A program made the position numbers and the translations under genes. Below, one piece after another: positions 1 through 64,000 of a stretch of 64,000 bases of DNA (positions are counted from its first letter, which is position 1; every line of letters starts with the position of its first letter). Source of the DNA: Hymenobacter telluris (lineage in GTDB: Bacteria; Bacteroidota; Bacteroidia; Cytophagales; Hymenobacteraceae); contig NZ_JAFLQZ010000015.1 of assembly GCF_017313265.1 (NCBI RefSeq), forward strand, positions 1 to 64,000. Reading direction: 5' to 3'. The notes beneath the pieces were generated by a model that was not told where the DNA came from, searched no databases, and was given only the letters and a program-made list of their open reading frames with translations.

Positions 1-94
1 AATCCGTTCCGCGACGAGCGAAGCGAGTTTCTACGCGTTAGCGCGGAGCCAGATACTCGCTTCGCTCGTCGCGGAACGGATTTCCGCGCTACAT
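1..94. repeat. Family A palindromic repeat (5' end cut by window)
   Basis: Two 28-base arms (1-28 and 55-82) are perfect reverse complements that begin AATCCGTTCCGCGACGAGC; the right arm continues into TTCCGCGCTACA. The same element recurs at 4933-5032, where the arms are 35 bases, so the left part of this copy probably begins before base 1. It lies just upstream of the tal-pgi start at 133. The transcript would form a long stem. Origin unknown; no mobile gene is nearby. Confidence 0.9.
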
Positions 95-132
95 ATTCGA
101 CCAATCCCCTCTTTCCACTCCATTCCCCTGTC

Positions 133-2970
133 ATGAACCCATTAGTTGCTATCCGCGAGTTCAACCAAAGCATCTGGCTTGACTTCATCCGTCGCAAAAT
201 TCTGATTAACGGTGAGTTGAAGCGCCGCATTGACCACGAGGCCCTGCGCGGCGTAACGTCCAACCCGGCCATCTTCGAGAAGGCCATTGGCGGTTCCGAC
301 GACTACGACGGCGCCATCAAAAGCCTGGCGCTGCAAAACAAAACCACCGACGAAATCTACACGGAGATGGTTATTGCCGACATTCAGCACGCCTGCGACC
401 TGTTCCGCCCGCTCTACGACAGCCACGACAACTCGTCCGACGGCTACGTGAGTTTGGAAGTGTCGCCGACGCTGGTTAACGACACCGAAGGCACCATCGA
501 GGAAGGCATGCGCTTCTGGAAAGCGGTGGACCGCCCGAACGTGATGATTAAGGTGCCGGCCACGCTGGAAGGCCTCCCCGCCATCCGCCGGCTCATTGCC
601 GAAGGTATCAACGTCAACGTAACCCTGATTTTCGGGTTGGAGCGTTACCGTTTGGTGGCCGAAGCCTACATATCGGGCCTCGAAGACCGGGTGAAAGCCG
701 GCCTGCCCCTCGACAACATCGACTCGGTAGCCAGCTTCTTCCTCAGCCGCATTGACGTGCTGATTGACCCGATGCTGGAAAAGATTGCCGCCGAAGGTGG
801 TGAGAAAGGCGAGCTGGCGCAGTCGATGGTGGGTGAAGTGGCCTTGTCGAGCGCCAAGCAAGCCTACCAGATTTACAAAGAGATATTCCAGGGTCCGCGC
901 TGGGAAGCCCTGCAAGCCAAGGGGGCCGACACGCAGCGCCTGTTGTGGGCCAGCACCGGCAACAAAAACCCGAAGTACGACGACCTGAAGTACATCGAGA
1001 ACCTGATTGGGCCGAACACGGTGAATACCGTACCGACCGAAACGCTCGACATTTTCCGGGAGAAAGGCCAGCCCGCCAACCGCCTGGAAGATGGCCTCGA
1101 CAAAGCTGCCGACGTGCTGCGCCGGCTGCCTGAATTGGGCATCAACCTGGAAGAGCAAACGCAGGCATTGGAAGAAGACGGCGCTAAAAAATTCAAGGAG
1201 CCCTTCGCCAAGCTGATGGACTCGATTGAGAAGAAGCGCGTAGAGGCGCTGAAACTCACCACGGCTCCGGCAGAGCTGGCGCTGGGCAAGTACCAGGCCG
1301 ATGTGGATGCCAAAGTGAAGGAGTTCAAGAGCAAGAACTTCACCGTAGGCTTCTGGAACAAGCAGGCCGATTTGTGGGTGCAGGACGCCGAAGGGCAGGA
1401 AAGCATCCGCAGCTTTATGGGCTGGTTGCGCGTGGCCGAAACGATGGTAGCGGCCGTGCCCGCCATCGAGCAGTTTGCGCAGGAAGTGAAGGACGCCGGC
1501 TTCAAGCACGTAGTAGTGATGGGCATGGGCGGCAGCACGATGGCGCCCATTGTGTTCAAGGAAAGCTTCGAGCAGGGCGCAAACGGCCTGCCCGTATCGG
1601 TACTCGACACCACCGACCCCACCACGGTGCGTCAGATTGAAGAGTCGGTGCCGCTGGCCGATACCTTGTTCATTGTGGCCAGCAAATCGGGCACCACGGC
1701 CGAGCCGCTGGCATTTGGCGACTATTTCTACGATAAAGTCAAGCAAATCAAAGGCGACAAAGCCGGCGAAAATTTCGTGGCCATTACCGACCCCGGCTCC
1801 AAGTTCGTGACGTCGGCCACGGCGCAGGGCTACCGCCACATCTTCCTGAACTTCGCCGAGGTAGGCGGCCGGTTCTCGGCCCTCACCTATTTCGGTTTGG
1901 TGCCGGCCGCCATGTACGGCTTGAGCACCGGCGAAATTCTGGGGCGTGCCATTCTGATGATGCGGGCCTGTGGCGCTTACGGCAACGTAGAGCAAAACCC
2001 CGGCGTGGAACTGGGCGTGGCGCTGGGTGTGCTGGCCAAGCAGGGCCGCGACAAGCTGACGCTGATTGTGCCGGAGTCGTTGAGCAGCTTCGGGCTGTGG
2101 CTGGAGCAGCTAACGGCCGAAAGCACCGGCAAGCAAGGCACCGGCATCATGCCGATTGCCGGCGAGCCGGTGCGGGAGCCCGCCCTGTACGGCAACGACC
2201 GGGTGTTTGTGTATGTGGGCTACCAGAACGAAGCAGACGAAGCCAACAAGCAGGCGCTGCAAGCCCTGGAGCAAGCTGGCCACCCCGTGGTGCGCATCAC
2301 GCTCGAAGATGCCTATGATTTCGGGCAGGAGTTTTTCCGCTGGGAAGTTGCCATTGCCGTGGCCAGCGCCGTGCTGGAAATCAACCCCTTCGACCAGCCC
2401 AACGTGCAAGCCGCCAAAACGGCCACCGATGCGCTGATGAAAGTGGTGGAAGAGCAAGGCAGCCTGCCCGAAGGCGACGCCCCGGTGGTAACCGAAAACG
2501 ATGTGGCGTACTACACCGCCGTATCGGGCGCCACGGCTACGGAGGTGCTGCAAGCCTTCTTCGACCAGGCCCAGCCCGGCAATTTCCTATGTTTGCAAGC
2601 CTACCTGACCGAAACGCCGAGCCTGAATAAGAGCCTCGACCAGTTCCGGACGCAGGTGCAGGAGCAGCTGCACATTGCCACGGCTTCGGGCTACGGGCCG
2701 CGCTTTTTGCACTCCACAGGGCAGTACCACAAGGGCGGCCCCAACAACGGGCTGTTCGTGCAGTTCACCAAAAACCACCCGCAGGACCTGCAACTGCCCG
2801 GCCGTTCCTACACGTTCGGTACGTTCCAGAACGCGCAGGCAGCCGGCGACCTGAAAGCCCTGCACGATTACGACCGTCGCACGTTGCACATCCACCTCGG
2901 CGACGATGCCGAGCAAGGGTTACAAACTGTGCTGGCGGCCCTGCAAGCCGCTACGCTGCGGGTTAATTAG
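133..2970 (+). CDS. Bifunctional transaldolase / glucose-6-phosphate isomerase
   Basis: A 945-residue fusion of two cytoplasmic sugar-phosphate enzymes. The N-terminal half (about 1-370) is transaldolase, with the VTSNPAIFEKA signature near residue 41 and the Schiff-base lysine in MIKVPAT (K140). The C-terminal half (about 400-940) is a phosphoglucose isomerase-type SIS protein, with MGMGGSTMAP and SKSGTTAEPL phospho-sugar binding motifs. Such Tal-Pgi fusions are known in several bacterial groups. It links the non-oxidative pentose phosphate pathway to glycolysis and suits the arabinose genes downstream in the window, whose product enters at xylulose 5-phosphate. The first ATG after the upstream palindrome was chosen; there is no clear Shine-Dalgarno site. 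The 3' end is followed directly by a long inverted repeat with a terminator. Confidence 0.96.
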   Translation: MNPLVAIREFNQSIWLDFIRRKILINGELKRRIDHEALRGVTSNPAIFEKAIGGSDDYDGAIKSLALQNKTTDEIYTEMVIADIQHACDLFRPLYDSHDNSSDGYVSLEVSPTLVNDTEGTIEEGMRFWKAVDRPNVMIKVPATLEGLPAIRRLIAEGINVNVTLIFGLERYRLVAEAYISGLEDRVKAGLPLDNIDSVASFFLSRIDVLIDPMLEKIAAEGGEKGELAQSMVGEVALSSAKQAYQIYKEIFQGPRWEALQAKGADTQRLLWASTGNKNPKYDDLKYIENLIGPNTVNTVPTETLDIFREKGQPANRLEDGLDKAADVLRRLPELGINLEEQTQALEEDGAKKFKEPFAKLMDSIEKKRVEALKLTTAPAELALGKYQADVDAKVKEFKSKNFTVGFWNKQADLWVQDAEGQESIRSFMGWLRVAETMVAAVPAIEQFAQEVKDAGFKHVVVMGMGGSTMAPIVFKESFEQGANGLPVSVLDTTDPTTVRQIEESVPLADTLFIVASKSGTTAEPLAFGDYFYDKVKQIKGDKAGENFVAITDPGSKFVTSATAQGYRHIFLNFAEVGGRFSALTYFGLVPAAMYGLSTGEILGRAILMMRACGAYGNVEQNPGVELGVALGVLAKQGRDKLTLIVPESLSSFGLWLEQLTAESTGKQGTGIMPIAGEPVREPALYGNDRVFVYVGYQNEADEANKQALQALEQAGHPVVRITLEDAYDFGQEFFRWEVAIAVASAVLEINPFDQPNVQAAKTATDALMKVVEEQGSLPEGDAPVVTENDVAYYTAVSGATATEVLQAFFDQAQPGNFLCLQAYLTETPSLNKSLDQFRTQVQEQLHIATASGYGPRFLHSTGQYHKGGPNNGLFVQFTKNHPQDLQLPGRSYTFGTFQNAQAAGDLKALHDYDRRTLHIHLGDDAEQGLQTVLAALQAATLRVN

Positions 2971-2971
2971 G

Positions 2972-3252
2972 GCCTCACCCCCCGGCCCCCTCTCCTAGGG
3001 GAGAGGGGGAGCCAGACGACCGTAGCGCCGCCCCGCCGGCTCGCGCCTTCGGAACGGCTACCAGCATATATATCATCACTAGTTAAAAAGGCCTGTAGTT
3101 ATTGCTACAGGCCTTTTTAGCTTTCTAATCCTCGCCTTACTGCCTAGCATCTAGTTTATTCGGTAGCCGTTCCGGAGGCGTGAGCCGACGGGGCGGCGCT
3201 ACGGTCGTTTGGCTCCCCCTCTCCCCTAGGAGAGGGGGCCGGGGGGTGAGGC
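2972..3252. repeat. Stop-to-stop long inverted repeat (family E) with internal terminator
   Basis: Arms of about 91 bases (2972-3063 and 3162-3252) are nearly perfect reverse complements. They fill the gap between the stop codon of tal-pgi (ends 2970) and the stop of the convergent GH39-like gene (from 3252). The outer part carries the CTCACCCCC / CCCCCTCTCC sequence also seen at 34082-34196. A separate terminator hairpin sits in the loop. Confidence 0.9.
3085..3118. terminator. Bidirectional terminator between convergent genes
   Basis: AAAAAGGCCTGTAG and CTACAGGCCTTTTT form a perfect stem with a short loop and a T run on each strand, placed between two convergent genes. It should end both tal-pgi and the GH39-like transcript. 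Confidence 0.9.
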
Positions 3253-5063
3253 TACCACGTCAGCCGCAACAATGAAACGCCCTGCCGAGGCAGCGTGACG
3301 TGCAGGGTGGTTTTGCCATCTTTGGTTTTCACCCAGGTCGGCGAATCGAGCAGGGCCAGCTGGCCGGCTTGCTCTAGCTGGGTGCGCTGGGTGGCCGATA
3401 CATTTTGCGGGGAGCCCATTTGCTGCCACGTGGTGTAGGAGTTGCTGTGCGTACCGTCGATGCGGTAATGTTGCACTAGGGCTTGCGACGCGGCTAGGTT
3501 TTGCAGCTCGATTTCCACCTCGGAAGCTGCGGCGGGCAGGTCGTCGTTGTGGTAGTTCCAGACCAGCACGTTTGCCGAGCGGCCATCGGTGGAGGCCAGG
3601 GCGCTGATGTCGGGGCGCTGGGTTTGCTGGCCCTGGCGCACGTCCTGCAACGACAGCGCCGTGGGGTTGCTGACGGCTACGCGCTGCCCGCCCATCAAAC
3701 CCAGCATCCGGAACACGTTGAGCACCGGCTTATCAACGCCATTGGTGGCCAGGTCGCGGAAGCCGGCAAACCAGGGCTGGTTTTCAAACTCGAACGACCA
3801 GCTGACCGCGCCCAGCAGGTTCACCTTATATTCGTCGGCCAGCTCGTAGAGATGCGCGTAGGCGGCGGCGGTGTAGCTGGAATACATGGTGCCGTTGCGG
3901 TAGGCGTTTTCCGGGCTCAACTCCACGGAGCAGGCCGCGCAGCCTTCGGGGTCGTTTTCGCCGATGATGATGGGCAGCCCCTTGTACTGCGGAAACGAGG
4001 CCACGATTTTGAAGCCTTCGGTAAGGTCCTTGAACTGGGTGCCCATGTTCATGCGCACGTGACCGTCTACCACTTTCGGGCCGCCTTTGGCGTGGAAGGT
4101 GATGAAATCGAGGCGGGTGCCGGTTTTGCCGGTGGCGTAGTTGGTGCCGGTGGCGCAATGCTGCAGGAAATTGCGCAGGAAGTCGGCGGCTTTGTCCCAA
4201 CCGGGGCCGGTGGTTTCGGGGCCGCCGAGCTGGGCGCCGGGGCAGGCGCGGTGCACAGCTTCCTCGGTGTAATCGAAGAGCTTGCTATACTCTTCGGGCG
4301 TGCCTTTCCAGTAGCCGATGTTGGGCTCGTTCCACAGCTCCCAGGGCCAGGTTTTCACCTCGGCCTCGCCGTAGCGCGCCACGCAGTGCTTCACCCACTG
4401 GTACACCAGCTCGCTCCATTTCTTGTAGTCCTTGGGCGGGTAGGCCCAGCCGGTGTAGATGTCGTTGTAGTTGTCGCCGGGCTTCCAGTGGTGGCGGTAG
4501 GGCACCGGCTTGCTCGACAGCGCCTCGGGCATGAACCCGATTTGGGCAATGGGTTTCATGCCGCGCGCCAGGTAGGTATCGAAAATCTGGTCGGCAATTT
4601 TCCAGTTGTAGATGGGCCGGCCTTTCTTGTCTTCGGTGTAGGCGTTGGTGGAACCCCACTTGAGGGCGGGCGTACCGTCGCCGGTGGTAAGCAGGTTGTG
4701 GGTGCGCACGTACACGGTGCTGGGGCTGAGGGCCGCCAGCTCGGTGAGCAGCTTCTGCCCATCCTTCATGTAGGTGTAGTTGGGCTCGTCGTACCCAAAG
4801 TAGGCCCACATCGGGTACAGCGGGCCTTTCGGCTTCGCCAAATCCACCTGCATGGTAACGGGTGCGGCGGGCGTTTGAGCCTTGGCGGAAACAGCGGCCA
4901 GCAACAGCAAGCAAACGGCAGAAAGAATGGCGGCGCGGAAATCCGTTCCGCGACGAGCAACGCGAGTATCCGGTACCGCACCATGCGCGCAGGAACTCGC
5001 GTTGCTCGTCGCGGAACGGATTTCCGCGCTACAGGTGGTATAGGAAGCGGAAGCTTTTTGCAT
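3252..5063 (-). CDS. Secreted GH39-like glycoside hydrolase with palindrome insert in the signal region
   Basis: A 603-residue secreted TIM-barrel glycosidase, closest in look to GH39 beta-xylosidases. WELWNEPN carries the likely acid/base E246, and IIIGENDPEG (E369) the likely nucleophile; GH39 usually has a different sequence around the nucleophile, so the family call is provisional. A C-terminal beta domain follows (about 480-603). The start at 5063 gives MQKASASYTT, then residues 11-44 encoded entirely by the family A palindrome (4933-5032), then a normal hydrophobic core AILSAVCLLLLAAVSAKAQ. Removing the insert would restore an ordinary signal peptide. The longer reading to 5135 adds only an unlikely N-terminus. 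A LacI-type operator candidate lies 68 bases upstream, shared with the divergent MFS gene. Substrate is unknown; beta-xyloside is a guess from the family. Confidence 0.85.
   Translation of the reverse strand: MQKASASYTTCSAEIRSATSNASSCAHGAVPDTRVARRGTDFRAAILSAVCLLLLAAVSAKAQTPAAPVTMQVDLAKPKGPLYPMWAYFGYDEPNYTYMKDGQKLLTELAALSPSTVYVRTHNLLTTGDGTPALKWGSTNAYTEDKKGRPIYNWKIADQIFDTYLARGMKPIAQIGFMPEALSSKPVPYRHHWKPGDNYNDIYTGWAYPPKDYKKWSELVYQWVKHCVARYGEAEVKTWPWELWNEPNIGYWKGTPEEYSKLFDYTEEAVHRACPGAQLGGPETTGPGWDKAADFLRNFLQHCATGTNYATGKTGTRLDFITFHAKGGPKVVDGHVRMNMGTQFKDLTEGFKIVASFPQYKGLPIIIGENDPEGCAACSVELSPENAYRNGTMYSSYTAAAYAHLYELADEYKVNLLGAVSWSFEFENQPWFAGFRDLATNGVDKPVLNVFRMLGLMGGQRVAVSNPTALSLQDVRQGQQTQRPDISALASTDGRSANVLVWNYHNDDLPAAASEVEIELQNLAASQALVQHYRIDGTHSNSYTTWQQMGSPQNVSATQRTQLEQAGQLALLDSPTWVKTKDGKTTLHVTLPRQGVSLLRLTW
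4933..5032. repeat. Family A palindromic repeat inside a coding region
   Basis: Arms 4933-4967 and 4995-5029 (35 bases) are perfect reverse complements and match the element at 1-94, including the TTCCGCGCTACA tail. The copy lies inside the N-terminal coding region of the GH39-like gene, keeps the reading frame and contains no stop in that frame. It encodes about 34 residues just before the hydrophobic signal core. Confidence 0.93.
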
Positions 5064-5130
5064 ACAAGGGTGGGGTGGGGATTGGGAAAGAAAGGACGCT
5101 TGCAGCAAGCTACCATTCCTGCTAGCCAAA

Positions 5131-5144
5131 CACAACCGATTGTG
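5131..5144. promoter_or_regulatory. LacI-type operator candidate (GH39-like / MFS)
   Basis: CACAACCGATTGTG has the form CACAA-N-CG-N-TTGTG, matching the site at 31014-31029 and the perfect palindrome at 23149-23162. It lies in the divergent gap between the GH39-like start (5063) and the MFS start (5183), just upstream of the MFS -7 box. Regulator assignment to the LacI protein at 35558 is inferred. Confidence 0.55.
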
Positions 5145-5154
5145 TGCCTACGCG

Positions 5155-5162
5155 TACCTTTG
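5155..5162 (+). promoter_or_regulatory. Bacteroidota -7 promoter box for the MFS gene
   Basis: TACCTTTG fits the Bacteroidota -7 consensus TAnnTTTG exactly, 21 bases before the MFS ATG. A TTG lies upstream at 5140-5142, but the spacing is shorter than the usual -33 distance, so only the -7 box is well supported. Confidence 0.5.
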
Positions 5163-5182
5163 CCGCCATTTAATCCTTGCGC

Positions 5183-6343
5183 ATGTCCGTTTCCCCCATC
5201 AAAAGCCGAATTGCCGTAGCGGCCATTTTCTTTCTAGCGGGCATCTGCTTCGCCAGCTGGGCCTCCCGCATTCCGGATATCAGCCTGAAGCTGGGCTTGA
5301 GCGAAGGCGACATTGGGCAGCTACTACTCGCTATGCCGGTGGGCTCGATGGTGGCACTGCCGCTGGCCGGGTGGCTGGTGCACAGCTGGGGCAGCCGCAC
5401 GGTGGTACTGATAGCCGCGGCGTTGTACTCCGTTTTTCTGCCGCTGCTGGGCTGGGCCAACTCGTTCTGGACGCTGGCCCCGGCGCTGGCGCTGTTTGGC
5501 TTTGCCGGCAACCTGGTGAATGTATCCGTCAACACGCAGGCAATCAACGTGCAGGCGCACTACGGTAAGCCCATCATGGGGTCGTTTCATGGGCTGTGGA
5601 GTTTGGCGGGCTTTCTGGGTGGGGCGCTCGGCACGTTGCTGATTGGCTGGCACCAGTCGCCCCTCTCCCACTTTCTGCTGGTGGCAGGCCTGGGGCTGCT
5701 CATTGTTCTGGGGGCCCACCCGTTCACCGTGCGCCAGGATGCCGGCTCTGAAGCCGGCGGCATGAGCTTGCGCCGCCCCGACCCCTACCTGCTGCGCATT
5801 GGCCTGATTGCGTTTTGCGGGATGCTCTGCGAAGGCTGCATGTTCGATTGGAGCGGCGTGTATTTCCAGCGCGTCGTGCAGCCGAGTGCGGCCTGGGTTA
5901 CGAGTGGCTACGTGGCCTGCATGAGCACCATGGCGCTGGGCCGCTTCATTTCCGACTACCTCACCCACCGGTTCGGGGCCGCCCGAATGCTGCAACTCAG
6001 TAGCGCGCTTATCACCAGTGGGCTGCTGCTTGCTATTCTGTTTCCGTACCTGGGGACGGCTATTGTGGGGTTTCTGCTGGTGGGCTTCGGCATTGCCTCG
6101 GTTACGCCGTTGGCCTACACCGCAGCCGGCCAGGCGGGCACGGTGTCGCCGGGCGTGGCGCTGGCGCTGGTTTCCACCATCGGCTACTTTGGGTTTCTGC
6201 TCGGGCCTCCTTTGATTGGCTTGCTGGGTGAAGCGTTCAGCCTGCGGATTTCCTTCGCGCTGGTAGCCGTGATGGGCGCGGCCGTGGGCATACTGGCCGC
6301 CGGCATTGCAGTCAAGCCTAAGCCGGTGCCTACGTCGGGCTAG
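5183..6343 (+). CDS. MFS transporter (YbjJ/fucose-permease-like)
   Basis: A 386-residue inner-membrane major facilitator with about 12 hydrophobic segments, beginning IAVAAIFFLAGICFASWASRIP. The SRIPD motif after the first helix, SFHGLWSLAGFLGG mid-protein and the TPLAYTAAG segment resemble the YbjJ group of sugar/efflux MFS proteins. The ATG at 5183 was preferred over a TTG six bases earlier. It stands alone on its strand, divergent from the GH39-like enzyme, with a shared LacI-type site between them, which suggests uptake of a sugar released by that enzyme. Substrate not determinable from sequence. Confidence 0.85.
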   Translation: MSVSPIKSRIAVAAIFFLAGICFASWASRIPDISLKLGLSEGDIGQLLLAMPVGSMVALPLAGWLVHSWGSRTVVLIAAALYSVFLPLLGWANSFWTLAPALALFGFAGNLVNVSVNTQAINVQAHYGKPIMGSFHGLWSLAGFLGGALGTLLIGWHQSPLSHFLLVAGLGLLIVLGAHPFTVRQDAGSEAGGMSLRRPDPYLLRIGLIAFCGMLCEGCMFDWSGVYFQRVVQPSAAWVTSGYVACMSTMALGRFISDYLTHRFGAARMLQLSSALITSGLLLAILFPYLGTAIVGFLLVGFGIASVTPLAYTAAGQAGTVSPGVALALVSTIGYFGFLLGPPLIGLLGEAFSLRISFALVAVMGAAVGILAAGIAVKPKPVPTSG

Positions 6344-6370
6344 TGGCCGTTTAAGTTATTCAAGCAAGTC

Positions 6371-6474
6371 GTCGGAACGGTGTAGAGACGCATACTTGCG
6401 TCTCGTCGTTGAACAGAGTCGGCCGAACGGCGCGCTCGACGAGACGCAACTATGCGTCTCTACACCGTTCCGAC
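6371..6474. repeat. Family B inverted repeat between convergent genes
   Basis: 38-base arms (6371-6408, 6437-6474) are reverse complements with one mismatch and contain GGTGTAGAGACGCATACTTG. The gap lies between the MFS stop and the Gfo/Idh stop. The same arm recurs at 12103-12190 and as a single arm at 13362-13386. Confidence 0.9.
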
Positions 6475-6521
6475 AACTTGCTCACTTAATCAGCTTCTCA
6501 GGGTTTCAAGCCAGCCGGTAG

Positions 6522-7739
6522 TTAGCTGAAATTGAACTCGGGCCGCCACTTCTCGATGGTGTGGTTGTAGATGGCCTGATTGGCTAGGTACACGGCGCAC
6601 GCCACCCGCGCCCCTGTATATACATTGGAATCGGGCAGCTTCTTGTCTTGCACGGCCTTGTAAAAATCGTTCAGCGCGTACCAGGAGCCATCTTTCAACG
6701 GCTCGGTGGTGATGGGAATGCCACCGTTTTTGTCCCAGGTGATTTTGGTGGCACCCGTCACGCCGTCCACGGTGCCGTATTGCTTCAGGGTTTCCTTTTC
6801 GGGGTAGTAAATGCCTTGGTCGATGAGCAGGGAAATGGTGCCTTTCGTGCCTTTGAGCTTGAACAAGTACCCGTCGCGGGCGTTGCCGCAGGTGGCCCCG
6901 AAGTTACCCACCATACCCTCACGGGCGTAGCGCACCATCACTTGCACGTTGTCGTAGGTTTCACGGCCGTCTTTGTAGTAGTCGATGCCGCCGGTGCCGA
7001 ATATTTCATCGGGGGTGGTATTGAAGGCCCAGTGGATGAAGTCGAGCTGGTGCGAGAGCAGTTCGGCGGCCAGGCCCCCGGAGTATTCGCGGTACATGCG
7101 CCAGTTTATTTTGCGCTCCAGGCTCGGCTCAGGCACGGGCCGCCGCCAACTGCCGTTCCGGTCCCACCGGCAGTCAATCTGCGTCACCTTGCCCAAATAG
7201 CCCTGGTCTATCATCTCCTTAACCCGGTAGTAGAGCGGCGAGTAGCGGTACTGGTGCCCAACTTGCAGAATCTGGCGGGGGCGCTGCTGGGCCAGCGTCA
7301 CGAGTTCCGTGGCCTGCTCGATGTTGTGGGTCATCGTTTTTTCCAGGTACACCTGCTTGCCCGCCAGCAGCGCCGCCTTCGCCACCGCAAAATGCAGGTT
7401 CAGCGGCACCGAAATAATAACGGCGTCTACGTTGCGGGCCTCCAGCAGGGCGCGGTAGTCGGCGTAGGTTTTGGCTTTGCTGGCCGCCCCTATCTTTTGG
7501 GCATCGCGCAAACGGAAAGGCAGCTCGTCGCACAGCGCCGTTACTTCGTACTTATCGGGGAGCTCCTGCAAGATTTTGAGCAGACCGGTGCCCCGGTCGC
7601 CGCAGCCAATAATGCCGATTCTGAGTTTGTCGCCAGCTACGGAAGTTGCAAAAGCTTCGGTTAGCTGGGTGCCCAGCAATAGGCCGCCAGTTAGCAGGCC
7701 CGTGGTTTTCAGAAAGTCACGTCTTGGAAGGTGAATCAT
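6522..7739 (-). CDS. TAT-exported Gfo/Idh/MocA oxidoreductase with ApbE flavinylation motif
   Basis: A 405-residue protein with a twin-arginine signal (RRDFLKTTGLLTGG, residues 6-19), then a Rossmann domain starting RIGIIGCGDRGTG (40-52) and a Gfo/Idh C-terminal domain. The family's usual EKP catalytic motif reads EKT here (133-135). Residues 325-331 are DGVTGAT, an exact match to the ApbE target motif D-x-x-S/T-G-A-S/T, with T331 as predicted FMN acceptor (codon 6747-6749). Its start overlaps the stop of the apbE gene by 4 bases (ATGA), so the two are translationally coupled. Together these predict a periplasmic NAD(P)-domain sugar oxidoreductase carrying covalent FMN. Substrate unknown; glycoside oxidation is the family's common role. 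Confidence 0.93.
   Translation of the reverse strand: MIHLPRRDFLKTTGLLTGGLLLGTQLTEAFATSVAGDKLRIGIIGCGDRGTGLLKILQELPDKYEVTALCDELPFRLRDAQKIGAASKAKTYADYRALLEARNVDAVIISVPLNLHFAVAKAALLAGKQVYLEKTMTHNIEQATELVTLAQQRPRQILQVGHQYRYSPLYYRVKEMIDQGYLGKVTQIDCRWDRNGSWRRPVPEPSLERKINWRMYREYSGGLAAELLSHQLDFIHWAFNTTPDEIFGTGGIDYYKDGRETYDNVQVMVRYAREGMVGNFGATCGNARDGYLFKLKGTKGTISLLIDQGIYYPEKETLKQYGTVDGVTGATKITWDKNGGIPITTEPLKDGSWYALNDFYKAVQDKKLPDSNVYTGARVACAVYLANQAIYNHTIEKWRPEFNFS
6747..6767 (-). other. Predicted FMN attachment site (DGVTGAT) in the Gfo/Idh protein
   Basis: These codons read D-G-V-T-G-A-T (residues 325-331). This is the consensus seen in NqrC/RnfG-type and other ApbE substrates, where the last S/T carries FMN by a phosphoester bond. 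The apbE gene is the overlapping upstream neighbour. The other two Gfo/Idh proteins in the window (10737, 42814) lack the motif. Confidence 0.7.
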
Positions 7740-8776
7740 GGGTGGGAGACTAAGCGGTGGAATCCGGGAGAGGCAGTGTCGGCAACCGCGCCGTTGGGGC
7801 GCTGGTAGATGATGTAAGCGTGCAGGTTGGGGTGGGCGCGCAAAAAGGCCAGGCTTTTCGGCAACCCCATGCCCATCAGCGCATTGTCGTAGGCGTCGGC
7901 GGTTATGGCGTCGGGGGCTACCACCGTCACGCTAATCATTTCGTTCCGGAGAGGGTAGCCGCTTTTCGGGTCGATGAGGTGGGCAGTTCGAGTTGTGCCG
8001 GCCTGCCTGAATTTACGATAGTTGCCGGACGTCGTGATTCCGCCGGCTTCAAGTTCAATGACTTGCTGCATGCCCGGCAGTTGCCAGCCGCTGCTATCGG
8101 GCCGCTCTATGCCAATGCGCATCCGGTGCCCGCCCGGCTGCTTGCGGCCCCGCACGCGTAGCTCGCCACCCAGCTCCACTAGGTAGTTGCGGATGTGCTT
8201 GCGCTCCAGCAGCGCCGCCAGCACATCTACGGTGTAGCCTTGGGCAATACCGTTTAAATCGAGGTGGACGGCCGCCACCTTCTTCACCAAAGAATCGTTG
8301 CGCAGCTGGATTTTATCGGAGCCAATGGCGGGCAGGATGGCCTGGATGGTAGCCGCCGACGGGGCTGTTTCGGTGGGGCGCGTACCGAAACCCCAGGCTT
8401 GCACCAGCGGCTGCACGGTGGCATCAAACACCCCATCCGTTTGCCGGTACACGTCCAGCGCCTTGCCCGCTACCACCCGCAGATGCCCATCAGCCAGCAC
8501 TCCAGTGGCCGACTCATTGAACCGATTGATCAGCGAGTTAGGCTGATAGAGCGAAAGCGAAGCATCAATTTCGGCTAGCTGCCGGCGCACCTCGGCTTTT
8601 GTAACGAGGCTATCCGGGGCATAGTAGGTGATGGTGTAGGTGGTGCCCTGCGCGTAGCCACTGAGCTGAAACGGCCGAAGCGGCGCCTTATCCACCGGAA
8701 GCAGCCACAACATGAGCGCGGCAACGATACTGCATTGCATCATAACGATACGCCTGGGTGAAGCGGGTTTTATCAT
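7736..8776 (-). CDS. apbE: FAD:protein FMN transferase
   Basis: A 346-residue ApbE that moves FMN from FAD onto Ser/Thr of exported proteins. Seen: an N-terminal membrane/signal segment (about 12-28), GYAQGTTYTITYY (40-52), DLNGIAQGYTVD, TSGNYRKF, HLIDPKSGYPL and the metal-binding TADAYDNALMGMG near the C-terminus, all in the usual order, so it appears intact. It lacks a clear lipobox. Its stop overlaps the start of the following Gfo/Idh gene by 4 bases, and that gene product carries a target motif. No Nqr, Rnf or other usual substrate gene is nearby, so the neighbour is the obvious client. Confidence 0.95.
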   Translation of the reverse strand: MIKPASPRRIVMMQCSIVAALMLWLLPVDKAPLRPFQLSGYAQGTTYTITYYAPDSLVTKAEVRRQLAEIDASLSLYQPNSLINRFNESATGVLADGHLRVVAGKALDVYRQTDGVFDATVQPLVQAWGFGTRPTETAPSAATIQAILPAIGSDKIQLRNDSLVKKVAAVHLDLNGIAQGYTVDVLAALLERKHIRNYLVELGGELRVRGRKQPGGHRMRIGIERPDSSGWQLPGMQQVIELEAGGITTSGNYRKFRQAGTTRTAHLIDPKSGYPLRNEMISVTVVAPDAITADAYDNALMGMGLPKSLAFLRAHPNLHAYIIYQRPNGAVADTASPGFHRLVSHP

Positions 8777-8809
8777 TAGTCAGTGGTACAATCCGAACAG
8801 CCTGTAATT

Positions 8810-8990
8810 CTATAGCCGTTTCGCAAACGGTATACGTGCTGGTCCGGCGGCTATATTCAGCCGGCGGGCCGGTTACCGCCTGCACGGCACCGGGTATACA
8901 ACGGCGCCTTACTTCGAGCGGCCCGACAGCTGAAAAAAGCCGCCGGACCGGCAGGAGCCCGCCGCTACACCGTTCGTGAAACCGCTATAG
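8810..8990. repeat. Imperfect long inverted repeat upstream of apbE
   Basis: CTATAGCCGTTTCGCAAACGG at the left pairs, with a few mismatches, with the complement of CCGTTCGTGAAACCGCTATAG at the right end; inner GGTCCGGCGGC / GCCGGACC segments also pair. It occupies the first part of the 542-base divergent gap between apbE and the DUF1080 gene. The rest of the gap holds an operator candidate and is otherwise featureless. Confidence 0.75.
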
Positions 8991-9105
8991 CCAGGAAGCC
9001 ATTTTACCGGCCGAAAACAGAGTGCAGGGGGTTTGCTACTCCTGTTCCTCTCAACCAACCTATCATTTAAACGCGCCTTCACCAAATGCTAGTAACTTAA
9101 ATCAT

Positions 9106-9119
9106 CGTAAACGATTGCG
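9106..9119. promoter_or_regulatory. LacI-family operator candidate before the DUF1080 gene
   Basis: CGTAAACGATTGCG is a CG-centred imperfect palindrome (CGTAA / TTGCG halves), typical in shape of LacI/GalR operators. It lies about 200 bases upstream of the DUF1080 gene in the divergent gap with apbE. It is less similar to the other sites in the window, so a different LacI-family protein may bind. Confidence 0.35.
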
Positions 9120-9318
9120 TAATTAAAGCCACCATTTACACGCCGTTAAATGGTATTTGCCTATAGCTTAGCAACCCATACCATCAGCAAAAGCTAACAC
9201 GCCGTTCAAGCACTGCGCACTGCTTTGAAACTGATTTGCAGTACACAGCTTCACTTCTTTTAGCAAGTGACTCTTCCTGCCCGCCACCACATCCTCTACC
9301 CTTCCTTTCCCCACCACG

Positions 9319-10701
9319 TTGATAAAGCTTACAACCTTCGCTATCTGCGCCACGGCGGCTTCCATGGCCTTTGTGCAGCCCCGCCCGGCGCCCCCCGCTC
9401 CTGCCGATACGTGGCAGAATCTGTTCGACGGCAAAACCCTGAATGGCTGGAAGCGCCTGGCCGGCACCGCCGACTATAAAGTGGAAAACGGCGCCATCGT
9501 GGGGACAACGGTGATGAACTCCGGCAACACGTTTCTGGTCACCGAGAAAGAGTACGGCGACTTTCAGCTGGAGCTCGATATCATGCTGGAAAGCAACGTC
9601 AGCAACTCCGGCGTGCAGACGCGCAGCCACTTCAATACGCCCGGTTTCGAGAACAAGGTGTACGGCCGGCAGGTGGAAATTGACCCGTCGGAACGAAGCT
9701 GGTCGGGAGGCGTGTACGATGAGGCGCGCCGGCAGTGGCTGTACCCGCTGGACTTGAACCCCAAGGCCAAGCCGCTCTTCAAAGTGGGGCAGTACAACCA
9801 CGTGAAAGTGGAGTGCATCGGCAACGAGATGAAAACCTGGCTGAACAACACGCCCGTGGCCTACGTGGTGGACCCTATAGATGCCAAGGGCTTTATCGGC
9901 TTGCAGGTGCACGGCATTACCACCAAAGAGCAGGAAGGCAAAAAGGTGTACTTCAAGAACATCAAAATCAAGACTACCGGCCTCAAGCCCAGCGCCTTCC
10001 CCACCGATATCTACGTGGTGAATTTCATGCCCAATATGCTCACGCCCTACGAGAAAGAGCACGGCTGGAAGCTGCTGTTCGACGGCAAATCCTCGGCGGG
10101 CTGGCGTAGCGCCAAAGGCACGGCATTTCCTACCAAAGGCTGGCAGGTGAACGATGGCACGATGAGCGTGCTGCCGGCCGAAGGCAAGGAATCAACCAAC
10201 GGCGGCGACATTGTAACCAACGGCCAGTACAAGGCTTTCGATTTGTCGTTTGAGTTCAAGCTGACGCCGGGCGCCAACAGTGGCCTGAAGTACTTCGTAA
10301 CGCTGGCCGAGCAAAGCACGGGGTCGGCAATTGGCCTGGAGTACCAGGTGCTCGACGACGAATTGCACCCCGACGCCAAGCTCGGGCGCGACGGCAACCG
10401 CACGCTGGCCTCGCTCTACGACCTCAAGAAAGCCGACAAAAACCCGCGCTTCATTCACAAAATTGGGGAATGGAACGTGGGGCGCGTGGTGGTGTATCCC
10501 GACAACCGGGTGGAACACTACCTGAATGGCGCCAAAGTGCTGGAATACACGCGCGGCTCCCAGGAGTTCAAAGACCTGGTGGCCATCAGCAAATACAAGG
10601 TGTGGCCGAACTTCGGGGAGGCGCCGGCCGGGCACATTCTGCTGCAAGACCACGGCAATAACGTGTCGTTTCGGAGCATCAAAATCAAGGAACTGAAGTA
10701 G
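9319..10701 (+). CDS. Exported protein with two DUF1080 (3-keto-disaccharide hydrolase) domains
   Basis: A 460-residue exported protein with two tandem DUF1080 domains: the first begins WQNLFDGKTLNGWKRL (about 32-215), the second GWKLLFDGKSSAGWRS (about 245-460). DUF1080 is a concanavalin-like fold family that includes 3-keto-glycoside hydrolases. The reading frame needs a TTG start at 9319 to include the hydrophobic signal (KLTTFAICATAASMAFVQ); an ATG at 9364 would drop most of it. Downstream, 35 bases away, is a TAT Gfo/Idh oxidoreductase, the type of enzyme that makes 3-keto sugars, and then a DUF6807 gene, so the three probably form one operon for periplasmic oxidation and cleavage of a glycoside. 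Confidence 0.88.
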   Translation: MIKLTTFAICATAASMAFVQPRPAPPAPADTWQNLFDGKTLNGWKRLAGTADYKVENGAIVGTTVMNSGNTFLVTEKEYGDFQLELDIMLESNVSNSGVQTRSHFNTPGFENKVYGRQVEIDPSERSWSGGVYDEARRQWLYPLDLNPKAKPLFKVGQYNHVKVECIGNEMKTWLNNTPVAYVVDPIDAKGFIGLQVHGITTKEQEGKKVYFKNIKIKTTGLKPSAFPTDIYVVNFMPNMLTPYEKEHGWKLLFDGKSSAGWRSAKGTAFPTKGWQVNDGTMSVLPAEGKESTNGGDIVTNGQYKAFDLSFEFKLTPGANSGLKYFVTLAEQSTGSAIGLEYQVLDDELHPDAKLGRDGNRTLASLYDLKKADKNPRFIHKIGEWNVGRVVVYPDNRVEHYLNGAKVLEYTRGSQEFKDLVAISKYKVWPNFGEAPAGHILLQDHGNNVSFRSIKIKELK

Positions 10702-10736
10702 CTACCCGCCTTTCCCACCCTCAATTGCCTGTTCTT

Positions 10737-12092
10737 ATGTCGTATCAGCGTCGTGATTTTCTTAAAACCACTGCCCTGGCCAGCGCCGGGGTGATGTTCT
10801 CGCAGGTTTCCTGGTCGGCCAGCAGCTACAAGCGCATTATCGGGGCCAACGACCGGGTGCGGGTGGGCGTGGTGGGCTTCTCTGACCGCCACCGCAACTC
10901 GCACATGCCCTGCTTTCTGAACCACTACAAGGAGTTGAACTTCGACGTAGTGGCCGTGTCCGACATCTGGAAACAGCGCCGGGAGGAAGGCGCGGCCCTG
11001 TGGAAAGAGAAGCTGGGGCACGATGTGGTAGCGTACCGCAACAATGAGGAGATGTACGCCAGGAAAGGCGTGGATGCCGTGTTTGTGGGCACCGCCGACT
11101 TTCAGCACGCCCTGCACGCCATTGAGGCCGTGCAAGCCGGCTGCGACGCCTACGTGGAAAAGCCTTTCGCCGAGACGATGGAAGACAACCGGGCCGCGCT
11201 GAAAGCCATCAAAGCGTCCAAGCAAATTGTGCAGATTGGCTCGCAGCGCCGCAGCGGCGCCAATTACCACGCGGCTGATACCTTCATTAAATCCGGCAAG
11301 TTTGGCCCGATTACGATGGTGGAGCTAACCTGGAACGTGAACCAGCCGGGGCGCTGGCGCCGGATTCCGTTGCTCAGCCAGCTCAAGGAAGCCGACACCG
11401 ACTGGAAACGCTTTTTGATGAACCGCCCCGCCGAGGCTTTCGATCCGCGTAAGTATCTGGAGTACCGCTTGTTCTGGCCGTACTCCTCGGGCTTGCCGGG
11501 CCAGTGGATGAGCCACCAGATTGACACTGTGCACTGGTTCACGGGTTTGCAACACCCGCGCAGCGTGGTGGCCAACGGCGGTATTTACATGTGGAAAGAC
11601 GGCCGCCGCAACTGGGATACCCTCACGGCCGTGTTCGACTACGGCCCCGCCAACGACCCGTCCAGCGGCTTTCAGGTGACGTTTGGCTCGCGCATGCACA
11701 ACGGCGACGAGCGGCCCACCGAAATCTACTACTCCAACGGCGGCGAGCTGAACCTGAACACCAACAAGGTGATTCCGCGGGGGGGCCTGACCAAACAGCA
11801 CGCCGCCGAAATGCAGATGCAAGCCAATCTGCTGCCCGAGTTCAGCTTGTCGGAAGCTACGGCGGTGGCGGCTTCGGCCAATACGGGCGGCGACTTGCTT
11901 ACTTCCAACCACGTGCGCAACTGGATGGAGTGCGTCCGCAGCCGCAAGCAGCCCAACGCGCCCGTCGAGGCCGGCTACTACCATTCCATTGCCAATATCA
12001 TGACCACCGCCGCCGCGCACACGGGGCTCAAGGCGACCTTCGATGAAAAGCGGCAAGAGGTGATGGTAGGCGGCAAAGTGTTTACTTTATAA
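10737..12092 (+). CDS. TAT-exported Gfo/Idh/MocA family oxidoreductase
   Basis: A 451-residue protein with a TAT signal (RRDFLKTTALASAG), a Rossmann domain (VRVGVVGFSDRHRN; the glycine motif is unusual) and the EKP motif in DAYVEKPF. The C-terminal domain contains the MSHQIDTVHWF region typical of this family. It is likely a periplasmic sugar or cyclitol dehydrogenase with a tightly held cofactor. The ATG at 10737 puts the twin arginine near the N-terminus; a TTG 12 bases earlier is less likely. It has no flavinylation motif. Operon with the DUF1080 gene before it (35-base gap). Confidence 0.92.
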   Translation: MSYQRRDFLKTTALASAGVMFSQVSWSASSYKRIIGANDRVRVGVVGFSDRHRNSHMPCFLNHYKELNFDVVAVSDIWKQRREEGAALWKEKLGHDVVAYRNNEEMYARKGVDAVFVGTADFQHALHAIEAVQAGCDAYVEKPFAETMEDNRAALKAIKASKQIVQIGSQRRSGANYHAADTFIKSGKFGPITMVELTWNVNQPGRWRRIPLLSQLKEADTDWKRFLMNRPAEAFDPRKYLEYRLFWPYSSGLPGQWMSHQIDTVHWFTGLQHPRSVVANGGIYMWKDGRRNWDTLTAVFDYGPANDPSSGFQVTFGSRMHNGDERPTEIYYSNGGELNLNTNKVIPRGGLTKQHAAEMQMQANLLPEFSLSEATAVAASANTGGDLLTSNHVRNWMECVRSRKQPNAPVEAGYYHSIANIMTTAAAHTGLKATFDEKRQEVMVGGKVFTL

Positions 12093-12102
12093 AAGCTATC
12101 CG

Positions 12103-12190
12103 GGTGTAGAGACGCATACTTGCGTCTGGTCGGGCAGGCCGTTCAACCGATTCTGTTCAACGGCAAGACGCAAGTATGCGTCTCTACACC
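12103..12190. repeat. Family B inverted repeat
   Basis: 25-base perfect arms (12103-12127, 12166-12190) made of the GTGTAGAGACGCATACTTGC sequence, with an inner GCCGTT / AACGGC pair. It begins 10 bases after the Gfo/Idh stop codon and precedes the DUF6807 gene, so it may attenuate or stabilise the transcript. Confidence 0.9.
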
Positions 12191-12248
12191 GTTCTGACTG
12201 CTCTTGCGCTAAATCAAACAGCTTCTTAGCTCCTTACAGGTCCGCGCC

Positions 12249-13298
12249 ATGATGAAATTCGTTTGCTTGCTCCTGGTGGCTGGCTGCTTGCCTGAAGTAC
12301 AGGCGCAGCAAAAAGAAGTGGTCCACATCAGCAAAGACGCCAAAGCCAACAAGGTGGATGTGTTTGTGGGCAAGCGCCTGTTCACCACCTTCCTCTACCC
12401 CGATACGCTGGAAAAGCCCGTGCTGTACCCGCTGCACACGGCCAAAGGCACGGCCGTTACGCGCGGTTTCCCGGTAGCGCCCAAGCCCGGCGACCCTACA
12501 GACCACCCGCACCACCTCGGGTTATGGCTGAACTTCGAGAATGTGAATGGCCTCGATTTCTGGAATAACTCCTACGCCATTCCGGCCGAGAAAAAGGGGG
12601 CCTACGGCTGGATCAAGACCGACAAGATTCTGGAAACCACCAGCGGCCCCACCGGCACCCTGGCCTACCACGCCAACTGGACGAATCAGCAAAACGACGT
12701 CCTGCTGGAGGAAACCACCCGCTTCGAGTTCAGCGGCACCAACCAGCAACGAACCATCGACCGAGTTACAACGCTCAAGGCCAATACCGAAGTGACATTC
12801 ACTGATGTTAAGGATGGCCTACTAGGTTTGCGGGTGGCGCATGAGTTGCAAATTCCGAGCGACAAAGACGAGAAGTTCACCGACAACCAAGGCAACGTAA
12901 CGGTGGTGAAGGCCGGCACCGACCGAATTCCCAACGGCAACTACCTCGCCAGCACCGGCAAGCGCGGCAACGACGTGTGGGGTACCCGCGCCGCGTGGTG
13001 CAAGATGTACGGCAAAATGGGCGCAGATTCGGTGAGCGTCGTCATCCTCGACCACCCCCAGAATTTCAACTATCCCACCTATTGGCACGCCCGCGGCTAC
13101 GGCTTGTTTGCGGCCAACCCGCTCGGCGAGAAGATTTTCACCAACGGTGCCACCGCCAAAAATCTTAAACTCAGGAAAGGCGAATCGGTAACGTTCCGCT
13201 ACCGGGTGCTCATCGATGAAGGCCGCACCACCCTATCCGCCAAGCAGCTCAACCAAGCCGCCACCGACTTCGCTAAGCAAAACGTGGCCGTGAAGTAA
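12249..13298 (+). CDS. Exported DUF6807 (PmoA-family) protein
   Basis: A 349-residue exported protein with signal peptide MMKFVCLLLVAGCLPEVQAQ. The body has the conserved TDHPHHLGLWLNFENVNGLDFW stretch (about 84-105) and WHARGYGLFAANPLG near the C-terminus that mark the DUF6807/PmoA family of Bacteroidota and Planctomycetes. The family name refers to weak similarity only; no methane oxidation is implied. The function is not established. It commonly sits beside Gfo/Idh and DUF1080 genes, as it does here, which points to sugar-derivative catabolism. The His-Pro-His-His motif could bind metal (inference). Confidence 0.85.
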   Translation: MMKFVCLLLVAGCLPEVQAQQKEVVHISKDAKANKVDVFVGKRLFTTFLYPDTLEKPVLYPLHTAKGTAVTRGFPVAPKPGDPTDHPHHLGLWLNFENVNGLDFWNNSYAIPAEKKGAYGWIKTDKILETTSGPTGTLAYHANWTNQQNDVLLEETTRFEFSGTNQQRTIDRVTTLKANTEVTFTDVKDGLLGLRVAHELQIPSDKDEKFTDNQGNVTVVKAGTDRIPNGNYLASTGKRGNDVWGTRAAWCKMYGKMGADSVSVVILDHPQNFNYPTYWHARGYGLFAANPLGEKIFTNGATAKNLKLRKGESVTFRYRVLIDEGRTTLSAKQLNQAATDFAKQNVAVK

Positions 13299-13361
13299 GG
13301 CTGGTACCCTGCCAGCTGGTTCTCAGTGGGCGCGCCGCCCGGCTGATTCCGTTCAATGATA

Positions 13362-13386
13362 AGACGCAAGTATGCGTCTCTACACC
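13362..13386. repeat. Single arm of family B repeat
   Basis: The right arm only (AGACGCAAGTATGCGTCTCT and following ACACC) is present between the convergent DUF6807 and glpK stops, after a GATTCCGTTCAA piece that also occurs inside the 12103 copy. It is a degraded or half copy. Confidence 0.8.
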
Positions 13387-13416
13387 GTTCTAACACCTTA
13401 CCGGGGAAAGGGCATA

Positions 13417-14943
13417 TCAGTTACCGGTAGGTTCAGCCGGGGTGATTTGCGGGGCTTTCGACCACACTTGCAGGGCCTGCACGGCGCGGTGCCAGTTGGC
13501 AATTCCGGCTTGCACCTGCGCGGGTTGCAGCTTCGGGCTGAACTGCTTTTCGGCGTGCGGCAGGGCCTGAATTTCCTCTAGATTTTTCCAGTAGCCCACG
13601 GCCAGGCCGGCCAGGTAGGCCGCACCCAGGGCGGTGGTTTCCGCCATACGCGGCCGTATTACGTTGGTATTCAGCACGTCGGCCAGAAACTGCATCAGGG
13701 TTTCGTTGCTGGTGGCGCCGCCATCTACCCGCAGCTCGGCAATGGGCAGGTTGGCGTCGGCCTGCATGGCTTTGAGCACATCCATGGTTTGGTAGGCAAT
13801 GGCCTCTAGTGCCGCGCGGGCAATGTGCGCCGCCTGGGTAGCCCTGCTCATGCCGAAGATGACGCCCCGCGCGTACGGGTCCCAGTAGGGCGCGCCCAGC
13901 CCCGCAAAAGCCGGCACGAAATACACGCCCTCGGAACTGCTCACCTGCCGGGCCAGCTGCTCTACTTCCGCTGAGGTTTTGATGAGGCCGAGGTTGTCGC
14001 GCAGCCATTGCACCACGGCCCCGGCAATGAAAATGCTGCCTTCCAGCGCGTACTGCACCTGCCCGTTGATCTTCCAGGCCACCGTGGTAAGCAGCTGGTT
14101 TTGCGAGAGCCGGGCTTCCGTCCCGATGTTCATCAGCATGAAACAGCCGGTGCCGTAGGTGCTTTTCACCATGCCCGACCGCACGCACTGCTGCCCAAAC
14201 AGCGCCGCCTGCTGGTCGCCGGCAATACCCGCAATAGGGATTTTCGAGGCAAAGACGGTGGTTTTGGTTTCGCCGTACACCTCGCTCGACTGCCGCACAT
14301 CAGGCAGCATACTGCGCGGAACGTCGAATAGCGCCAGCAGTTCCTCGTCCCATTCCAGCGTGTGGATGTTGAAGAGCATGGTGCGCGAGGCGTTGGTTAC
14401 GTCTGTTACGTGCAGCTCGCCTTGGGTGAAATTCCAGATCAGCCAGCTGTCCACGGTGCCGAAAGCCAGTTTGCCGGCTTCAGCTTGCTTACGGGCACCT
14501 TTCACGTTTTCAAGAATCCAGCGCACTTTGCTGGCCGAAAAATAGGCATCGAGCAGCAGGCCGGTTTTACGCCGGATCAGTTCTTCCTGGCCTTCTTCGC
14601 GCAGTTGGTCGCAGTATTCGGCGGTGCGCCGATCTTGCCACACAATGGCGTTGTAAACCGGCTTGCCGGTTTTGCGGTTCCAGACCACCACGGTTTCGCG
14701 CTGGTTGGTGATGCCGATGGCCGCAATGCTCTTGCCGTTGCGGCCAGCTTTCACGGTAGCTTCTGCCGCCACCCCCGCCTGCGTCGACCAGATTTCCAGC
14801 GGGTCGTGCTCCACCCAGCCGGGCTTGGGGAAAATCTGCTTGAATTCCTTTTGCGCTTCGGCCACCACCTGCCCTTTCTTGTCGAAAAGGATGGCGCGGG
14901 AACTGGTAGTGCCTTGGTCGAGGGCCAGAATGAACTGTTGCAT
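13417..14943 (-). CDS. glpK: Glycerol kinase
   Basis: A 508-residue FGGY kinase that phosphorylates glycerol with ATP in the cytoplasm. Seen: [13 protein letters not shown] at residues 6-18, [10 protein letters not shown], the substrate loop [15 protein letters not shown], and the FGGY signature region [13 protein letters not shown]. Start at 14943 (MQQFILAL) matches the family's usual N-terminus; the longer upstream reading is not needed. It follows glpD by 42 bases on the same strand, forming a glycerol operon. No glpF facilitator is in the window. Confidence 0.97.
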
Positions 14944-14985
14944 AGCAGGTGGATAAGTCAAGGGGAAGTATAGAACCAGAAGCAC

Positions 14986-16578
14986 TCAACTAGGCAGCAC
15001 GTAGTGCTGGGCCACCTGCCGAAACGCCGCCACTTGCTGCTGCTGCCAGGCGGCATCGTGGCCTAGCTCCTGCGCCAGTAAGGCGGCCACGGACGGGGCC
15101 ACCCGCAGGGCGGCGCGGGCATCCAGAAACAGGATACGCACCCGCCGGGCCAGCACGTCTTCCACGGTGCGGGCCATTTCGTGGCGGGCAGCCCATACCA
15201 CTTCCGCCTTCAGAAATTCCAAGGTTGGGTCCAGCTTTTCGCCGAGTTCGGGCTGCTGCGTTATCAGTTCAAGCAGGGCTGCTTGGTCGGTGCCGTACAC
15301 GTAGAGGTGGCTGCTTCGGTCGGGGATGGGTTGGGCGCCGTGGATGGGCAGGTGGGCAGTACGGCTGGCGGCGGCAGGCAGCTTGCCCAGCGCCACGGCC
15401 TTGTCCACGGTATCCTGGCCCATACGGCGGTAGGTGGTCCATTTCCCACCAGTAATTGTAATGAGCCCGGTTTCCGACACAATTATCTTGTGGCTACGCG
15501 AAATTTCCTGGGTTTTCTCACCGCCGCTTTCCGTGGCCGCCAACGGCCGCAGCCCAGCAAACACGCTCAGCGCGTCGTGGCGCTGGGGCGCGCGGGCCAG
15601 GTAGCGCCCGGCGGTACGTAGGATAAACTCGATTTCCGCTTCCAGGGCCTGCGGCTCTTGGCGGTATTCCGTGAGGGGCGTATCGGTGGTGCCCACTACC
15701 ACCCGGTTGTGCCAGGGCACGGCAAACAGTACCCGGCCATCATCGGTTTTCGGTATCATTAAGGCGTCGTTGCCGGGCAAAAACGACTTATCCAGCACAA
15801 TATGCACGCCTTGGCTGGGCCGCACCAGCTTCCGGCCGCCGGGCTTATCGAGTTGCAGAATATCATCCACGAAGATGCCGGTGGCGTTTACTACCACCTT
15901 GGCGCGTAGCTCATACGCAGTGTCAGTTTCCTGGTCGGTGGCCGATACGCCGACGATGCTGCCGTGCGCGTCTTTCAGCAGCCCGCGCACCTCGAAGTGG
16001 TTGAGCAGCGTGCCTCCTTGCTCAATGGCCGTTTGGGCGAGGTTAATTGCCAGGCGCGCATCATCGAACTGCCCATCATGGTAGAGCACGCCCCCGCGCA
16101 AACCCTCGGGTTTCAGGTTACCGAGGCGCTGGAGGGTTTCCGCTTTGCTCAGGTGCACCGAGGCTCCCAGGCTGAGTTTGCCCGCCAGCAGGTCGTAGAG
16201 CTTCAGGCCGATGGTGTAGAATGGGCCTCCCCACCAGTTGTAGTTGGGGATAATGAAATCTTGGTTTTTAACCAAGTGCGGCGCGTTTTTCAGCAGCAGG
16301 CCCCGCTCGTATAAGGCCTCGCGCACCAGGGCCACGTCGCCTTGCGCGAGGTAGCGCACCCCGCCGTGCACCAGCTTGGTACTGCGGCTGCTAGTGCCCT
16401 TGGCAAAGTCTACCTGCTCCAGCAGTAAGGTTTTGTAGCCCCTACTGATGCCGTCCAGCGCCACCCCCAGCCCGGTCGAGCCGCCGCCAATTACCAGCAA
16501 ATCCCACTCGGGCTGTGCCACCAACTGTTGCAACAGTGCCTCCCGGCGAAACGGCGTGAACGAGGGTTGATTGGGCAT
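14986..16578 (-). CDS. glpD: Glycerol-3-phosphate dehydrogenase, FAD-dependent
   Basis: A 530-residue flavoprotein that oxidises glycerol 3-phosphate to dihydroxyacetone phosphate at the inner membrane and feeds electrons to quinone. The FAD-binding LLVIGGGSTGLGVALDGISRG lies near residues 28-48, followed by TSSRSTKLVHGGVRYL and the C-terminal GGKWTTYRRMGQDTVD and DAO_C domain. Start at 16578 gives the usual short N-terminus. First gene of the glpD-glpK pair. A strong hairpin (16662-16711) lies about 85 bases upstream. Confidence 0.96.
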   Translation of the reverse strand: MPNQPSFTPFRREALLQQLVAQPEWDLLVIGGGSTGLGVALDGISRGYKTLLLEQVDFAKGTSSRSTKLVHGGVRYLAQGDVALVREALYERGLLLKNAPHLVKNQDFIIPNYNWWGGPFYTIGLKLYDLLAGKLSLGASVHLSKAETLQRLGNLKPEGLRGGVLYHDGQFDDARLAINLAQTAIEQGGTLLNHFEVRGLLKDAHGSIVGVSATDQETDTAYELRAKVVVNATGIFVDDILQLDKPGGRKLVRPSQGVHIVLDKSFLPGNDALMIPKTDDGRVLFAVPWHNRVVVGTTDTPLTEYRQEPQALEAEIEFILRTAGRYLARAPQRHDALSVFAGLRPLAATESGGEKTQEISRSHKIIVSETGLITITGGKWTTYRRMGQDTVDKAVALGKLPAAASRTAHLPIHGAQPIPDRSSHLYVYGTDQAALLELITQQPELGEKLDPTLEFLKAEVVWAARHEMARTVEDVLARRVRILFLDARAALRVAPSVAALLAQELGHDAAWQQQQVAAFRQVAQHYVLPS

Positions 16579-16661
16579 TACGTGGGCGAGTTTTGTTGGC
16601 GAGTCAAGGTCTATACGATAGATAACAGGCTTACGCAGCAAACCTAGACAGGCTCTAGTAA

Positions 16662-16711
16662 GCGAATAAAAAACGGTCATGCTTTGGGAAGCACAACCGT
16701 TTTTTATTCGC
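16662..16711. terminator. Strong bidirectional terminator between GH127 and glpD
   Basis: Perfect 16-base arms (GCGAATAAAAAACGGT and its complement) with an inner TGCTT/AAGCA stem. Runs of six A and six T give a U tract on either strand. It should stop the long arabinose transcript before glpD. Confidence 0.85.
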
Positions 16712-16724
16712 CACAAAACCCAAC

Positions 16725-16834
16725 AAAGGCCGTCATGCTGAGCGCCGCCGAAGCATCTCGCGTGCTGATGTTGCAATGGTAGCCTGACGTCAGCAGGCGA
16801 GATGCTTCGGCTTCGCTCTGCATAACGGCCTTTT
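16725..16834. repeat. Family C inverted repeat
   Basis: Arms of about 44 bases contain GTCATGCTGAGC and GAAGCATCTCGCGTGCTGA on one side and their complements, with several mismatches, on the other. This is the commonest repeat family in the window (19033, 26844, 29445, 44008, 53221). A single arm of a related GATTCCTCC...CGGAATGACA family follows at 16875-16901, close to the GH127 stop. Confidence 0.85.
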
Positions 16835-16902
16835 AGCTTACTTCACACATACTAGCATAGCAAAAATCAACTCAGATTCCTCCCTACGGTCGGAATGACA
16901 GT

Positions 16903-18954
16903 TTACTTGGCCACTATCTTCTCTTCCACTTTGCGGGTGATGAGGTCGACGTCGGTGATACGCTCCGGGAACCAGACGGTCATTTCGCCTTTGCCGCGGT
17001 TGGCCCAGGCGTAGTACGGAATGGCGGTAAGGGTTTGCTGCACGGTGCTGATGGAGTTGTTGGCGGCGTCCACTTTCACCACGGGCACGGTGGCGGTCAG
17101 TTCGGTGATGCCGTTGAGCACGTCGGGTTTGTAGCTGGCCGTGAAGCGGGTAGCGGCGGGCACCACGATGTTGCTGGTGCGGCCATCGTTGTCTTTCCAC
17201 TCGGCGCAATACACCACCGGGCCGCGCTGCAAAGCCACTTTGCCCACGTCGTCGCGCACGTTGGGGTTAGCTACCACTTTGCGCGTTTCCATCGGCAGGG
17301 CTACTTCCACCACGTCGTTCTTCTTCCACTTGCGGGCCAATACGGCGTAGCCGTTGCGCATGGTGTAGGGCTGCGCTTTGCCGTTCACCTTGATGCTCAC
17401 CTGCTCCGGCGAAGGCGCGGCGAAGGTGTAGAGGTTGGACGGCACCGCCTCATTGCGGGCCCAGCCGGGCAGGCGCACCAGCAGGTTGAAGTCGGCGCTG
17501 GACTTGGGGGCTACCGTGAATTTCAGGTCGCCGTTCCAAGGGTAGTTGTTTTGCTGGGTGATGCGTACGGCCTGTTTATTCACGTTCAAATCGGTGGTAC
17601 CGTTGATGAACAGGTTCACGTACACGTCATTGGCCTTCTGGGCGTACACGTAGCCAGGCAACGACGGAAACAGCCGCGCTAGGTTGGTGGGGCAGCACGA
17701 GCACTCAAACCAGCCCGCCCGCTCCGGCTCCGACTGCCCAAACACGGCGCTATTCTTGATTTGCATGGCGTTGGAGTAGAAGAACGACTTGCCATCGAGC
17801 CCCACGCCCGAAATCAGGCCGTTGTAGAGCACCTTCTCCATGACGTCCACGTACTTCGAGTCGCCGTGGAGCAGGAACATGCGCTGGTTCCAGTACACGT
17901 TGGCCACCGAGGCGCAGGTTTCGTTGTAGGCCGTGCCGTTGGGCAGCTCGTAGTTGCCGCCGAACCGCTCCCCGCCGGGCACCGCGCCCGTGCCACCGGT
18001 TACGTACAGCTTTTTAGTCACCATGTTGTTCCAGATGCTGTCTACCGAAGCCAGCATTTTCTGGTCGCCGGTCAGGGCCGCCACATCGGCCATGGCCGAG
18101 TACAGGTATTCGGCGCGCACGGCGTGGCCCACGGCTTCTTTCTGATCATACACTGACTTGTGGTCTTGCCAATAGGAGCCGTTGCGCCATGCGTCGGAGC
18201 TTTTGGGGTCGTAGCCTTTGTACTGGCCGCGCTGCTCGATAAAGAACTTGGCGGTGCTCAGGTATTCCGGCTTGCCGGTCACGCGGTACAGCTTCACGAG
18301 GCCCATTTCCACGATTTCGTGGCCGGGCGCCACGGCGCGCTTGCCGGGCCCGAAGGTGGCGCACACCAAATCGGCGTTTTTGAGGGCAATGTTCAGCAGG
18401 TTTTTCTTGCCGGTGGCCTCGTAGTGCGCCACCGCCGACTCGTAGAGGTGGCCGGAGTTGTACAGCTCGTGGCTCAGTTCCCGCTCCTTTTCCCAGCGTG
18501 TGTTGCCGGCCCAGGCGTGCGGGTGCGCCGGGTCGATGGTGCGGGCCGTGTAGAGGTAGCCGTCGGGTTCCTGCGCCTTACCCACCTTGGTAATCAGCTC
18601 GTCGATGTAGCTTTCCAGCTTCTGGTCGGGGTACAAACTCAGCGAGTACGACGCGCCCTCGATGGTCTTGTAGATGTCGGTGTCGTCGAAGGGAAACGTG
18701 GTGGCGAACTTACCTGATTTAGCCGCGGCCATTTCAAAGTTCTTCACCCGGTTAGTGGCCTCACAGCGCTGAAACGACGCCGGAATGGTGACGTCGGTGT
18801 TGGTTTTCAGCCGGGGCAGCCAGAAGTTGTCGGCCAGCTTCACCTTAGTGAAGGCCACCGCCTGAATGGGATAGTCGGAGCGCTTCACCGACTGGGCCAC
18901 GCTCGGCGACGTCAGCAAACCAGCCACAGCCAGCGCAGGAAATACTTTTTTCAT
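16903..18954 (-). CDS. Exported GH127 beta-L-arabinofuranosidase
   Basis: A 683-residue exported glycosidase of the GH127 family (formerly DUF1680) that releases L-arabinose from beta-linked arabinosides. The zinc/cysteine catalytic motifs are visible: NETCASVANVYWNQRM and ECSCCPTNLARLF, which supply the Glu and Cys ligands and the nucleophilic Cys in characterised members. A signal peptide (MKKVFPALAVAGLLTSPSVA) starts the protein. It is the last gene of the arabinose block on this strand, downstream of GH27 and GH51 enzymes. Confidence 0.94.
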   Translation of the reverse strand: MKKVFPALAVAGLLTSPSVAQSVKRSDYPIQAVAFTKVKLADNFWLPRLKTNTDVTIPASFQRCEATNRVKNFEMAAAKSGKFATTFPFDDTDIYKTIEGASYSLSLYPDQKLESYIDELITKVGKAQEPDGYLYTARTIDPAHPHAWAGNTRWEKERELSHELYNSGHLYESAVAHYEATGKKNLLNIALKNADLVCATFGPGKRAVAPGHEIVEMGLVKLYRVTGKPEYLSTAKFFIEQRGQYKGYDPKSSDAWRNGSYWQDHKSVYDQKEAVGHAVRAEYLYSAMADVAALTGDQKMLASVDSIWNNMVTKKLYVTGGTGAVPGGERFGGNYELPNGTAYNETCASVANVYWNQRMFLLHGDSKYVDVMEKVLYNGLISGVGLDGKSFFYSNAMQIKNSAVFGQSEPERAGWFECSCCPTNLARLFPSLPGYVYAQKANDVYVNLFINGTTDLNVNKQAVRITQQNNYPWNGDLKFTVAPKSSADFNLLVRLPGWARNEAVPSNLYTFAAPSPEQVSIKVNGKAQPYTMRNGYAVLARKWKKNDVVEVALPMETRKVVANPNVRDDVGKVALQRGPVVYCAEWKDNDGRTSNIVVPAATRFTASYKPDVLNGITELTATVPVVKVDAANNSISTVQQTLTAIPYYAWANRGKGEMTVWFPERITDVDLITRKVEEKIVAK

Positions 18955-19032
18955 TGGGAAAGGGGGAATTTGGAGATGGGGATTCTTGAATAGTGGCAGC
19001 TGTTTAGGTAGTGCTCCACAACTTTTCTGAAC

Positions 19033-19125
19033 GTCATGCTGAGCGCAGCCGAAGCATCTCTACCGCTTCATCTGGTTGGTATTGCAACGAAGCGGTAGAG
19101 ATGCTTCGGCTGCGCTCAGCATGAC
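19033..19125. repeat. Family C inverted repeat
   Basis: Perfect 37-base arms (19033-19069, 19089-19125) starting GTCATGCTGAGCGCAGCCG. It lies between GH27 (stop 19149) and GH127 (start 18954) on the same strand. Confidence 0.92.
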
Positions 19126-19148
19126 CGGCTCATGACTTCATAAACAGC

Positions 19149-21008
19149 CTACTTCGGGACAGTCGTTCCGCGTTTGGAAATTCGATACAGCTGCGCGCCA
19201 TGGCGCCGCACGTACGGGGCAAACTCGCCGGTAACGGTGCCCACCGTTTTGCCGGCCCATAGGTCGCGCACGGTGCACGGCCCGGTGAAACCCAGCTCGG
19301 CCAGGTTCACTTTCACCGCCACCGAATCGAGCGGGGCCGCCTGGTAAGGGCTTTTGGTGAACACCAGAAACTGCACGGTGCCGCCGGTATTCTGGCCGGC
19401 CGCGGCCTTATCCAGCCCCACCGTGGTAGTGAGCTTGGTGTAGCCGGCCGGCAGGTCGTACTCGATAATGGAGTTGGCGTGCGTACCGATGCCCTCGGGG
19501 TAGGTTTTATCAGCTACCACCAGCTTCCCGCCCGATACGCTTTTGTTGACGGTCGTTTTGCCCCAGCCTGCCGACGCTGCTTTCCACGGAATCGAGGTCA
19601 GGGACACCGATTTGCTGCCGTTGGAAAGCGTGGGCATCAGCCAATCGGCGTGGTCCCAGGAAGTGTCGTCGCCGCCGTTGCGCACGTTCAGGTAGAGCTT
19701 GTTGGCACCCGTAATGTCGATTTCAGCGGTTTTACTTTGGTTGGGCGTGCTACGCGTAATTACACCACTGTTCCACACGGCGTCCTTTTCCTCGGCCAGT
19801 TCCTGGTCTTGGGCATTGAAGACGGCCAGAAATTTGTCGCCGGTTTTTGGGTCGTCGGCGGTCCAGGCTACTAGGTTGTTGCGGCGGAACAGCTGGCGGT
19901 TGTTGCTGCTGCTGCGGTGCATGGCCAGCACCTCTTTGTTGGTGAGCATGGCCAGCGTAAAGGCATCGTTGCTGGGCAGGTCGCCGCCGAACATCAGCGG
20001 GGAGCGGAAGATGCTCCACAGCGTCATCAAGGTGAATTGCTCGTCGTGGGTGAAGCGCGTCATCCGGTCGTCGCCGCGCTCGGCCCGGATGCCCAGCCGG
20101 CCCATCGGCAGCATGTCGGCATCGGGCCATGCCCCCGTCATGATGTACGGCGCCCACCGCTCACACACCTCGAAGTGCTCTTTGAGCTGCTCCCAACTGT
20201 CCCAAAAGTCGCCGACGGTGCGCCACATGTTGGCGTTGGCTTGCACGTGTTTGGCCTGGCTGATGGGCGTTTCGCCGGGCGAGGTGCTCAGCACAATCTT
20301 GCGCCCGGTCAGGTCGATGGCCTTGCGAATCATCTCCACTTCCGGCGCGTGGTACGGCGACGACAAATCATCGACCTTCACAAAATCAACGCCCCACGAA
20401 GCGTAGAGCTTGAAAATGGAATTGTAGTACTCTTGTGCGCCGGGCCTGCCCGCCACCACCGTGTACATGTCGCGCAACCAGGTCCCCTGCCCTTCCTTGG
20501 TGTAGATGTCGGCGGCGGTGGCTTTGCTACCGAGGATGGGCAGCTTGCGGTTCACGGCAATGACCGGTACCCCCCGCATGATATGAATCCCGAATTTCAG
20601 GCCCTTGCTGTGCATATAATCGGCCAGCGGCTTGAAGCCCTTGCCCCCCGCCGCCGACGGAAACCGATTCGGAGCCGGCACGAAGCGCCCGTACTGGTCG
20701 ATGTTCCAGTCGGGGTCTTTCTCGTTGTAGCCGTGCGCCGTATCGTTGCCCACGTACCAGCGGATATCCACCACCACGTAGTCCCAGCCGCTGCGTTGAA
20801 GGTTTTTGGCCATGTAATCAGCGTTGGCCTTCACCTCGGCTTCGGTTACGGTGGGGCCGTAGCAGTCCCAGCTGTTCCAGCCCATCGGCGGGGTGGCGGC
20901 CCATTGGTGGAAGTCGGGTTTGGAGGCAGGTTTGGTTTGGGCGAAGGTGGGCGTGGCCGTACAAGCAAGCGCGGCCACAGCTAATACTGACTGGGGTAGA
21001 AATTTCAT
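19149..21008 (-). CDS. Exported GH27 glycosidase with NPCBM-like domain
   Basis: A 619-residue exported enzyme of clan GH-D. TPPMGWNSWDCYGPTVTE opens the barrel (about 39-56), FVKVDDLSSP contains the likely nucleophile D213 and TGAWPDADML the likely acid/base Asp. A C-terminal beta domain (about 480-580), with the KTYPEGIGTHANS stretch, resembles an NPCBM carbohydrate-binding module. GH27 includes alpha-galactosidases and beta-L-arabinopyranosidases, which act on the same sugar stereochemistry. Its place among arabinose genes makes the second activity plausible, but the sequence alone does not decide. Start at 21008 (ATG) gives a normal signal peptide; a TTG 12 bases earlier is less likely. 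Confidence 0.93.
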   Translation of the reverse strand: MKFLPQSVLAVAALACTATPTFAQTKPASKPDFHQWAATPPMGWNSWDCYGPTVTEAEVKANADYMAKNLQRSGWDYVVVDIRWYVGNDTAHGYNEKDPDWNIDQYGRFVPAPNRFPSAAGGKGFKPLADYMHSKGLKFGIHIMRGVPVIAVNRKLPILGSKATAADIYTKEGQGTWLRDMYTVVAGRPGAQEYYNSIFKLYASWGVDFVKVDDLSSPYHAPEVEMIRKAIDLTGRKIVLSTSPGETPISQAKHVQANANMWRTVGDFWDSWEQLKEHFEVCERWAPYIMTGAWPDADMLPMGRLGIRAERGDDRMTRFTHDEQFTLMTLWSIFRSPLMFGGDLPSNDAFTLAMLTNKEVLAMHRSSSNNRQLFRRNNLVAWTADDPKTGDKFLAVFNAQDQELAEEKDAVWNSGVITRSTPNQSKTAEIDITGANKLYLNVRNGGDDTSWDHADWLMPTLSNGSKSVSLTSIPWKAASAGWGKTTVNKSVSGGKLVVADKTYPEGIGTHANSIIEYDLPAGYTKLTTTVGLDKAAAGQNTGGTVQFLVFTKSPYQAAPLDSVAVKVNLAELGFTGPCTVRDLWAGKTVGTVTGEFAPYVRRHGAQLYRISKRGTTVPK

Positions 21009-21070
21009 TAGCGAGTGCAAAAGTTGATTATGCCGCTAAGTCGGAGCCTAGCGAGTCAAGGCAGGGAAAA

Positions 21071-21107
21071 GAAAAAGCGGAGCGCTTTGTCAGCCACTCC
21101 GCTTTTC
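21071..21107. terminator. Hairpin between GH51 and GH27 genes
   Basis: AAAAGCGGAG and CTCCGCTTTT form a 10-base stem with a 14-base loop, A-rich on one side and T-rich on the other, just after the GH51 stop. It may partly terminate or process the transcript. Confidence 0.65.
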
Positions 21108-21117
21108 CATTCGTGCT

Positions 21118-23190
21118 TTAGCGTTTACCAGGAATCCGGAGTACCGTGAACGAATTCGGGGCCAGCGTGTAGCTCACCGTGGCAGACGACACCTTGAATT
21201 GCTCTTCTTTCGGGGCGAGCTTCATAGGTTCCTGCAAGCTGTTCACGGCCTGTAAATCGTTGCTGGCCAGCACAATGGCTTTGCCTGTTTTGCCCATTTT
21301 CTTGGCGCCGGCCAGGTTCAGCTTCACCGGACGCGCGTCGTTGGAGTAGTTCACCAGCTTCACAATAATGTCGCCGGCCTTGTCGTCGGCTACGGCACTG
21401 GCGAAAAGGTTTGCGTCACCATTCTTCGCATTGTTCGGCAGTTGCACGGGCAGCATAGTGGTGCCAGCGTTGGTGGCATACATTTTCTGCACGTAGTAGT
21501 TGGGCGTGCCATACGACTTCAGGTTGTCAAACCAAATCAGGTCGGGCGTCCACTGCCAGGCATCCACGTGGGCAAACAGCGGCGCGTAGGAAGCCATGCG
21601 CACCACATCGGCGTTGCGCTCCAAGCCGGTCATGAAGGCCGCTTCCGAAATGGCGCAGTCCCAGGTGTTCTTGTTTTCGGAACTGCCGGTGTTCACGCTT
21701 TGCGCGGCATACTCCCCGGCGAAGATTTTCGGACCCGTGCGGGCGTAGTTGTCGTAGCGGCCCACGTTGTTGCGGAACCAGTCGGGCTTGGCGTAGTAGT
21801 GCTCGTCCACAAAATCGGCCTTTAGCTCGCCCAGGCGCTTGGAGGCTTTCACAAAATTGTCACCGTCGGGGCTCGGGCCGGCACTGCTCACGATTAGGAT
21901 GTCGGGATACTTGGCCTTCAGCGCCTTAGCAAACGGCTCGTAACGCTCCAGGTACTGCGGCCCCCACTGCTCGTTGCCCACCCCAATATACTTCAGGTTG
22001 AATGGCGCGGGGTGGCCCATAGCGGCCCGCTTGGCACCCCAGGGGCTGCTAGTGGGCCCGTTGGCAAATTCCACCAGGTCCAGCGCGTCCTGAATGAACG
22101 TGTCCAGCGACAGGTCGGCGCCAGGGGCTGCATTGCCGGCATTCGGGCCCGAAGCGGTGGTAATGGGGGCCAGTTCAGCGGAGTTGAACTGGCAGGCCAT
22201 GCCCACGTTCAGGATGGGCAGCGGCTCGGCGCCAATGTCCTCGGAAAGCTGGAAGTACTCGAAGAAGCCCAGGCCAAACGACTGGTAGTAATCGGGCGTG
22301 AATTTGTGCTTGAACTCGGTGTTCCAGCGGTTAATCAAAGGTTTGCGGCTGGCTACGTCGCCAATGGTTTCTTTCCACTGATACCGCTCTTCCAGCGTAC
22401 GGCCCTCCACAATGCAGCCGCCGGGGAAGCGCAGGAAGCCGGGCTTCATGTCCTTAAGCAGCTGCACCAAGTCGGGGCGCAAGCCGTTTTCGCGGTTCTG
22501 CCAGGTGTCTTTCGGAAACAACGATACCACGTCGATATCCAGCGTGCCGGCGCCGTCCATCGTCAGCTTGAGCCGGGCCCTGGGCGCCGTACCCGACGCT
22601 TTGATAACGGCCGTGTACTTTTTCCACTCGTTGGTCAGGCCCGTGATTTTCGCTTGGCCTAAGGTGCGCCCAGCGTTGCCGCGGCCGGGTTCTTCCAGCG
22701 TTACGTTCAGGCCGCTCACGCTGCCGGGCCCGCGCCGCAGATACACCGAAAACGTGTACTCGGCATCCTGCTTCACGCCCATTCCGCGGAAGCCCTCGTT
22801 GGTGAAGCCGGCATCGGGGCTGGCGGTGGTGGCCGTCAGGCGCAGGAAGTGGTTGTTGGTGGCGCTGATGGGCTGCTGGCTGGAAATGGTGTACGTAGAC
22901 AGCGCCGCCGCCCCGTTGATGCCCTTCCACCCTACCAGCTTTTCGTCGGTTTCAAACGACTTGTTTTTCACCAACTCCGGGTACAGGCCGCCGTCGGCCG
23001 CGAAGTTGATGTCCTCGAAGAACAAGCCGTACATGGTTTTGGCGATGGGCGCGCCCGGCTTGTTAACCTGAACGGTGATGGTGCCCGGCGCGGCATTCTG
23101 CGCCAGCGCTACGTTGCCGGCCACCACGCTCAGCAGCGCGGCACCTGACACAATCGATTGTGGATTGAAAAAACAAAGTTTCGAGGCCAT
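21118..23190 (-). CDS. Exported GH51 alpha-L-arabinofuranosidase
   Basis: A 690-residue exported exo-enzyme that removes alpha-L-arabinofuranosyl groups. After a signal peptide ending NVALAQ come the GH51 opening (TMYGLFFEDINFAADGGLYPELVKN split over 50-75), a CBM4_9-like beta insert (about 80-215) and the barrel. YIGVGNEQWGPQYLERYE holds the acid/base Glu, and IFAGEYAAQS the nucleophile Glu. The C-terminal beta domain ends NSFTVLRIPG. It lies between the symporter and GH27 genes. A perfect LacI-type palindrome overlaps codons 10-14 (23149-23162). Confidence 0.95.
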   Translation of the reverse strand: MASKLCFFNPQSIVSGAALLSVVAGNVALAQNAAPGTITVQVNKPGAPIAKTMYGLFFEDINFAADGGLYPELVKNKSFETDEKLVGWKGINGAAALSTYTISSQQPISATNNHFLRLTATTASPDAGFTNEGFRGMGVKQDAEYTFSVYLRRGPGSVSGLNVTLEEPGRGNAGRTLGQAKITGLTNEWKKYTAVIKASGTAPRARLKLTMDGAGTLDIDVVSLFPKDTWQNRENGLRPDLVQLLKDMKPGFLRFPGGCIVEGRTLEERYQWKETIGDVASRKPLINRWNTEFKHKFTPDYYQSFGLGFFEYFQLSEDIGAEPLPILNVGMACQFNSAELAPITTASGPNAGNAAPGADLSLDTFIQDALDLVEFANGPTSSPWGAKRAAMGHPAPFNLKYIGVGNEQWGPQYLERYEPFAKALKAKYPDILIVSSAGPSPDGDNFVKASKRLGELKADFVDEHYYAKPDWFRNNVGRYDNYARTGPKIFAGEYAAQSVNTGSSENKNTWDCAISEAAFMTGLERNADVVRMASYAPLFAHVDAWQWTPDLIWFDNLKSYGTPNYYVQKMYATNAGTTMLPVQLPNNAKNGDANLFASAVADDKAGDIIVKLVNYSNDARPVKLNLAGAKKMGKTGKAIVLASNDLQAVNSLQEPMKLAPKEEQFKVSSATVSYTLAPNSFTVLRIPGKR
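23149..23162. promoter_or_regulatory. Perfect LacI-type palindrome inside the GH51 5' coding region
   Basis: CACAATCGATTGTG is a perfect 14-base palindrome of the form CACAA-N-CG-N-TTGTG. It sits 28-41 bases after the GH51 start codon, within signal-peptide codons. Chance occurrence is possible, but it matches the galM/galK and MFS sites. Confidence 0.5.
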
Positions 23191-23306
23191 GAGTGAGAAT
23201 TTGGGGAGGAAATATTCTGGTGAAAGAACCTAATGCGAGCGTCTAGGTCCGTGCTATACGGCAGCCAACCAAAGCGCTGCATTGGTTGGGGGTTGGTGGC
23301 TGAGCG

Positions 23307-23345
23307 GTGGTCCTGCACCAGCCCGAAGGCAAGGCACAGGACCAC
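23307..23345. repeat. Short hairpin between symporter and GH51
   Basis: GTGGTCCTG (23307-23315) and CAGGACCAC (23337-23345) are perfect complements with a 21-base loop. There is no T tract, so a termination role is doubtful. Confidence 0.4.
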
Positions 23346-23373
23346 GTTCAGTTACATCAGCGCTGGTAAGTGA

Positions 23374-25074
23374 CTACCAGAACTTAACATACAGCGCCGT
23401 GATGAGCAGCAGCGTAATTACAATCAGGGCCAGGGTCTGGCCGCTTACTTTGAACATGCCAGGCTCCAGGTTGATGGCGCGCGGGTTGATAACCGGACCG
23501 GCCAGGCTGATGAGTACCATCAGCAGCACCGTGAAGGCAAACGACAAGCCCATGCAAATCAGGAACGGAATTTCGTAGCCGCCGTGGCCGTTCGGGAAGG
23601 CGGTGTACAAAATGGTTTCAGTGCCCAGTACGCCCACCGCGTAGTTGTTGAAGAACACCGACAGGACGAAGCCCGCCAGAATGCCCACCACGCCAGCCGT
23701 AGCGGTGGTGCGCTTCCAGAACATCCCCAGCAGGAAGATGGCCAGGATACCAGGCGAAATGAAACCGGTGTACTTCTGAATGAACTGGAAGCCACCTTCG
23801 CCACCAATGCCCAACAGGTCTTCCCAGGTGAGGGCCACCCCGAGGATTACGGCAATCAGAATGGTGAGGCGGCCCACCCACACCTGCTTCTTCTCGGTGG
23901 CGTCTTTGTTGATGTAACGCTTGTAGATGTCGAGGGTGAAGATGGTGGAAATCGAGTTTACTTTACCTGCCAGCGAAGCCACAATGGCAGCCGTAAGAGC
24001 AGCCATTGAGAGGCCTTTCAAGCCGTTGGGCAGGAAAGTCAGCACGGCCGAGTAGGCGTTGTCGGAGTTGAAGGCGCCTGTAGAGGCCATTTCCTGCTGC
24101 AACTCGCCGTTTTTGTAGAGCACGTAGGCGGCAATACCGGGCAGCATTACAATTACCGGCATCATCAGCTTCAGCATTCCGGCAAACAGGATACCGGTAC
24201 GGGCCGTGTGCAGGTCGGCGCCGAGGGCGCGCTGGGTGATGTACTGGTTGCAGCCCCAGTAGTTCAGGTTCACAATCCACTGACCGGCGAAGTACATGGC
24301 AATGCCGGGCAGCGCTATGTACTTATTGATATCCTCCTGCGGCGTATTGGGCCCCGGCTTCGGAAAAATCATTTTGAAGTGGTCGTCGGCGTTGGTCATC
24401 AGGGCCTTGAAACCCGAAATAGCGCCGCCGCCCAAACCGAACTTGGTGCTTACCACGTCCAGGGCAATGTACGTGGTCATCAGACCGCCCACTACCAGCA
24501 CTACCACCTGAATTACGTCGGTGTAGCCTACCACTTTCATCCCGCCCAGTGAGATAAGCAGGGCAAACACGGCCAAAGCCACCATAATCAGATGGAAGCT
24601 GCCCCCGCCAATCAGGTTGCTGATGGCCAACGCCCCCAGGTAGAGGATGGACGTCAGGTTAACCAGCACATAGAGGAACAGCCAGAAAACACTCATAATC
24701 AGGCTCAGCGTGGTGTTGTAGCGCTGCTCCAGAAACTGCGGCATCGTGAAGATTTTCTCTTTCAAGTAGATCGGCATGAAGAACACCGCCACAATGATGA
24801 GCACAATGGCCGCCACCCACTCATACGCCGCCACGGCCACGCCCACGTTGAAGCCGGAGCCCGACATGCCAATGAACTGCTCGGCCGAAATATTAGAGGC
24901 AATCATGGAAGCCCCAATGGCCCACCAGGTTAGAGAGCCTTCGGCCAGAAAGTAGTCTTTGGTGCTTTGCTCGGCCTTTTGCTTGCTCTTGTACACGTAA
25001 TACCCATAGCCGGAAACCCCAACCAGGTAGAACAGAAATACAAAGATGTCAAGCGTAGTAAGATTGTTACGCAT
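23374..25074 (-). CDS. Sodium/sugar symporter (SSS family, SGLT-like)
   Basis: A 566-residue inner-membrane sodium:solute symporter with about 14 hydrophobic segments. ISAEQFIGMSGSGFNVGVAV (about 62-82), GGMKVVGYTDVIQ and the central WIVNLNYWGCNQYITQRAL stretch are typical of vSGLT/SGLT sugar carriers. Gene order (AraA just upstream, GH51 just downstream) points to L-arabinose or galactose, both of which fit this subfamily; it is the only obvious sugar importer of the block, as there is no SusC/SusD pair. Upstream is a family F repeat and a short AT-rich inverted repeat. Confidence 0.94.
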   Translation of the reverse strand: MRNNLTTLDIFVFLFYLVGVSGYGYYVYKSKQKAEQSTKDYFLAEGSLTWWAIGASMIASNISAEQFIGMSGSGFNVGVAVAAYEWVAAIVLIIVAVFFMPIYLKEKIFTMPQFLEQRYNTTLSLIMSVFWLFLYVLVNLTSILYLGALAISNLIGGGSFHLIMVALAVFALLISLGGMKVVGYTDVIQVVVLVVGGLMTTYIALDVVSTKFGLGGGAISGFKALMTNADDHFKMIFPKPGPNTPQEDINKYIALPGIAMYFAGQWIVNLNYWGCNQYITQRALGADLHTARTGILFAGMLKLMMPVIVMLPGIAAYVLYKNGELQQEMASTGAFNSDNAYSAVLTFLPNGLKGLSMAALTAAIVASLAGKVNSISTIFTLDIYKRYINKDATEKKQVWVGRLTILIAVILGVALTWEDLLGIGGEGGFQFIQKYTGFISPGILAIFLLGMFWKRTTATAGVVGILAGFVLSVFFNNYAVGVLGTETILYTAFPNGHGGYEIPFLICMGLSFAFTVLLMVLISLAGPVINPRAINLEPGMFKVSGQTLALIVITLLLITALYVKFW

Positions 25075-25127
25075 GAGGGAAAAAAGAGGGAACGTGGGAG
25101 ATGAGGAGAGTTTGAGAGCTTAATTTT

Positions 25128-25150
25128 AAGTAGAATTTATTTCATTCTAA
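25128..25150. promoter_or_regulatory. Possible operator upstream of the symporter gene
   Basis: AGAAT-TTATTTC-ATTCT is a 5-base inverted repeat in an AT-rich patch 54-76 bases upstream of the symporter start, unlike the GC-rich surroundings. It may be an operator or part of a promoter for the symporter and the genes after it. It does not resemble the LacI-type sites. Confidence 0.3.
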
Positions 25151-25197
25151 GTTGATCTTTTGCGCGAAGGAGCAGAGGGATTCTTCTAAACTAAGAG

Positions 25198-25327
25198 CTA
25201 GTTCCCCTCCTCAGATGAGGAGGGGCTAGGGGTGGTTGAAAGTCTAGAATTAGAAACTAGAGCTAGTAAGTCGTTCAACGATTGGTCAACCACCCCTAAC
25301 CCCTCCTCATCTGAGGAGGGGAACTAG
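25198..25327. repeat. Family F inverted repeat
   Basis: 42-base arms (25198-25239, 25286-25327) pair with about one mismatch and each contains its own small palindrome CCCCTCCTCATCTGAGGAGG-type core. It ends only 4 bases before the araA stop codon. A sister element with the same GGGGTTGGGGGTGG theme is at 48411-48557. Confidence 0.9.
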
Positions 25328-25331
25328 TTTT

Positions 25332-26819
25332 TTAGTTTTTGAAAGCCACTTCGTTGTAGCGCAGCTCGTTTTTGAAGGTGCGCAGCTTGGTATCGGCGTC
25401 GATAACCACGTACTCGATGCCGGCCATTTCGGCGAAATCCTCCAGGTACTCGGCGGTCAGGTTTTGGCTGAAACCGGTGTGGTGCGCTCCGCCGGCCAGA
25501 ATCCAGGCGGCGGCGCCGGTAGCCAGGTCGGGCTTCACTTTCCAGAGCACGCGGGCTACGGGCAGGTTGGGCAGGTCTTGCTCGGGCGCCACGGCCACCA
25601 CTTCGTTTACAATCATGCGGAAGCGGTTGCCCATGTCCACGATGGTGGCGTTGAGGCCTTCGCCGGCGGGGCAGTTGAACACCAAGCGCACCGGGTCGGC
25701 TTTGCCGCCAATGCCCAGCGGGTGAATCTCGGCGCGCACTTTGCCTTCGGCAATCGTGGGGCAGATTTCCAGCATGTGCGAGCCCAGCACCTGGTTGTTG
25801 TTGGGCGCGAAATGGTAGGTGTAGTCTTCCATGAACGAGTTGCCGCCGGGCAAGCCCGCGCCCATCACCTTCATGGCGCGCACCAGGGCCGAGGTTTTCC
25901 AGTCGCCCTCCCCCCCGAAGCCGTAGCCTTCCGCCATCAGGCGCTGGGTGGCAATGCCGGGCAGCTGCACCATGCCGTGCAAATCCTCGAAGGTATCGGT
26001 GAAGCCTTTGGCGTTGGTGTCCTGCAAGAACTTGCGCATGCCGGCCTCAATGCGGGCCGCGTCGCGCAGGGATTCGCGCTGGCTGCCACCGTCTTTCAGC
26101 GTGTCAGCCAGCTCGTATTCCTTTTCGTAGGTGGCCAGCAGCTCGTTGATTTGCTGGTCGGTTACGGCGTTTACCACCGCCACCAGGTCACCGATGCCGT
26201 AGGTGTTCACCGAGTAGCCGAACTTGATTTCCGCTTCCACTTTGTCGCCTTCGGTTACGGCTACGTAGCGCATGTTGTCGCCGAAGCGCACGAAGCGGGC
26301 CCCCTGCCAGTCGGCCCAGGCCGAAGCCACGCGGCTCCAGATGTTCAGGCTCTGGTGCACGGCGGCATCCTGCCAGTGACCCACTACCACCTTGCGCTTG
26401 ATGCCCATGCGGGCCCCGATGAAGCCAAACTCCCGGTCGCCGTGCGCCGATTGGTTGGTGTTCATGAAGTCCATGTTGATGTCGCCCCACGGAATGTCGC
26501 GGTTGAACTGGGTGTGCAGGTGCGCCAACGGCTTTTGCAGAATCTTCAGGCCGTTGATCCACATTTTGGCTGGCGAGAAGGTGTGCATCCAGGCAATCAG
26601 ACCCACGCAATTCGGGGTGGTGTTGGCTTCCTGCATCAGCTTGTAGATTTCCTCCGGGCCGGTCAGCACGGGCTTATATACAATCTTGATGGGCAGCTGC
26701 GTGTTCAGCTCGGCAGCAATCTGCTGCGAGTGTACGGCTACTTCTTCCAGGGTTTCGGGGCCGTAAAGGTGCTGGCTGCCAGTGATGAACCAGGCTTCGT
26801 ATTGCGAAATGTTGATCAT
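25332..26819 (-). CDS. araA: L-arabinose isomerase
   Basis: A 495-residue cytoplasmic isomerase, L-arabinose to L-ribulose, of the usual family length. Recognised by [19 protein letters not shown] near the N-terminus, the [11 protein letters not shown] region, the metal/substrate residues in [13 protein letters not shown] and [13 protein letters not shown] near the C-terminus. Order here is araB-araD-araA rather than the enterobacterial araBAD. A family C hairpin separates it from araD. Confidence 0.98.
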
Positions 26820-26843
26820 GAGAAAGAGAAACTAAAGAAGAAC

Positions 26844-26945
26844 GTCATGCTGAGCTTGCCGAAGCATCTCTACCGCTCCGTTGTGGTAGTAACTTCTGAC
26901 GTGAGCAGCGAAGCGGTAGAGATGCTTCGGCAAGCTCAGCATGAC
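26844..26945. repeat. Family C inverted repeat between araD and araA
   Basis: GTCATGCTGAGCTTGCCGAA plus GCATCTCTACCGCT pairs with its full complement across a short loop; arms of about 34 bases. It fills the space between the araD stop (26961) and the araA start (26819). Confidence 0.92.
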
Positions 26946-26960
26946 CGTTATTTTGAAAAT

Positions 26961-27659
26961 TTATTGACCGTAGTAAGAATTAGCGCCGTGCTTACGCTCG
27001 TAGTGCTTGCGAATCAGGGCGTCTTTCAGACGGGGCACCTCGGGGCGCAATGTGCAGCTGAGGTAGGCCAGGCGGGCAATTTCTTCCAGCACGGCGCTGT
27101 TGTACACCGCTTTTTCCACGGTTTTGCCCCAGGTGAAGGGCGCGTGGTTGCCCACCAGAATCATCTCCACTTCGGTGGGCGAAATGCCACGCCGCTCGAA
27201 TTCCTGGATGATCTGCCAGCCGGTCTGGTGCTCGTAGTCGCCCTGAATCAGCTCGTCGGCCATGGGCGGGGCGCAGGGCACGTCGGTGGTGAGGTGGTCG
27301 GCGTGGGTGGTGCCCAGAATCGGAATGTCGGTTTGGGTTTGGGCCCAGGCGGTGGCGTAGGTGGAGTGCGTGTGCACAATGCCCCCGATTTCCGGCCACT
27401 GCTTGAAGAGCAGCGCGTGCGTCTTGGTATCCGACGACGGGCGCTTCTTGCCTTCTACAATGTTGTTGTCGAAATCGACAATCACAATGTCCTCGGGCGT
27501 CAGCGTGTCATAGGGCACGCCGCTGGGCTTGATGGCGAATACGTTTTTGGCGCGGTCCACCACGCTGGCATTGCCGAAGGTGAACAGCACCAGCCCAAGT
27601 TTGGGCAGTTGCATGTTGGCGTCGTAGCACGCCTGTTTCAAATCCTGGTATTGGCTCAT
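26961..27659 (-). CDS. araD: L-ribulose-5-phosphate 4-epimerase
   Basis: A 232-residue class II aldolase-fold epimerase making D-xylulose 5-phosphate. Seen: the LVLFTFGNASVVDR (GN-S phosphate-binding) motif, the KPSGVPYD stretch, GGIVHTHSTYAT with zinc-binding His residues, and LVGNHAPFTWGK. Its start overlaps the araB stop by 4 bases (ATGA at 27656-27659), indicating translational coupling. Confidence 0.97.
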   Translation of the reverse strand: MSQYQDLKQACYDANMQLPKLGLVLFTFGNASVVDRAKNVFAIKPSGVPYDTLTPEDIVIVDFDNNIVEGKKRPSSDTKTHALLFKQWPEIGGIVHTHSTYATAWAQTQTDIPILGTTHADHLTTDVPCAPPMADELIQGDYEHQTGWQIIQEFERRGISPTEVEMILVGNHAPFTWGKTVEKAVYNSAVLEEIARLAYLSCTLRPEVPRLKDALIRKHYERKHGANSYYGQ

Positions 27660-29395
27660 GCGGAGGTGATGGCAGGTGTTTCGGGTTCCATTACCGGCTC
27701 AGACTGGCCCACGGTGGCGCTTTCCACGAACTTACCGAAGGCCTGGTACTGCTCGTAGCGGGCCTGGTAGTCGGCCACGCGGGCGGGGTTGGGCTCGTAG
27801 GTTTCGGCAAAGCCGCTGCCCATCACGCGCTGGGCTGTCAGCACATCGGCGTGGATGCCGGCGGCTACGGCCGCGTACATGGCCGCGCCCAAGGCCGGGG
27901 CCTGCTCGGAAACGGCAATTTTGATGGGGCGGTCCAGCACGTCGGCCAGGGTCTGCATCACAAACTTCGACTTCTTGGCCACGCCCCCGATGCCGATTAC
28001 CTGCTTCACCGGGATGCCTTCCTGCTCGAAGCGCTCCACAATTTGCTTGGAGCCGTAGCAGATGGCTTCTACCAGCGCCCGGAAAATCTGGGGGGCGTTG
28101 GTGCCCATGGTCAGGTTCATCAGGGCGCCTTTCAGGGCCTGGTTGGCGTCGGGCGTACGGCGGCCGTTCACCCAGTCGAGGGCCAATACGGCCGACTCTT
28201 CGGGGTCCACTTCGGCAGCGGCTTTGCTGAGCTCTACCAGCAGCAGGTCGCTCATTTCGTCGCGCAGGGCCACTTGTTGTTCGGCGTTCAGCACTTTGGA
28301 ATGCGGCAGCACGTGGTGTAGCGGCCATTCCACCATCTGGCGGAACCAGGCCAGCAAGTCGCCGAAAGCCGACTGCCCAGCCTCCAAGCCCAGCATACCG
28401 GGAATCACGGAGCCGTCCACCTGCCCGCAGATGCCAGCCACGAGGTGGCTGCCTACTTCGGCGGTGGGCGCTACTACAATATCACAGGTGGACGTACCCA
28501 TCACCTTCACCATCGAATACGCTTCGATTTCGCCAGCTACGGCACCGGCGTGGGCGTCAAAGCTACCCACGGCTACCACGGTGTTGGTGGTCAGGCCGAG
28601 GCGCTCGGCCCACTCGGCGGAGAGGTGGCCGGCTACTTCGTCGGCGGTGTAGGTTTCCTCGAACAAGCGGCTGCGCAAGCCGGCCAGTTTGGGCTCCAGG
28701 TGCGTCAGGAACTCTTCAGAAGGCAAACCGCCCCAGCTTTCGTGCCACATGGCTTTGTGGCCGGCGGCGCAGCGGCTGCGCTTGAACGTGGCCAAATCCT
28801 GGCCGGTCAGCAGCAGCGTCACCCAGTCGCAATGCTCAATCCAGGAGTGCGCGGCCTTGAATACGGCCTCATCCTCGCGGATAACGTGCGCAATCTTGGC
28901 CCAAAACCACTCCGACGAGTAGATGCCGCCTTCAAACTTGGTGAAATCTTCGCCGCCCCAGGTGCGGGCTTTCTGGTTGATTTCGGCGGCTTCGGCCAGC
29001 GCCGTGTGGTCTTTCCAGAGCACGAACATGGCGTTCGGGTTGGTTTCGAAGCCGGGCGTGAGGGCCAGGGCCACGCCCTGCTCGTTTACGGGGCCGGGCG
29101 TCGAGCCCGTGGTGTCCACGGCAATGCCCACAATCTGCTCGGCGGGCACGTGGGCGGCCACTTTGCGGATGGTGGTTTCCAGCCCTTCGATGTGGTCGAG
29201 GGGGTGCTGGCGGAACCGGTTGCGGGCCGGGTTGCAGAACTCCAGCTTTTTCCAGCGCGCGTAGTAGTGCACGGCCTGGGCTATTTCGGCGCCAGTGCGG
29301 GCATCAACCAGCAAGGAGCGCACCGAGTCAGTGCCATAATCAACCCCAATGACGTACGCCGGGGAGTTGGAAGATGCAATATGAGAAGTTTCCAC
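27656..29395 (-). CDS. araB: L-ribulokinase
   Basis: A 579-residue FGGY-family kinase that phosphorylates L-ribulose. The N-terminal phosphate motif YVIGVDYGTDSVRSLLVDA (14-32) and the C-terminal GIGGVAKKSKFVMQ ATP-binding region are intact, and the length is usual for bacterial AraB. First of the translationally coupled araB-araD pair. A family C hairpin lies between its start and the galM stop, with short TGGTGAA repeats (29397-29437) at the 5' side. Confidence 0.97.
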   Translation of the reverse strand: METSHIASSNSPAYVIGVDYGTDSVRSLLVDARTGAEIAQAVHYYARWKKLEFCNPARNRFRQHPLDHIEGLETTIRKVAAHVPAEQIVGIAVDTTGSTPGPVNEQGVALALTPGFETNPNAMFVLWKDHTALAEAAEINQKARTWGGEDFTKFEGGIYSSEWFWAKIAHVIREDEAVFKAAHSWIEHCDWVTLLLTGQDLATFKRSRCAAGHKAMWHESWGGLPSEEFLTHLEPKLAGLRSRLFEETYTADEVAGHLSAEWAERLGLTTNTVVAVGSFDAHAGAVAGEIEAYSMVKVMGTSTCDIVVAPTAEVGSHLVAGICGQVDGSVIPGMLGLEAGQSAFGDLLAWFRQMVEWPLHHVLPHSKVLNAEQQVALRDEMSDLLLVELSKAAAEVDPEESAVLALDWVNGRRTPDANQALKGALMNLTMGTNAPQIFRALVEAICYGSKQIVERFEQEGIPVKQVIGIGGVAKKSKFVMQTLADVLDRPIKIAVSEQAPALGAAMYAAVAAGIHADVLTAQRVMGSGFAETYEPNPARVADYQARYEQYQAFGKFVESATVGQSEPVMEPETPAITSA

Positions 29396-29444
29396 GGGTG
29401 GTGAAATGGTGAAGTGGTGAAGTGGTGAAATGGTGAGGATCTAT

Positions 29445-29549
29445 CAGACCGTCATGCTGAGCTTGCCGAAGCATCTCGCGTGCTGACGTCAGATTACTAA
29501 TTCAACATCAGCACGCGAGATGCTTCGACAAGCTCAGCATGACGGTCTG
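29445..29549. repeat. Family C inverted repeat between galM and araB
   Basis: Arms of about 42 bases (29445-29486, 29508-29549) pair with about one mismatch. Weaker pairing continues outward: GTGAAATGGTGAGG near 29425-29438 and CCTCACCATTTCAC at 29561-29575, so the stem nearly reaches the galM stop codon at 29576. Confidence 0.92.
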
Positions 29550-29575
29550 TAGTATAACATACCTCACCATTTCAC

Positions 29576-30775
29576 TTATTTGCGCACGCCGAACTTGTAG
29601 ATGGTCGTGGATTTCAGGGTGTCGCCGGGCTTGAGGATGGTGCTCGGGAACGAGGGCTGGTTCGGCGAATCGGGGAAGTGCTGGGTTTCCAGGCAGAAGC
29701 CGGAGTTTTTGCCGTACACGGTGCCGCCTTTGCCTTTCAGGGTGCCATCGAGGAAGTTACCGGTGTAGAACTGGATACCGGGCTCGGTGGTGGTTACTTC
29801 CATGGTGCGGCCGGTGGCAGCATCGTACACGGTAGCGGCGGCGTGCATGCCGCTCGGGTTATTCAGCACCCAGTTGTGGTCGTAGCCACCGGGTACCTGC
29901 CCGATTCGCTCGCCAATGGTGTGGGGCGTGGTAAAGTCGAAGGGTGTGCCTTTTACTGGCTTCAACTCGCCGGTCGGAATCAGGGTGGCGTCTACCACGG
30001 TGTAGCGGTCGGCGGGCAGCGTTACCTCGTGGCCCAGGATGTCTTTGCCTACGCCGTGGTTAAGGTTGAAGTAGGCGTGGTTGGTGAGGTTGACGGGCGT
30101 GGCCTTGTCGGTGGTGGCGGTGTAGTCGATGCGCAGGGCGTCGTCGGCGGTGAGGGTGTACACCACCGTCACGGCCAGGTTGCCGGGGTAGCCTTCTTCG
30201 CCGTCCTTGCTGTTATAGGTAAGCGTTAGGGTCTGGCCGTCGGCCGAGGAGCCGGGCTTGGCATCCCATACCACTTTGTCGAAGCCTACCTTGCCGCCGT
30301 GCAGCGAGTTTGGGCCGTTATTTTTGGCCAGTGTGTATTCCTTGCCATCGAGCGTGAACTTGCCGCCTTTGATACGGTTGCCGTAGCGCCCAATCAAGGC
30401 CCCAAAATACGGCCCCGACTTCAGGAACTCCGGGCTTTGGTAGCCGCTCACGTTGTCGAAGCCCAGAATCACGTCGCCCATTTTGCCGTCTTTGTCAGGC
30501 ACCATCAGGCTGGTGAGCGTGCCCCCGAAGTTGGTGATGGTGGCTTTTACGCCGTGGGCGTTGGTGAGCGTGAAGAGTTGCGCTTCGGCACCGGCGTTGG
30601 TTTTGCCGAAAGAAGAGGAAGTAGGCATTGCGGCGGCAGAGGTTTGGGTGGAATCGGGGGCGGCAGCGCTGGTGCCACCTTCGGTATTGGTGGCCGGCTG
30701 CTGGTTGCAGGCCGTAAAGGCCAGGCTGGCCGCAATACCACCGGCAAGCAGACCGGCACGGTTGAATTTTTTCAT
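29576..30775 (-). CDS. galM: Aldose 1-epimerase, lipoprotein
   Basis: A 399-residue mutarotase with a lipoprotein signal (LAFTAC, Cys at about residue 23) and a Ser/Thr/Ala-rich linker, so it probably works in the periplasm on sugars freed by exported glycosidases. The fold is marked by GRYGNRIKGGKF, LTNHAYFNL (catalytic His) and TTEPGIQFYTGNF (catalytic Glu). It interconverts anomers of galactose, glucose and arabinose. It heads the arabinose block and is divergent from galK, with several LacI-type sites between. Confidence 0.95.
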   Translation of the reverse strand: MKKFNRAGLLAGGIAASLAFTACNQQPATNTEGGTSAAAPDSTQTSAAAMPTSSSFGKTNAGAEAQLFTLTNAHGVKATITNFGGTLTSLMVPDKDGKMGDVILGFDNVSGYQSPEFLKSGPYFGALIGRYGNRIKGGKFTLDGKEYTLAKNNGPNSLHGGKVGFDKVVWDAKPGSSADGQTLTLTYNSKDGEEGYPGNLAVTVVYTLTADDALRIDYTATTDKATPVNLTNHAYFNLNHGVGKDILGHEVTLPADRYTVVDATLIPTGELKPVKGTPFDFTTPHTIGERIGQVPGGYDHNWVLNNPSGMHAAATVYDAATGRTMEVTTTEPGIQFYTGNFLDGTLKGKGGTVYGKNSGFCLETQHFPDSPNQPSFPSTILKPGDTLKSTTIYKFGVRK

Positions 30776-31013
30776 TGCGTGAGGGGAAGTTAGAAATGCA
30801 GAAAACAGGGAGTGGAAACAGGCAGTGAAAAGAAAGTGGAATCAACTGATTTGCCGTAAGCAGCCCAGTGCGGCTTGCTGCCTAGATGGCTGGGCATTGG
30901 GGTCTAATTCCACTTCAGCAAGCATAAGTTGTAATCCAGTAAGAAGTAAGTTCTTCTTTCATAGGGAGCCACAATAGCTAAGTAGCCCGTAAAGTAGGAA
31001 TTACTATTGGTTT

Positions 31014-31029
31014 GCACAATCGTTTGTGC
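31014..31029. promoter_or_regulatory. LacI-type operator in the galM/galK gap
   Basis: GCACAATCGTTTGTGC is a CG-centred palindrome with 14 of 16 positions symmetric. It lies in the 859-base divergent region between galM and galK, whose remainder is non-coding. The small Cys-rich reading frame at 31139-31462 is not credible as a gene. Confidence 0.65.
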
Positions 31030-31039
31030 ATGCTTGCTT

Positions 31040-31055
31040 GCAAATAATTGTTTGC
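31040..31055. promoter_or_regulatory. Second LacI-type operator candidate, galM/galK gap
   Basis: GCAAATAATTGTTTGC has GCAAA / TTTGC halves and lies 10 bases after the site at 31014-31029. The close spacing suggests paired or cooperative binding. Confidence 0.45.
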
Positions 31056-31406
31056 GTTTCCACTTGTACTAGATTGATTAACAGCCATTCACTCTTTATC
31101 ATCAGGCAACAAATTGTGGGAAATAGACGCATGAAATTGTGCTGGGGAATAAGCCAAGACCCTGTTTAGGTAGCAAGCAGTTAGTTGCCGTCTGCGTCAG
31201 GCACGAACTGCGGAGGGTAGCACTGCTCCCCTGCTGTGCTAGCTCTTCAGTCCGCTACTGTTTTGCATGGCATCTGAAGCAGTGCGAACAGCTTTGCGGC
31301 TGCGTACGCCTAAGCATAGAAAGCAACTACAGTAGCAACGCCGGTTGCTGTGCTATTACTGCCTGCCGCTGCCTGGCAGCAAGGTGGCTCGGCAACGAAA
31401 ATATGC

Positions 31407-31419
31407 GCACAAATTGTGC
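31407..31419. promoter_or_regulatory. Third operator-like palindrome, galM/galK gap
   Basis: GCACAAATTGTGC is symmetric apart from its central base and shares the GCACAA/TTGTGC halves of the 31014 site, but lacks the central CG. Confidence 0.4.
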
Positions 31420-31537
31420 AAACCTTTGCATCAGGCATTGCTCGGTTCCTCATTTTAAATAACTCTCACTAGTGTCCGTACGCTGCATATACGCCGAATA
31501 CTACGAGCCAAATATGGGGTAGTAGCACTAAAATATT

Positions 31538-31549
31538 GCAAACGTATGC
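31538..31549. promoter_or_regulatory. Operator-like site near galK
   Basis: GCAAACGTATGC is a CG-centred palindrome with 10 of 12 positions symmetric, about 85 bases before the galK ATG, a position suited to promoter repression. Confidence 0.45.
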
Positions 31550-31634
31550 GCTAAATTCCAGAATTAATTTCCTTTACTTTAGCCTCAGTTTCTTTTGTCC
31601 CATTCCAGTTTCACGTCCTTGTTTCCTACAGGTC

Positions 31635-32786
31635 ATGCTTCAACAATCAATTGCAAAGTCTTTTCAAGAACGATTCGACCATTCTCCTTTGCTGGTAAGA
31701 GCGCCAGGTAGGGTGAACCTCATTGGTGAGCATACTGATTATAATGAGGGCTTTGTGTTGCCGGGCGCCATTGACAAGGAAATCTACTTTGCAGTAGGCT
31801 TGAACGGTACCAGCAAAATCCGCCTGTATGCCTATGACCTGGAGCAGGACTACGAAGCGGAAGTAGCGGACGTAAGCAAGGGCAAAACCATGTGGGCCAA
31901 CTACCTGAAAGGCGTGGTAGCACAGTTTCAGAAGCGTGGCCTCACCGTGCCAGGCTTCGACTGCGTGTTTGGCGGCACTATTCCCATTGGGGCGGGCTTG
32001 TCGTCGTCGGCGGCGGTGGAATGCGGACTGGCGTTTGCCCTCGACCACCTGATGGACACCCAACTCGACCGGATGACGCTGGCGCACATGGCACAGAAAG
32101 CCGAGCACGAGTTTGCCGGTGTACAGTCCGGCCTGATGGACCAGTTTGCCAGCTTGTTCGGCAAGCCCGGCCAGGTGGTGCGCCTCGACTGCCGCTCCCT
32201 CGATTATGAGTATTTGCCCTTCGATACCGAGGCGTGCCGCATTGTGCTCTGCAACTCCGGCGTGAAACACTCCCTGGCCAGCTCGGAATACAACCTGCGC
32301 CGCCAGGAGTGCGAGCAGGGTGTGGCTATTCTCAAAAAGTACTATCCCGAAATCAACTCCCTGCGCGACGCCACGCTGCCGCAGGTGAACGAGCACCGCG
32401 AGGAAATGGGCGACGTCGTGTACCGCCGCTGCCTGTACGTGGTGCAGGAGAACTTCCGGGTGGAAGCGGCTTGCCAGCACCTCAAAGACGGCGACCTGAA
32501 AGCTTTTGGGCAGGAAATGTACGCCTCCCACGCCGGCCTGCGCGACGACTACGAGGTGAGCTGCCGCGAGCTGGACGTGCTGGTACAGATTGCCAAGGCG
32601 CTGCCTGGCGTGTACGGCTCCCGCATGATGGGCGGCGGCTTCGGCGGCTGCACCATCAACCTGGTAGCTACCGAGCACGTGGATGATTTTGTGCAGAAGG
32701 CTTCCGAAGAATACCACCGCTACCTGGGCCTGCCCCTCGAAACCTACCAGACGACTATTGTAGGCGGCGTGGAAATAATCAAGTGA
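31635..32786 (+). CDS. galK: Galactokinase
   Basis: A 383-residue GHMP kinase that phosphorylates galactose at C1. It has the galactokinase signature [20 protein letters not shown] (about 21-40), the ATP loop [16 protein letters not shown] and the C-terminal [13 protein letters not shown]. The ATG at 31635 gives a normal N-terminus; earlier in-frame starts would add non-conserved residues and overlap the operator region. galT follows after a 97-base spacer with an inverted repeat. Confidence 0.97.
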
Positions 32787-32790
32787 TTTT

Positions 32791-32871
32791 CAGTTGCCAG
32801 TTGAGAGTTACCGGTTACCAGTTCATTCAACTACCGACAACTCTCAACCGGCAACTCTCAACTGGCAACTC
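32791..32871. repeat. Inverted repeat between galK and galT
   Basis: AGTTGCCAGTTGAGAGTT and AACTCTCAACTGGCAACT are perfect 18-base complements. Further inner copies of the CAACTCTCAACCGG theme are present, so the spacer is almost entirely repeat. Confidence 0.85.
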
Positions 32872-32883
32872 ATAACTAAACTG

Positions 32884-33936
32884 ATGGCTGAATTCGACAG
32901 CGCCGAGCACCCACACCGCCGCTACAACCCGCTTTCCGGCGAATGGATTCTGGTGTCGCCGCACCGCTCCAAACGGCCCTGGCAGGGCCAGCAGGAAAAA
33001 ACAACGGCCGAGCAGCGCCCCACCTACGACCCCACCTGCTACCTCTGCCCCGGCAACACCCGCGCCAACGGCGCCGTGAATCCGGCCTACGAAGGCACGT
33101 TTGTATTCGACAACGACTTTGCGGCTCTGATGCCTGATGTGCCTGTGGGCAGCGTGAACGTGGGCGGCTTGCTCCGGGCCGAATCGGAATCGGGCGTGGG
33201 GCGGGTTATATGCTTTTCGCCGCGCCACGACCTAACGTTGCCGGAAATGACGCCCGCTGAAATCCGGCGGGTAGTGGATGTATGGATCGAGCAGTACCAG
33301 GAGCTTGGCGCCCGGCCCGACATCAACTACGTGCAGATTTTCGAGAACAAGGGCCAGGCCATGGGCGCCAGCAACCCGCACCCGCACGGCCAGATTTGGG
33401 CCCAGCGCACCGTGCCGGTAGAGCCCGCCAAGGAAACCGTGCAACAGGCCGCCTACTTCGCCGAGCACGGCCGCAGCCTGCTTTCCGACTACCTGGAAAT
33501 CGAAACCAAGGAAAAGACCCGCGTAGTGCTCGAAAACGAGCATTTTGTGGTGGTGGTGCCGTTTTGGGCGGTATGGCCCTACGAGACGCTGCTGGTACCG
33601 CGCCGCCACGTGCAGGACGTGGCGCAGCTTACCGATGCCGAGAAAGATGCCCTGGCCGATATTCTGCGCCAGCTCACTATTCGCTACGACAACCTCTTCG
33701 AAATCTCCTTCCCCTACTCGGCCGGGCTGCACCAGCGCCCCACCGACGGGCAGGCGCACGAAAGCTGGCATTTCCACATGCACTTCTTCCCGCCACTGCT
33801 CCGCTCAGCTACGGTCCGCAAGTTCATGGTAGGCTACGAAATGCTCGGCAACCCCCAGCGCGACGTAACCCCCGAATTCGCCGCCGAACGGCTCCGCATC
33901 CAGTCCGATGTGCATTACAAACACGTTAGCGCTTAG
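32884..33936 (+). CDS. galT: UDP-glucose--hexose-1-phosphate uridylyltransferase
   Basis: A 350-residue HIT-superfamily enzyme that swaps UMP between UDP-glucose and galactose 1-phosphate. [17 protein letters not shown] starts the protein, with Zn-ligand CYLCPGN, then [13 protein letters not shown] with the catalytic HPH histidine. ATG at 32884 follows the galK-galT spacer. Its final codons and stop overlap a run of 7-base repeats. No galE is in the window. Confidence 0.97.
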
Positions 33937-33969
33937 CGCTTAGCGCTTAGTGCTTAGTGCTTAGTGCTT
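33928..33969. repeat. Six tandem heptamers across the galT stop codon
   Basis: Three copies of AGCGCTT followed by three of AGTGCTT run head to tail. The TAG stop of galT falls at the first junction, so changes in copy number cannot lengthen the protein. The AGTGCTT motif also builds the repeats at 41310-41402 and appears inverted near 34210-34242. Confidence 0.92.
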
Positions 33970-34002
33970 AGTGGCCTACTTTACTTTGGGACTGGCAGTT
34001 CA

Positions 34003-34040
34003 AGAAAAGGCCCGATTCCTAGCGGAATCGGGCCTTTTCT
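34003..34040. terminator. Bidirectional terminator between galT and GH5-like gene
   Basis: AGAAAAGGCCCGATTCC and its exact complement with a 4-base loop and T runs on both strands, between convergent genes. Confidence 0.92.
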
Positions 34041-34081
34041 TTGGTGCTTGCTAATGAGCCAAGTGGGTGTATTGTTCTGGT

Positions 34082-34196
34082 GAGGGGCCTCACCCCCCAG
34101 CCCCCTCTCCGAAAAGGAGAGGAGGTGCCAGTCGTCAGCAGATGAACCGGTTTCCCCTCTCCTTTTCGGAGAGGGGGTCAGGGGGTGAGGCCCCTC
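34082..34196. repeat. Family E inverted repeat
   Basis: Arms of about 39 bases (34082-34121, 34158-34196) containing GGCCTCACCCCC and CCCCTCTCCGAAAAGGAGAG pair almost perfectly. It shares its outer sequence with the 2972-3252 element. It is nested inside a wider pairing between the AGTGCTTA repeats (33928-33969) and TAAGCACCAAGCACTAGG (34215-34232). Confidence 0.9.
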
Positions 34197-34248
34197 GTCC
34201 GCGCCCCTAAACACTAAGCACCAAGCACTAGGCACTAGGCACTAAAAC

Positions 34249-35340
34249 CTACTTGCCGTTTAGCTTCTTAATCAGGTTGGTTTCGTCTTGGCGGTAGGGC
34301 GCGCCGTCTTTCTGAAACACCTCGTGGAACCACTCAATTGGCTCACTGCCATCGGCCAACGGCGTATCCCAGGCGTATTTGGTGTTGGTTTTTCCATCGA
34401 CCAGGCCCCAGTTGATGGCGCCTACGTTTTGCTTTTTAAGCAGCGGCATGATGTTGGAAAAACGGCTGTTGCGGGTGCGGGCCATGTACTCGGTGCAGAT
34501 GAGGGGGCGGCCGTGGGTTTCGAGCAGCTCAATCACGCGCTGATGCATGGGCGCGTCTTCGTAGTTGTGGTACGTAATAATGTCGGAGTTGCGGGCCTGA
34601 AACCCATTCAGCGCCTGGAAGTCCCAGGCCCAAAGGCCCACACTCAGCGGCTGGTCGGGGTTTACGGCGCGGGCCCAGCTGAACACGTTGCGTAGCAGCG
34701 GCAACGATGTGGCCAGCTTGCCGGAGTTACCGGGCTCATTAAACAGGTCCCAGAGCAGAATGCGCTTATCGGTTTTGAAGCTGGTTAGCACGTCCTGCAC
34801 GTAGGGTTTCAGCTTTACAAACGTGGCCGAGTCGCGGGAGGCAGGGTCGCCGGGGTCTTGCAGCCAGCCGGAGTTGTGGATGCCGGTTTTGGGCGCGGGC
34901 TGCAGGCCGGGCTTGCTTTCCTTGTTCCAGCAGTCATCAAAGAACACGAAGATGGTTTGGATGTGGTGCTTGTCGGCAATGCCCAGGTAGGTGTTCAGGC
35001 GCTGCTTGAAGCCGCTGGGGTCTTGCTGCCAAGCCTGGCTGTGCAAAAACACGCGCATGGTATTGAACCCAATACCTTCGGCCCAGCCCAGCTCCCGGTC
35101 GATGGTGGTGGGGTCGAAGGTGGTAGCCTGCCACATTTCCAGTTGGTTGATGGCCGTGCTCGGAATGAAGTTGGCGCCCGACATCCACGGATGCGCGCGG
35201 TACCACTCCCAGGCTTTGGCCGTCGTCCAGACTTGGCCGGTGGCGGGTTGGGCATTCGTCTTGGTTTTGGTTTTAACTTTTTGCGCCTGGGTGCTGCCCC
35301 CCAAGGAAAGCAAGAGCAGAAAGAGCAGTAGTTTTTTCAT
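34249..35340 (-). CDS. Exported GH5-like glycoside hydrolase
   Basis: A 363-residue exported clan GH-A barrel of the cellulase/mannanase type. After the signal peptide (LLLFLLLLSLGGSTQAQ) and a short Lys/Thr stretch come WMSGANFIPSTAINQLEMW, the acid/base Glu in WDLFNEPGN (E202), and the nucleophile Glu in ICTEYMAR (E284). Subfamily and substrate are not clear. A perfect ACAAACGTTTGT palindrome lies about 70 bases upstream, in the gap shared with the divergent lacI gene, which implies control by that regulator. Confidence 0.88.
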   Translation of the reverse strand: MKKLLLFLLLLSLGGSTQAQKVKTKTKTNAQPATGQVWTTAKAWEWYRAHPWMSGANFIPSTAINQLEMWQATTFDPTTIDRELGWAEGIGFNTMRVFLHSQAWQQDPSGFKQRLNTYLGIADKHHIQTIFVFFDDCWNKESKPGLQPAPKTGIHNSGWLQDPGDPASRDSATFVKLKPYVQDVLTSFKTDKRILLWDLFNEPGNSGKLATSLPLLRNVFSWARAVNPDQPLSVGLWAWDFQALNGFQARNSDIITYHNYEDAPMHQRVIELLETHGRPLICTEYMARTRNSRFSNIMPLLKKQNVGAINWGLVDGKTNTKYAWDTPLADGSEPIEWFHEVFQKDGAPYRQDETNLIKKLNGK

Positions 35341-35406
35341 AGGGTGGAAAGTGGGAGTTGGAAGCCGGATGGATTAGGCAAGCCAAATAAGAGCAAAGAA
35401 GTTGGC

Positions 35407-35426
35407 TATACAAACGTTTGTGTATA
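35407..35426. promoter_or_regulatory. LacI-type operator before the GH5-like gene
   Basis: The core ACAAACGTTTGT (35410-35421) is a perfect CG-centred palindrome, flanked by TAT/TATA. It lies 67-86 bases upstream of the GH5-like start in the divergent gap with the LacI-family gene. Confidence 0.65.
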
Positions 35427-35485
35427 TCTATTCCGCGAGTTGAGGCTGTTACGCCCGATCAAAGCCGATAAATCACCTGGTTTCA

Positions 35486-35508
35486 CGCAAATACTTGCGC
35501 AAATTTGC
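35486..35508. promoter_or_regulatory. Operator-like sites before the LacI-family gene
   Basis: Two overlapping palindromes, CGCAA-ATAC-TTGCG (35486-35499) and GCAAATTTGC (35499-35508), lie 50-72 bases before the regulator's GTG start. They suggest autoregulation. Confidence 0.5.
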
Positions 35509-35557
35509 ATAGCTTGAGTAGCATTATTGCCTAGCCTTATTTCAACTCAACCCCTCC

Positions 35558-36604
35558 GTGGCCCGCACCCGCACTTCCATCTCCGACCTGGCCCAGCAGC
35601 TTGGCATCTCTATTTCCACGGTTTCGCGTGCCCTCGCCGACCACCCCAGCATCAGCGACGCCACTAAAAAGAAGGTCTGGAAGCTGGCCAAAGCCTTGCA
35701 CTACCAGCCTAACCACATGGCAGCGGGTTTGCGCAAAGGCCGCAGCAACCTGCTCGGCGTGATAGTGCCGCACATTGATGGGCACTTCTTCACGATGGTG
35801 GTAAAAGGTATTGAAGCCGTGGCGGCCAAAGCCGGCTACAACGTGCTCATCTGCCAGTCCAACGAAGACGTGGCGCACGAGCAGAAGAACATTGAAACCC
35901 TGCTCAACGCGCAGGTGGAAGGCATTTTGGTATCGTTGGCCCGCACCACGCGCACGTTCACGCACTTCGAGAAAGTACGGATGCAGCAGATTCCGCTGGT
36001 GTTTTTCGATAGGGTACTGGAAGGGCTTGATGTGAGTGCCGTGGTGATTGACGACCGGGAAGGCGGCTACCAGGCCACCAAGCACCTGCTGGAGCAAGGC
36101 TACCGGCGCGTGGCCCATTTCAGTGGCCCCCAGCACCTCAACATCTACAAAAACCGCCGCCAGGGCTACCTCGATGCCTTGCACGAATACAACCTACCGG
36201 TAGTAGAGGAACTGATTTTCAACTGCAACATGGCCCTGGAAGACGGCGAGCGGGGCATTGAATACCTGCTGGCCCTACCCGAACCGCCCGATGCCGTATT
36301 TTCAGCCAGTGACTTTTCGGTGGTTGGGGCCTTGCAACTACTGAAACAGCGGGGCTTGCGCGTACCACAGGATATAGCGCTGGTGGGTTTCAGCAACGAA
36401 ACCTTCACTTCCTTCACCGACCCACTGCTGACGTCGGTGGATCAGCGGTGCGAGCAGATGGGCCAGGCGGCGGTGCGGCTGTTTTTGGAGATGCGCGAAG
36501 AAAACGACGGTTTGTATTCGCCGCGCCGGGTGGTATTGCAGCCCGATTTGATGGTGCGCGCTTCCTCAGGCATCAAGCAGCAGTTGGAAGTGGAAGCCGA
36601 TTGA
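35558..36604 (+). CDS. LacI-family transcriptional regulator
   Basis: A 348-residue cytoplasmic repressor/activator. The helix-turn-helix SDLAQQLGISISTVSRAL (residues 9-26) and hinge HMAAGLRKGRSNLLGV are followed by a periplasmic-binding-protein-like sugar sensor domain (about 60-345). GTG start at 35558; no better in-frame ATG exists and the DNA-binding domain begins at once. Divergent from the GH5-like gene, with CG-centred palindromes between. Similar sites beside galM/galK, GH51 and MFS/GH39 suggest a local regulon for galactose/arabinose-containing glycans. The effector sugar cannot be read from the sequence. Confidence 0.95.
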   Translation: MARTRTSISDLAQQLGISISTVSRALADHPSISDATKKKVWKLAKALHYQPNHMAAGLRKGRSNLLGVIVPHIDGHFFTMVVKGIEAVAAKAGYNVLICQSNEDVAHEQKNIETLLNAQVEGILVSLARTTRTFTHFEKVRMQQIPLVFFDRVLEGLDVSAVVIDDREGGYQATKHLLEQGYRRVAHFSGPQHLNIYKNRRQGYLDALHEYNLPVVEELIFNCNMALEDGERGIEYLLALPEPPDAVFSASDFSVVGALQLLKQRGLRVPQDIALVGFSNETFTSFTDPLLTSVDQRCEQMGQAAVRLFLEMREENDGLYSPRRVVLQPDLMVRASSGIKQQLEVEAD

Positions 36605-36850
36605 GCTATCCTGCTTCGGTTAACTGCCATTCTGAGCGCAACGAAACCTTGCTCACATCACAACGGCTTTTGCAGCGCGGAAGCCTGCACGGCCATTGCC
36701 AGCGTGGTACAGAGGATTTCCGGTGCCTTTGCTGGTGAGGGGAGGCCGGGTTTCCAGCTTGAGAGCGGCAGAGCAGCTACATCCATTGTTGGGTTTAGCC
36801 CGTATAGGCTTCCGACAATATGTTGACTGTTCCTACTAATCTTCCCTCTC

Positions 36851-37591
36851 ATGTTTAAGAACCTCCTTTCCGTAACGGCCCTCACGCTGGCTTTCTCTTT
36901 TGGTGCTGCCTCTACTTCGCAGGCCCAAAGCTCGATGAAAACCAAATCGGACGACGAAAAAACCAAGACCAAAGACGGCGAGATGATGACCAAGACCAAG
37001 GTCGCCGACGATGGGAAAACCAAGCTCAAAGGCAAAGCCAAAGACGGTAGCAAGATGAAGGCTACCACCAAGCCCCGCGAAGGCAAGGACATGAAGGACA
37101 TGCAAATGACCAGCACCGACGCGGCCGGTGGCGTGATGGTGGGCGGCGCCATGATGACGCCCGATAAAGACATCGTAGACAACGCCGTAGGCTCCTCGGA
37201 ACACACCACGCTGGTAGCAGCCGTGAAGGCTGGCGGCCTGGTTGAAACCCTGAAAGGCGCTGGCCCATTCACCGTATTTGCGCCCACCAACGCGGCATTT
37301 GAAAAGCTGCCCGCTGGCACCGTGAATACGCTGGTAATGCCCGAGAACAAGCAGAAACTGACCACCATCCTGACCTACCACGTAGTGCCCGGCCGTGTGA
37401 TGGCCGCCGACCTCAAAGATGGCCAGACGCTAACCACCGTGGAAGGCGAAACGCTGACCGTAATGGCCCAAGGCGGCAAAGTGATGCTGCACGACTCGAA
37501 AGGTGGCACCGCCAACGTAACCATCCCCAACGTGGTATCCAGCAACGGCGTTACCCACGTCATCGATGCGGTATTGATGCCATCCAAATAG
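36851..37591 (+). CDS. Exported fasciclin-domain protein
   Basis: A 246-residue exported protein: signal peptide ending SQAQ, then a Lys/Thr/Asp/Met-rich low-complexity region (about 27-95), then one fasciclin (FAS1) domain (about 105-245) with the H1 motif FTVFAPTNAAF and H2-type GVTHVIDAVLMP. FAS1 domains mediate adhesion or matrix contacts. The charged linker may be flexible or surface-binding. It stands alone and is followed by a terminator. Confidence 0.93.
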   Translation: MFKNLLSVTALTLAFSFGAASTSQAQSSMKTKSDDEKTKTKDGEMMTKTKVADDGKTKLKGKAKDGSKMKATTKPREGKDMKDMQMTSTDAAGGVMVGGAMMTPDKDIVDNAVGSSEHTTLVAAVKAGGLVETLKGAGPFTVFAPTNAAFEKLPAGTVNTLVMPENKQKLTTILTYHVVPGRVMAADLKDGQTLTTVEGETLTVMAQGGKVMLHDSKGGTANVTIPNVVSSNGVTHVIDAVLMPSK

Positions 37592-37640
37592 GGTTGAATT
37601 GCTGAATTGTTAAATTATTGAGCGTTCGGCAACTAGCCTT

Positions 37641-37677
37641 AAAAGGGCCCGTTTCTTTAGGAAGCGGGCCTTTTTTT
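37641..37677. terminator. Terminator after the fasciclin gene
   Basis: AAAAGGGCCCGTTTC and GAAGCGGGCCTTTTTTT form a near-perfect stem with a short loop and a seven-T run. Confidence 0.9.
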
Positions 37678-37817
37678 CGTGTGGCTGGTAGTGGTGAGCT
37701 GCGGGTAACGGACGTGTGAATAATCCGGCACAACTACCATTTATCCTGCTCATCATCCAACCATTGCCGTAGAATCCCGACCTTTAACCACGTTTTTCTT
37801 ACCTATTGCTTTTGCTG

Positions 37818-40139
37818 ATGAAACACTTTTTCGCTCGAATGCTGGGGGCGGCGCTGACGGTATGCAGCCTCGCCGCTTCGGCTCAGGTAATGCCGCCGGC
37901 CCCACCCGTTTCGCTACAAGGGCAAGCCCTGAAACTATGGCTGCGCCAGAACTGGTACGATGGCCGCCGCACCGTGCTGAGCTACAACGTGGCCCGCGGC
38001 AAGATGTACAACTACATCGACAACCAGAACGGCAGCGTGGTGTGCGTGTACTCGGGCTACACCGAAACCACCCCGCTCGACTCGGTGAGCACCAGCACTA
38101 CTGTGGTCAACCAAATCAACTGCGAGCATACCATTCCGCAGTCGTGGTTCAACGAAACGGTACGGATGCGCTCCGACATTCACCACCTGTTCCCGACCTA
38201 CATCACCTGGAACTCCGACCGGGGCTCCGACCCGTTTGCGGAAATTCCGGACGCACAGACGTTGAAATGGATGCGCGGCACCCAAAGCCAGACCACCATC
38301 CCAACTGCCAACATCAACGAGTATAGCGAGGATACCAACACCCAGTTCGAGCCTCGCGAAGACCACAAGGGCAACCTGGCGCGGGCGGCGTTCTACTTCT
38401 ACACCATGCACCAGGGCCAGGCTTTCGACCCCGGCAAAGACACCATTACGGCCCTGGCCGACGTGAACACGCTCTACCAGTGGCACCTCGCCGACCCAGT
38501 GGATGCGCGCGAGCGGGAGCGGAACCGGCGCACGGCCAAAAGCCAGGGCAACTTCAACCCCTACATTGCTTATCCTGACCTAGTAGGGCGTGCTTTCGGG
38601 TTTCAAGTGCTGCCTACCTTCTCGTTTGCCACCGCCACCGGCAGCATAGCCGAAGGCAACACCGGCACCACCACCTACACCGCCACCGTCACGCTGACGG
38701 GTGCCGCTACCACGCCGCTCACGGTGCAAGTGGGCCTCAACGCGGCCAACTCTACGGCCACCTCCCCTACCGATTTCACGTTCACCTCGCCCCAAACACT
38801 CACCTTTGCCGCGGGCCAAACCAGCCAGACGGTAACCGTAACGGTGAACGGCGACACCACGCCCGAAGCCGATGAAACCGTGGTGCTCACGCTCCAGAAC
38901 GTAAGCAGCGGCGGCGCTATTGGGGGCCCGGCTACCCACGAACTCACCATCACCAACGACGACGGCACGCCGCCTTCGGTGCGCTTTGCAGCCGTTTCGG
39001 GCTCGATTACGGAAGGCAACGCCGGCACCACCACGTACACCGTAAACGTAACGGCCGCCAACATTCCGGCCGGCGGCGTAACGGTGCCGGTTACCGTAGA
39101 TGCGGCTAACACCACCGCCACCGCAGCCGATTACCTATTGAATACCACCACGTTGACGTTTGCGGCAAACAGCGGCGTGCAAACCGGCACCGTGACAGTG
39201 ACCATCAACGGCGACACCACGCCCGAGCCCAACGAAACGGTGCGGCTGCGCTTTGGTACGCCCAGCAACGCGGCAGTACTGCTAGCGGCCCCAAGCACCC
39301 ACACGCTCACCATCCTCAACGACGACCAGGCGCCGGCCGGCTCGCCCTGTACTGACCCGTATTTTTCGGAGTACGTGGAAGGCTCGGTGGGCAACACCAA
39401 AGTGCTGGAGATTTACAACCCCAGCCCTGCTCCTATCAGCCTGAGCGACATTCGGGTATCCTTGTTTGCACCCGGCGCCAGCACCCCCACCACCACCGCC
39501 ACCCTTACCGGCACGCTGGCCCCCGGCGACGTGTACGTTATTGCCAATACCGGCGTGGCCTCGCCCGTAGTGCAGGCCCAGGCCGATTTGATTTCCAGCG
39601 TCTGCTTTTTCAACGGGCCGCACTCCCTGGTGCTGTTCGATGGCACCGATACGCTTGACGTTATTGGGGTGCCCGGCCAAACGCCCGCCGGCAATGCTTG
39701 GCTGATTCCGGGCGGCTCTACGCTCAACAACACACTGGTACGCCGGCCTACTGTGGCCCGCGGCGAAGTGCGCTGGAGCACCGCCGCCGCCACCTGGCAG
39801 GCCCTGGGCACCGATGTGTACACCAACGTAGGCAGCCATACCAGCACTGCCTGCGTGGTGAATTCCACTAAAAATGCGCCCCTCAATTCGGGCCTTGCCG
39901 TGTACCCCAACCCGGCGGCTACCGCCGTGCAGGTACAGGTGCTGAACCTGAATGGCCGCCACCCGGCTGACATTCGCCTCTATAACGCCCTGGGCCAGGA
40001 AGTACTTGCCCAACAGCAGCCGCTAACCGGCACCGACACGGCCACCCTGGACGTGCGCAACCTGCCTGCCGGTCTGTACTCCTTGCGCGTGACCGTGAAT
40101 GGTGTGCGCTACACCAGCCGCGTGGCGGTGCAGCCGTAA
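37818..40139 (+). CDS. T9SS-secreted endonuclease I with Calx-beta and lamin-tail domains
   Basis: A 773-residue secreted nuclease. After the signal peptide (MKHFFARMLGAALTV to ASA) an endonuclease I (EndA/NucM) domain spans about 35-250, with NCEHTIPQSWF (about 101-111) and SDIHHLFPTYITWNSDRGS holding the His/Asn metal site. Two Calx-beta repeats follow (about 265-380 and 390-510; FATATGSIAEGNTGTTTYT, FAAVSGSITEGNAGTTTYT), then a lamin-tail domain (about 515-680) and a type A type-IX sorting domain (LAVYPNPAATAV to the end). It should cut DNA or RNA outside the cell or on its surface. ATG at 37818 was chosen over the earlier TTG. Confidence 0.95.
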   Translation: MKHFFARMLGAALTVCSLAASAQVMPPAPPVSLQGQALKLWLRQNWYDGRRTVLSYNVARGKMYNYIDNQNGSVVCVYSGYTETTPLDSVSTSTTVVNQINCEHTIPQSWFNETVRMRSDIHHLFPTYITWNSDRGSDPFAEIPDAQTLKWMRGTQSQTTIPTANINEYSEDTNTQFEPREDHKGNLARAAFYFYTMHQGQAFDPGKDTITALADVNTLYQWHLADPVDARERERNRRTAKSQGNFNPYIAYPDLVGRAFGFQVLPTFSFATATGSIAEGNTGTTTYTATVTLTGAATTPLTVQVGLNAANSTATSPTDFTFTSPQTLTFAAGQTSQTVTVTVNGDTTPEADETVVLTLQNVSSGGAIGGPATHELTITNDDGTPPSVRFAAVSGSITEGNAGTTTYTVNVTAANIPAGGVTVPVTVDAANTTATAADYLLNTTTLTFAANSGVQTGTVTVTINGDTTPEPNETVRLRFGTPSNAAVLLAAPSTHTLTILNDDQAPAGSPCTDPYFSEYVEGSVGNTKVLEIYNPSPAPISLSDIRVSLFAPGASTPTTTATLTGTLAPGDVYVIANTGVASPVVQAQADLISSVCFFNGPHSLVLFDGTDTLDVIGVPGQTPAGNAWLIPGGSTLNNTLVRRPTVARGEVRWSTAAATWQALGTDVYTNVGSHTSTACVVNSTKNAPLNSGLAVYPNPAATAVQVQVLNLNGRHPADIRLYNALGQEVLAQQQPLTGTDTATLDVRNLPAGLYSLRVTVNGVRYTSRVAVQP

Positions 40140-40160
40140 GCCACCGAATACGCTTCACTG

Positions 40161-40197
40161 AAAAGCCCCGGTTTCCTATTGGAAGCCGGGGCTTTTG
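40161..40197. terminator. Terminator between the nuclease and acetyltransferase genes
   Basis: AAAAGCCCCGGTTTCC and GGAAGCCGGGGCTTTT pair perfectly apart from one base, with a short loop; it serves both convergent genes. Confidence 0.9.
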
Positions 40198-40237
40198 TTT
40201 ACGGTTACTTTTCAGCCGGTTGAAATGTAGCCAGCGG

Positions 40238-40516
40238 CTAGGCCAACAGGTCTTGGTACTCGGGGTGGCGCTTAACGTAGGCGGCCATGAACTTGCAGCT
40301 GGTTTCCACGCGCAGCTTCTTTTCGCGGGCGTAGGTTAGGCCTTCTTTGGCCAACGCCTCCCCGACGCCTTTGCCGCGCAGGGCTTCGTCAACGAAAGTG
40401 TGGGTGAAGTCGATGGTATCGGGGGCGGGTTGGCTGTAGGCTAGCTCGGCTTCGTGGCCATCAACGGTAGCAACGAATTCTTGGTCTTCGGGATGGTGCT
40501 GAATGGGAACGGGCAT
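40238..40516 (-). CDS. Small GNAT-like N-acetyltransferase (COG2388 type)
   Basis: A 92-residue single-domain protein of the YjdJ/COG2388 group of minimal GNAT enzymes. VDEALRGKGVGEALAKEGLTYAR (about 42-64) gives the acetyl-CoA pyrophosphate loop R/Q-x-x-G-x-G, and CKFMAAYVKRHPEY is the conserved C-terminal block. The acetyl acceptor is unknown. It stands alone. Confidence 0.92.
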   Translation of the reverse strand: MPVPIQHHPEDQEFVATVDGHEAELAYSQPAPDTIDFTHTFVDEALRGKGVGEALAKEGLTYAREKKLRVETSCKFMAAYVKRHPEYQDLLA

Positions 40517-40521
40517 GGTTG

Positions 40522-40670
40522 GTTGAGTGGTGATAGTGAAGAGTTGATTACGATGGTGCTGACTGCGTTGTGCCGTAACAAGGAGGCGGCAACACGCCAG
40601 TGCATACGAGTGCAGCCACCAATCAGCAATTCAACAACCAATAATTAAGCTATTCAACTCACCACTCAAC
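40522..40670. repeat. Inverted repeat upstream of the acetyltransferase
   Basis: GTTGAGTGGTGA (40522-40533) pairs perfectly with TCACCACTCAAC (40659-40670); the inner sequence pairs only in patches. It begins 5 bases upstream of the acetyltransferase start codon. Confidence 0.6.
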
Positions 40671-40771
40671 TTTTTTACGTCTACCCTAACCGTGTACCGC
40701 CCAGCCTGCGTATGCAGTCCGGGGCCTATGTCCCTCTCCCTTCCTACCTCTTACCTTTCAGTTCCTTTCCC

Positions 40772-41305
40772 ATGAATACCACTCCCGATTCCGACGGCAA
40801 CAGCCCACTCAACACCGACGACACCAACAACCTGCCAAACAAGTACCCCGACAACATTGAGCGTGGCACCCATAGCACCAGCCCGGCACCCACGCCCAGT
40901 CACTCCGACACGCCTAAGTACGGCGACTTTGGCCACGTAGCTTCGCAGCCAACCAACCAGCAGCCCGACCGCCCAGCCGGCACCAACCCCGACGGTGAGG
41001 CGGCCCCCAGCACCGCTGACCCGAACCAGCGCGGTAGCGTAGCACAGAACCTCAACCCGACGGAGGTGCGCAACGTGGAAGACGAAGAGTACCGCGACCA
41101 GCGCGAAGGCTGGGCCAAGGACGACCCACGCTACGGCGGTGGTACCCGCAACTGGGCCACCAACGAGCCCGCCAATAAAAGCACCGGCTCGGAGCCGGAA
41201 ACCGATGATTCGGAGCGCCGCAACCCCAACGACGGCAGCAACGACAACCCCGACGAATTCAGCGCCCTGCGCCCCGATAAAGGCGCTGGCATCCCCGGCA
41301 AATAA
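40772..41305 (+). CDS. Hydrophilic, disordered protein of unknown function
   Basis: A 177-residue protein with almost no hydrophobic residues and no Cys, rich in Asn, Asp, Pro, Thr and Gly, with no signal peptide or membrane segment. It should be unfolded. The stretch NVEDEEYRDQREGWAKDD (about 112-129) is the only part that could be helical. Composition resembles hydrophilin-type stress proteins, but there is no recognisable domain. A similar smaller protein follows at 41424, and a universal stress protein after that, so a stress role is possible. The ATG at 40772 excludes a poorly coding N-terminal stretch. Confidence 0.75.
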   Translation: MNTTPDSDGNSPLNTDDTNNLPNKYPDNIERGTHSTSPAPTPSHSDTPKYGDFGHVASQPTNQQPDRPAGTNPDGEAAPSTADPNQRGSVAQNLNPTEVRNVEDEEYRDQREGWAKDDPRYGGGTRNWATNEPANKSTGSEPETDDSERRNPNDGSNDNPDEFSALRPDKGAGIPGK

Positions 41306-41309
41306 TATT

Positions 41310-41402
41310 TAGTGCTTGGTGCTTGGTGCGTAGTGCATAGGTCGTTCACTCCTCTTTTACAGCTGAACGACCTATGCACCAAGCACTACGCACCAAGCAC
41401 TA
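41310..41402. repeat. Family G inverted repeat (AGTGCTTGGTGC)
   Basis: 39-base arms (41310-41348, 41364-41402) pair perfectly or nearly so, starting TAGTGCTTGGTGCTTGGTGC. It fills the gap between the two disordered-protein genes and starts 5 bases after a stop codon. It shares its unit with the heptamers at 33928-33969. Confidence 0.92.
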
Positions 41403-41423
41403 AGACACTAAAGCACTAAAGCA

Positions 41424-41693
41424 ATGACTGAACCGAACCAAGACCCCGCCGCCGCCCTCGACCCGAAATCGGGTGCCAACCTGACCGACGAGCAGCGCAA
41501 GCACCGCGAAGAGCTGTACGGCTACAAGAAAGACGAAGAAGGCACGCTCGATACGTCGGCGCGGCTGGAAGACGAAACCACCGGCATCCCGACCGATAGT
41601 GCGACTACTGGCCCCGACCCCGACACTTCCAGCATGACCGACGAGCTAAACAATCCTGGTTTCAACAACCCCATCGACGACAACAACCGCTAG
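41424..41693 (+). CDS. Small acidic disordered protein of unknown function
   Basis: An 89-residue acidic protein without signal peptide, Cys or Trp. LTDEQRKHREELYGYKKDEEGT (split about 20-42) may form a helix; the rest, rich in Thr, Asp, Pro and Asn, is predicted unstructured. It follows the similar 177-residue protein and precedes a terminator, so the two may be co-expressed. Function unknown. Confidence 0.7.
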   Translation: MTEPNQDPAAALDPKSGANLTDEQRKHREELYGYKKDEEGTLDTSARLEDETTGIPTDSATTGPDPDTSSMTDELNNPGFNNPIDDNNR

Positions 41694-41710
41694 ACCAACC
41701 AGCGCCTATT

Positions 41711-41750
41711 AGAAAAGCCTTCTGCTATTGTGCGGAAGGCTTTTCTTTTT
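41711..41750. terminator. Terminator after the disordered-protein pair
   Basis: AGAAAAGCCTTCTGC and GCGGAAGGCTTTTCT pair with one mismatch; a T-rich run follows. Confidence 0.9.
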
Positions 41751-41853
41751 CAGGTTTCCTGACATAAATCAGGTGCTTTGCCACTCGCTTCAGCGTGCAG
41801 CTTCCCTATCTTGTTCTGCGTATAAACCTGCATCAACCGTTACTCGCTGTTCT

Positions 41854-42672
41854 ATGGCTGCCTGTTTTCTCGTTCTGACCGACTTCACCCCCGCCGCCGA
41901 CCAGGCCCTTACCTACGCCGACAAGCTGGCTACCCAGCTTGGCGCTTCGCTGGTGCTGCTGCACATCCGCCGGGAAAGCCTGCTCGACCCCGATGCGTTT
42001 AATGGCTACATTCAGCGCATGAGTGAGGGCGAAGTGGCGGCGGCCCTGGCCGAGCGCACGGCGCCTCTAACCTCCCCCACCACAGTAGAAACGTCGGTGG
42101 CGGGTATTACGGAAGCCACGCAGCAAGCCATGGGAAAATATCAGCCCTTGCTGCTGGTACTGGGCAAACCCGATAGCTCCAAAATCCCCGACGAGCTGGT
42201 AACCACCACCTCCCTGAACCTGTTGCGGGCGGTGTCGTTGCCATTGCTGGTGGTGTCTATGGGGCAGCAGGCAGCAGTGCCGGCGCACGTAGTAGTAGCT
42301 GCCGATGGGGAGGTATTTCAACTGAGCGCGCCGGTAGCGGAGGGCGCCCAGCAGCTACTAGCGGCGCTGTCGCCCGACGTTACGGTGGCGTACGTGGCCG
42401 AGCCCGAACACAGCGACGACACCAAGCCCGCGGTGGCCAGCGTGCAGGAAAGCGGGCTGATTCCGGAGGCGTCGTTACTGCAAGGCTACGGGGTGCGCAA
42501 CCGCCGAGCATCAGAAGGCATTTTGCAGGCGCTTACCGATAAGCAGGCCGATTTGCTGCTGGTTATTGCGCGGCGCCGGAGCTTCTTCGGGCACATGTTC
42601 AACCATAGCGTTTCCTCGCAATTGGTACTGCACAGCCCGGTGCCCGTGCTGCTGTTGCCGGCCGTAACCTGA
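41854..42672 (+). CDS. Universal stress protein (two UspA-like domains)
   Basis: A 272-residue cytoplasmic protein with two UspA folds. The first starts CFLVLTDFTPAADQALTYADKLA (5-27). The second ends ARRRSFFGHMFNHSVSSQLVLHSPVPVLLLP, the typical end of Bacteroidota Usp proteins. The nucleotide loop of the first domain is degenerate. ATG at 41854 was chosen because the fold begins directly after it; longer in-frame starts overlap the terminator. Confidence 0.92.
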   Translation: MAACFLVLTDFTPAADQALTYADKLATQLGASLVLLHIRRESLLDPDAFNGYIQRMSEGEVAAALAERTAPLTSPTTVETSVAGITEATQQAMGKYQPLLLVLGKPDSSKIPDELVTTTSLNLLRAVSLPLLVVSMGQQAAVPAHVVVAADGEVFQLSAPVAEGAQQLLAALSPDVTVAYVAEPEHSDDTKPAVASVQESGLIPEASLLQGYGVRNRRASEGILQALTDKQADLLLVIARRRSFFGHMFNHSVSSQLVLHSPVPVLLLPAVT

Positions 42673-42695
42673 GTATCCTAGCACTTGGTTCTAGC

Positions 42696-42743
42696 AGCGC
42701 GCCCGCGCCGCCTACCCTACTCGGTACGCGGCGCGGGCGCGCT
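42696..42743. terminator. GC-rich hairpin after the stress protein gene
   Basis: Perfect 16-base arms (AGCGCGCCCGCGCCGC and complement) with a 16-base loop, 24 bases after the stop codon. The T run is short (GCTTTG), so it is a terminator only by position and stem strength. Confidence 0.6.
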
Positions 42744-42813
42744 TTGCATGGCATTGGACCATAACGCGAAGCGCCTTCCGCCCGTTCTGCCAAAGAGAAA
42801 CCACTTCTTGTCT

Positions 42814-43971
42814 ATGCTTTCCAGTTCCACCACCGAGTCGCGCCGGCAGTTTCTGCGGCAGGCGGGCCTTACGGCGGCCGTTGCCACTGTTGCCGGCCCC
42901 GCCGCCGCGCTGCCCTTCTCCGAACCTCTGGCCGCTATGCAAAACGAAAACCAACGTAAACTCGGCTTCGCCATCGTGGGCCTCGGCAAGTTTGCCACCC
43001 AGCAGATGATGCCCGCCTTCAAAGACTGCAAACACGCCAACATCACGGCCTTAGTAAGCGGCTCGCCCGATAAGGCTAAAAAGCTGGCCGCCGAGTATGG
43101 CGTAGACCCCAAAAACATCTACAATTACCAGAATTTCGATTCCATCAAAGACAATCCGGCCGTGGATGTGGTGTACATCGTGCTGCCGCCCTCCATGCAT
43201 ATGGAGTACACGCTGCGGGCCGCCAAAGCCGGCAAGCACGTGCTGACTGAGAAGCCGATGGCGACGTCGGTGGAAGATTGCCAGAAGATGATTGACGCCT
43301 GCAATAAGGCCGGCAAAAAGCTGATGGTGGCCTACCGTGCCCAGTTCGAGCCCTTCAACCTCGACGCCATTTCGCGCATCAAAAAGGGCGAGCTAGGCAA
43401 GCTGCGCCAGATTACCGCCGACCACGGCCGCATTGTAAAGCCCACCGAGGAGCCCGCCGAAGCGTGGCGCGTAGTGAAAAAGCTGGCCGGCGGCGGCTCG
43501 CTCATGGACATTGGCGTCTACTCGCTGAACGCCGCCCGCTACCTCACCGGCGAAGAGCCCACCGAAGTAACCGCCCAGGAATTCAGCGACAAATCCGACC
43601 CGCGTTTCAAGGAGGTGGAAGACACCATTCACTTCACGCTACGCTTCCCCAGCGGCGTGTTGGCCTCGTGCACCAGCTCTTACAGCATACAGGAGGTAAA
43701 GCGCTACCGGGTGTTCGGCGACAAAGCCTTCCTCGACCTAGACCCCGCCACCGACTACTACGAGCACAACATGACCATCGGGACCAAGGAAGGCGACATG
43801 AAAGTGAGCCTCAAGGAAGGCAACCAGTTTGCCGCCGAGCTCGACCACATGGCCGAATGCGTGCTGGAAAACAAAACGCCGAAAACGCCCGGCGAAGAAG
43901 GCCTCAAAGACATCCGCATCATCATGGCCATCTACGAAGCCGCCCGCACCGGGAAGAAGGTGAAATTGTGA
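42814..43971 (+). CDS. Exported Gfo/Idh/MocA oxidoreductase (GFOR-like)
   Basis: A 385-residue protein similar to glucose-fructose oxidoreductase. A TAT-like signal (RRQFLRQAGLTAAVATVAGPAAA) precedes the Rossmann domain (LGFAIVGLGKFATQQMMPAF), EKP is present in HVLTEKPMATS, and MDIGVYSLNAARYLTGEEP matches the GFOR group. GFOR-type enzymes keep NADP bound and couple two sugar conversions in the periplasm. ATG at 42814 gives a proper signal; the longer frame runs through the GC-rich hairpin. It stands alone. Confidence 0.93.
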   Translation: MLSSSTTESRRQFLRQAGLTAAVATVAGPAAALPFSEPLAAMQNENQRKLGFAIVGLGKFATQQMMPAFKDCKHANITALVSGSPDKAKKLAAEYGVDPKNIYNYQNFDSIKDNPAVDVVYIVLPPSMHMEYTLRAAKAGKHVLTEKPMATSVEDCQKMIDACNKAGKKLMVAYRAQFEPFNLDAISRIKKGELGKLRQITADHGRIVKPTEEPAEAWRVVKKLAGGGSLMDIGVYSLNAARYLTGEEPTEVTAQEFSDKSDPRFKEVEDTIHFTLRFPSGVLASCTSSYSIQEVKRYRVFGDKAFLDLDPATDYYEHNMTIGTKEGDMKVSLKEGNQFAAELDHMAECVLENKTPKTPGEEGLKDIRIIMAIYEAARTGKKVKL

Positions 43972-44007
43972 GATGGTGATGCAATAGCCTGAAAGACTTT
44001 CAATCAG

Positions 44008-44046
44008 AAGGCCGTCATGCTTCGACAAGCTCAGCATGACGGCCTT
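44008..44046. terminator. Family C mini-palindrome acting as terminator
   Basis: AAGGCCGTCATGCT and AGCATGACGGCCTT pair perfectly across CGACAAGCTC-type loop bases, and ATTTTAT follows. It lies between the convergent oxidoreductase and TonB receptor genes. An outer TGAGATGGTGA / TCACCATCTCA pair (43970-43980, 44056-44066) includes both stop codons. Confidence 0.8.
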
Positions 44047-44064
44047 ATTTTATGACTCACCATC

Positions 44065-46206
44065 TCACCACTTCACCGCTACTTGCGCGCCGCCGTAGTA
44101 GTTGCGGCCGGGCGCGGGTTGGAAGTAGCGGCTCCCGAAGGCGTTGAGGTCGTTGCCGAGGGAGTAGCGGCGGTTGGTAGCGTTTTCAACGCCACCGAAA
44201 ATATCCAGCTCCAGTTGGCCGAGGGTGCGGCGCCAGCCCGCGCGGGTGGCAAACGTCCAGTAGCCCGGCGCCGATACGGTGTTGGCATCGTTGAGGAAGA
44301 TACGGGCCTGGTGGTTGGTGGTGGGGCTGAGGTAGAAGCCGTGCAACTCGCTGAAATCGAGGCCGGCACTGAGGGTGTGGGGCGCGGTGCCGGTGAGGCG
44401 GTTACCGCTGAAGTTGTTGCCGCCCGACTCGTAGCGCCCGAAACGGTAGTGGTTGTAGGCGTAGCTAGCAAAGGCGCGTACGCCACCAACTACCTTTTCC
44501 TCCCGGAAAATACCAGAAGCAGAAGGTCCAATCGGATACGTATACTCTCTCACCAATTCCGTCTGCTGCCACAGCCAGCCGCTTAACGCTGCTTCCAGGC
44601 CGCGTTGGCGGGTGTTGCCGGAGTTGGCGAACAGCTGCGTCCCCAACTCGTCGGTGCGCGTGACGATGGTTTCGCGCAGGCGGAAATTGTAGGCGGCCAC
44701 ATCGAACTTCAGACGCTGGTTGAAAAGTGTGCCGCGCGTGCCCACTTCGTAGCTGGTGCCGCGCTCGGCCTGCAACGCCGTGTTGATAGACCCATTGGAA
44801 GGCCGGATTTCCTCTTCGGTAGGTGGTGAGAAGCCACTGCCCACACTACCGTACACCGATACTTGCGGCGTCAACTCCTTAAGCAGCGCCAACCGGGGCG
44901 CCAGCCGGGGCTGGAAATTCCGTTCGGTCTGGTAGCCTTGCAGCGGTGGCGTTACGGCCTCGGTCAGGCGGTTGATGCGGTAGCGGAGGCGGTTGTAGCT
45001 GGCGCCGGCCGTCAGCAGCAGCCCAGCGGGCAGCTCGTAATCCGCTTGCGCAAAGCCGAAGCCGGTGAGCGTCCGGATTTCGTCGTCGTAGCGCAGCGGG
45101 CCGGGGGTGCCGCCGCGGTTCTGGTAGTTGCGGGAGCTTTCGAAGCTGGTTTGCAGCTCGGCGCCACCTTGCAGGCGCAGGGTCCGGCCGGCCAGGGAGG
45201 TGCGGTAATTCACGACGGTGCGCCCCCCGCTGCCCAGCGGCGTGTTGCGCTCCAAATCCACCAGAAACGGCGTGACGATGGTGCTGCCCGTGCCGTAGAG
45301 GGTGGTTCGGCTGGACAGCCGGTTGGTGAAGCGGTGCTCGTAGGTGGCTCCCAGCAACACCGTGCGCGAGGCATACCCGGCTTGTTGCGCCACGGTGCCG
45401 GCCGCGGTAGGGGTGCTGGGCCGCGCCTGGCGTGGGTTGGCATCAAACTGCGCCCGGGTAAGGCTGCCCGGAATCTGATAGTCGAGGTCGGAATACAGGC
45501 CGTGCAGGGCTAGGGTGCCCTTTTCGGAGGTGCGAAATTCACCATCCAACGTTAGCACGGTGCGGCGCAGGGCACTTTGCTCCCGGTAGCCGTCGAGGGT
45601 TTGGCGCGCATACTGGGCCCGGAAGTAGCCGGTAGCCGTGCCGGCTTCGGCGGCTACGGTGTAGCGGCGCAACCCGTAGGAACCCGCCGTAAAGCCGGTT
45701 TGCACCCGTGTTTGGCCCGCTACCGGGCGGCGGTTTTCGAGCAGCACCGCCCCGCCCGTGCCGGCGCCGTACACGCTGGCAGCCGGGCCTTTCAGCACTT
45801 CCAACCGGCCTAGTTGGCTGGGGTCGAGCAGGTTGAGGTTGGTACTGCCGCTGGCTTCGGTGAACGGAATGCCTTCGTAGTACACCTTTACGTTGCGCAC
45901 CCCAAACGGCGAGCGGAGCGTACTGCCGCGCACACTAAGCCGGTAGCTGGCGGTGGCCCGCTCCTCCAGGCGCACCCCGGGCAGCGTGTTGATGGCCTGG
46001 GTGAGGGCGTTTTGTGGAAACCGCTCAAACGTGGCGGCATCTACCACCCCCACGGCGGCAGCGGTGCGGCGCAGCGGCAGCTGCTGACCGTAGCCGGTAA
46101 CGGTGGCTTCGGGCAGGCGGACGGTGCGGGTGGTATCGGGCGGCGCGGTTTGGGCAAACAGGGAAGCAGGCAGCAGCAACAGGGGCGCGGCGTAACGGTA
46201 GGGCAT
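44065..46206 (-). CDS. TonB-dependent outer-membrane receptor (FecA-like)
   Basis: A 713-residue receptor: signal peptide (LLLLPASLFAQ), a plug domain (about 50-170) with LPGVRLEERATASYRLSVRG and VLKGPAASVYGAG, and a 22-strand barrel ending in GGAQVAVKW. There is no carboxypeptidase-like N-terminal extension and no SusD partner, so it resembles the ferric siderophore or iron-dicitrate group more than SusC. It should import a chelate or similar small molecule with TonB energy. Ligand unknown. Confidence 0.94.
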   Translation of the reverse strand: MPYRYAAPLLLLPASLFAQTAPPDTTRTVRLPEATVTGYGQQLPLRRTAAAVGVVDAATFERFPQNALTQAINTLPGVRLEERATASYRLSVRGSTLRSPFGVRNVKVYYEGIPFTEASGSTNLNLLDPSQLGRLEVLKGPAASVYGAGTGGAVLLENRRPVAGQTRVQTGFTAGSYGLRRYTVAAEAGTATGYFRAQYARQTLDGYREQSALRRTVLTLDGEFRTSEKGTLALHGLYSDLDYQIPGSLTRAQFDANPRQARPSTPTAAGTVAQQAGYASRTVLLGATYEHRFTNRLSSRTTLYGTGSTIVTPFLVDLERNTPLGSGGRTVVNYRTSLAGRTLRLQGGAELQTSFESSRNYQNRGGTPGPLRYDDEIRTLTGFGFAQADYELPAGLLLTAGASYNRLRYRINRLTEAVTPPLQGYQTERNFQPRLAPRLALLKELTPQVSVYGSVGSGFSPPTEEEIRPSNGSINTALQAERGTSYEVGTRGTLFNQRLKFDVAAYNFRLRETIVTRTDELGTQLFANSGNTRQRGLEAALSGWLWQQTELVREYTYPIGPSASGIFREEKVVGGVRAFASYAYNHYRFGRYESGGNNFSGNRLTGTAPHTLSAGLDFSELHGFYLSPTTNHQARIFLNDANTVSAPGYWTFATRAGWRRTLGQLELDIFGGVENATNRRYSLGNDLNAFGSRYFQPAPGRNYYGGAQVAVKW

Positions 46207-46325
46207 TGGGCAAGCAAAAGGATTCGTTGCTGCTAACCGAAAATCAGCTGCTAGGGTTGGATTTACCTGCCATTCCAGACAATATTTCGTCTTCTACCAA
46301 CGTGTAGTAGCTATACTCTTCGGCC

Positions 46326-47084
46326 ATGACTAACACGCTCTATCTGCCCCGCCGCCACCGTCGGCCGCTACTGTTCCCGCCGGGCCTGTTGGCGCTGGCG
46401 TGGCTGTTGTGGCTGGGTTGCGCGACGCTGCCGCAGATGCAGGAACCCCAGCAAGGTGTATTTCAGCTAACAGTGGACTTTAAGCCATTTCGCGACGAAA
46501 TGAAGCCCTTACCCATTCAAGGTGCCTTCGTAATCCCAGCTTCGTATATGTCGCCGCTGGAATTAGCGACGCTTCGACCTTGGAAGAACATTTCTTTTAC
46601 TGGCAATTTATGGTCTGATTACTTCAGCTATCAGCAAGTAGCGGCAGCAACATTAGAATTGAAAGACAACAACTATGAAGACTCAGGAGTACGTGTGTTT
46701 TTTAATACACCAGCTCACTACCGCAGCTTAGTTTACACTTTAGACAAGTTTAACACTGCTGATACTCTTGCTAACCGAGTACATTACTGGCTTGACATTC
46801 GGCATCAGCCGACTACTATTTACGCTATTACTAGCAAGCCTGTAGAGAGATACCCTTGGCATAATTATACTGCTCCCCTTTGGAACTGTATAGTTGATAA
46901 CAACTCCATAAGTGCTTCTACATCAGATTGGCATGGACGCTTTCAGGAATGGATTCATTCTCTATCTGACTTTACCACGTACGCACCACTCTTCTACCCC
47001 GACTGGCGCAACACCACTCTCTTGCTGCTCCTACTGGCGCTGCTTTCCGTCATTCGATTGTACCGGCAGTATCGCGCCAGCTAG
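46326..47084 (+). CDS. Membrane-anchored protein of unknown function, AT-richer than neighbours
   Basis: A 252-residue protein with a hydrophobic segment at the start (LLFPPGLLALAWLLWLGCA, 15-33) and another at the end (LLLLLLALLSVIRLY, about 231-245), so a central domain probably lies outside the inner membrane. I recognise no domain. The central coding part (about 46590-46970) is clearly more AT-rich and uses different codons from the flanking genes, while both ends match the genome, which hints at transfer or relaxed selection. It is divergent from the TonB receptor across a 119-base gap. Confidence 0.8.
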   Translation: MTNTLYLPRRHRRPLLFPPGLLALAWLLWLGCATLPQMQEPQQGVFQLTVDFKPFRDEMKPLPIQGAFVIPASYMSPLELATLRPWKNISFTGNLWSDYFSYQQVAAATLELKDNNYEDSGVRVFFNTPAHYRSLVYTLDKFNTADTLANRVHYWLDIRHQPTTIYAITSKPVERYPWHNYTAPLWNCIVDNNSISASTSDWHGRFQEWIHSLSDFTTYAPLFYPDWRNTTLLLLLLALLSVIRLYRQYRAS

Positions 47085-47153
47085 AAGCCCAAACGTAACT
47101 TAAGCCCGGCAAAAGCAGTTGAACAGAAGCACCTTTTCTGCTTCTCACTCCTC

Positions 47154-48374
47154 ATGAAAACGACTGTTTTACTAGCCACTGCTTTCCTGGCAGGTTTCTC
47201 TACCATAGCCCAAAACGTACCGCCCGAAGGCACCCCGTTCAAGATGCAGGGCAACATCTACTTGCCCAAAAAGCTACCCGCCACCCCCGAGCGAGTAGCC
47301 GCCCTGAAAGCACCAGCCGGCTTCACCGTCAGCAAATACGCCGAAAACCTCGACATGCCCCGCATGCTGGCCCAAGCGCCAAACGGCGACCTGTACGTGA
47401 GCAACCGCGTGAAAGGCACCGTAACGCTGCTGCGCGACGCCAACAAAGACGGCAAAGTGGAAACCACCAAACAGGTAGCCCAGAAGCCACACCTGCATGG
47501 CCTCGCCCTCAAAGATGGCAAGCTGTACATGGCCGCCGTGCGCGAGCTGTACGTGGCCGACGTGAAAGCCGACGGTACCCTCGGTGAGTTGAAAACGCTG
47601 TACAAAGACCTACCCGACGCCGGCCAGCACGCCAACCGCACCCTCAATTTTGGGCCCGATGGCAAGCTCTACCTCTCGGTGGGCAGCACCTGCAACGCCT
47701 GCGACGAAGACAACCCCGAAAACGCTACCCTGCTGGAAGTCAGCACCGACGGCTCGGGGCGGCGCGTGTACGCCACCGGCCTGCGCAACACCATCGGCTT
47801 CGATTGGCACCCCACCACCAAGGCCCTGTTCGGCATGGACCACGGCATCGACTGGCTCGGCGACGAAGACCAGCAGGAGGAGTTCAACCAGCTCAAGCCC
47901 GGCGCTAACTACGGCTGGCCCAGCATCATTGCCGATGGCAAGCCCTACCCCGCCAACAAGCCCAAATCGGGTGAAACCTACGAGCAGTTCGACGCCAAAG
48001 CCGTGCGTCCGCTTTTACTTTACAAGGCGCATTCGGCCCCGCTGGGACTGGTGTTCAATAAGGCCCAGCAGTTTCCGAAAGAGTACCAGAACGACGCTTT
48101 TGTAACCATGCACGGCTCCTGGAACCGCGCGCAGCCCTCGGGCTACAAGATTGTACGGGTCCGCTTCAACGAGCAAGGCCAGCCCCAGCAGTTCGAGGAT
48201 TTCGTGACCGGCTGGCTGGTGGAAGATGGCAAGTCGGAGTTTGGGCGGCCCTGCGCCATCGTGCAAGCCACCGACGGCTCCCTGCTGGTCTCCGACGACG
48301 ACAACGGCGTGATTTACCGCGTGGCCTACGCCGCCGACAGCAAGGCATCAGCAAAGCCAAAAAAGAAAAGCTAA
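47154..48374 (+). CDS. PQQ-dependent sugar/sorbosone dehydrogenase-like protein
   Basis: A 406-residue exported beta-propeller. After the signal peptide (VLLATAFLAGFSTIAQ), residues 55-390 match the glucose/sorbosone dehydrogenase family: MARMLAQAPNGDLYVSN-like entry, NRTLNFGPDGKLYLSVGSTCNACDE, GFDWHPTTKALFGMDHGIDWLGDE and VTMHGSWNRAQPSGYK. Members oxidise aldose sugars with PQQ. No cytochrome c domain is fused here. It has its own promoter region and is followed by a long repeat. Confidence 0.92.
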   Translation: MKTTVLLATAFLAGFSTIAQNVPPEGTPFKMQGNIYLPKKLPATPERVAALKAPAGFTVSKYAENLDMPRMLAQAPNGDLYVSNRVKGTVTLLRDANKDGKVETTKQVAQKPHLHGLALKDGKLYMAAVRELYVADVKADGTLGELKTLYKDLPDAGQHANRTLNFGPDGKLYLSVGSTCNACDEDNPENATLLEVSTDGSGRRVYATGLRNTIGFDWHPTTKALFGMDHGIDWLGDEDQQEEFNQLKPGANYGWPSIIADGKPYPANKPKSGETYEQFDAKAVRPLLLYKAHSAPLGLVFNKAQQFPKEYQNDAFVTMHGSWNRAQPSGYKIVRVRFNEQGQPQQFEDFVTGWLVEDGKSEFGRPCAIVQATDGSLLVSDDDNGVIYRVAYAADSKASAKPKKKS

Positions 48375-48410
48375 GGCTAGAAGCCAGAAACTAAGGAGAA
48401 GCTAGAAGCG

Positions 48411-48557
48411 AGGAACTGGAAGCTAGCTCCCCTCCTTTTTTAAGGAGGGGTTGGGGGTGGTAAAATCGTTGCACGACAACTAGCTTTAGCTTTCTAATCC
48501 TAGATAACCACCCCCAACCCCTCCTTAAAAAAGGAGGGGAGCTAGCTTCCAGTTCCT
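48411..48557. repeat. Family F inverted repeat
   Basis: Arms of about 51 bases (48411-48462, 48507-48557) pair almost perfectly; each carries an inner CCCCTCCTTTTTTAAGGAGG-type palindrome. It lies between the sugar dehydrogenase and the next gene on the same strand. Short degenerate CTAGAAGC/AACTAAGG repeats flank it. Confidence 0.92.
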
Positions 48558-48586
48558 AGCTCCTGGCTCCTAACTCCTTCCAAAGC

Positions 48587-49138
48587 ATGCCCACCCTCTC
48601 GCCCGACCTACGCAAAGCCCTGTTCAACCTGCCGCAAAAAGAAAAAGACCAGCTGCTGGCGCGGCTGGTGGCGCAGGATGCCGTGCTGACCGAACAGCTC
48701 ACGTTCCGGTTGCTGGAAGGAGATGATGCGCTGGAAGCCCGGCGGGAGCGGCTGCGTACCCTGATAGACGACCCCGTGCGCGGCTACCACCAAACGCCCA
48801 ACGATTTGCTGCACATCGTGCGGCAGCTACAAGCCCGCCTCGCCTACCACGCCCGCATCACCGGCGACACATCCGGCGAAATCGAGCTGACATTACGCTT
48901 GCTCACCAACATTTTCCGGCACCAACCCGAGGCGGTGGCCCGGCTGCATGGCCCCACCCAGCCGCTGCTCCAACACCTGGCCCGCCGCACCCACGACGTA
49001 CTCAAGCAAATCAGCAAGCTGCACGAAGACTACCGGGTGGAGTTTGGGCCGGCCGTTAACGAGTTGTTGCCGTTGCTGTATGCCTCAGCGGCGGCTCCCT
49101 TAGCGCGGGAGTTGGCCGTACCCCCCATGTTTGAGTGA
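48587..49138 (+). CDS. Helical cytoplasmic protein of unknown function
   Basis: A 183-residue protein without signal peptide or membrane segment, predicted mostly helical: PDLRKALFNLPQKEKDQLLARLV (5-27) and several Leu/Arg-rich amphipathic helices after it. I do not recognise a family. The coding pattern, codon use and GC match the neighbours, so it is a real gene. The upstream family F repeat ends 29 bases before the ATG. Confidence 0.8.
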   Translation: MPTLSPDLRKALFNLPQKEKDQLLARLVAQDAVLTEQLTFRLLEGDDALEARRERLRTLIDDPVRGYHQTPNDLLHIVRQLQARLAYHARITGDTSGEIELTLRLLTNIFRHQPEAVARLHGPTQPLLQHLARRTHDVLKQISKLHEDYRVEFGPAVNELLPLLYASAAAPLARELAVPPMFE

Positions 49139-49266
49139 CAAGGCGAGGTATGAAATACAGCTTAAAAACCGGGGCCGCTACTTGAAATTTTTCACCGTGC
49201 CGCGCAGCAGAATCCACCTAAGCAGCCCTTTCATTAAAGCAACATCAAGTATAATTATTTCATTAT

Positions 49267-49722
49267 CTATTCCAACATCCTGAAACCAACCGGCAGCGTG
49301 TAAGCAACCCGTACCGGCTGCCCGTTCACGCGGCCGGGCGTCCACCAGGGCATGATCCGAACCAGGCGAAGCGCTTCTTCGTCGAGGCCGCCGCCTAGCC
49401 CCTTTACCACTTTGGGGTCTAGAATCCGGCCTTCCTCATCCACTACAAAGCTGACGTGTACTTTTCCTGATAAGTTAAGCCGTATTGCTTGCTCTGGGTA
49501 TTTTATTTTAGCTTTTAGGAATCTTTGAAAAGCCACCGCGCCACCAGGGAAGGTGGGCATTTCCTCGGCCACCAAGTACACCTCGGGCGCAGCTGGGGGT
49601 TTCGGAGGCGTTTCGGGAGAGGCTACGGCGGTGGTGGCGGAGCGGCTGGCTGCTAGCGTTTGGGCTAGCAAGCCAGGGGGTAACAGCAGGAATAAAAGCA
49701 GCAAAAGGCAGAGGCGGGGCAT
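49267..49722 (-). CDS. TonB C-terminal domain protein (energy transducer)
   Basis: A 151-residue exported protein: a long hydrophobic N-terminus (LLLLFLLLPPGLLA) that could be a signal or anchor, a Pro/Ala linker (ASPETPPKPPAAPEV), then a TonB C-terminal domain (about 65-150) with PGGAVAFQRFLKAKIKYPEQA and GKVHVSFVVDEEGRI. The domain contacts TonB boxes of outer-membrane receptors. It is shorter than classical TonB, and it may work in a stress or structural role instead. No exbB/exbD nearby. Confidence 0.92.
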   Translation of the reverse strand: MPRLCLLLLLFLLLPPGLLAQTLAASRSATTAVASPETPPKPPAAPEVYLVAEEMPTFPGGAVAFQRFLKAKIKYPEQAIRLNLSGKVHVSFVVDEEGRILDPKVVKGLGGGLDEEALRLVRIMPWWTPGRVNGQPVRVAYTLPVGFRMLE

Positions 49723-49890
49723 ACGAGTAAAATATAATATAACCGTTCAAAGGTACACCAGACCCCACCCCAGACCTGGGAAGGTATATTACTTAACTAT
49801 TGTATTTGTGTTACGGCCGCGGCGTATCCTTTGCCCAACAAAAGCTGTATCTTATTCTATAAGCGTTTCAACCTTCAGCACCCACCTGCC

Positions 49891-50205
49891 ATGTCCACTA
49901 TTCCAGCCCCCGAACACGTGCGTGTGCCCCAGCACCTTTCCGACAAAGACCTGCGCCAGTCGCTCGAAGACCTGGATGGCAAAATCAAGACCTTGCGTAA
50001 CCGGGCTCATGCCACCACCGAGGGCGCCAACCATACCTACCACGAGCACATTGCTATGCTGGAAGCCAAACGGCTGAAATTGGCGGAGCGCCTCGGCCCA
50101 ACCCCTGCCGCCGACGCGCAAGCCAACAGCCAGGACCAAAGTGTGTGGGGCGAAATCTGGCACGGCATCGAGAACCTGCGCAATGACTTGCGCAACATTC
50201 TCTAA
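49891..50205 (+). CDS. Small coiled-coil protein of unknown function
   Basis: A 104-residue cytoplasmic protein. LSDKDLRQSLEDLDGKIKTLRNRAH and HEHIAMLEAKRLKLAERLG (about 16-70) show heptad-like spacing for a coiled coil; the C-terminus WGEIWHGIENLRNDLRNIL is amphipathic. No known domain. Divergent from the TonB-domain gene; a weak terminator follows. Confidence 0.78.
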   Translation: MSTIPAPEHVRVPQHLSDKDLRQSLEDLDGKIKTLRNRAHATTEGANHTYHEHIAMLEAKRLKLAERLGPTPAADAQANSQDQSVWGEIWHGIENLRNDLRNIL

Positions 50206-50250
50206 AGCCCAGCCATACGGTTTCCGGCCAATACGCCTCGTTTTTACAAG

Positions 50251-50284
50251 TAAAAGACGCTCCGAAGGGGGTGTCTTTTTTAAT
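50251..50284 (+). terminator. Terminator after the coiled-coil gene
   Basis: AAAAGACGCTCC and GGGGTGTCTTTTTT pair with two or three mismatches and end in a T run. Confidence 0.7.
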
Positions 50285-50449
50285 TTTAAGGTAGCCGTTT
50301 TTGCCAGGCAGCGGTAATCTGGCGCAGCCATTCGGGCGGGTTTAAAGCAGTTCAGGGCGCCGATTTACCGTTCCCCGAAATCCTGTTTCCGGCGGCGGCG
50401 GGCGGCAGTAGGTTTGGCTATTCTTTCACCTGTGCTACTCCTCACTGCC

Positions 50450-51403
50450 ATGAAACTTGTTACCGTCCTCCGCTCTTTCTCGTTCTGCTCGGCCCTGCTA
50501 CTGGCCGGTGCCAGCTTTGCCGCGGCGCCAGCTCCGGCAGCTGCCACTTCCTTGCCACTCGTTGCAGTTGCCGACAACCCAACGGCGCACCCCAACTTCA
50601 CGGTGCGCGTGGTGGGCAAAGGCCAGCCGATGCTGCTGATTCCGGGCCTCACCTGCCCCGGCGCGGTGTGGGACGAAACGGTGGCCCGCTACCAGAAACA
50701 GTACCAGTGCCACATTGTGTCGTTGGCGGGCTTTGGCGGCAACGCGGCCCCGGCCAGCACCAATCAGCTGTTGCTCAACGTGCGCGACCAGCTGCTGGCC
50801 TACGTCAAAACGCAGAAGCTCGACAAGCCGGTGGTGGTCGGCCATAGCCTGGGCGGATTCATGGCCCTGTGGATGAGCACTGCCGAGCCAGCCGCCCTCG
50901 GCCCGCTGGTTATCGTGGATTCGTTGCCGTTTCTGGCGGCCGTGCAAAACCCCACCCAAACGGCCGAAGGCGCCCGGCCCATGGCCGAAGGCATGCGCCA
51001 GCAGATGAGACAGGGCAAAAACAGTATGGCCAATGCCCGCCAGATGTCGGCTTCACTGGTAACCGACACCGCCCGCGTTACGCAGCTGGCCCGCTGGAGC
51101 GTGGCGTCCGATATGCCCACCGTGGCGCAGGCCATGTACGACCTGTTCACCACCGATTTGCGCCAGGATATTGCCCGCATTCAGCAGCCGGTGCTGGTGC
51201 TGGGTGCCTGGGCCGCTTACCAGCAGTACGGCTCCACCAAGGCCAGCACCCAGGCCATCTTCGAGCAGCAATATGCCAAGCTCCCCAAGCACCGCATCGA
51301 AATGTCGGAAGCTGGCCGCCACTTCCTGATGTACGACGACACCACTTGGTTTTTCGCGCAGACCGACGCGTTTTTGAAGCAGAACGCCGTGGCCAAAAAG
51401 TAA
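50450..51403 (+). CDS. Exported alpha/beta hydrolase
   Basis: A 317-residue exported hydrolase. Signal peptide (FCSALLLAGASFAAA), an oxyanion region LLIPGLTCPGAVWD (62-75), the nucleophile elbow GHSLGGF (Ser133), a likely acid in the LVLGAWAAYQ region and a catalytic His in SEAGRHFLMYDD. It belongs to the general alpha/beta hydrolase superfamily; substrate unknown. ATG at 50450 was chosen for the signal peptide. Confidence 0.92.
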   Translation: MKLVTVLRSFSFCSALLLAGASFAAAPAPAAATSLPLVAVADNPTAHPNFTVRVVGKGQPMLLIPGLTCPGAVWDETVARYQKQYQCHIVSLAGFGGNAAPASTNQLLLNVRDQLLAYVKTQKLDKPVVVGHSLGGFMALWMSTAEPAALGPLVIVDSLPFLAAVQNPTQTAEGARPMAEGMRQQMRQGKNSMANARQMSASLVTDTARVTQLARWSVASDMPTVAQAMYDLFTTDLRQDIARIQQPVLVLGAWAAYQQYGSTKASTQAIFEQQYAKLPKHRIEMSEAGRHFLMYDDTTWFFAQTDAFLKQNAVAKK

Positions 51404-51510
51404 GCTGCCTTTTGCTGGTCGAGGCAAGCTTGGCGCAGGCGCTGAGGTTGCCTTGGCAGGCTTTTCTTTCCTTGCGTGCTGCCTCTATAACCAGTGCCCT
51501 TCCATTGCTT

Positions 51511-52095
51511 ATGCTACTCGAAAAGCAGTTTGCCAAGCTACAGCTCGAATTATCGGTGAAAGCCAAAAACGGGCTTGATTTCATACTGGCCGCCAGCATC
51601 GTTTGGGCTGCTATTGCCTTCGTCTGGACGCTGCCTAACTCGCCGACACTGAACGGGTTTATTACATTTTTTGTGGGTGCCGCAGTCTTGCCGCTGGCGT
51701 GGCTGTTCTCTAAGCTGCTTGGCACCACCTGGACTATTGCGCATAACCCGCTGCAACCCCTGGGGCTGTGGCTGAATTTCGCGCAGCTGTTCTATTTTCC
51801 CATCCTGCTGTTCATATACAGCAAGCACCCCGCCCAGTTTATCATGACGTACGGCATCATCACCGGGGCGCATTTCTTTCCCTACGCCTGGTTTTACAAG
51901 GCCACCCCGTACGCCATTATGGCGGGCGTTATTGCGGTGGGCTGTTTGGTGCTGGGGCTGCGTACTCCGGAGGCAAATCTGTACCTGATTCCGGGTTTTG
52001 TGGCGGCTGCTTTGATGCTATTAGGCGGTTTGCTGTATGTTTCTTACCGCCAGAACGAGCAGGTGTACCTGCTGCTAACAGCGCAATCCGAGTAA
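51511..52095 (+). CDS. Small membrane protein (DUF7010-like)
   Basis: A 194-residue protein with about six hydrophobic segments starting at about residue 20 (FILAASIVWAAIAFVWTL). The stretch FIMTYGIITGAHFFPYAWFYKA and the overall layout resemble DUF7010 membrane proteins found in Bacteroidota and Firmicutes; that assignment is from memory of the pattern. The ATG at 51511 begins the conserved part. An upstream open reading in the same frame overlaps the hydrolase gene and is not coding. It ends 13 bases before the histidine kinase gene. Confidence 0.75.
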   Translation: MLLEKQFAKLQLELSVKAKNGLDFILAASIVWAAIAFVWTLPNSPTLNGFITFFVGAAVLPLAWLFSKLLGTTWTIAHNPLQPLGLWLNFAQLFYFPILLFIYSKHPAQFIMTYGIITGAHFFPYAWFYKATPYAIMAGVIAVGCLVLGLRTPEANLYLIPGFVAAALMLLGGLLYVSYRQNEQVYLLLTAQSE

Positions 52096-52108
52096 CTTGG
52101 GCAGCACT

Positions 52109-53191
52109 ATGTTTTCCTACGCATCTGTTCCGCCGCCCAGCCGCCTCTACTGGCGCGCGCAGCTACTCGGCTGGACGCTCTATTTTGCCTTTAACCTGCT
52201 CTTGTTTTCCGTGTTTGGGCGGTTTTCCGGCGAGCTGCTGCTCATCACTACGGCCATTGTGCTGCCCATAGCAGCTCTCACGCACGCGTTGCGCTACCAC
52301 ATTCGGGCCAACCGCTGGGAACAACTGCCCCTGCTGCCGCTGCTCGGCCGTTTGCTGGTAATGAATGCCACCTTGTCGGTGCTGAGCCAGCTGATTATCT
52401 GGGCCCTGCTGATTTGGGTGGTGCGGCCCAGCCCCGATGGTCAACCGCACGGCTGGGCGCAGTTTCTGGGCTATTGCCTCAACGTCAATTTTATGTTGTG
52501 GCTGTGGGCGGGCTTCTACTTTGGCTGGCACTTTTTCAATCGTTACAAGCAAGCCGAAGTAGACAAGTGGAAGCTGGCGGCGGCGGTACAGGAAGCGGAA
52601 ATGCGCACCCTCAAGGCCCAAATCAACCCGCATTTCATGTTCAACGGGCTCAACAACATCCGGGCGCTGGTGATGGAAGACCCGGCCCGCGCCCGCACCA
52701 TGATTACGCACCTCTCCGATTTGCTGCGCTACTCCATCCAGCTCAATAGCGCCGAATGGGTGCCTTTGCGCCGGGAGCTGGAAATTGTGCGGCACTATCT
52801 GGAGCTGGAAGCCATGCAGCTAGAGGAGCGCCTGCACTACTCACTCGATGTAGACCCAGCGGCGCTATCCGTGCTTATTCCGCCCATGACCTTGCAGCTG
52901 CTGGTTGAAAACGCCATCAAGCACGGCATTGCGCCCCGGCCCGAAGGCGGCACTATTCAGCTCACTGCCCAACCCGATGCCGCTACCGGGCAGCTGCACA
53001 TTATAGTGCGCAACACGGGCCGCTACCAGCCCCAGCCCGGCCACAACGGGGTGGGCCTGCGCAACGCCCAGGAACGGCTAGCCCTGCTTTTCGGCCGCGC
53101 CGCCACCCTCACCATCAGCAACGACCCCACCACCGCCGATACAGTGGTAGCGCAGTTGCAATTGCCGGTGCAAGCGGCGGTAGTTGCTTAG
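52109..53191 (+). CDS. LytS-type sensor histidine kinase
   Basis: A 360-residue inner-membrane kinase. Four membrane segments (about 20-38, 43-60, 82-103, 118-140) form the sensor, then a short coiled linker, the His_kinase domain with QINPHFMFNGLNNIRAL (phospho-His H175), and an HATPase_c domain with ENAIKHGIAPRPEGG and NGVGLRNAQERL. The pair with the LytTR regulator downstream is typical for Bacteroidota. A family C/D repeat separates the two genes. Confidence 0.94.
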   Translation: MFSYASVPPPSRLYWRAQLLGWTLYFAFNLLLFSVFGRFSGELLLITTAIVLPIAALTHALRYHIRANRWEQLPLLPLLGRLLVMNATLSVLSQLIIWALLIWVVRPSPDGQPHGWAQFLGYCLNVNFMLWLWAGFYFGWHFFNRYKQAEVDKWKLAAAVQEAEMRTLKAQINPHFMFNGLNNIRALVMEDPARARTMITHLSDLLRYSIQLNSAEWVPLRRELEIVRHYLELEAMQLEERLHYSLDVDPAALSVLIPPMTLQLLVENAIKHGIAPRPEGGTIQLTAQPDAATGQLHIIVRNTGRYQPQPGHNGVGLRNAQERLALLFGRAATLTISNDPTTADTVVAQLQLPVQAAVVA

Positions 53192-53220
53192 GCTGCGTGA
53201 GCAGTACACTGAGGCAGAAC

Positions 53221-53314
53221 GTCATGCTGAGCAGAGTCGAAGCATCTCGCGTGCTGACATTGTAGTGCTAACCTAGCATCAGCACGCGAGATTCCTCGGC
53301 AAGCTCGGAATGAC
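53221..53314. repeat. Chimeric family C/D inverted repeat
   Basis: Arms 53221-53257 and 53279-53314 pair with several mismatches. The left arm is family C (GTCATGCTGAGC, GAAGCATCTC), while the right ends in GATTCCTCGGC...CGGAATGAC, the family D sequence seen at 63397. This suggests that C and D are related or have recombined. Confidence 0.85.
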
Positions 53315-53423
53315 ATCCTTTTTAGTTGTGATATGCGGAAACTATCTATCGACCACACACTGGGAATACCGCCAGTTTTACCGGAGTGGCCTTACCTCAG
53401 AACAGCTTAGCTCTCTTACATCT

Positions 53424-54173
53424 ATGAATATCCTGCTCGTTGACGACTCGCGCCTGGCCCGAACCGAGTTGCGCCACCTGCTGCAAGCCTTCCCCGACGT
53501 AACCGTAGTAGGCGAAGCCCGCCACGTCGCCGAAGCCCGCACCCGCATCCAGGAGCTTCAGCCCGACGTGTTGCTGCTCGATATTCACATGCCCGGCGAA
53601 ACCGGCTTCGAGTTGCTTGCGTCCTTGGAAGCGGCCCCGCACGTAGTCTTCACCACCGCCTACGACGAATACGCGCTGCGGGCCTTTGAAGTCAACGCCC
53701 TCGATTATCTGCTCAAACCCATTGAAGCGCACCGGCTGGCGGCCGCCCTCGACAAGGCCCGCACCCAGCTGCGCCCGGCAGTTTCCGCGGAAGCTCCCCC
53801 CCCAATACCGGTATCCGAGGAGCCAGCCGCCACGCCCCTCACCGAGCACGACCAGGTGTTTGTGAAGGACGGCGAGAAGTGCTGGTTTGTGCGCCTCGCC
53901 GACATTCGCCTTTTCGAAATCAACGGCAGCTACACCCAAATCCACTTCCACGAGCACCGCCCCCTGATTCCGCGCACCTTGCAGCACCTGGAGCAACGCC
54001 TCGACCCGCGGGTGTTCTTCCGGGTGAACCGCCAGCAAATTATCAACCTGAAATGGGTGGAAGGCATCGAGCCCTGGTTCAGCAACTCCCTGAAAATCCG
54101 GCTGCGGGGCGGGCCTGAGGTGGAAGTATCGCGCCAGCAGTCGGTGCGGTTTCGGGAGCTGCTGAGTTTGTAA
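53424..54173 (+). CDS. LytTR-family response regulator
   Basis: A 249-residue regulator with an N-terminal receiver (acceptor D53 in LLLDIHMPGETG, with acidic pocket VDDSR) and a C-terminal LytTR DNA-binding domain (about 145-248; NGSYTQIHFHEH, FFRVNRQQIINLKWV). Phosphorylated by the kinase upstream, it should control a small local set of genes. ATG at 53424 is well placed before the receiver; longer frames are not conserved-looking. Confidence 0.95.
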   Translation: MNILLVDDSRLARTELRHLLQAFPDVTVVGEARHVAEARTRIQELQPDVLLLDIHMPGETGFELLASLEAAPHVVFTTAYDEYALRAFEVNALDYLLKPIEAHRLAAALDKARTQLRPAVSAEAPPPIPVSEEPAATPLTEHDQVFVKDGEKCWFVRLADIRLFEINGSYTQIHFHEHRPLIPRTLQHLEQRLDPRVFFRVNRQQIINLKWVEGIEPWFSNSLKIRLRGGPEVEVSRQQSVRFRELLSL

Positions 54174-54266
54174 GCCGCCGGCCAGGCACCGCCCGCTTGC
54201 CCCCACCATAACCAGACCTCTTGGTTGCCGGTTCTGGGTCTGTTCTTCTCACTTGGAAAACCAACT

Positions 54267-55292
54267 ATGGAATACAGACAATTAGGCGCCTCGGGTTTGC
54301 GCGTGCCGGTGCTGAGCTTTGGCACGGCCACCTTCGGCGGGGGCAACGAATTTTTCAAGGCCTGGGGCAACACCGACGTGGCAGAAGCGCGCCGCCTGCT
54401 GGAAATCTGCCTGGAAGCGGGCGTCAACTTCTTCGACACGGCCAATGTGTACTCGCAGGGGCTGGCCGAAGAAATCCTGGGGCAGGCACTAGACGGGCGC
54501 CGCCACGAAGCCCTGCTCGGCACCAAAGCCACCTTCCCAATGGGCGACGGCCCAAACGACTTCGGCTCGTCCCGCCTGCACCTGCTTAAAGCCTGCGAAG
54601 ACAGCCTACGCCGCCTGAAAACCGACTACATCGACGTGTACTACCTGCACGGTTTCGACGCCAACACGCCTGTGCAGGAAACCCTCCGCGCCCTCGACGA
54701 CCTAGTGCAGAGCGGCAAAGTGCGCTACATTGCCTGTTCCAACTTTTCGGGCTGGCACCTGATGAAGTCGTTGTCGGTATCGGAGCGGTACGGTTGGGCG
54801 CGGTATGTGGGGCATCAGGTGTACTACTCGCTTATCAACCGGGAGTATGAGTGGGAGCTGATGCCGCTGGCGCAAGACCAGGGCGTGGGTGCCGTGGTAT
54901 GGTCGCCGCTGGCGAGTGGCCGGCTCAGCGGCAAAGTGCGGCGCGGCCAGCCCATTCCGGACAGCAGCCGCCTGCAACAAGGCGGCGGCCAGGGCCCCGA
55001 TGTACCCGACGAGCTACAATTTGCTATTGTGGACGTGCTGGATGAGTTGGCCGAGGAAACCGGCAAAACCGTTGCCCAAGTTGCCCTCAACTGGCTGTTG
55101 CAGCGCCCCACAGTCACTAGCCTAGTGTTCGGAGCCCGCAACGAAGAGCAGCTTCGCCAGAACCTGGGCGCGGTCGGCTGGCACCTCACACCCGAGCAAG
55201 TCGCCCGCCTCGACAAGGTGAGTGCCACCCCGCCGGTGTACCCCTACTGGCATCAGCGCAATCAGCCGCAGCTCAACCCGTTGCCGGTTTAA
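54267..55292 (+). CDS. Aldo/keto reductase
   Basis: A 341-residue NADPH-dependent reductase of the AKR superfamily. MEYRQLGASGLRVPVLSFGTA (1-21), the DTANVYSQG catalytic Asp/Tyr region, DYIDVYYLHGFD and the C-terminal SLVFGARNEEQLRQNL cofactor site are present. It could reduce sugar or lipid aldehydes. Followed 35 bases later by a pirin gene on the same strand; the two may be co-transcribed. Confidence 0.95.
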   Translation: MEYRQLGASGLRVPVLSFGTATFGGGNEFFKAWGNTDVAEARRLLEICLEAGVNFFDTANVYSQGLAEEILGQALDGRRHEALLGTKATFPMGDGPNDFGSSRLHLLKACEDSLRRLKTDYIDVYYLHGFDANTPVQETLRALDDLVQSGKVRYIACSNFSGWHLMKSLSVSERYGWARYVGHQVYYSLINREYEWELMPLAQDQGVGAVVWSPLASGRLSGKVRRGQPIPDSSRLQQGGGQGPDVPDELQFAIVDVLDELAEETGKTVAQVALNWLLQRPTVTSLVFGARNEEQLRQNLGAVGWHLTPEQVARLDKVSATPPVYPYWHQRNQPQLNPLPV

Positions 55293-55327
55293 TCCGCTAT
55301 TTTGCGGCCTTCACTTTCCTTCCCCTT

Positions 55328-56245
55328 ATGCTCGACCTCATCATTGATGCGCGCCCTGCCGATATCGGCAATGGTTTTGGGGTGCGGCGGATTCTGCCGT
55401 ATCGGTTGCGGCGGATGCTGGGCCCATTCATTTTCATGGACCACGCCGGCCCCGTGCAAGTGGCCCCCGAGTTGATGCCCACCCTGGATGTGCTGCCGCA
55501 CCCGCACATCGGCCTGTCCACGGTCAGCTATCTGTTTGGCGGACAAGTTGTGCATCGGGATAGTCTGGGCGTAGAGCAAGTAATTCGGCCGGGCGAGGTA
55601 AACTGGATGACGGCCGGCCGCGGCATTGCGCACTCCGAGCGGTTCGAAGACCCGGCCACCCTGGCTGGTGGCGCCCTGGAAATGGTGCAGACCTGGGTGG
55701 CTTTACCCGAAGCAGCCGAAGAAGACGCGCCCAGCTTCACCAACTATCAGCCCCAAGAGCTGCCCATCTTCACCGACCAGGGCGTGTGGATGCGCCTGAT
55801 TGCCGGCGACGCTTTCGGGTTGCGCAACGACGTGAAAACCCATTCACCCCTCTTCTACCTGCACGTAGTTTTGCAAACGGGTGCCCGCTTCGGTCTACCC
55901 ACCGGCTACCCGGAACGCGGCGCTTACGTGGCAAAAGGCAGCGTAGAGGTGAGCGGCCGTACGTACACCACCGGGCAGTTGCTGGTGTTCACCCGCGGCC
56001 TCGACCCCGTACTGGTAGCCCGTGAGCCTACCACACTCATGCTGCTGGGCGGCGAACCATTGGGTGAGCGGTACATCTGGTGGAACTTCGTTTCGTCGCG
56101 TAAAGAGCGGATTGAGCAGGCCAAAGCCGACTGGCAAGCCGGCCGCATTGCCCTGCCCCCCACCGACAACGCCGAATTCATTCCGCTCCCCGCCGACCGT
56201 TCCCGCCCCGCTGGCAGTTCCCCGCCGCCCCCGCCCCTCTCGTAG
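55328..56245 (+). CDS. Pirin-family protein
   Basis: A 305-residue bicupin. FGVRRILPYRLRRMLGPFIFMDHAGP (split about 17-42) and HPHIGLSTVSYLFGGQVVHRDSLG with metal-binding His residues mark the pirin N-domain; GGEPLGERYIWWNFVSS is the conserved C-terminal motif. Related proteins act as quercetinase-like dioxygenases or redox-sensitive regulators. The actual role here is unknown. Confidence 0.94.
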   Translation: MLDLIIDARPADIGNGFGVRRILPYRLRRMLGPFIFMDHAGPVQVAPELMPTLDVLPHPHIGLSTVSYLFGGQVVHRDSLGVEQVIRPGEVNWMTAGRGIAHSERFEDPATLAGGALEMVQTWVALPEAAEEDAPSFTNYQPQELPIFTDQGVWMRLIAGDAFGLRNDVKTHSPLFYLHVVLQTGARFGLPTGYPERGAYVAKGSVEVSGRTYTTGQLLVFTRGLDPVLVAREPTTLMLLGGEPLGERYIWWNFVSSRKERIEQAKADWQAGRIALPPTDNAEFIPLPADRSRPAGSSPPPPPLS

Positions 56246-56296
56246 CTACTCACGCAGCAGATAGCCTTAAATAGCTAATCCATACGTGCTTCCCAG

Positions 56297-56348
56297 AAGC
56301 GCCTGGCAGCCCTGAAAAGGGGTATGCCAGGCGCTTTTGCTTTATCGG
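56297..56348. terminator. Terminator after the pirin gene
   Basis: AAGCGCCTGGCA and TGCCAGGCGCTT form a perfect stem; TTTTGC-TTTAT follows. Confidence 0.85.
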
Positions 56349-56764
56349 CATCCTATTAGGTAAGCTATAAGGCTAATAGATGGTGAACTATAGCATTTCC
56401 AATTCAACATAGAAGCTTACAATAATCCTAATCAATCAAATACAACAATCGGGCAGCAACGAACCATTCAAACATCTGCTTTTGCATCGTTTCCTACAGC
56501 TCTATTTATAACTATTGTGCCTAATATCCGACATCAGCAGTTTTACATTAGTAGACGAACTCCTAACTCACTGCATGCGTATATACATTTAATATAAAAT
56601 AAATCAAGCAGTATAATTTATCATTTAAGAATGATTATCAGTAAAAAATAGCCTTTATAGATGTATTATCAATTTATAGCATGCTAGATTTACAGTATTG
56701 ATATTGCACTTTTTATTAAATAGTACAATATCACCATCTGTTTAACTGTCCTTTTCAGCCTGCT
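56349..56764. other. AT-rich non-coding region upstream of the subtilase
   Basis: About 415 bases, strongly AT-rich compared with the flanking genes, with no credible ORF. It contains a GATATTGCAC / GTACAATATC inverted repeat (56700-56732) about 30 bases before the subtilase start, a possible operator or leader hairpin. No standard -7 box was recognised. It is probably the regulatory region of the protease gene. Confidence 0.6.
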
Positions 56765-59641
56765 ATGAGTAAACTTATACCTTCCTTCAAATTAGTACTA
56801 TTATCAGTAGCCACCTGTTTTGCCTTTTCAGGCAAGGCCCAGCAAACAGGTAGCAATCCGGCTCCCATAGCAACCGGAACTTTCGTTGATAACTTCAATC
56901 AGCCTGCCACGCTTGATGGCACACTGGTATTCAAGCTCAAGCCCGAATTCCAGGCGCAAGCTTCTTCGGACGGGGTGGCCGTGCCGGCCCTGAACGATAT
57001 GCTGCGCCGGATGGGCGTAACGCGTATCACGCAAAAGTTTCCGCACGCCTCAGCACCGCATGCGGAGCAGCCCGGCGCTGTGGATCTGCGCTTGATTTAT
57101 CAGATTTGGCTGGATAAAGCGGCACCTCTGGCCAAAGTGCAGCAGGCCCTGCTCAGCACTGGCACGCTTACCTACGTGGAGCCGCTGTACTACCGCGCCC
57201 CCCTGTCGCAGCCCAATGACCCGCTAGCCGATTCAACCCTGGCAACCGGCCAGTATCACCTTAAGAACATCCGAGCTTACCAGGCCTGGAACCTGACCCA
57301 GGGCGACAGCACCGTGCTGATTGGCATCACCGACACCGGTTTCCGCCTTTCGCACCAAGACCTGGCCGGGCAGTGGCAGCGCAACTACCAAGACCCACCC
57401 GACGGTATCGACAACGACAACGACGGCTTCGTTGACAACTACCGGGGCTGGGATTTTGCCGACCGGGACAACAACCCCGCCGCCAATGGCATGACGCAGC
57501 CGCTGCACGGGGTGCACACGGCTGGTGCCGCAGCGGGTCGCGTCGGCAATGGGCTGGGTATTGCGGGCGTGGGCTACAACTGCCGTTTTCTGCCCCTGAA
57601 AATCTACCCAAGCACCAATACGGGCAGTTTCGCTGGTTACGAGGCCATTGTGTACGCCGCCGACCACGGCTGCAAGGTTATCAATATGTCGTGGGGTAGC
57701 GCGGGTGGCCGTTCCCAGTTCGAGCAGGATGCCATTACCTACGCCGCCATCAACCACGACGTGGTGCTGGTGGCCTCGGCCGGCAACACCAACGCCGAGC
57801 TGGACTTCTACCCGGCCAGCTACGACCACGTACTATCGGTGGGCTGGACCGGCGCCGACGATGTGCGGGCTAGCCGTGCAACCTATAGCCGCCGCATTGA
57901 CTTGGTAGCTCCCGGCGACAACATTTACACCACTTGGGGCGACACTGACTCCGACTACATCCGGGCCACGGGGTCGTCTTTCTCGGCACCGTTGGTATCG
58001 GGAGCAGCGGCGCTGGTGCGGGCGCGGTTTCCGCAATTCACCGCAGCGCAAGTTATTGCGCAGCTGCGCGCTACCACCGACAACATCTACAACCTACCGG
58101 GCAATACGCCTTACGCCGGTAAGCTGGGCACGGGCCGCCTGAACGTATTCCGGGCGGTGCAGGGCGACAACCAGCACGCCATGCGCATCACGCAGCGCGT
58201 GTTCACGCCCAGCAAAACCATTTATCAGCTCAACGACACCATCCGGCTGGCCGTGGAAGTGCAAAACCTGCTTCAGCCCGTCCAGAACCTGACCCTCACG
58301 GTTACTTCTCTTTCGCCTTACCTAACGGTGCAGCGCGGTACGTTCACGGCCGGCGCGGTGGCTACTCTGTCCCGGGCATCCAATGCAAGTGCTCCTTTCT
58401 GCCTGAAAGTGGCGGCGGCGGCGCCGGTTAACACGTCCGTTACAATCCGCTACCGGCTCTCCGACCCTTCCACCGGCTACGAGCAAGACCAATACACCAC
58501 GTTGCTCATCAACCCAGAATACGTGGTGCTGAATGCTGGCAATTTGGCTCTCACGCTTACTCACCGGGGCAGCTTGGGCGTTGATGGACTGGGCTCCACG
58601 AAGGGGGAAGGCGTGCGGTACCAGGGCGGGGCTTCCCTGATCTACGAAGGCGGCATTATGGTAGGCGCTGGCACTACGCGCGTTTCCAGCCGCCTGCGCA
58701 ACGACCGAAACGGGATAGATACCGATTTCTTCACCCAGGCCCAAACCACTATGAACCGCCAGACCCTGCGGGCCGACCAGGAGGCTTGCGGTTTGCTGCA
58801 AGACTCGCTGCCAAGCGCCACCCGCAACCGCACCGTAGGCGTGCAGATTCGTCAGCGCGGCTACTCGTGGGCGCAGGCCCCACACCGCGACTATGTGGTG
58901 CTGGAGTATGTAATCAAGAACGTGACGGCCGATACGCTGAAGCCATTGTACGCCGGCCTGTTTGCCGACTGGGACCTGGGTGACTACATCCGCAACGCAG
59001 TGGCCTGGGACTCGGTACGCAACCTGAGCTATGCCTACAATGTGAATAGCCAGAACGCTTATATAGGACTACAATGGCTGCGTGGCGGCACTCCTATCTC
59101 CTACGCCATTGATGTAAATGCTCCCACTGGTCTCGTTCGTCTTTCCGATGGCTTCAGCAGAGCCGAGAAGATGACCACGCTCGCCAATGGCACTCGTCAG
59201 CGTACTACGGGCCTCACCAATGGCACCGACATTGCCCAAGTGGTAGGCGCTAAATTGCCTTGGTTGGCCCCCTCCGATTCGGTGGTGGTTGCGCTGGCAG
59301 TGGTAGCCGCTCCCACGCTCGCCCAGCTTCAGGCAGCGGCCAGTGCTGCGCAAGTGCGCTACAGTCCTCAGCAGGCCCTGAATACCCGCTCTGCACTGGC
59401 AGCCGGCGCTTGGCAGCTTTATCCTAACCCAACCACCGGCCAAATCCGGGTAGAGGTACCGGCCAGCTTTGGCAGCCGCCAGTTGGAAGTGCTGAGCCCG
59501 CTAGGCCAAGTAGTGAAGCAGCAGGCTTTTCTGGGCTCAACATCAGAAGTGAATTTGCAAGGATTACCAGCCGGCATGTACATCGTGCGCATCCACGGCG
59601 CCACCGGTTCCCTCACGCGGCGCGTTTTGCTAACGCACTAA
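56765..59641 (+). CDS. T9SS-secreted subtilisin-like serine protease (S8)
   Basis: A 958-residue secreted protease. Signal peptide (about 1-25), an N-terminal propeptide (about 45-165), then the S8 domain with catalytic Asp190 (GITDTGFRLSHQD), His248 (LHGVHTAG), oxyanion Asn341 (ASAGNTN) and Ser405 (ATGSSFSAPL), all present. DNDNDGFVDN (about 217-226) may bind calcium. A long beta region (about 470-860) and a type A T9SS sorting domain (WQLYPNPTTGQIRVEV to the C-terminus) follow. It degrades proteins outside the cell. The long AT-rich leader suggests its own regulation. Confidence 0.96.
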   Translation: MSKLIPSFKLVLLSVATCFAFSGKAQQTGSNPAPIATGTFVDNFNQPATLDGTLVFKLKPEFQAQASSDGVAVPALNDMLRRMGVTRITQKFPHASAPHAEQPGAVDLRLIYQIWLDKAAPLAKVQQALLSTGTLTYVEPLYYRAPLSQPNDPLADSTLATGQYHLKNIRAYQAWNLTQGDSTVLIGITDTGFRLSHQDLAGQWQRNYQDPPDGIDNDNDGFVDNYRGWDFADRDNNPAANGMTQPLHGVHTAGAAAGRVGNGLGIAGVGYNCRFLPLKIYPSTNTGSFAGYEAIVYAADHGCKVINMSWGSAGGRSQFEQDAITYAAINHDVVLVASAGNTNAELDFYPASYDHVLSVGWTGADDVRASRATYSRRIDLVAPGDNIYTTWGDTDSDYIRATGSSFSAPLVSGAAALVRARFPQFTAAQVIAQLRATTDNIYNLPGNTPYAGKLGTGRLNVFRAVQGDNQHAMRITQRVFTPSKTIYQLNDTIRLAVEVQNLLQPVQNLTLTVTSLSPYLTVQRGTFTAGAVATLSRASNASAPFCLKVAAAAPVNTSVTIRYRLSDPSTGYEQDQYTTLLINPEYVVLNAGNLALTLTHRGSLGVDGLGSTKGEGVRYQGGASLIYEGGIMVGAGTTRVSSRLRNDRNGIDTDFFTQAQTTMNRQTLRADQEACGLLQDSLPSATRNRTVGVQIRQRGYSWAQAPHRDYVVLEYVIKNVTADTLKPLYAGLFADWDLGDYIRNAVAWDSVRNLSYAYNVNSQNAYIGLQWLRGGTPISYAIDVNAPTGLVRLSDGFSRAEKMTTLANGTRQRTTGLTNGTDIAQVVGAKLPWLAPSDSVVVALAVVAAPTLAQLQAAASAAQVRYSPQQALNTRSALAAGAWQLYPNPTTGQIRVEVPASFGSRQLEVLSPLGQVVKQQAFLGSTSEVNLQGLPAGMYIVRIHGATGSLTRRVLLTH

Positions 59642-59665
59642 GCCAGCAAGAAGCTACCATAAGGC

Positions 59666-59726
59666 AAGGCCCGGTTGAACGGCAAAGCCAGCATAGTGCT
59701 GGCTTTGCCGTTCAACCGGGCCTTTT
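59666..59726. terminator. Long terminator after the subtilase
   Basis: Arms of about 28 bases, starting AAGGCCCGGTTGAACGG, pair perfectly with a 5-base loop and end in a T run. The following 268 bases to 59994 are AT-rich with no gene; a small GGGC-TTTTC-GCCC hairpin lies at 59927-59940. Confidence 0.92.
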
Positions 59727-59983
59727 AGCTGTTAAAAAACTGAGCTTATATCTATTTCCGGATTGAGAAACTTTGCACTCCATTATTGCTGTATATACAT
59801 CTATAACATCCAACATTTAACTAAAAATATTAGCAAATCACTTTGCGTATTCGATGCTTTGCTCGTCATCAGGCTATCTTATAAACGCTCTAAATTTTTA
59901 TTAAAATTTGATTAAATGCACGTTATGGGCTTTTCGCCCGTAAAAAATTATCAACTAATCTTTTTAGAATGACTTAATATGCG

Positions 59984-59991
59984 TATCTTTG
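59984..59991 (+). promoter_or_regulatory. Bacteroidota -7 box close to the start codon
   Basis: TATCTTTG is an exact TAnnTTTG match that ends only 3 bases before the ATG at 59995. If used, transcription would begin at or near the start codon, giving a leaderless message. No good -33 TTG was found. Confidence 0.4.
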
Positions 59992-59994
59992 GAT

Positions 59995-60243
59995 ATGTCG
60001 AAAGTTAAGCTTCCCGTCCCGCCGCCCGTGCAGCAATATGCCCGTTGTGTAGATGACAGCCGCCGCCCCTCCGACCACATCGGCGACTGGCCTATCGCTG
60101 GGCAGGTGTATCCTATTCAGGTGCGCCGCAACGCTCGTACCGGCTTGCCACAAATACACGTGCTGGGCTTTTATGCCGAACAGCCTTATGGCGCCTTTGC
60201 TCGTCACCGTTTCGAGACGGTAGCCGAGCTTTGGCTCAACTAA
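59995..60243 (+). CDS. Small hypothetical protein
   Basis: An 82-residue protein, basic and cytoplasmic, with Pro-rich beginning (KLPVPPPVQQYARCVDD) and a compact body (VYPIQVRRNARTGLPQIHVLGFY) resembling the small beta-rich Bacteroidota proteins of unknown function. I recognise no domain. The ATG at 59995 was chosen; a TTG 6 bases earlier lies in the -7 box. Followed by a terminator. Confidence 0.75.
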   Translation: MSKVKLPVPPPVQQYARCVDDSRRPSDHIGDWPIAGQVYPIQVRRNARTGLPQIHVLGFYAEQPYGAFARHRFETVAELWLN

Positions 60244-60275
60244 CAGGACCCGGCCGTTTTTCCGCCACCCTCAGC

Positions 60276-60320
60276 CCCGGCTGCTTCTGTGCTACGCAGG
60301 AGCAGCCGGGTTTCTTTTTT
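60276..60320 (+). terminator. Terminator after the small hypothetical gene
   Basis: CCCGGCTGCTTCTG and CAGGAGCAGCCGGG pair with few mismatches, followed by TTTCTTTTTT. Confidence 0.85.
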
Positions 60321-60345
60321 ATAAACCGCTAGCACCGCCAACAAC

Positions 60346-60381
60346 AAAAAGGCCAACCCTGCATCAGCAGGGTTGGCCTTT
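60346..60381. terminator. Terminator of the carbonic anhydrase gene
   Basis: AAAAAGGCCAACCCT and AGGGTTGGCCTTT pair perfectly; on the minus strand it ends in a five-base U run, just downstream of the carbonic anhydrase stop. Confidence 0.88.
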
Positions 60382-60403
60382 CAATTCACTCAGCGTAGTT
60401 TCC

Positions 60404-61111
60404 TTAGCGTTGAGCGTCTGTTTTGGCCAGCTGACCAATCTCCTGTGCCGGGCTATTGCCTTCCGCATACATCGGCTGGTCGCTGAGGTTGTAGATTTCC
60501 TGAATGTCGTGCAGGATATGCTCGAAATCCAGCTTGAGGTCTTTCAGCAAGCCGGTTTTCAGATCGAACACCCAGCCGTGTACCGTAGGATAGCCGTTTT
60601 TGAGGTACATCTGTTGCAGCACCGCCGTCTTGATAACGTTGACGCACTGCTCCTGCACGTTTAACTCCACCAGCCGGTCGTAGCGCAGCGTGGTGTCTTC
60701 AATCTTGTCGAGTTCCGTGTGGTGCAGGCGGTACACGTCACGGATATTGCGCAGCCACGGGTTCATAATGCCTAGGTCTTTGGCCTGCATAGCGGCTTTC
60801 ACGCCGCCGCAGCCGTAGTGCCCGCATACCACAATGTGCTTCACACCTAGGTGCGCCACCGCGTATTCAATCACCGACATGGCGTTCAGGTCGATGTTGA
60901 TGACCATGTTGGCAATGTTGCGGTGCACGAATACCTCACCCGGCGCCACACCCATCAGTTCCTCGGCCGTTACGCGCGAGTCGGAGCAGCCGATGTACAA
61001 GTAATCAGGCTTTTGGTCGGCAGCCAAGTGCTCCAGAAAGTTGGCGTTGGATGCCTGGTTGTTGGCTACCCACTGGCGGTTTTTTTCGAAGATTTGGTCG
61101 TAGGTTATCAT
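60404..61111 (-). CDS. can: Beta-class carbonic anhydrase
   Basis: A 235-residue cytoplasmic enzyme that interconverts CO2 and bicarbonate. Zinc ligands Cys42 and His98/Cys101 sit in GCSDSRVTAEELMG and VCGHYGCGGVKAA, with the Asp44/Arg46 dyad intact. PTVHGWVFDLKTGLLKDL closes the domain. Usual length for the family. It stands between a terminator and the DUF2459 gene on the same strand (54 bases apart). Confidence 0.97.
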   Translation of the reverse strand: MITYDQIFEKNRQWVANNQASNANFLEHLAADQKPDYLYIGCSDSRVTAEELMGVAPGEVFVHRNIANMVINIDLNAMSVIEYAVAHLGVKHIVVCGHYGCGGVKAAMQAKDLGIMNPWLRNIRDVYRLHHTELDKIEDTTLRYDRLVELNVQEQCVNVIKTAVLQQMYLKNGYPTVHGWVFDLKTGLLKDLKLDFEHILHDIQEIYNLSDQPMYAEGNSPAQEIGQLAKTDAQR

Positions 61112-61165
61112 AGGGACTTTTTACGTTTTTGCATCTTCGGAGGATGCTTTACAGGTGGAAGATTT

Positions 61166-61870
61166 CTATTTGACAGGGCCTCGGTTGCGGTAGTGCCAGA
61201 AAATACCACCGTCGAACGGCGTCCATAAGGCGGCGCGCTGGTCGGCCGCTTTTAACGCGGCATTGGCCCAGCTATTGCAGGTGTAAAACAGATTGTACGT
61301 ACGCTTGGCTTCGTAAAATGCATCGTATTGGCCGTAGCTGTGGCCTTTAATGTGCTCTACCAATCCTTGCGCGTCGTAGTCGAAGCTTTTGCGGATGAAG
61401 TCTACCAGTTCGGCGTACTGGGCCGGTGTCAGGTAGATGCGCACGCAGTCGGGACCTTCGGTGGGCTTGTGGTGAAAGGTGGCGTGAATGGCCGACTCGC
61501 CGAGCCAGAACATAGCCTTGAACGCCGTGCTCGGTTTCAGCTCGGCCCAGGTAGGCGTATCGAGGTAAAAGCCCTTGTCGCCCCAACCAAAACCGACGTA
61601 GCGCATGCTGGAGTCGGCGGCAGGCGTATCGACGTAGCGGATTTGCTGGGTCCAGTCGATTTGCGGGTTGCGCACCGGCACTACAATATCGGTGTGCACG
61701 CCATTGGACAGGATGTAGGCCTCAATGGCACCGGGCGTGGGCTGGCTTCGTTCTCCTACTGGTATAGCCGAGCAGATAACCGCCGCCACCGCATACACCA
61801 CCACCACGCCCACTATTCCGCCCCCTACGTAGGCGGTTGTTCTTAGTACTTTTCTGAACGTAATTGGCAT
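61166..61870 (-). CDS. DUF2459 / TIGR02117 family exported protein
   Basis: A 234-residue protein with an N-terminal membrane segment (GGGIVGVVVVYAVAAVICSA) and a body matching TIGR02117/DUF2459: ILSNGVHTDIVVPV, YVGFGWGDKGFYLDTPTWAEL and YTCNSWANAALKAAD, in which Cys, His and Asn could form a papain-like site (inference). Family function is unknown. ATG at 61870 was chosen over an upstream GTG. Upstream of the carbonic anhydrase on the same strand, so possibly co-transcribed. Confidence 0.9.
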   Translation of the reverse strand: MPITFRKVLRTTAYVGGGIVGVVVVYAVAAVICSAIPVGERSQPTPGAIEAYILSNGVHTDIVVPVRNPQIDWTQQIRYVDTPAADSSMRYVGFGWGDKGFYLDTPTWAELKPSTAFKAMFWLGESAIHATFHHKPTEGPDCVRIYLTPAQYAELVDFIRKSFDYDAQGLVEHIKGHSYGQYDAFYEAKRTYNLFYTCNSWANAALKAADQRAALWTPFDGGIFWHYRNRGPVK

Positions 61871-61960
61871 CAACTGGCAGCTACAAGTAAGGACGGGCAC
61901 TTAATCAGGGGCATCGAAAAAGGCTGTCTGCGTTTTATATTTGGGTAATTCACCTGCACC

Positions 61961-62371
61961 ATGCCCCAGCCCGACGACCAAATATACAGCATCCCGGCTC
62001 CTTACCGCCGGATGGAAAACATGCACATCCTGTTCTGGCTGCTCAAAGACATTGGCTGGTGCATGATTTGGAAGCCGCTCGGGCTAAGCATGATTGTGCC
62101 CACACTGGTTATTGCCATCGTCATCACCTGGCGCACCCGCGACATCAAAGCCGAGCTGGCGCACAACCTGGCCATTGTATTCTGGATTTCGGCCAACTCC
62201 TACTGGATGATCAGCGAGTTCTTGGGCTTCGATACGGTGCGCGTATGGGGCAACCTGACCGGCAAGCACCTGGCATTGATTCCGTTCCTCACCGGCCTAT
62301 CTATTCTGCTGTACTACTATATCGTGCAGAAGCCCCGCGAGAACCGCGCCGCGCAGGTAGCCACGCTGTAG
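61961..62371 (+). CDS. Conserved small membrane protein
   Basis: A 136-residue protein with three hydrophobic segments (about 42-58, 67-88, 106-122) and a hydrophilic N-terminus. NSYWMISEFLG between segments and IWKPLGLSMIVPTL are probably conserved features. No functional domain is recognised. Its stop codon is 4 bases from that of the convergent NadR gene, with no terminator hairpin between. Confidence 0.85.
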   Translation: MPQPDDQIYSIPAPYRRMENMHILFWLLKDIGWCMIWKPLGLSMIVPTLVIAIVITWRTRDIKAELAHNLAIVFWISANSYWMISEFLGFDTVRVWGNLTGKHLALIPFLTGLSILLYYYIVQKPRENRAAQVATL

Positions 62372-62375
62372 TAGG

Positions 62376-63386
62376 CTACCGGCCAGGCAGAGTCGTGCGC
62401 AACAGCACCTCAACCTGTCGAATAGCTTGCTGCAAGCGCACTTCCCAACTGCCACTGATTTCCACTACTGGCACATTATAGCGGCGGAGCGTGGCGCGGT
62501 GCGAGGCATCCAGCCGCAGCCGGTCGGTGGCGGAAAGGCGGGTGCCGTCCTGCACAAAGGGCACATCGGGGCTCAGGTACAGATACAAGTCGGCGCGGTT
62601 GAGAGCGTATATCTCCGGCGGTACGGGTAGCTCCTGCCCGAACATCAACTGCGCATACGATAGGGTGATGTGTACATCGGTATCGATTATCAGCAGCGGA
62701 CTGGAACCAGTTTGTGCTTGCCGAATGCGGCGGGCGTGTTCCTGGGCCACGGCGTGCAGGTCAGCCAGGCTGAAACTATCGGAGCTGGCAATCAGGTCAC
62801 GGCCGGCTTCGGCTACCAGACTAGCGTGAAAGTGCGCGGCCAGCTGGTTAGCCAGTACCGTTTTGCCAGTCGATTCGGCGCCTAGTATCACCACCTTACG
62901 CACGTAGTAGGGCTTCACGCTGGCGGGCAGAAACTGCCAGTGCGCCGCCGGATTCCGCCGGATAGCCGACGCGGAAACGGGCACGATTCCACGGGCCTCG
63001 TCAAACAGCAGATACCTAATGCCCATGCGCGCGGCTACCAGTTCCCCATACGGCTCCGAGGTTATCACCAGCCGGCACTCCGGCAATAGTCTGCTGAACA
63101 CGTCAGCCCAAACCTCCGATACGGCCAACGACGTTTCCGACGTATTCGGCAGCTCACTTTCCAGATATTCCAGCACCTGGATTTCCACGTCCGGCTGCCC
63201 GGCATACGTTTCCCGCAACCATGCCTGCCGCACCTCGGCCGGCAGCGCCTCTTGGTCACTCACGCACAGCAGCACCGTCAGATGGTCGCAGTGCTGGCGC
63301 GCGAAGTTGATGAGCTGCTCGTGGCCTTTGTGGAAAGGCATGAACTTACCGAATACAAAGGCTTTAAGCGGAGCACTGCTTTGCAT
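62376..63386 (-). CDS. nadR: NadR-type NMN adenylyltransferase / ribosylnicotinamide kinase
   Basis: A 336-residue bifunctional enzyme of NAD salvage. The N-terminal nucleotidyltransferase has GKFMPFHKGH (13-22) and VSASAIRRNP (137-146); the C-terminal kinase has Walker A GAESTGKT (169-176). The DNA-binding domain of enterobacterial NadR is absent, as usual in Bacteroidota. The gene upstream on the same strand is a TonB-dependent receptor, a common pairing for uptake of nicotinamide riboside or related compounds; pnuC would be expected further upstream beyond the window. Confidence 0.93.
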   Translation of the reverse strand: MQSSAPLKAFVFGKFMPFHKGHEQLINFARQHCDHLTVLLCVSDQEALPAEVRQAWLRETYAGQPDVEIQVLEYLESELPNTSETSLAVSEVWADVFSRLLPECRLVITSEPYGELVAARMGIRYLLFDEARGIVPVSASAIRRNPAAHWQFLPASVKPYYVRKVVILGAESTGKTVLANQLAAHFHASLVAEAGRDLIASSDSFSLADLHAVAQEHARRIRQAQTGSSPLLIIDTDVHITLSYAQLMFGQELPVPPEIYALNRADLYLYLSPDVPFVQDGTRLSATDRLRLDASHRATLRRYNVPVVEISGSWEVRLQQAIRQVEVLLRTTLPGR

Positions 63387-63396
63387 GGGGAAGAAA

Positions 63397-63477
63397 TGTC
63401 ATTCCGACCGAAAGGAGGAATCTGGGGTTCCTATTGCAAGGGTGCCATTCAGATTCCTCCTTTCAGTCGGAATGACA
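63397..63477. repeat. Family D inverted repeat
   Basis: TGTCATTCCGACCGAAAGGA and the following GGAATCTG pair, with few mismatches, with 63450-63477. It fills nearly the whole gap between the receptor stop (63479) and the NadR start (63386). A single arm of the family lies at 16875-16901. Confidence 0.9.
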
Positions 63478-63478
63478 G

Positions 63479-64000
63479 CTAGAAGGTATACTGTGCGTTC
63501 AGGTAGAAATTGACGGGCGCCTGCACAAAGTACTTGCGGGTGCCATCGGCTTCCACGTAGCCGTTGTTGTAGTACTTGGTATTGGTGAGGTTGTTGGCAA
63601 ATAACGACACCTGGTAGCCCTTGTGCGCATACTGCACCCGCGCGTTCAGCAGCACGTAATCGGCCACGGTGGCGGAGTTGGCAAAGTCGATGTAGGAGCG
63701 GCTCTGGTAGCGGCCCACCAGCGCGGTGGTCCAGCGGCCCGCTTGGTACACCACTTCCTGGTTGACAATGAGCGGCGGCGTGAGAATGGGCTCGAACGAT
63801 TCGCGCTGCTCCCGGATGCGGCTGTAGCTGAAGGCCGAATTGTTGCTGAACGCCCATTGGCGCGTGAGCTGGTAACGCACGGTAGCCTCCAGACCGGTCC
63901 GGCGGCTGCTTTCCACCTTGTTGGTCAGGGCCAGCCCGTTCGGCCCGAATTGCCCGTTCAGCACAATTTCGTTGCGGAACGCCATGTAATACGCATTCAG
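63479..64000 (-). CDS. TonB-dependent receptor, C-terminal part (cut by window end)
   Basis: The reading frame stays open to base 64000 (ending LNAYYMAFRNEIVLNGQFG in the gene direction), so the 5' part is outside the window. The 173 visible residues are alternating beta strands of a receptor barrel: LALTNKVESSRRTGLEATVRYQL, VVYQAGRWTTALVGRYQSRSYIDFAN, LLNARVQYAHKGYQVSLFANNLTNTKYYNNG, ending in the aromatic FYLNAQYTF terminus. Position next to nadR suggests an NAD-precursor ligand. Confidence 0.9.
   Translation of the reverse strand: MNAYYMAFRNEIVLNGQFGPNGLALTNKVESSRRTGLEATVRYQLTRQWAFSNNSAFSYSRIREQRESFEPILTPPLIVNQEVVYQAGRWTTALVGRYQSRSYIDFANSATVADYVLLNARVQYAHKGYQVSLFANNLTNTKYYNNGYVEADGTRKYFVQAPVNFYLNAQYTF

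Follow-up and report, generated by a model that had tools for sequence, protein, structure and literature searches.

We analyzed a 64,000-nucleotide stretch of the genome of Hymenobacter telluris (contig NZ_JAFLQZ010000015.1, positions 1 to 64,000 of the forward strand), hereafter the window. It contains a minus-strand gene pair in which apbE, encoding an FAD:protein FMN transferase, precedes the gene for an oxidoreductase of the Gfo/Idh/MocA family, hereafter GFO (Table 1). The two genes overlap by four bases (ATGA), the TGA stop codon of apbE sharing bases with the ATG start codon of GFO, and the N-terminus of GFO (MIHLPRRDFLK) contains a twin-arginine motif. Both the overlap and the Tat signal had been described in an earlier note on this locus and are borne out here.

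Table 1. Genes and sequence features of the apbE-GFO region in the window
Feature	Positions	Strand	Basis
GFO, Tat-signal Gfo/Idh/MocA oxidoreductase, 405 aa	6522..7739	-	PF01408, PF22725, PF02894
DGVTGAT, residues 325-331 of GFO, predicted FMN attachment site (acceptor T331)	6747..6767	-	exact ApbE motif and conservation
RRDFLK twin-arginine motif, residues 6-11, signal peptide of GFO	7707..7724	-	sequence
apbE, FAD:protein FMN transferase, 346 aa, N-terminal hydrophobic signal or anchor	7736..8776	-	PF02424
Double-domain DUF1080 / 3-keto-disaccharide hydrolase, secreted, divergently transcribed	9319..10701	+	PF06439, 284 bits
Second Tat Gfo/Idh oxidoreductase, about 455 aa, no flavin motif	10725..12092	+	PF01408

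GFO could be assigned to the Gfo/Idh/MocA family by its Rossmann domain (GFO_IDH_MocA, 75 bits in the Pfam search) and a Gfo/Idh C-terminal domain with catalytic residues. The NAD-binding sequence GIIGCGDRG is kept, and the catalytic residues of the family (K134, H230 and D233) are conserved. Besides a sub-threshold match to F420_oxidored, its Pfam matches are to Gfo/Idh domains alone, and none of the known ApbE client domains (FMN_bind, DUF2271, NqrB/RnfD, Flavodoxin_4 and FMN_red) was detected in it by this search. Its best fold matches are also Gfo/Idh enzymes; the nearest solved folds belong to NAD(P)-dependent sugar enzymes, and the NAD-dependent glycoside hydrolases 8qc2/8qc8 and 8qc5 are among the structural neighbors. 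The window protein is 94% identical to a Hymenobacter protein, and a search of plasmids returned distant relatives only. The pattern RRxF[LIVFC] is found in 41 of 44 motif-bearing rows, the other three having KRKDFI, and GFO and its relatives are predicted from this signal motif to be extracytosolic.

The ApbE protein of the window (PF02424, 264 bits; closest solved ApbE 5mgy, E 1.5e-46) keeps the TTSGNY and AHLIDP motifs and is predicted to be an FMN transferase. Its clade has ADAYDNAL where other ApbE proteins have ADAYATA, and the replaced Thr is a metal ligand. A change of specificity in this clade is possible.

Two further observations were made in the window. Intergenic inverted repeats of 46 nt with a GTAGAGACGCATACTTGCGTCTC core are present at 6363-6482, 12106-12187 and 13361-13383; the core has five matches in the window, with none expected by chance, and the repeats look like a dispersed palindromic element. 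In addition, a fused transaldolase-phosphoglucose isomerase protein is encoded at 133-2967 (+).

Conservation of the DGVTGAT motif

The observation from which the earlier note started, that residues 325-331 of GFO read DGVTGAT, holds exactly: the segment matches the ApbE target rule D-x-x-[ST]-G-A-[ST] (PMC12052999). When the GFO sequence was shuffled, the motif appeared in 38 of 20,000 shuffles (about 0.2%). Among 400 proteins encoded around GFO and its relatives, the strict motif is present in 31, all of which are GFO proteins themselves, against 0.55 expected from shuffling. Chance occurrence is thus ruled out by conservation together with this neighborhood scan. No other motif-bearing protein was found in the neighborhood in the window, and another ApbE client near GFO was rejected on this ground.

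Relatives of GFO were gathered from genome scans of Bacteroidota, with other phyla little sampled, and 38 motif-bearing rows were used for the alignment and the tree. D325, V327, G329 and A330 are invariant in all of these rows. Residue 331 is only T or S, with three changes on the tree. At residue 328, four changes were counted, and T and S are the only residues apart from a single A (DGVAGAT, row L035). Except for this A, the substitutions at both positions match what the ApbE rule allows (PMC12052999). The mean entropy of columns 325-331 is 0.24 bits, compared to 1.97 just before and 1.83 just after, which makes the motif the sharpest conserved feature of the C-terminal half of GFO.

The motif bearers are monophyletic (support 100/99) in a tree from which the motif columns were excluded. 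This clade spans about ten Bacteroidota families, including Hymenobacteraceae, Chitinophagaceae, Sphingobacteriaceae, Flavobacteriaceae and several others. Outgroup Gfo/Idh proteins lack the loop segment that contains the motif, and we did not see the motif in any other Gfo/Idh subfamily that was checked. Two AlphaFold runs with different shallow alignments placed most of residues 317-335 and all of residues 314-334, respectively, in low-confidence loops, consistent with a loop that is mobile and accessible.

Linkage to apbE and distribution of ApbE clients

The apbE gene lies directly upstream of GFO in Hymenobacter, in Niastella and in genome G636. In a sample of 150 genomes of the Hymenobacter family, GFO was found in 12, and a close apbE was present in the same 12, always adjacent; related apbE genes without GFO occur in nine genomes of another genus. 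The motif is kept throughout the GFO subfamily whether apbE is adjacent or not. The idea raised in the earlier note, that the motif might be conserved only in apbE-linked homologs, therefore fails in both directions, since unlinked homologs retain it and other apbE-adjacent Gfo/Idh subfamilies lack it. ApbE works in trans, so the presence of the motif in unlinked homologs does not refute the client claim. Adjacency to apbE does not by itself prove a client either, because the proteins of clade B1 and subfamily C adjoin apbE without having the motif; it is weak evidence alone and does not imply that such Gfo/Idh proteins are modified.

Further examination of the related clades revealed several arrangements. 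In sister clade B2, [DE]xIPIGGA[ST]W occupies the same alignment position as the motif, again with a T/S exchange, and a divergent apbE precedes all seven members for which upstream flanking sequence was available; one locus (L102) has the order DUF1080, Gfo/Idh, apbE, Gfo/Idh (B2). Clade B1, which is the nearest to the motif clade, also lies beside apbE and has no GA[ST]. In three of its loci (L066, L067 and L069), the Gfo/Idh gene directly follows that of a canonical exported ApbE, and GDMPYRGxG is common to the three proteins at the corresponding alignment position; this clade has either lost the tag or uses another site. Subfamily C comprises more distant Gfo/Idh proteins that adjoin an apbE of the same clade as that of the window and lack the motif. 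The motif-less B1 and C proteins suggest that apbE accompanies exported Gfo/Idh proteins generally and that a recognizable tag is present in only part of them.

Some loci deserve separate mention. A conserved block of genes for a SUMF1-like protein, a subfamily C Gfo/Idh protein of about 439 aa, an ApbE close to that of the window and a TIM-barrel sugar isomerase was observed in L130, L131, L132, L133, L141, L142, L145 and L146, and none of the proteins of this block has an ApbE motif. In L043 and L056, a sister-clade Gfo/Idh protein has AGPS in place of GGA[ST] and the neighboring ApbE lacks the middle of its domain, perhaps a pair in decay. A secreted protein of 393 aa with DGATGAT and no Pfam match is encoded in L144 (8622-9800, +), directly after an apbE similar to that of the window (326 bits), and is possibly another ApbE client.

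At the genome level, ApbE is encoded in all 20 motif-clade genomes and in the genome of the window, compared to 63 of 90 genomes in a baseline sample of the phylum (20/20 vs 63/90, Fisher p 0.002, a test that ignores relatedness and in which two genomes belong to both sets). A genome-wide search for ApbE clients covered three known families, FMN_bind, DUF2271 and NqrB/RnfD. All three families are absent from the genome of the window, which is estimated to be 100% complete, and from G370, and FMN_bind and DUF2271 are absent from each of the apbE-linked genomes G000, G370 and G636. G636 encodes a single ApbE, beside GFO, and one partial NqrB-like match, which lacks [ST]GA[ST] and was ruled out as the real client for this reason. 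Among the 18 motif-clade genomes in which GFO is not linked to apbE, 17 have FMN_bind or DUF2271. The three linked and the 18 unlinked genomes thus differ in client family presence (Fisher p 0.003), with G000 and G370 from the same genus. Both genome-level comparisons are post hoc and based on small numbers. In the simplest reading, GFO would need ApbE, borrowing it where another flavinylation system exists and bringing its own where there is none.

A second apbE in Hymenobacter (L058:9821-10912 (-); L148:5079-6161 (+)) is flanked by genes for a DUF3570 protein and a thioredoxin-like protein. A motif-bearing client was not found near it, and the three searched client families are absent from the genome.

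Thus, the proposal of the earlier note that GFO is a client of ApbE is very probably right, considering motif conservation, the T/S toggle at residue 331, the apbE linkage and the genome-wide presence of ApbE. Comparative genomics indicates that the motif is likely to be functional as an ApbE tag, with flavin attachment as the predicted outcome.

Neighboring genes and possible function

A gene of the DUF1080 family lies beside GFO in 23 of the 37 neighborhoods examined, and the order DUF1080, second Gfo/Idh, GFO recurs in many families. DUF1080 proteins are 3-ketoglycoside hydrolases that have been proposed to be periplasmic; examples are BT2157 and, in the LacABC lactose route, a protein of Caulobacter (PMC9007349). 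BT2158 has been described as a glycoside 3-dehydrogenase located in the periplasm (PMC11300592). For the second Gfo/Idh protein, the best informative match is the BT_2158 glycoside 3-dehydrogenase model, with 73.8 bits, far under its cut-off of 750. GFO itself scores 85.1 bits against BT_2158 (cut-off 750) and 39.6 bits against BT_2159 (cut-off 650) by the curated cut-offs of NCBIfam, and thus belongs to neither the BT_2158 glycoside nor the BT_2159 disaccharide 3-dehydrogenase family. The DUF1080 and second Gfo/Idh neighbors point to periplasmic 3-ketoglycoside metabolism. No constant cytochrome, PepSY protein or other obvious membrane acceptor was seen in the GFO neighborhoods.

On this basis, we propose that GFO acts as an exported sugar oxidoreductase that binds NAD(P) and would work in a periplasmic 3-ketoglycoside pathway together with the DUF1080 hydrolase and the second Gfo/Idh protein. 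ApbE would attach FMN by a phosphoester bond to T331, in the surface loop inserted in the C-terminal domain of GFO. The tethered flavin would take a hydride from tightly held NAD(P)H of the same protein or of a dimer partner and pass the electrons, singly or in pairs, to an acceptor in the envelope, which would allow turnover of GFO in a compartment without exchange of free NAD(P)H. Given the known motif rule, attachment of FMN at T331 is likely. The transfer from NAD(P)H to FMN and the acceptor are put forward tentatively. The complete explanation, which combines FMN on T331, a role in periplasmic 3-ketoglycoside metabolism and reoxidation of NAD(P)H by the flavin, seems on balance somewhat probable.

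GFO might also be flavinylated and act as a redox hub, its FMN docking with another carrier, rather than being a self-contained dehydrogenase. Electrons could then come from the partner Gfo/Idh protein or a small carrier, or be fed inward for reduction of 3-keto sugars. The second Gfo/Idh gene is usually upstream in the operon, the motif loop, which appears flexible in both AlphaFold models, would suit an arm swinging between partners, and most known ApbE clients are electron carriers (PMC11334425). However, the retained NAD-binding and catalytic residues argue for an active dehydrogenase, and no constant carrier protein was seen in the neighborhoods of GFO; we consider this role rather unlikely.

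It is less probable still that the DGVTGAT loop carries no flavin and is conserved for some other reason, such as a substrate lid or an oligomer contact, while ApbE serves other clients. Retention of the motif where apbE is not adjacent, the position of apbE beside motif-less Gfo/Idh proteins and the second apbE in the genome of the window would all suit such a loop. Against it stand the exchange of only T and S at both hydroxyl positions (except for one A), the GGA[ST] of the sister clade linked to apbE, and the lack of FMN_bind, DUF2271 and NqrB proteins in the genome of the window.

The least probable possibility is that GFO works as a redox-neutral enzyme, either an NAD-dependent glycosidase or a reductase of 3-keto sugars, in which FMN rescues enzyme stuck as NADH by reoxidizing it, as the glycoside hydrolases among its structural neighbors and the action of DUF1080 proteins on 3-keto sugars (PMC9007349) might suggest; the absolute conservation of the motif, in contrast, suggests a central role. 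The solved NAD-dependent glycosidases of this fold are not known to need such a tag.

GFO shares with known ApbE clients the same seven-residue motif, export and apbE linkage, and in flavinylated Flavodoxin_4 proteins the motif is likewise found in an inserted loop (PMC11334425). Those clients carry electrons, are membrane subunits or have a flavin-binding fold, whereas GFO, a Rossmann-fold dehydrogenase dependent on NAD(P), has no flavin-binding ancestry. It resembles the BT_2158 and BT_2159 Gfo/Idh/MocA 3-dehydrogenases in fold, export and DUF1080 neighbor, and differs from them in its scores far below the curated cut-offs and in the flavin motif. The fold is also similar to that of the glucose-fructose oxidoreductase of Zymomonas (1rye), a Tat-exported Gfo/Idh enzyme in which reduction of a second sugar regenerates the bound NADP; in GFO, this role would fall to the tethered flavin. 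The periplasmic lactose 3-dehydrogenase LacABC supplies a DUF1080 step of the same kind, also in the periplasm (PMC9007349), but consists of unrelated membrane-bound subunits, which GFO would replace with NAD and covalent FMN in one soluble protein.

ApbE substrate surveys of 2021 and 2024 and a review of 2025 make no mention of a Gfo/Idh client. No paper combining ApbE with Gfo/Idh/MocA or DUF1080 was found in the open-access literature, and no description of a link from Gfo/Idh proteins or 3-ketoglycosides to ApbE flavinylation was found. What would be new here is the predicted ApbE flavinylation on a non-flavin protein fold. More tentatively still, GFO may represent a two-cofactor class of sugar dehydrogenases, in which an NAD-dependent Rossmann enzyme has acquired an ApbE tag and the tethered FMN reoxidizes trapped periplasmic NADH, passing the electrons to the envelope.

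If true, this would be a new kind of flavin-carrying enzyme, and would show that flavinylation can be combined with another cofactor chemistry. Such an enzyme would offer a one-protein way of running NAD chemistry outside the cytoplasm, and might explain how turnover is possible for exported NAD(P)-dependent enzymes in the periplasm. A direct prediction would also follow for many sugar-oxidation operons of Bacteroidota that are annotated only as containing a Gfo/Idh/MocA family oxidoreductase.
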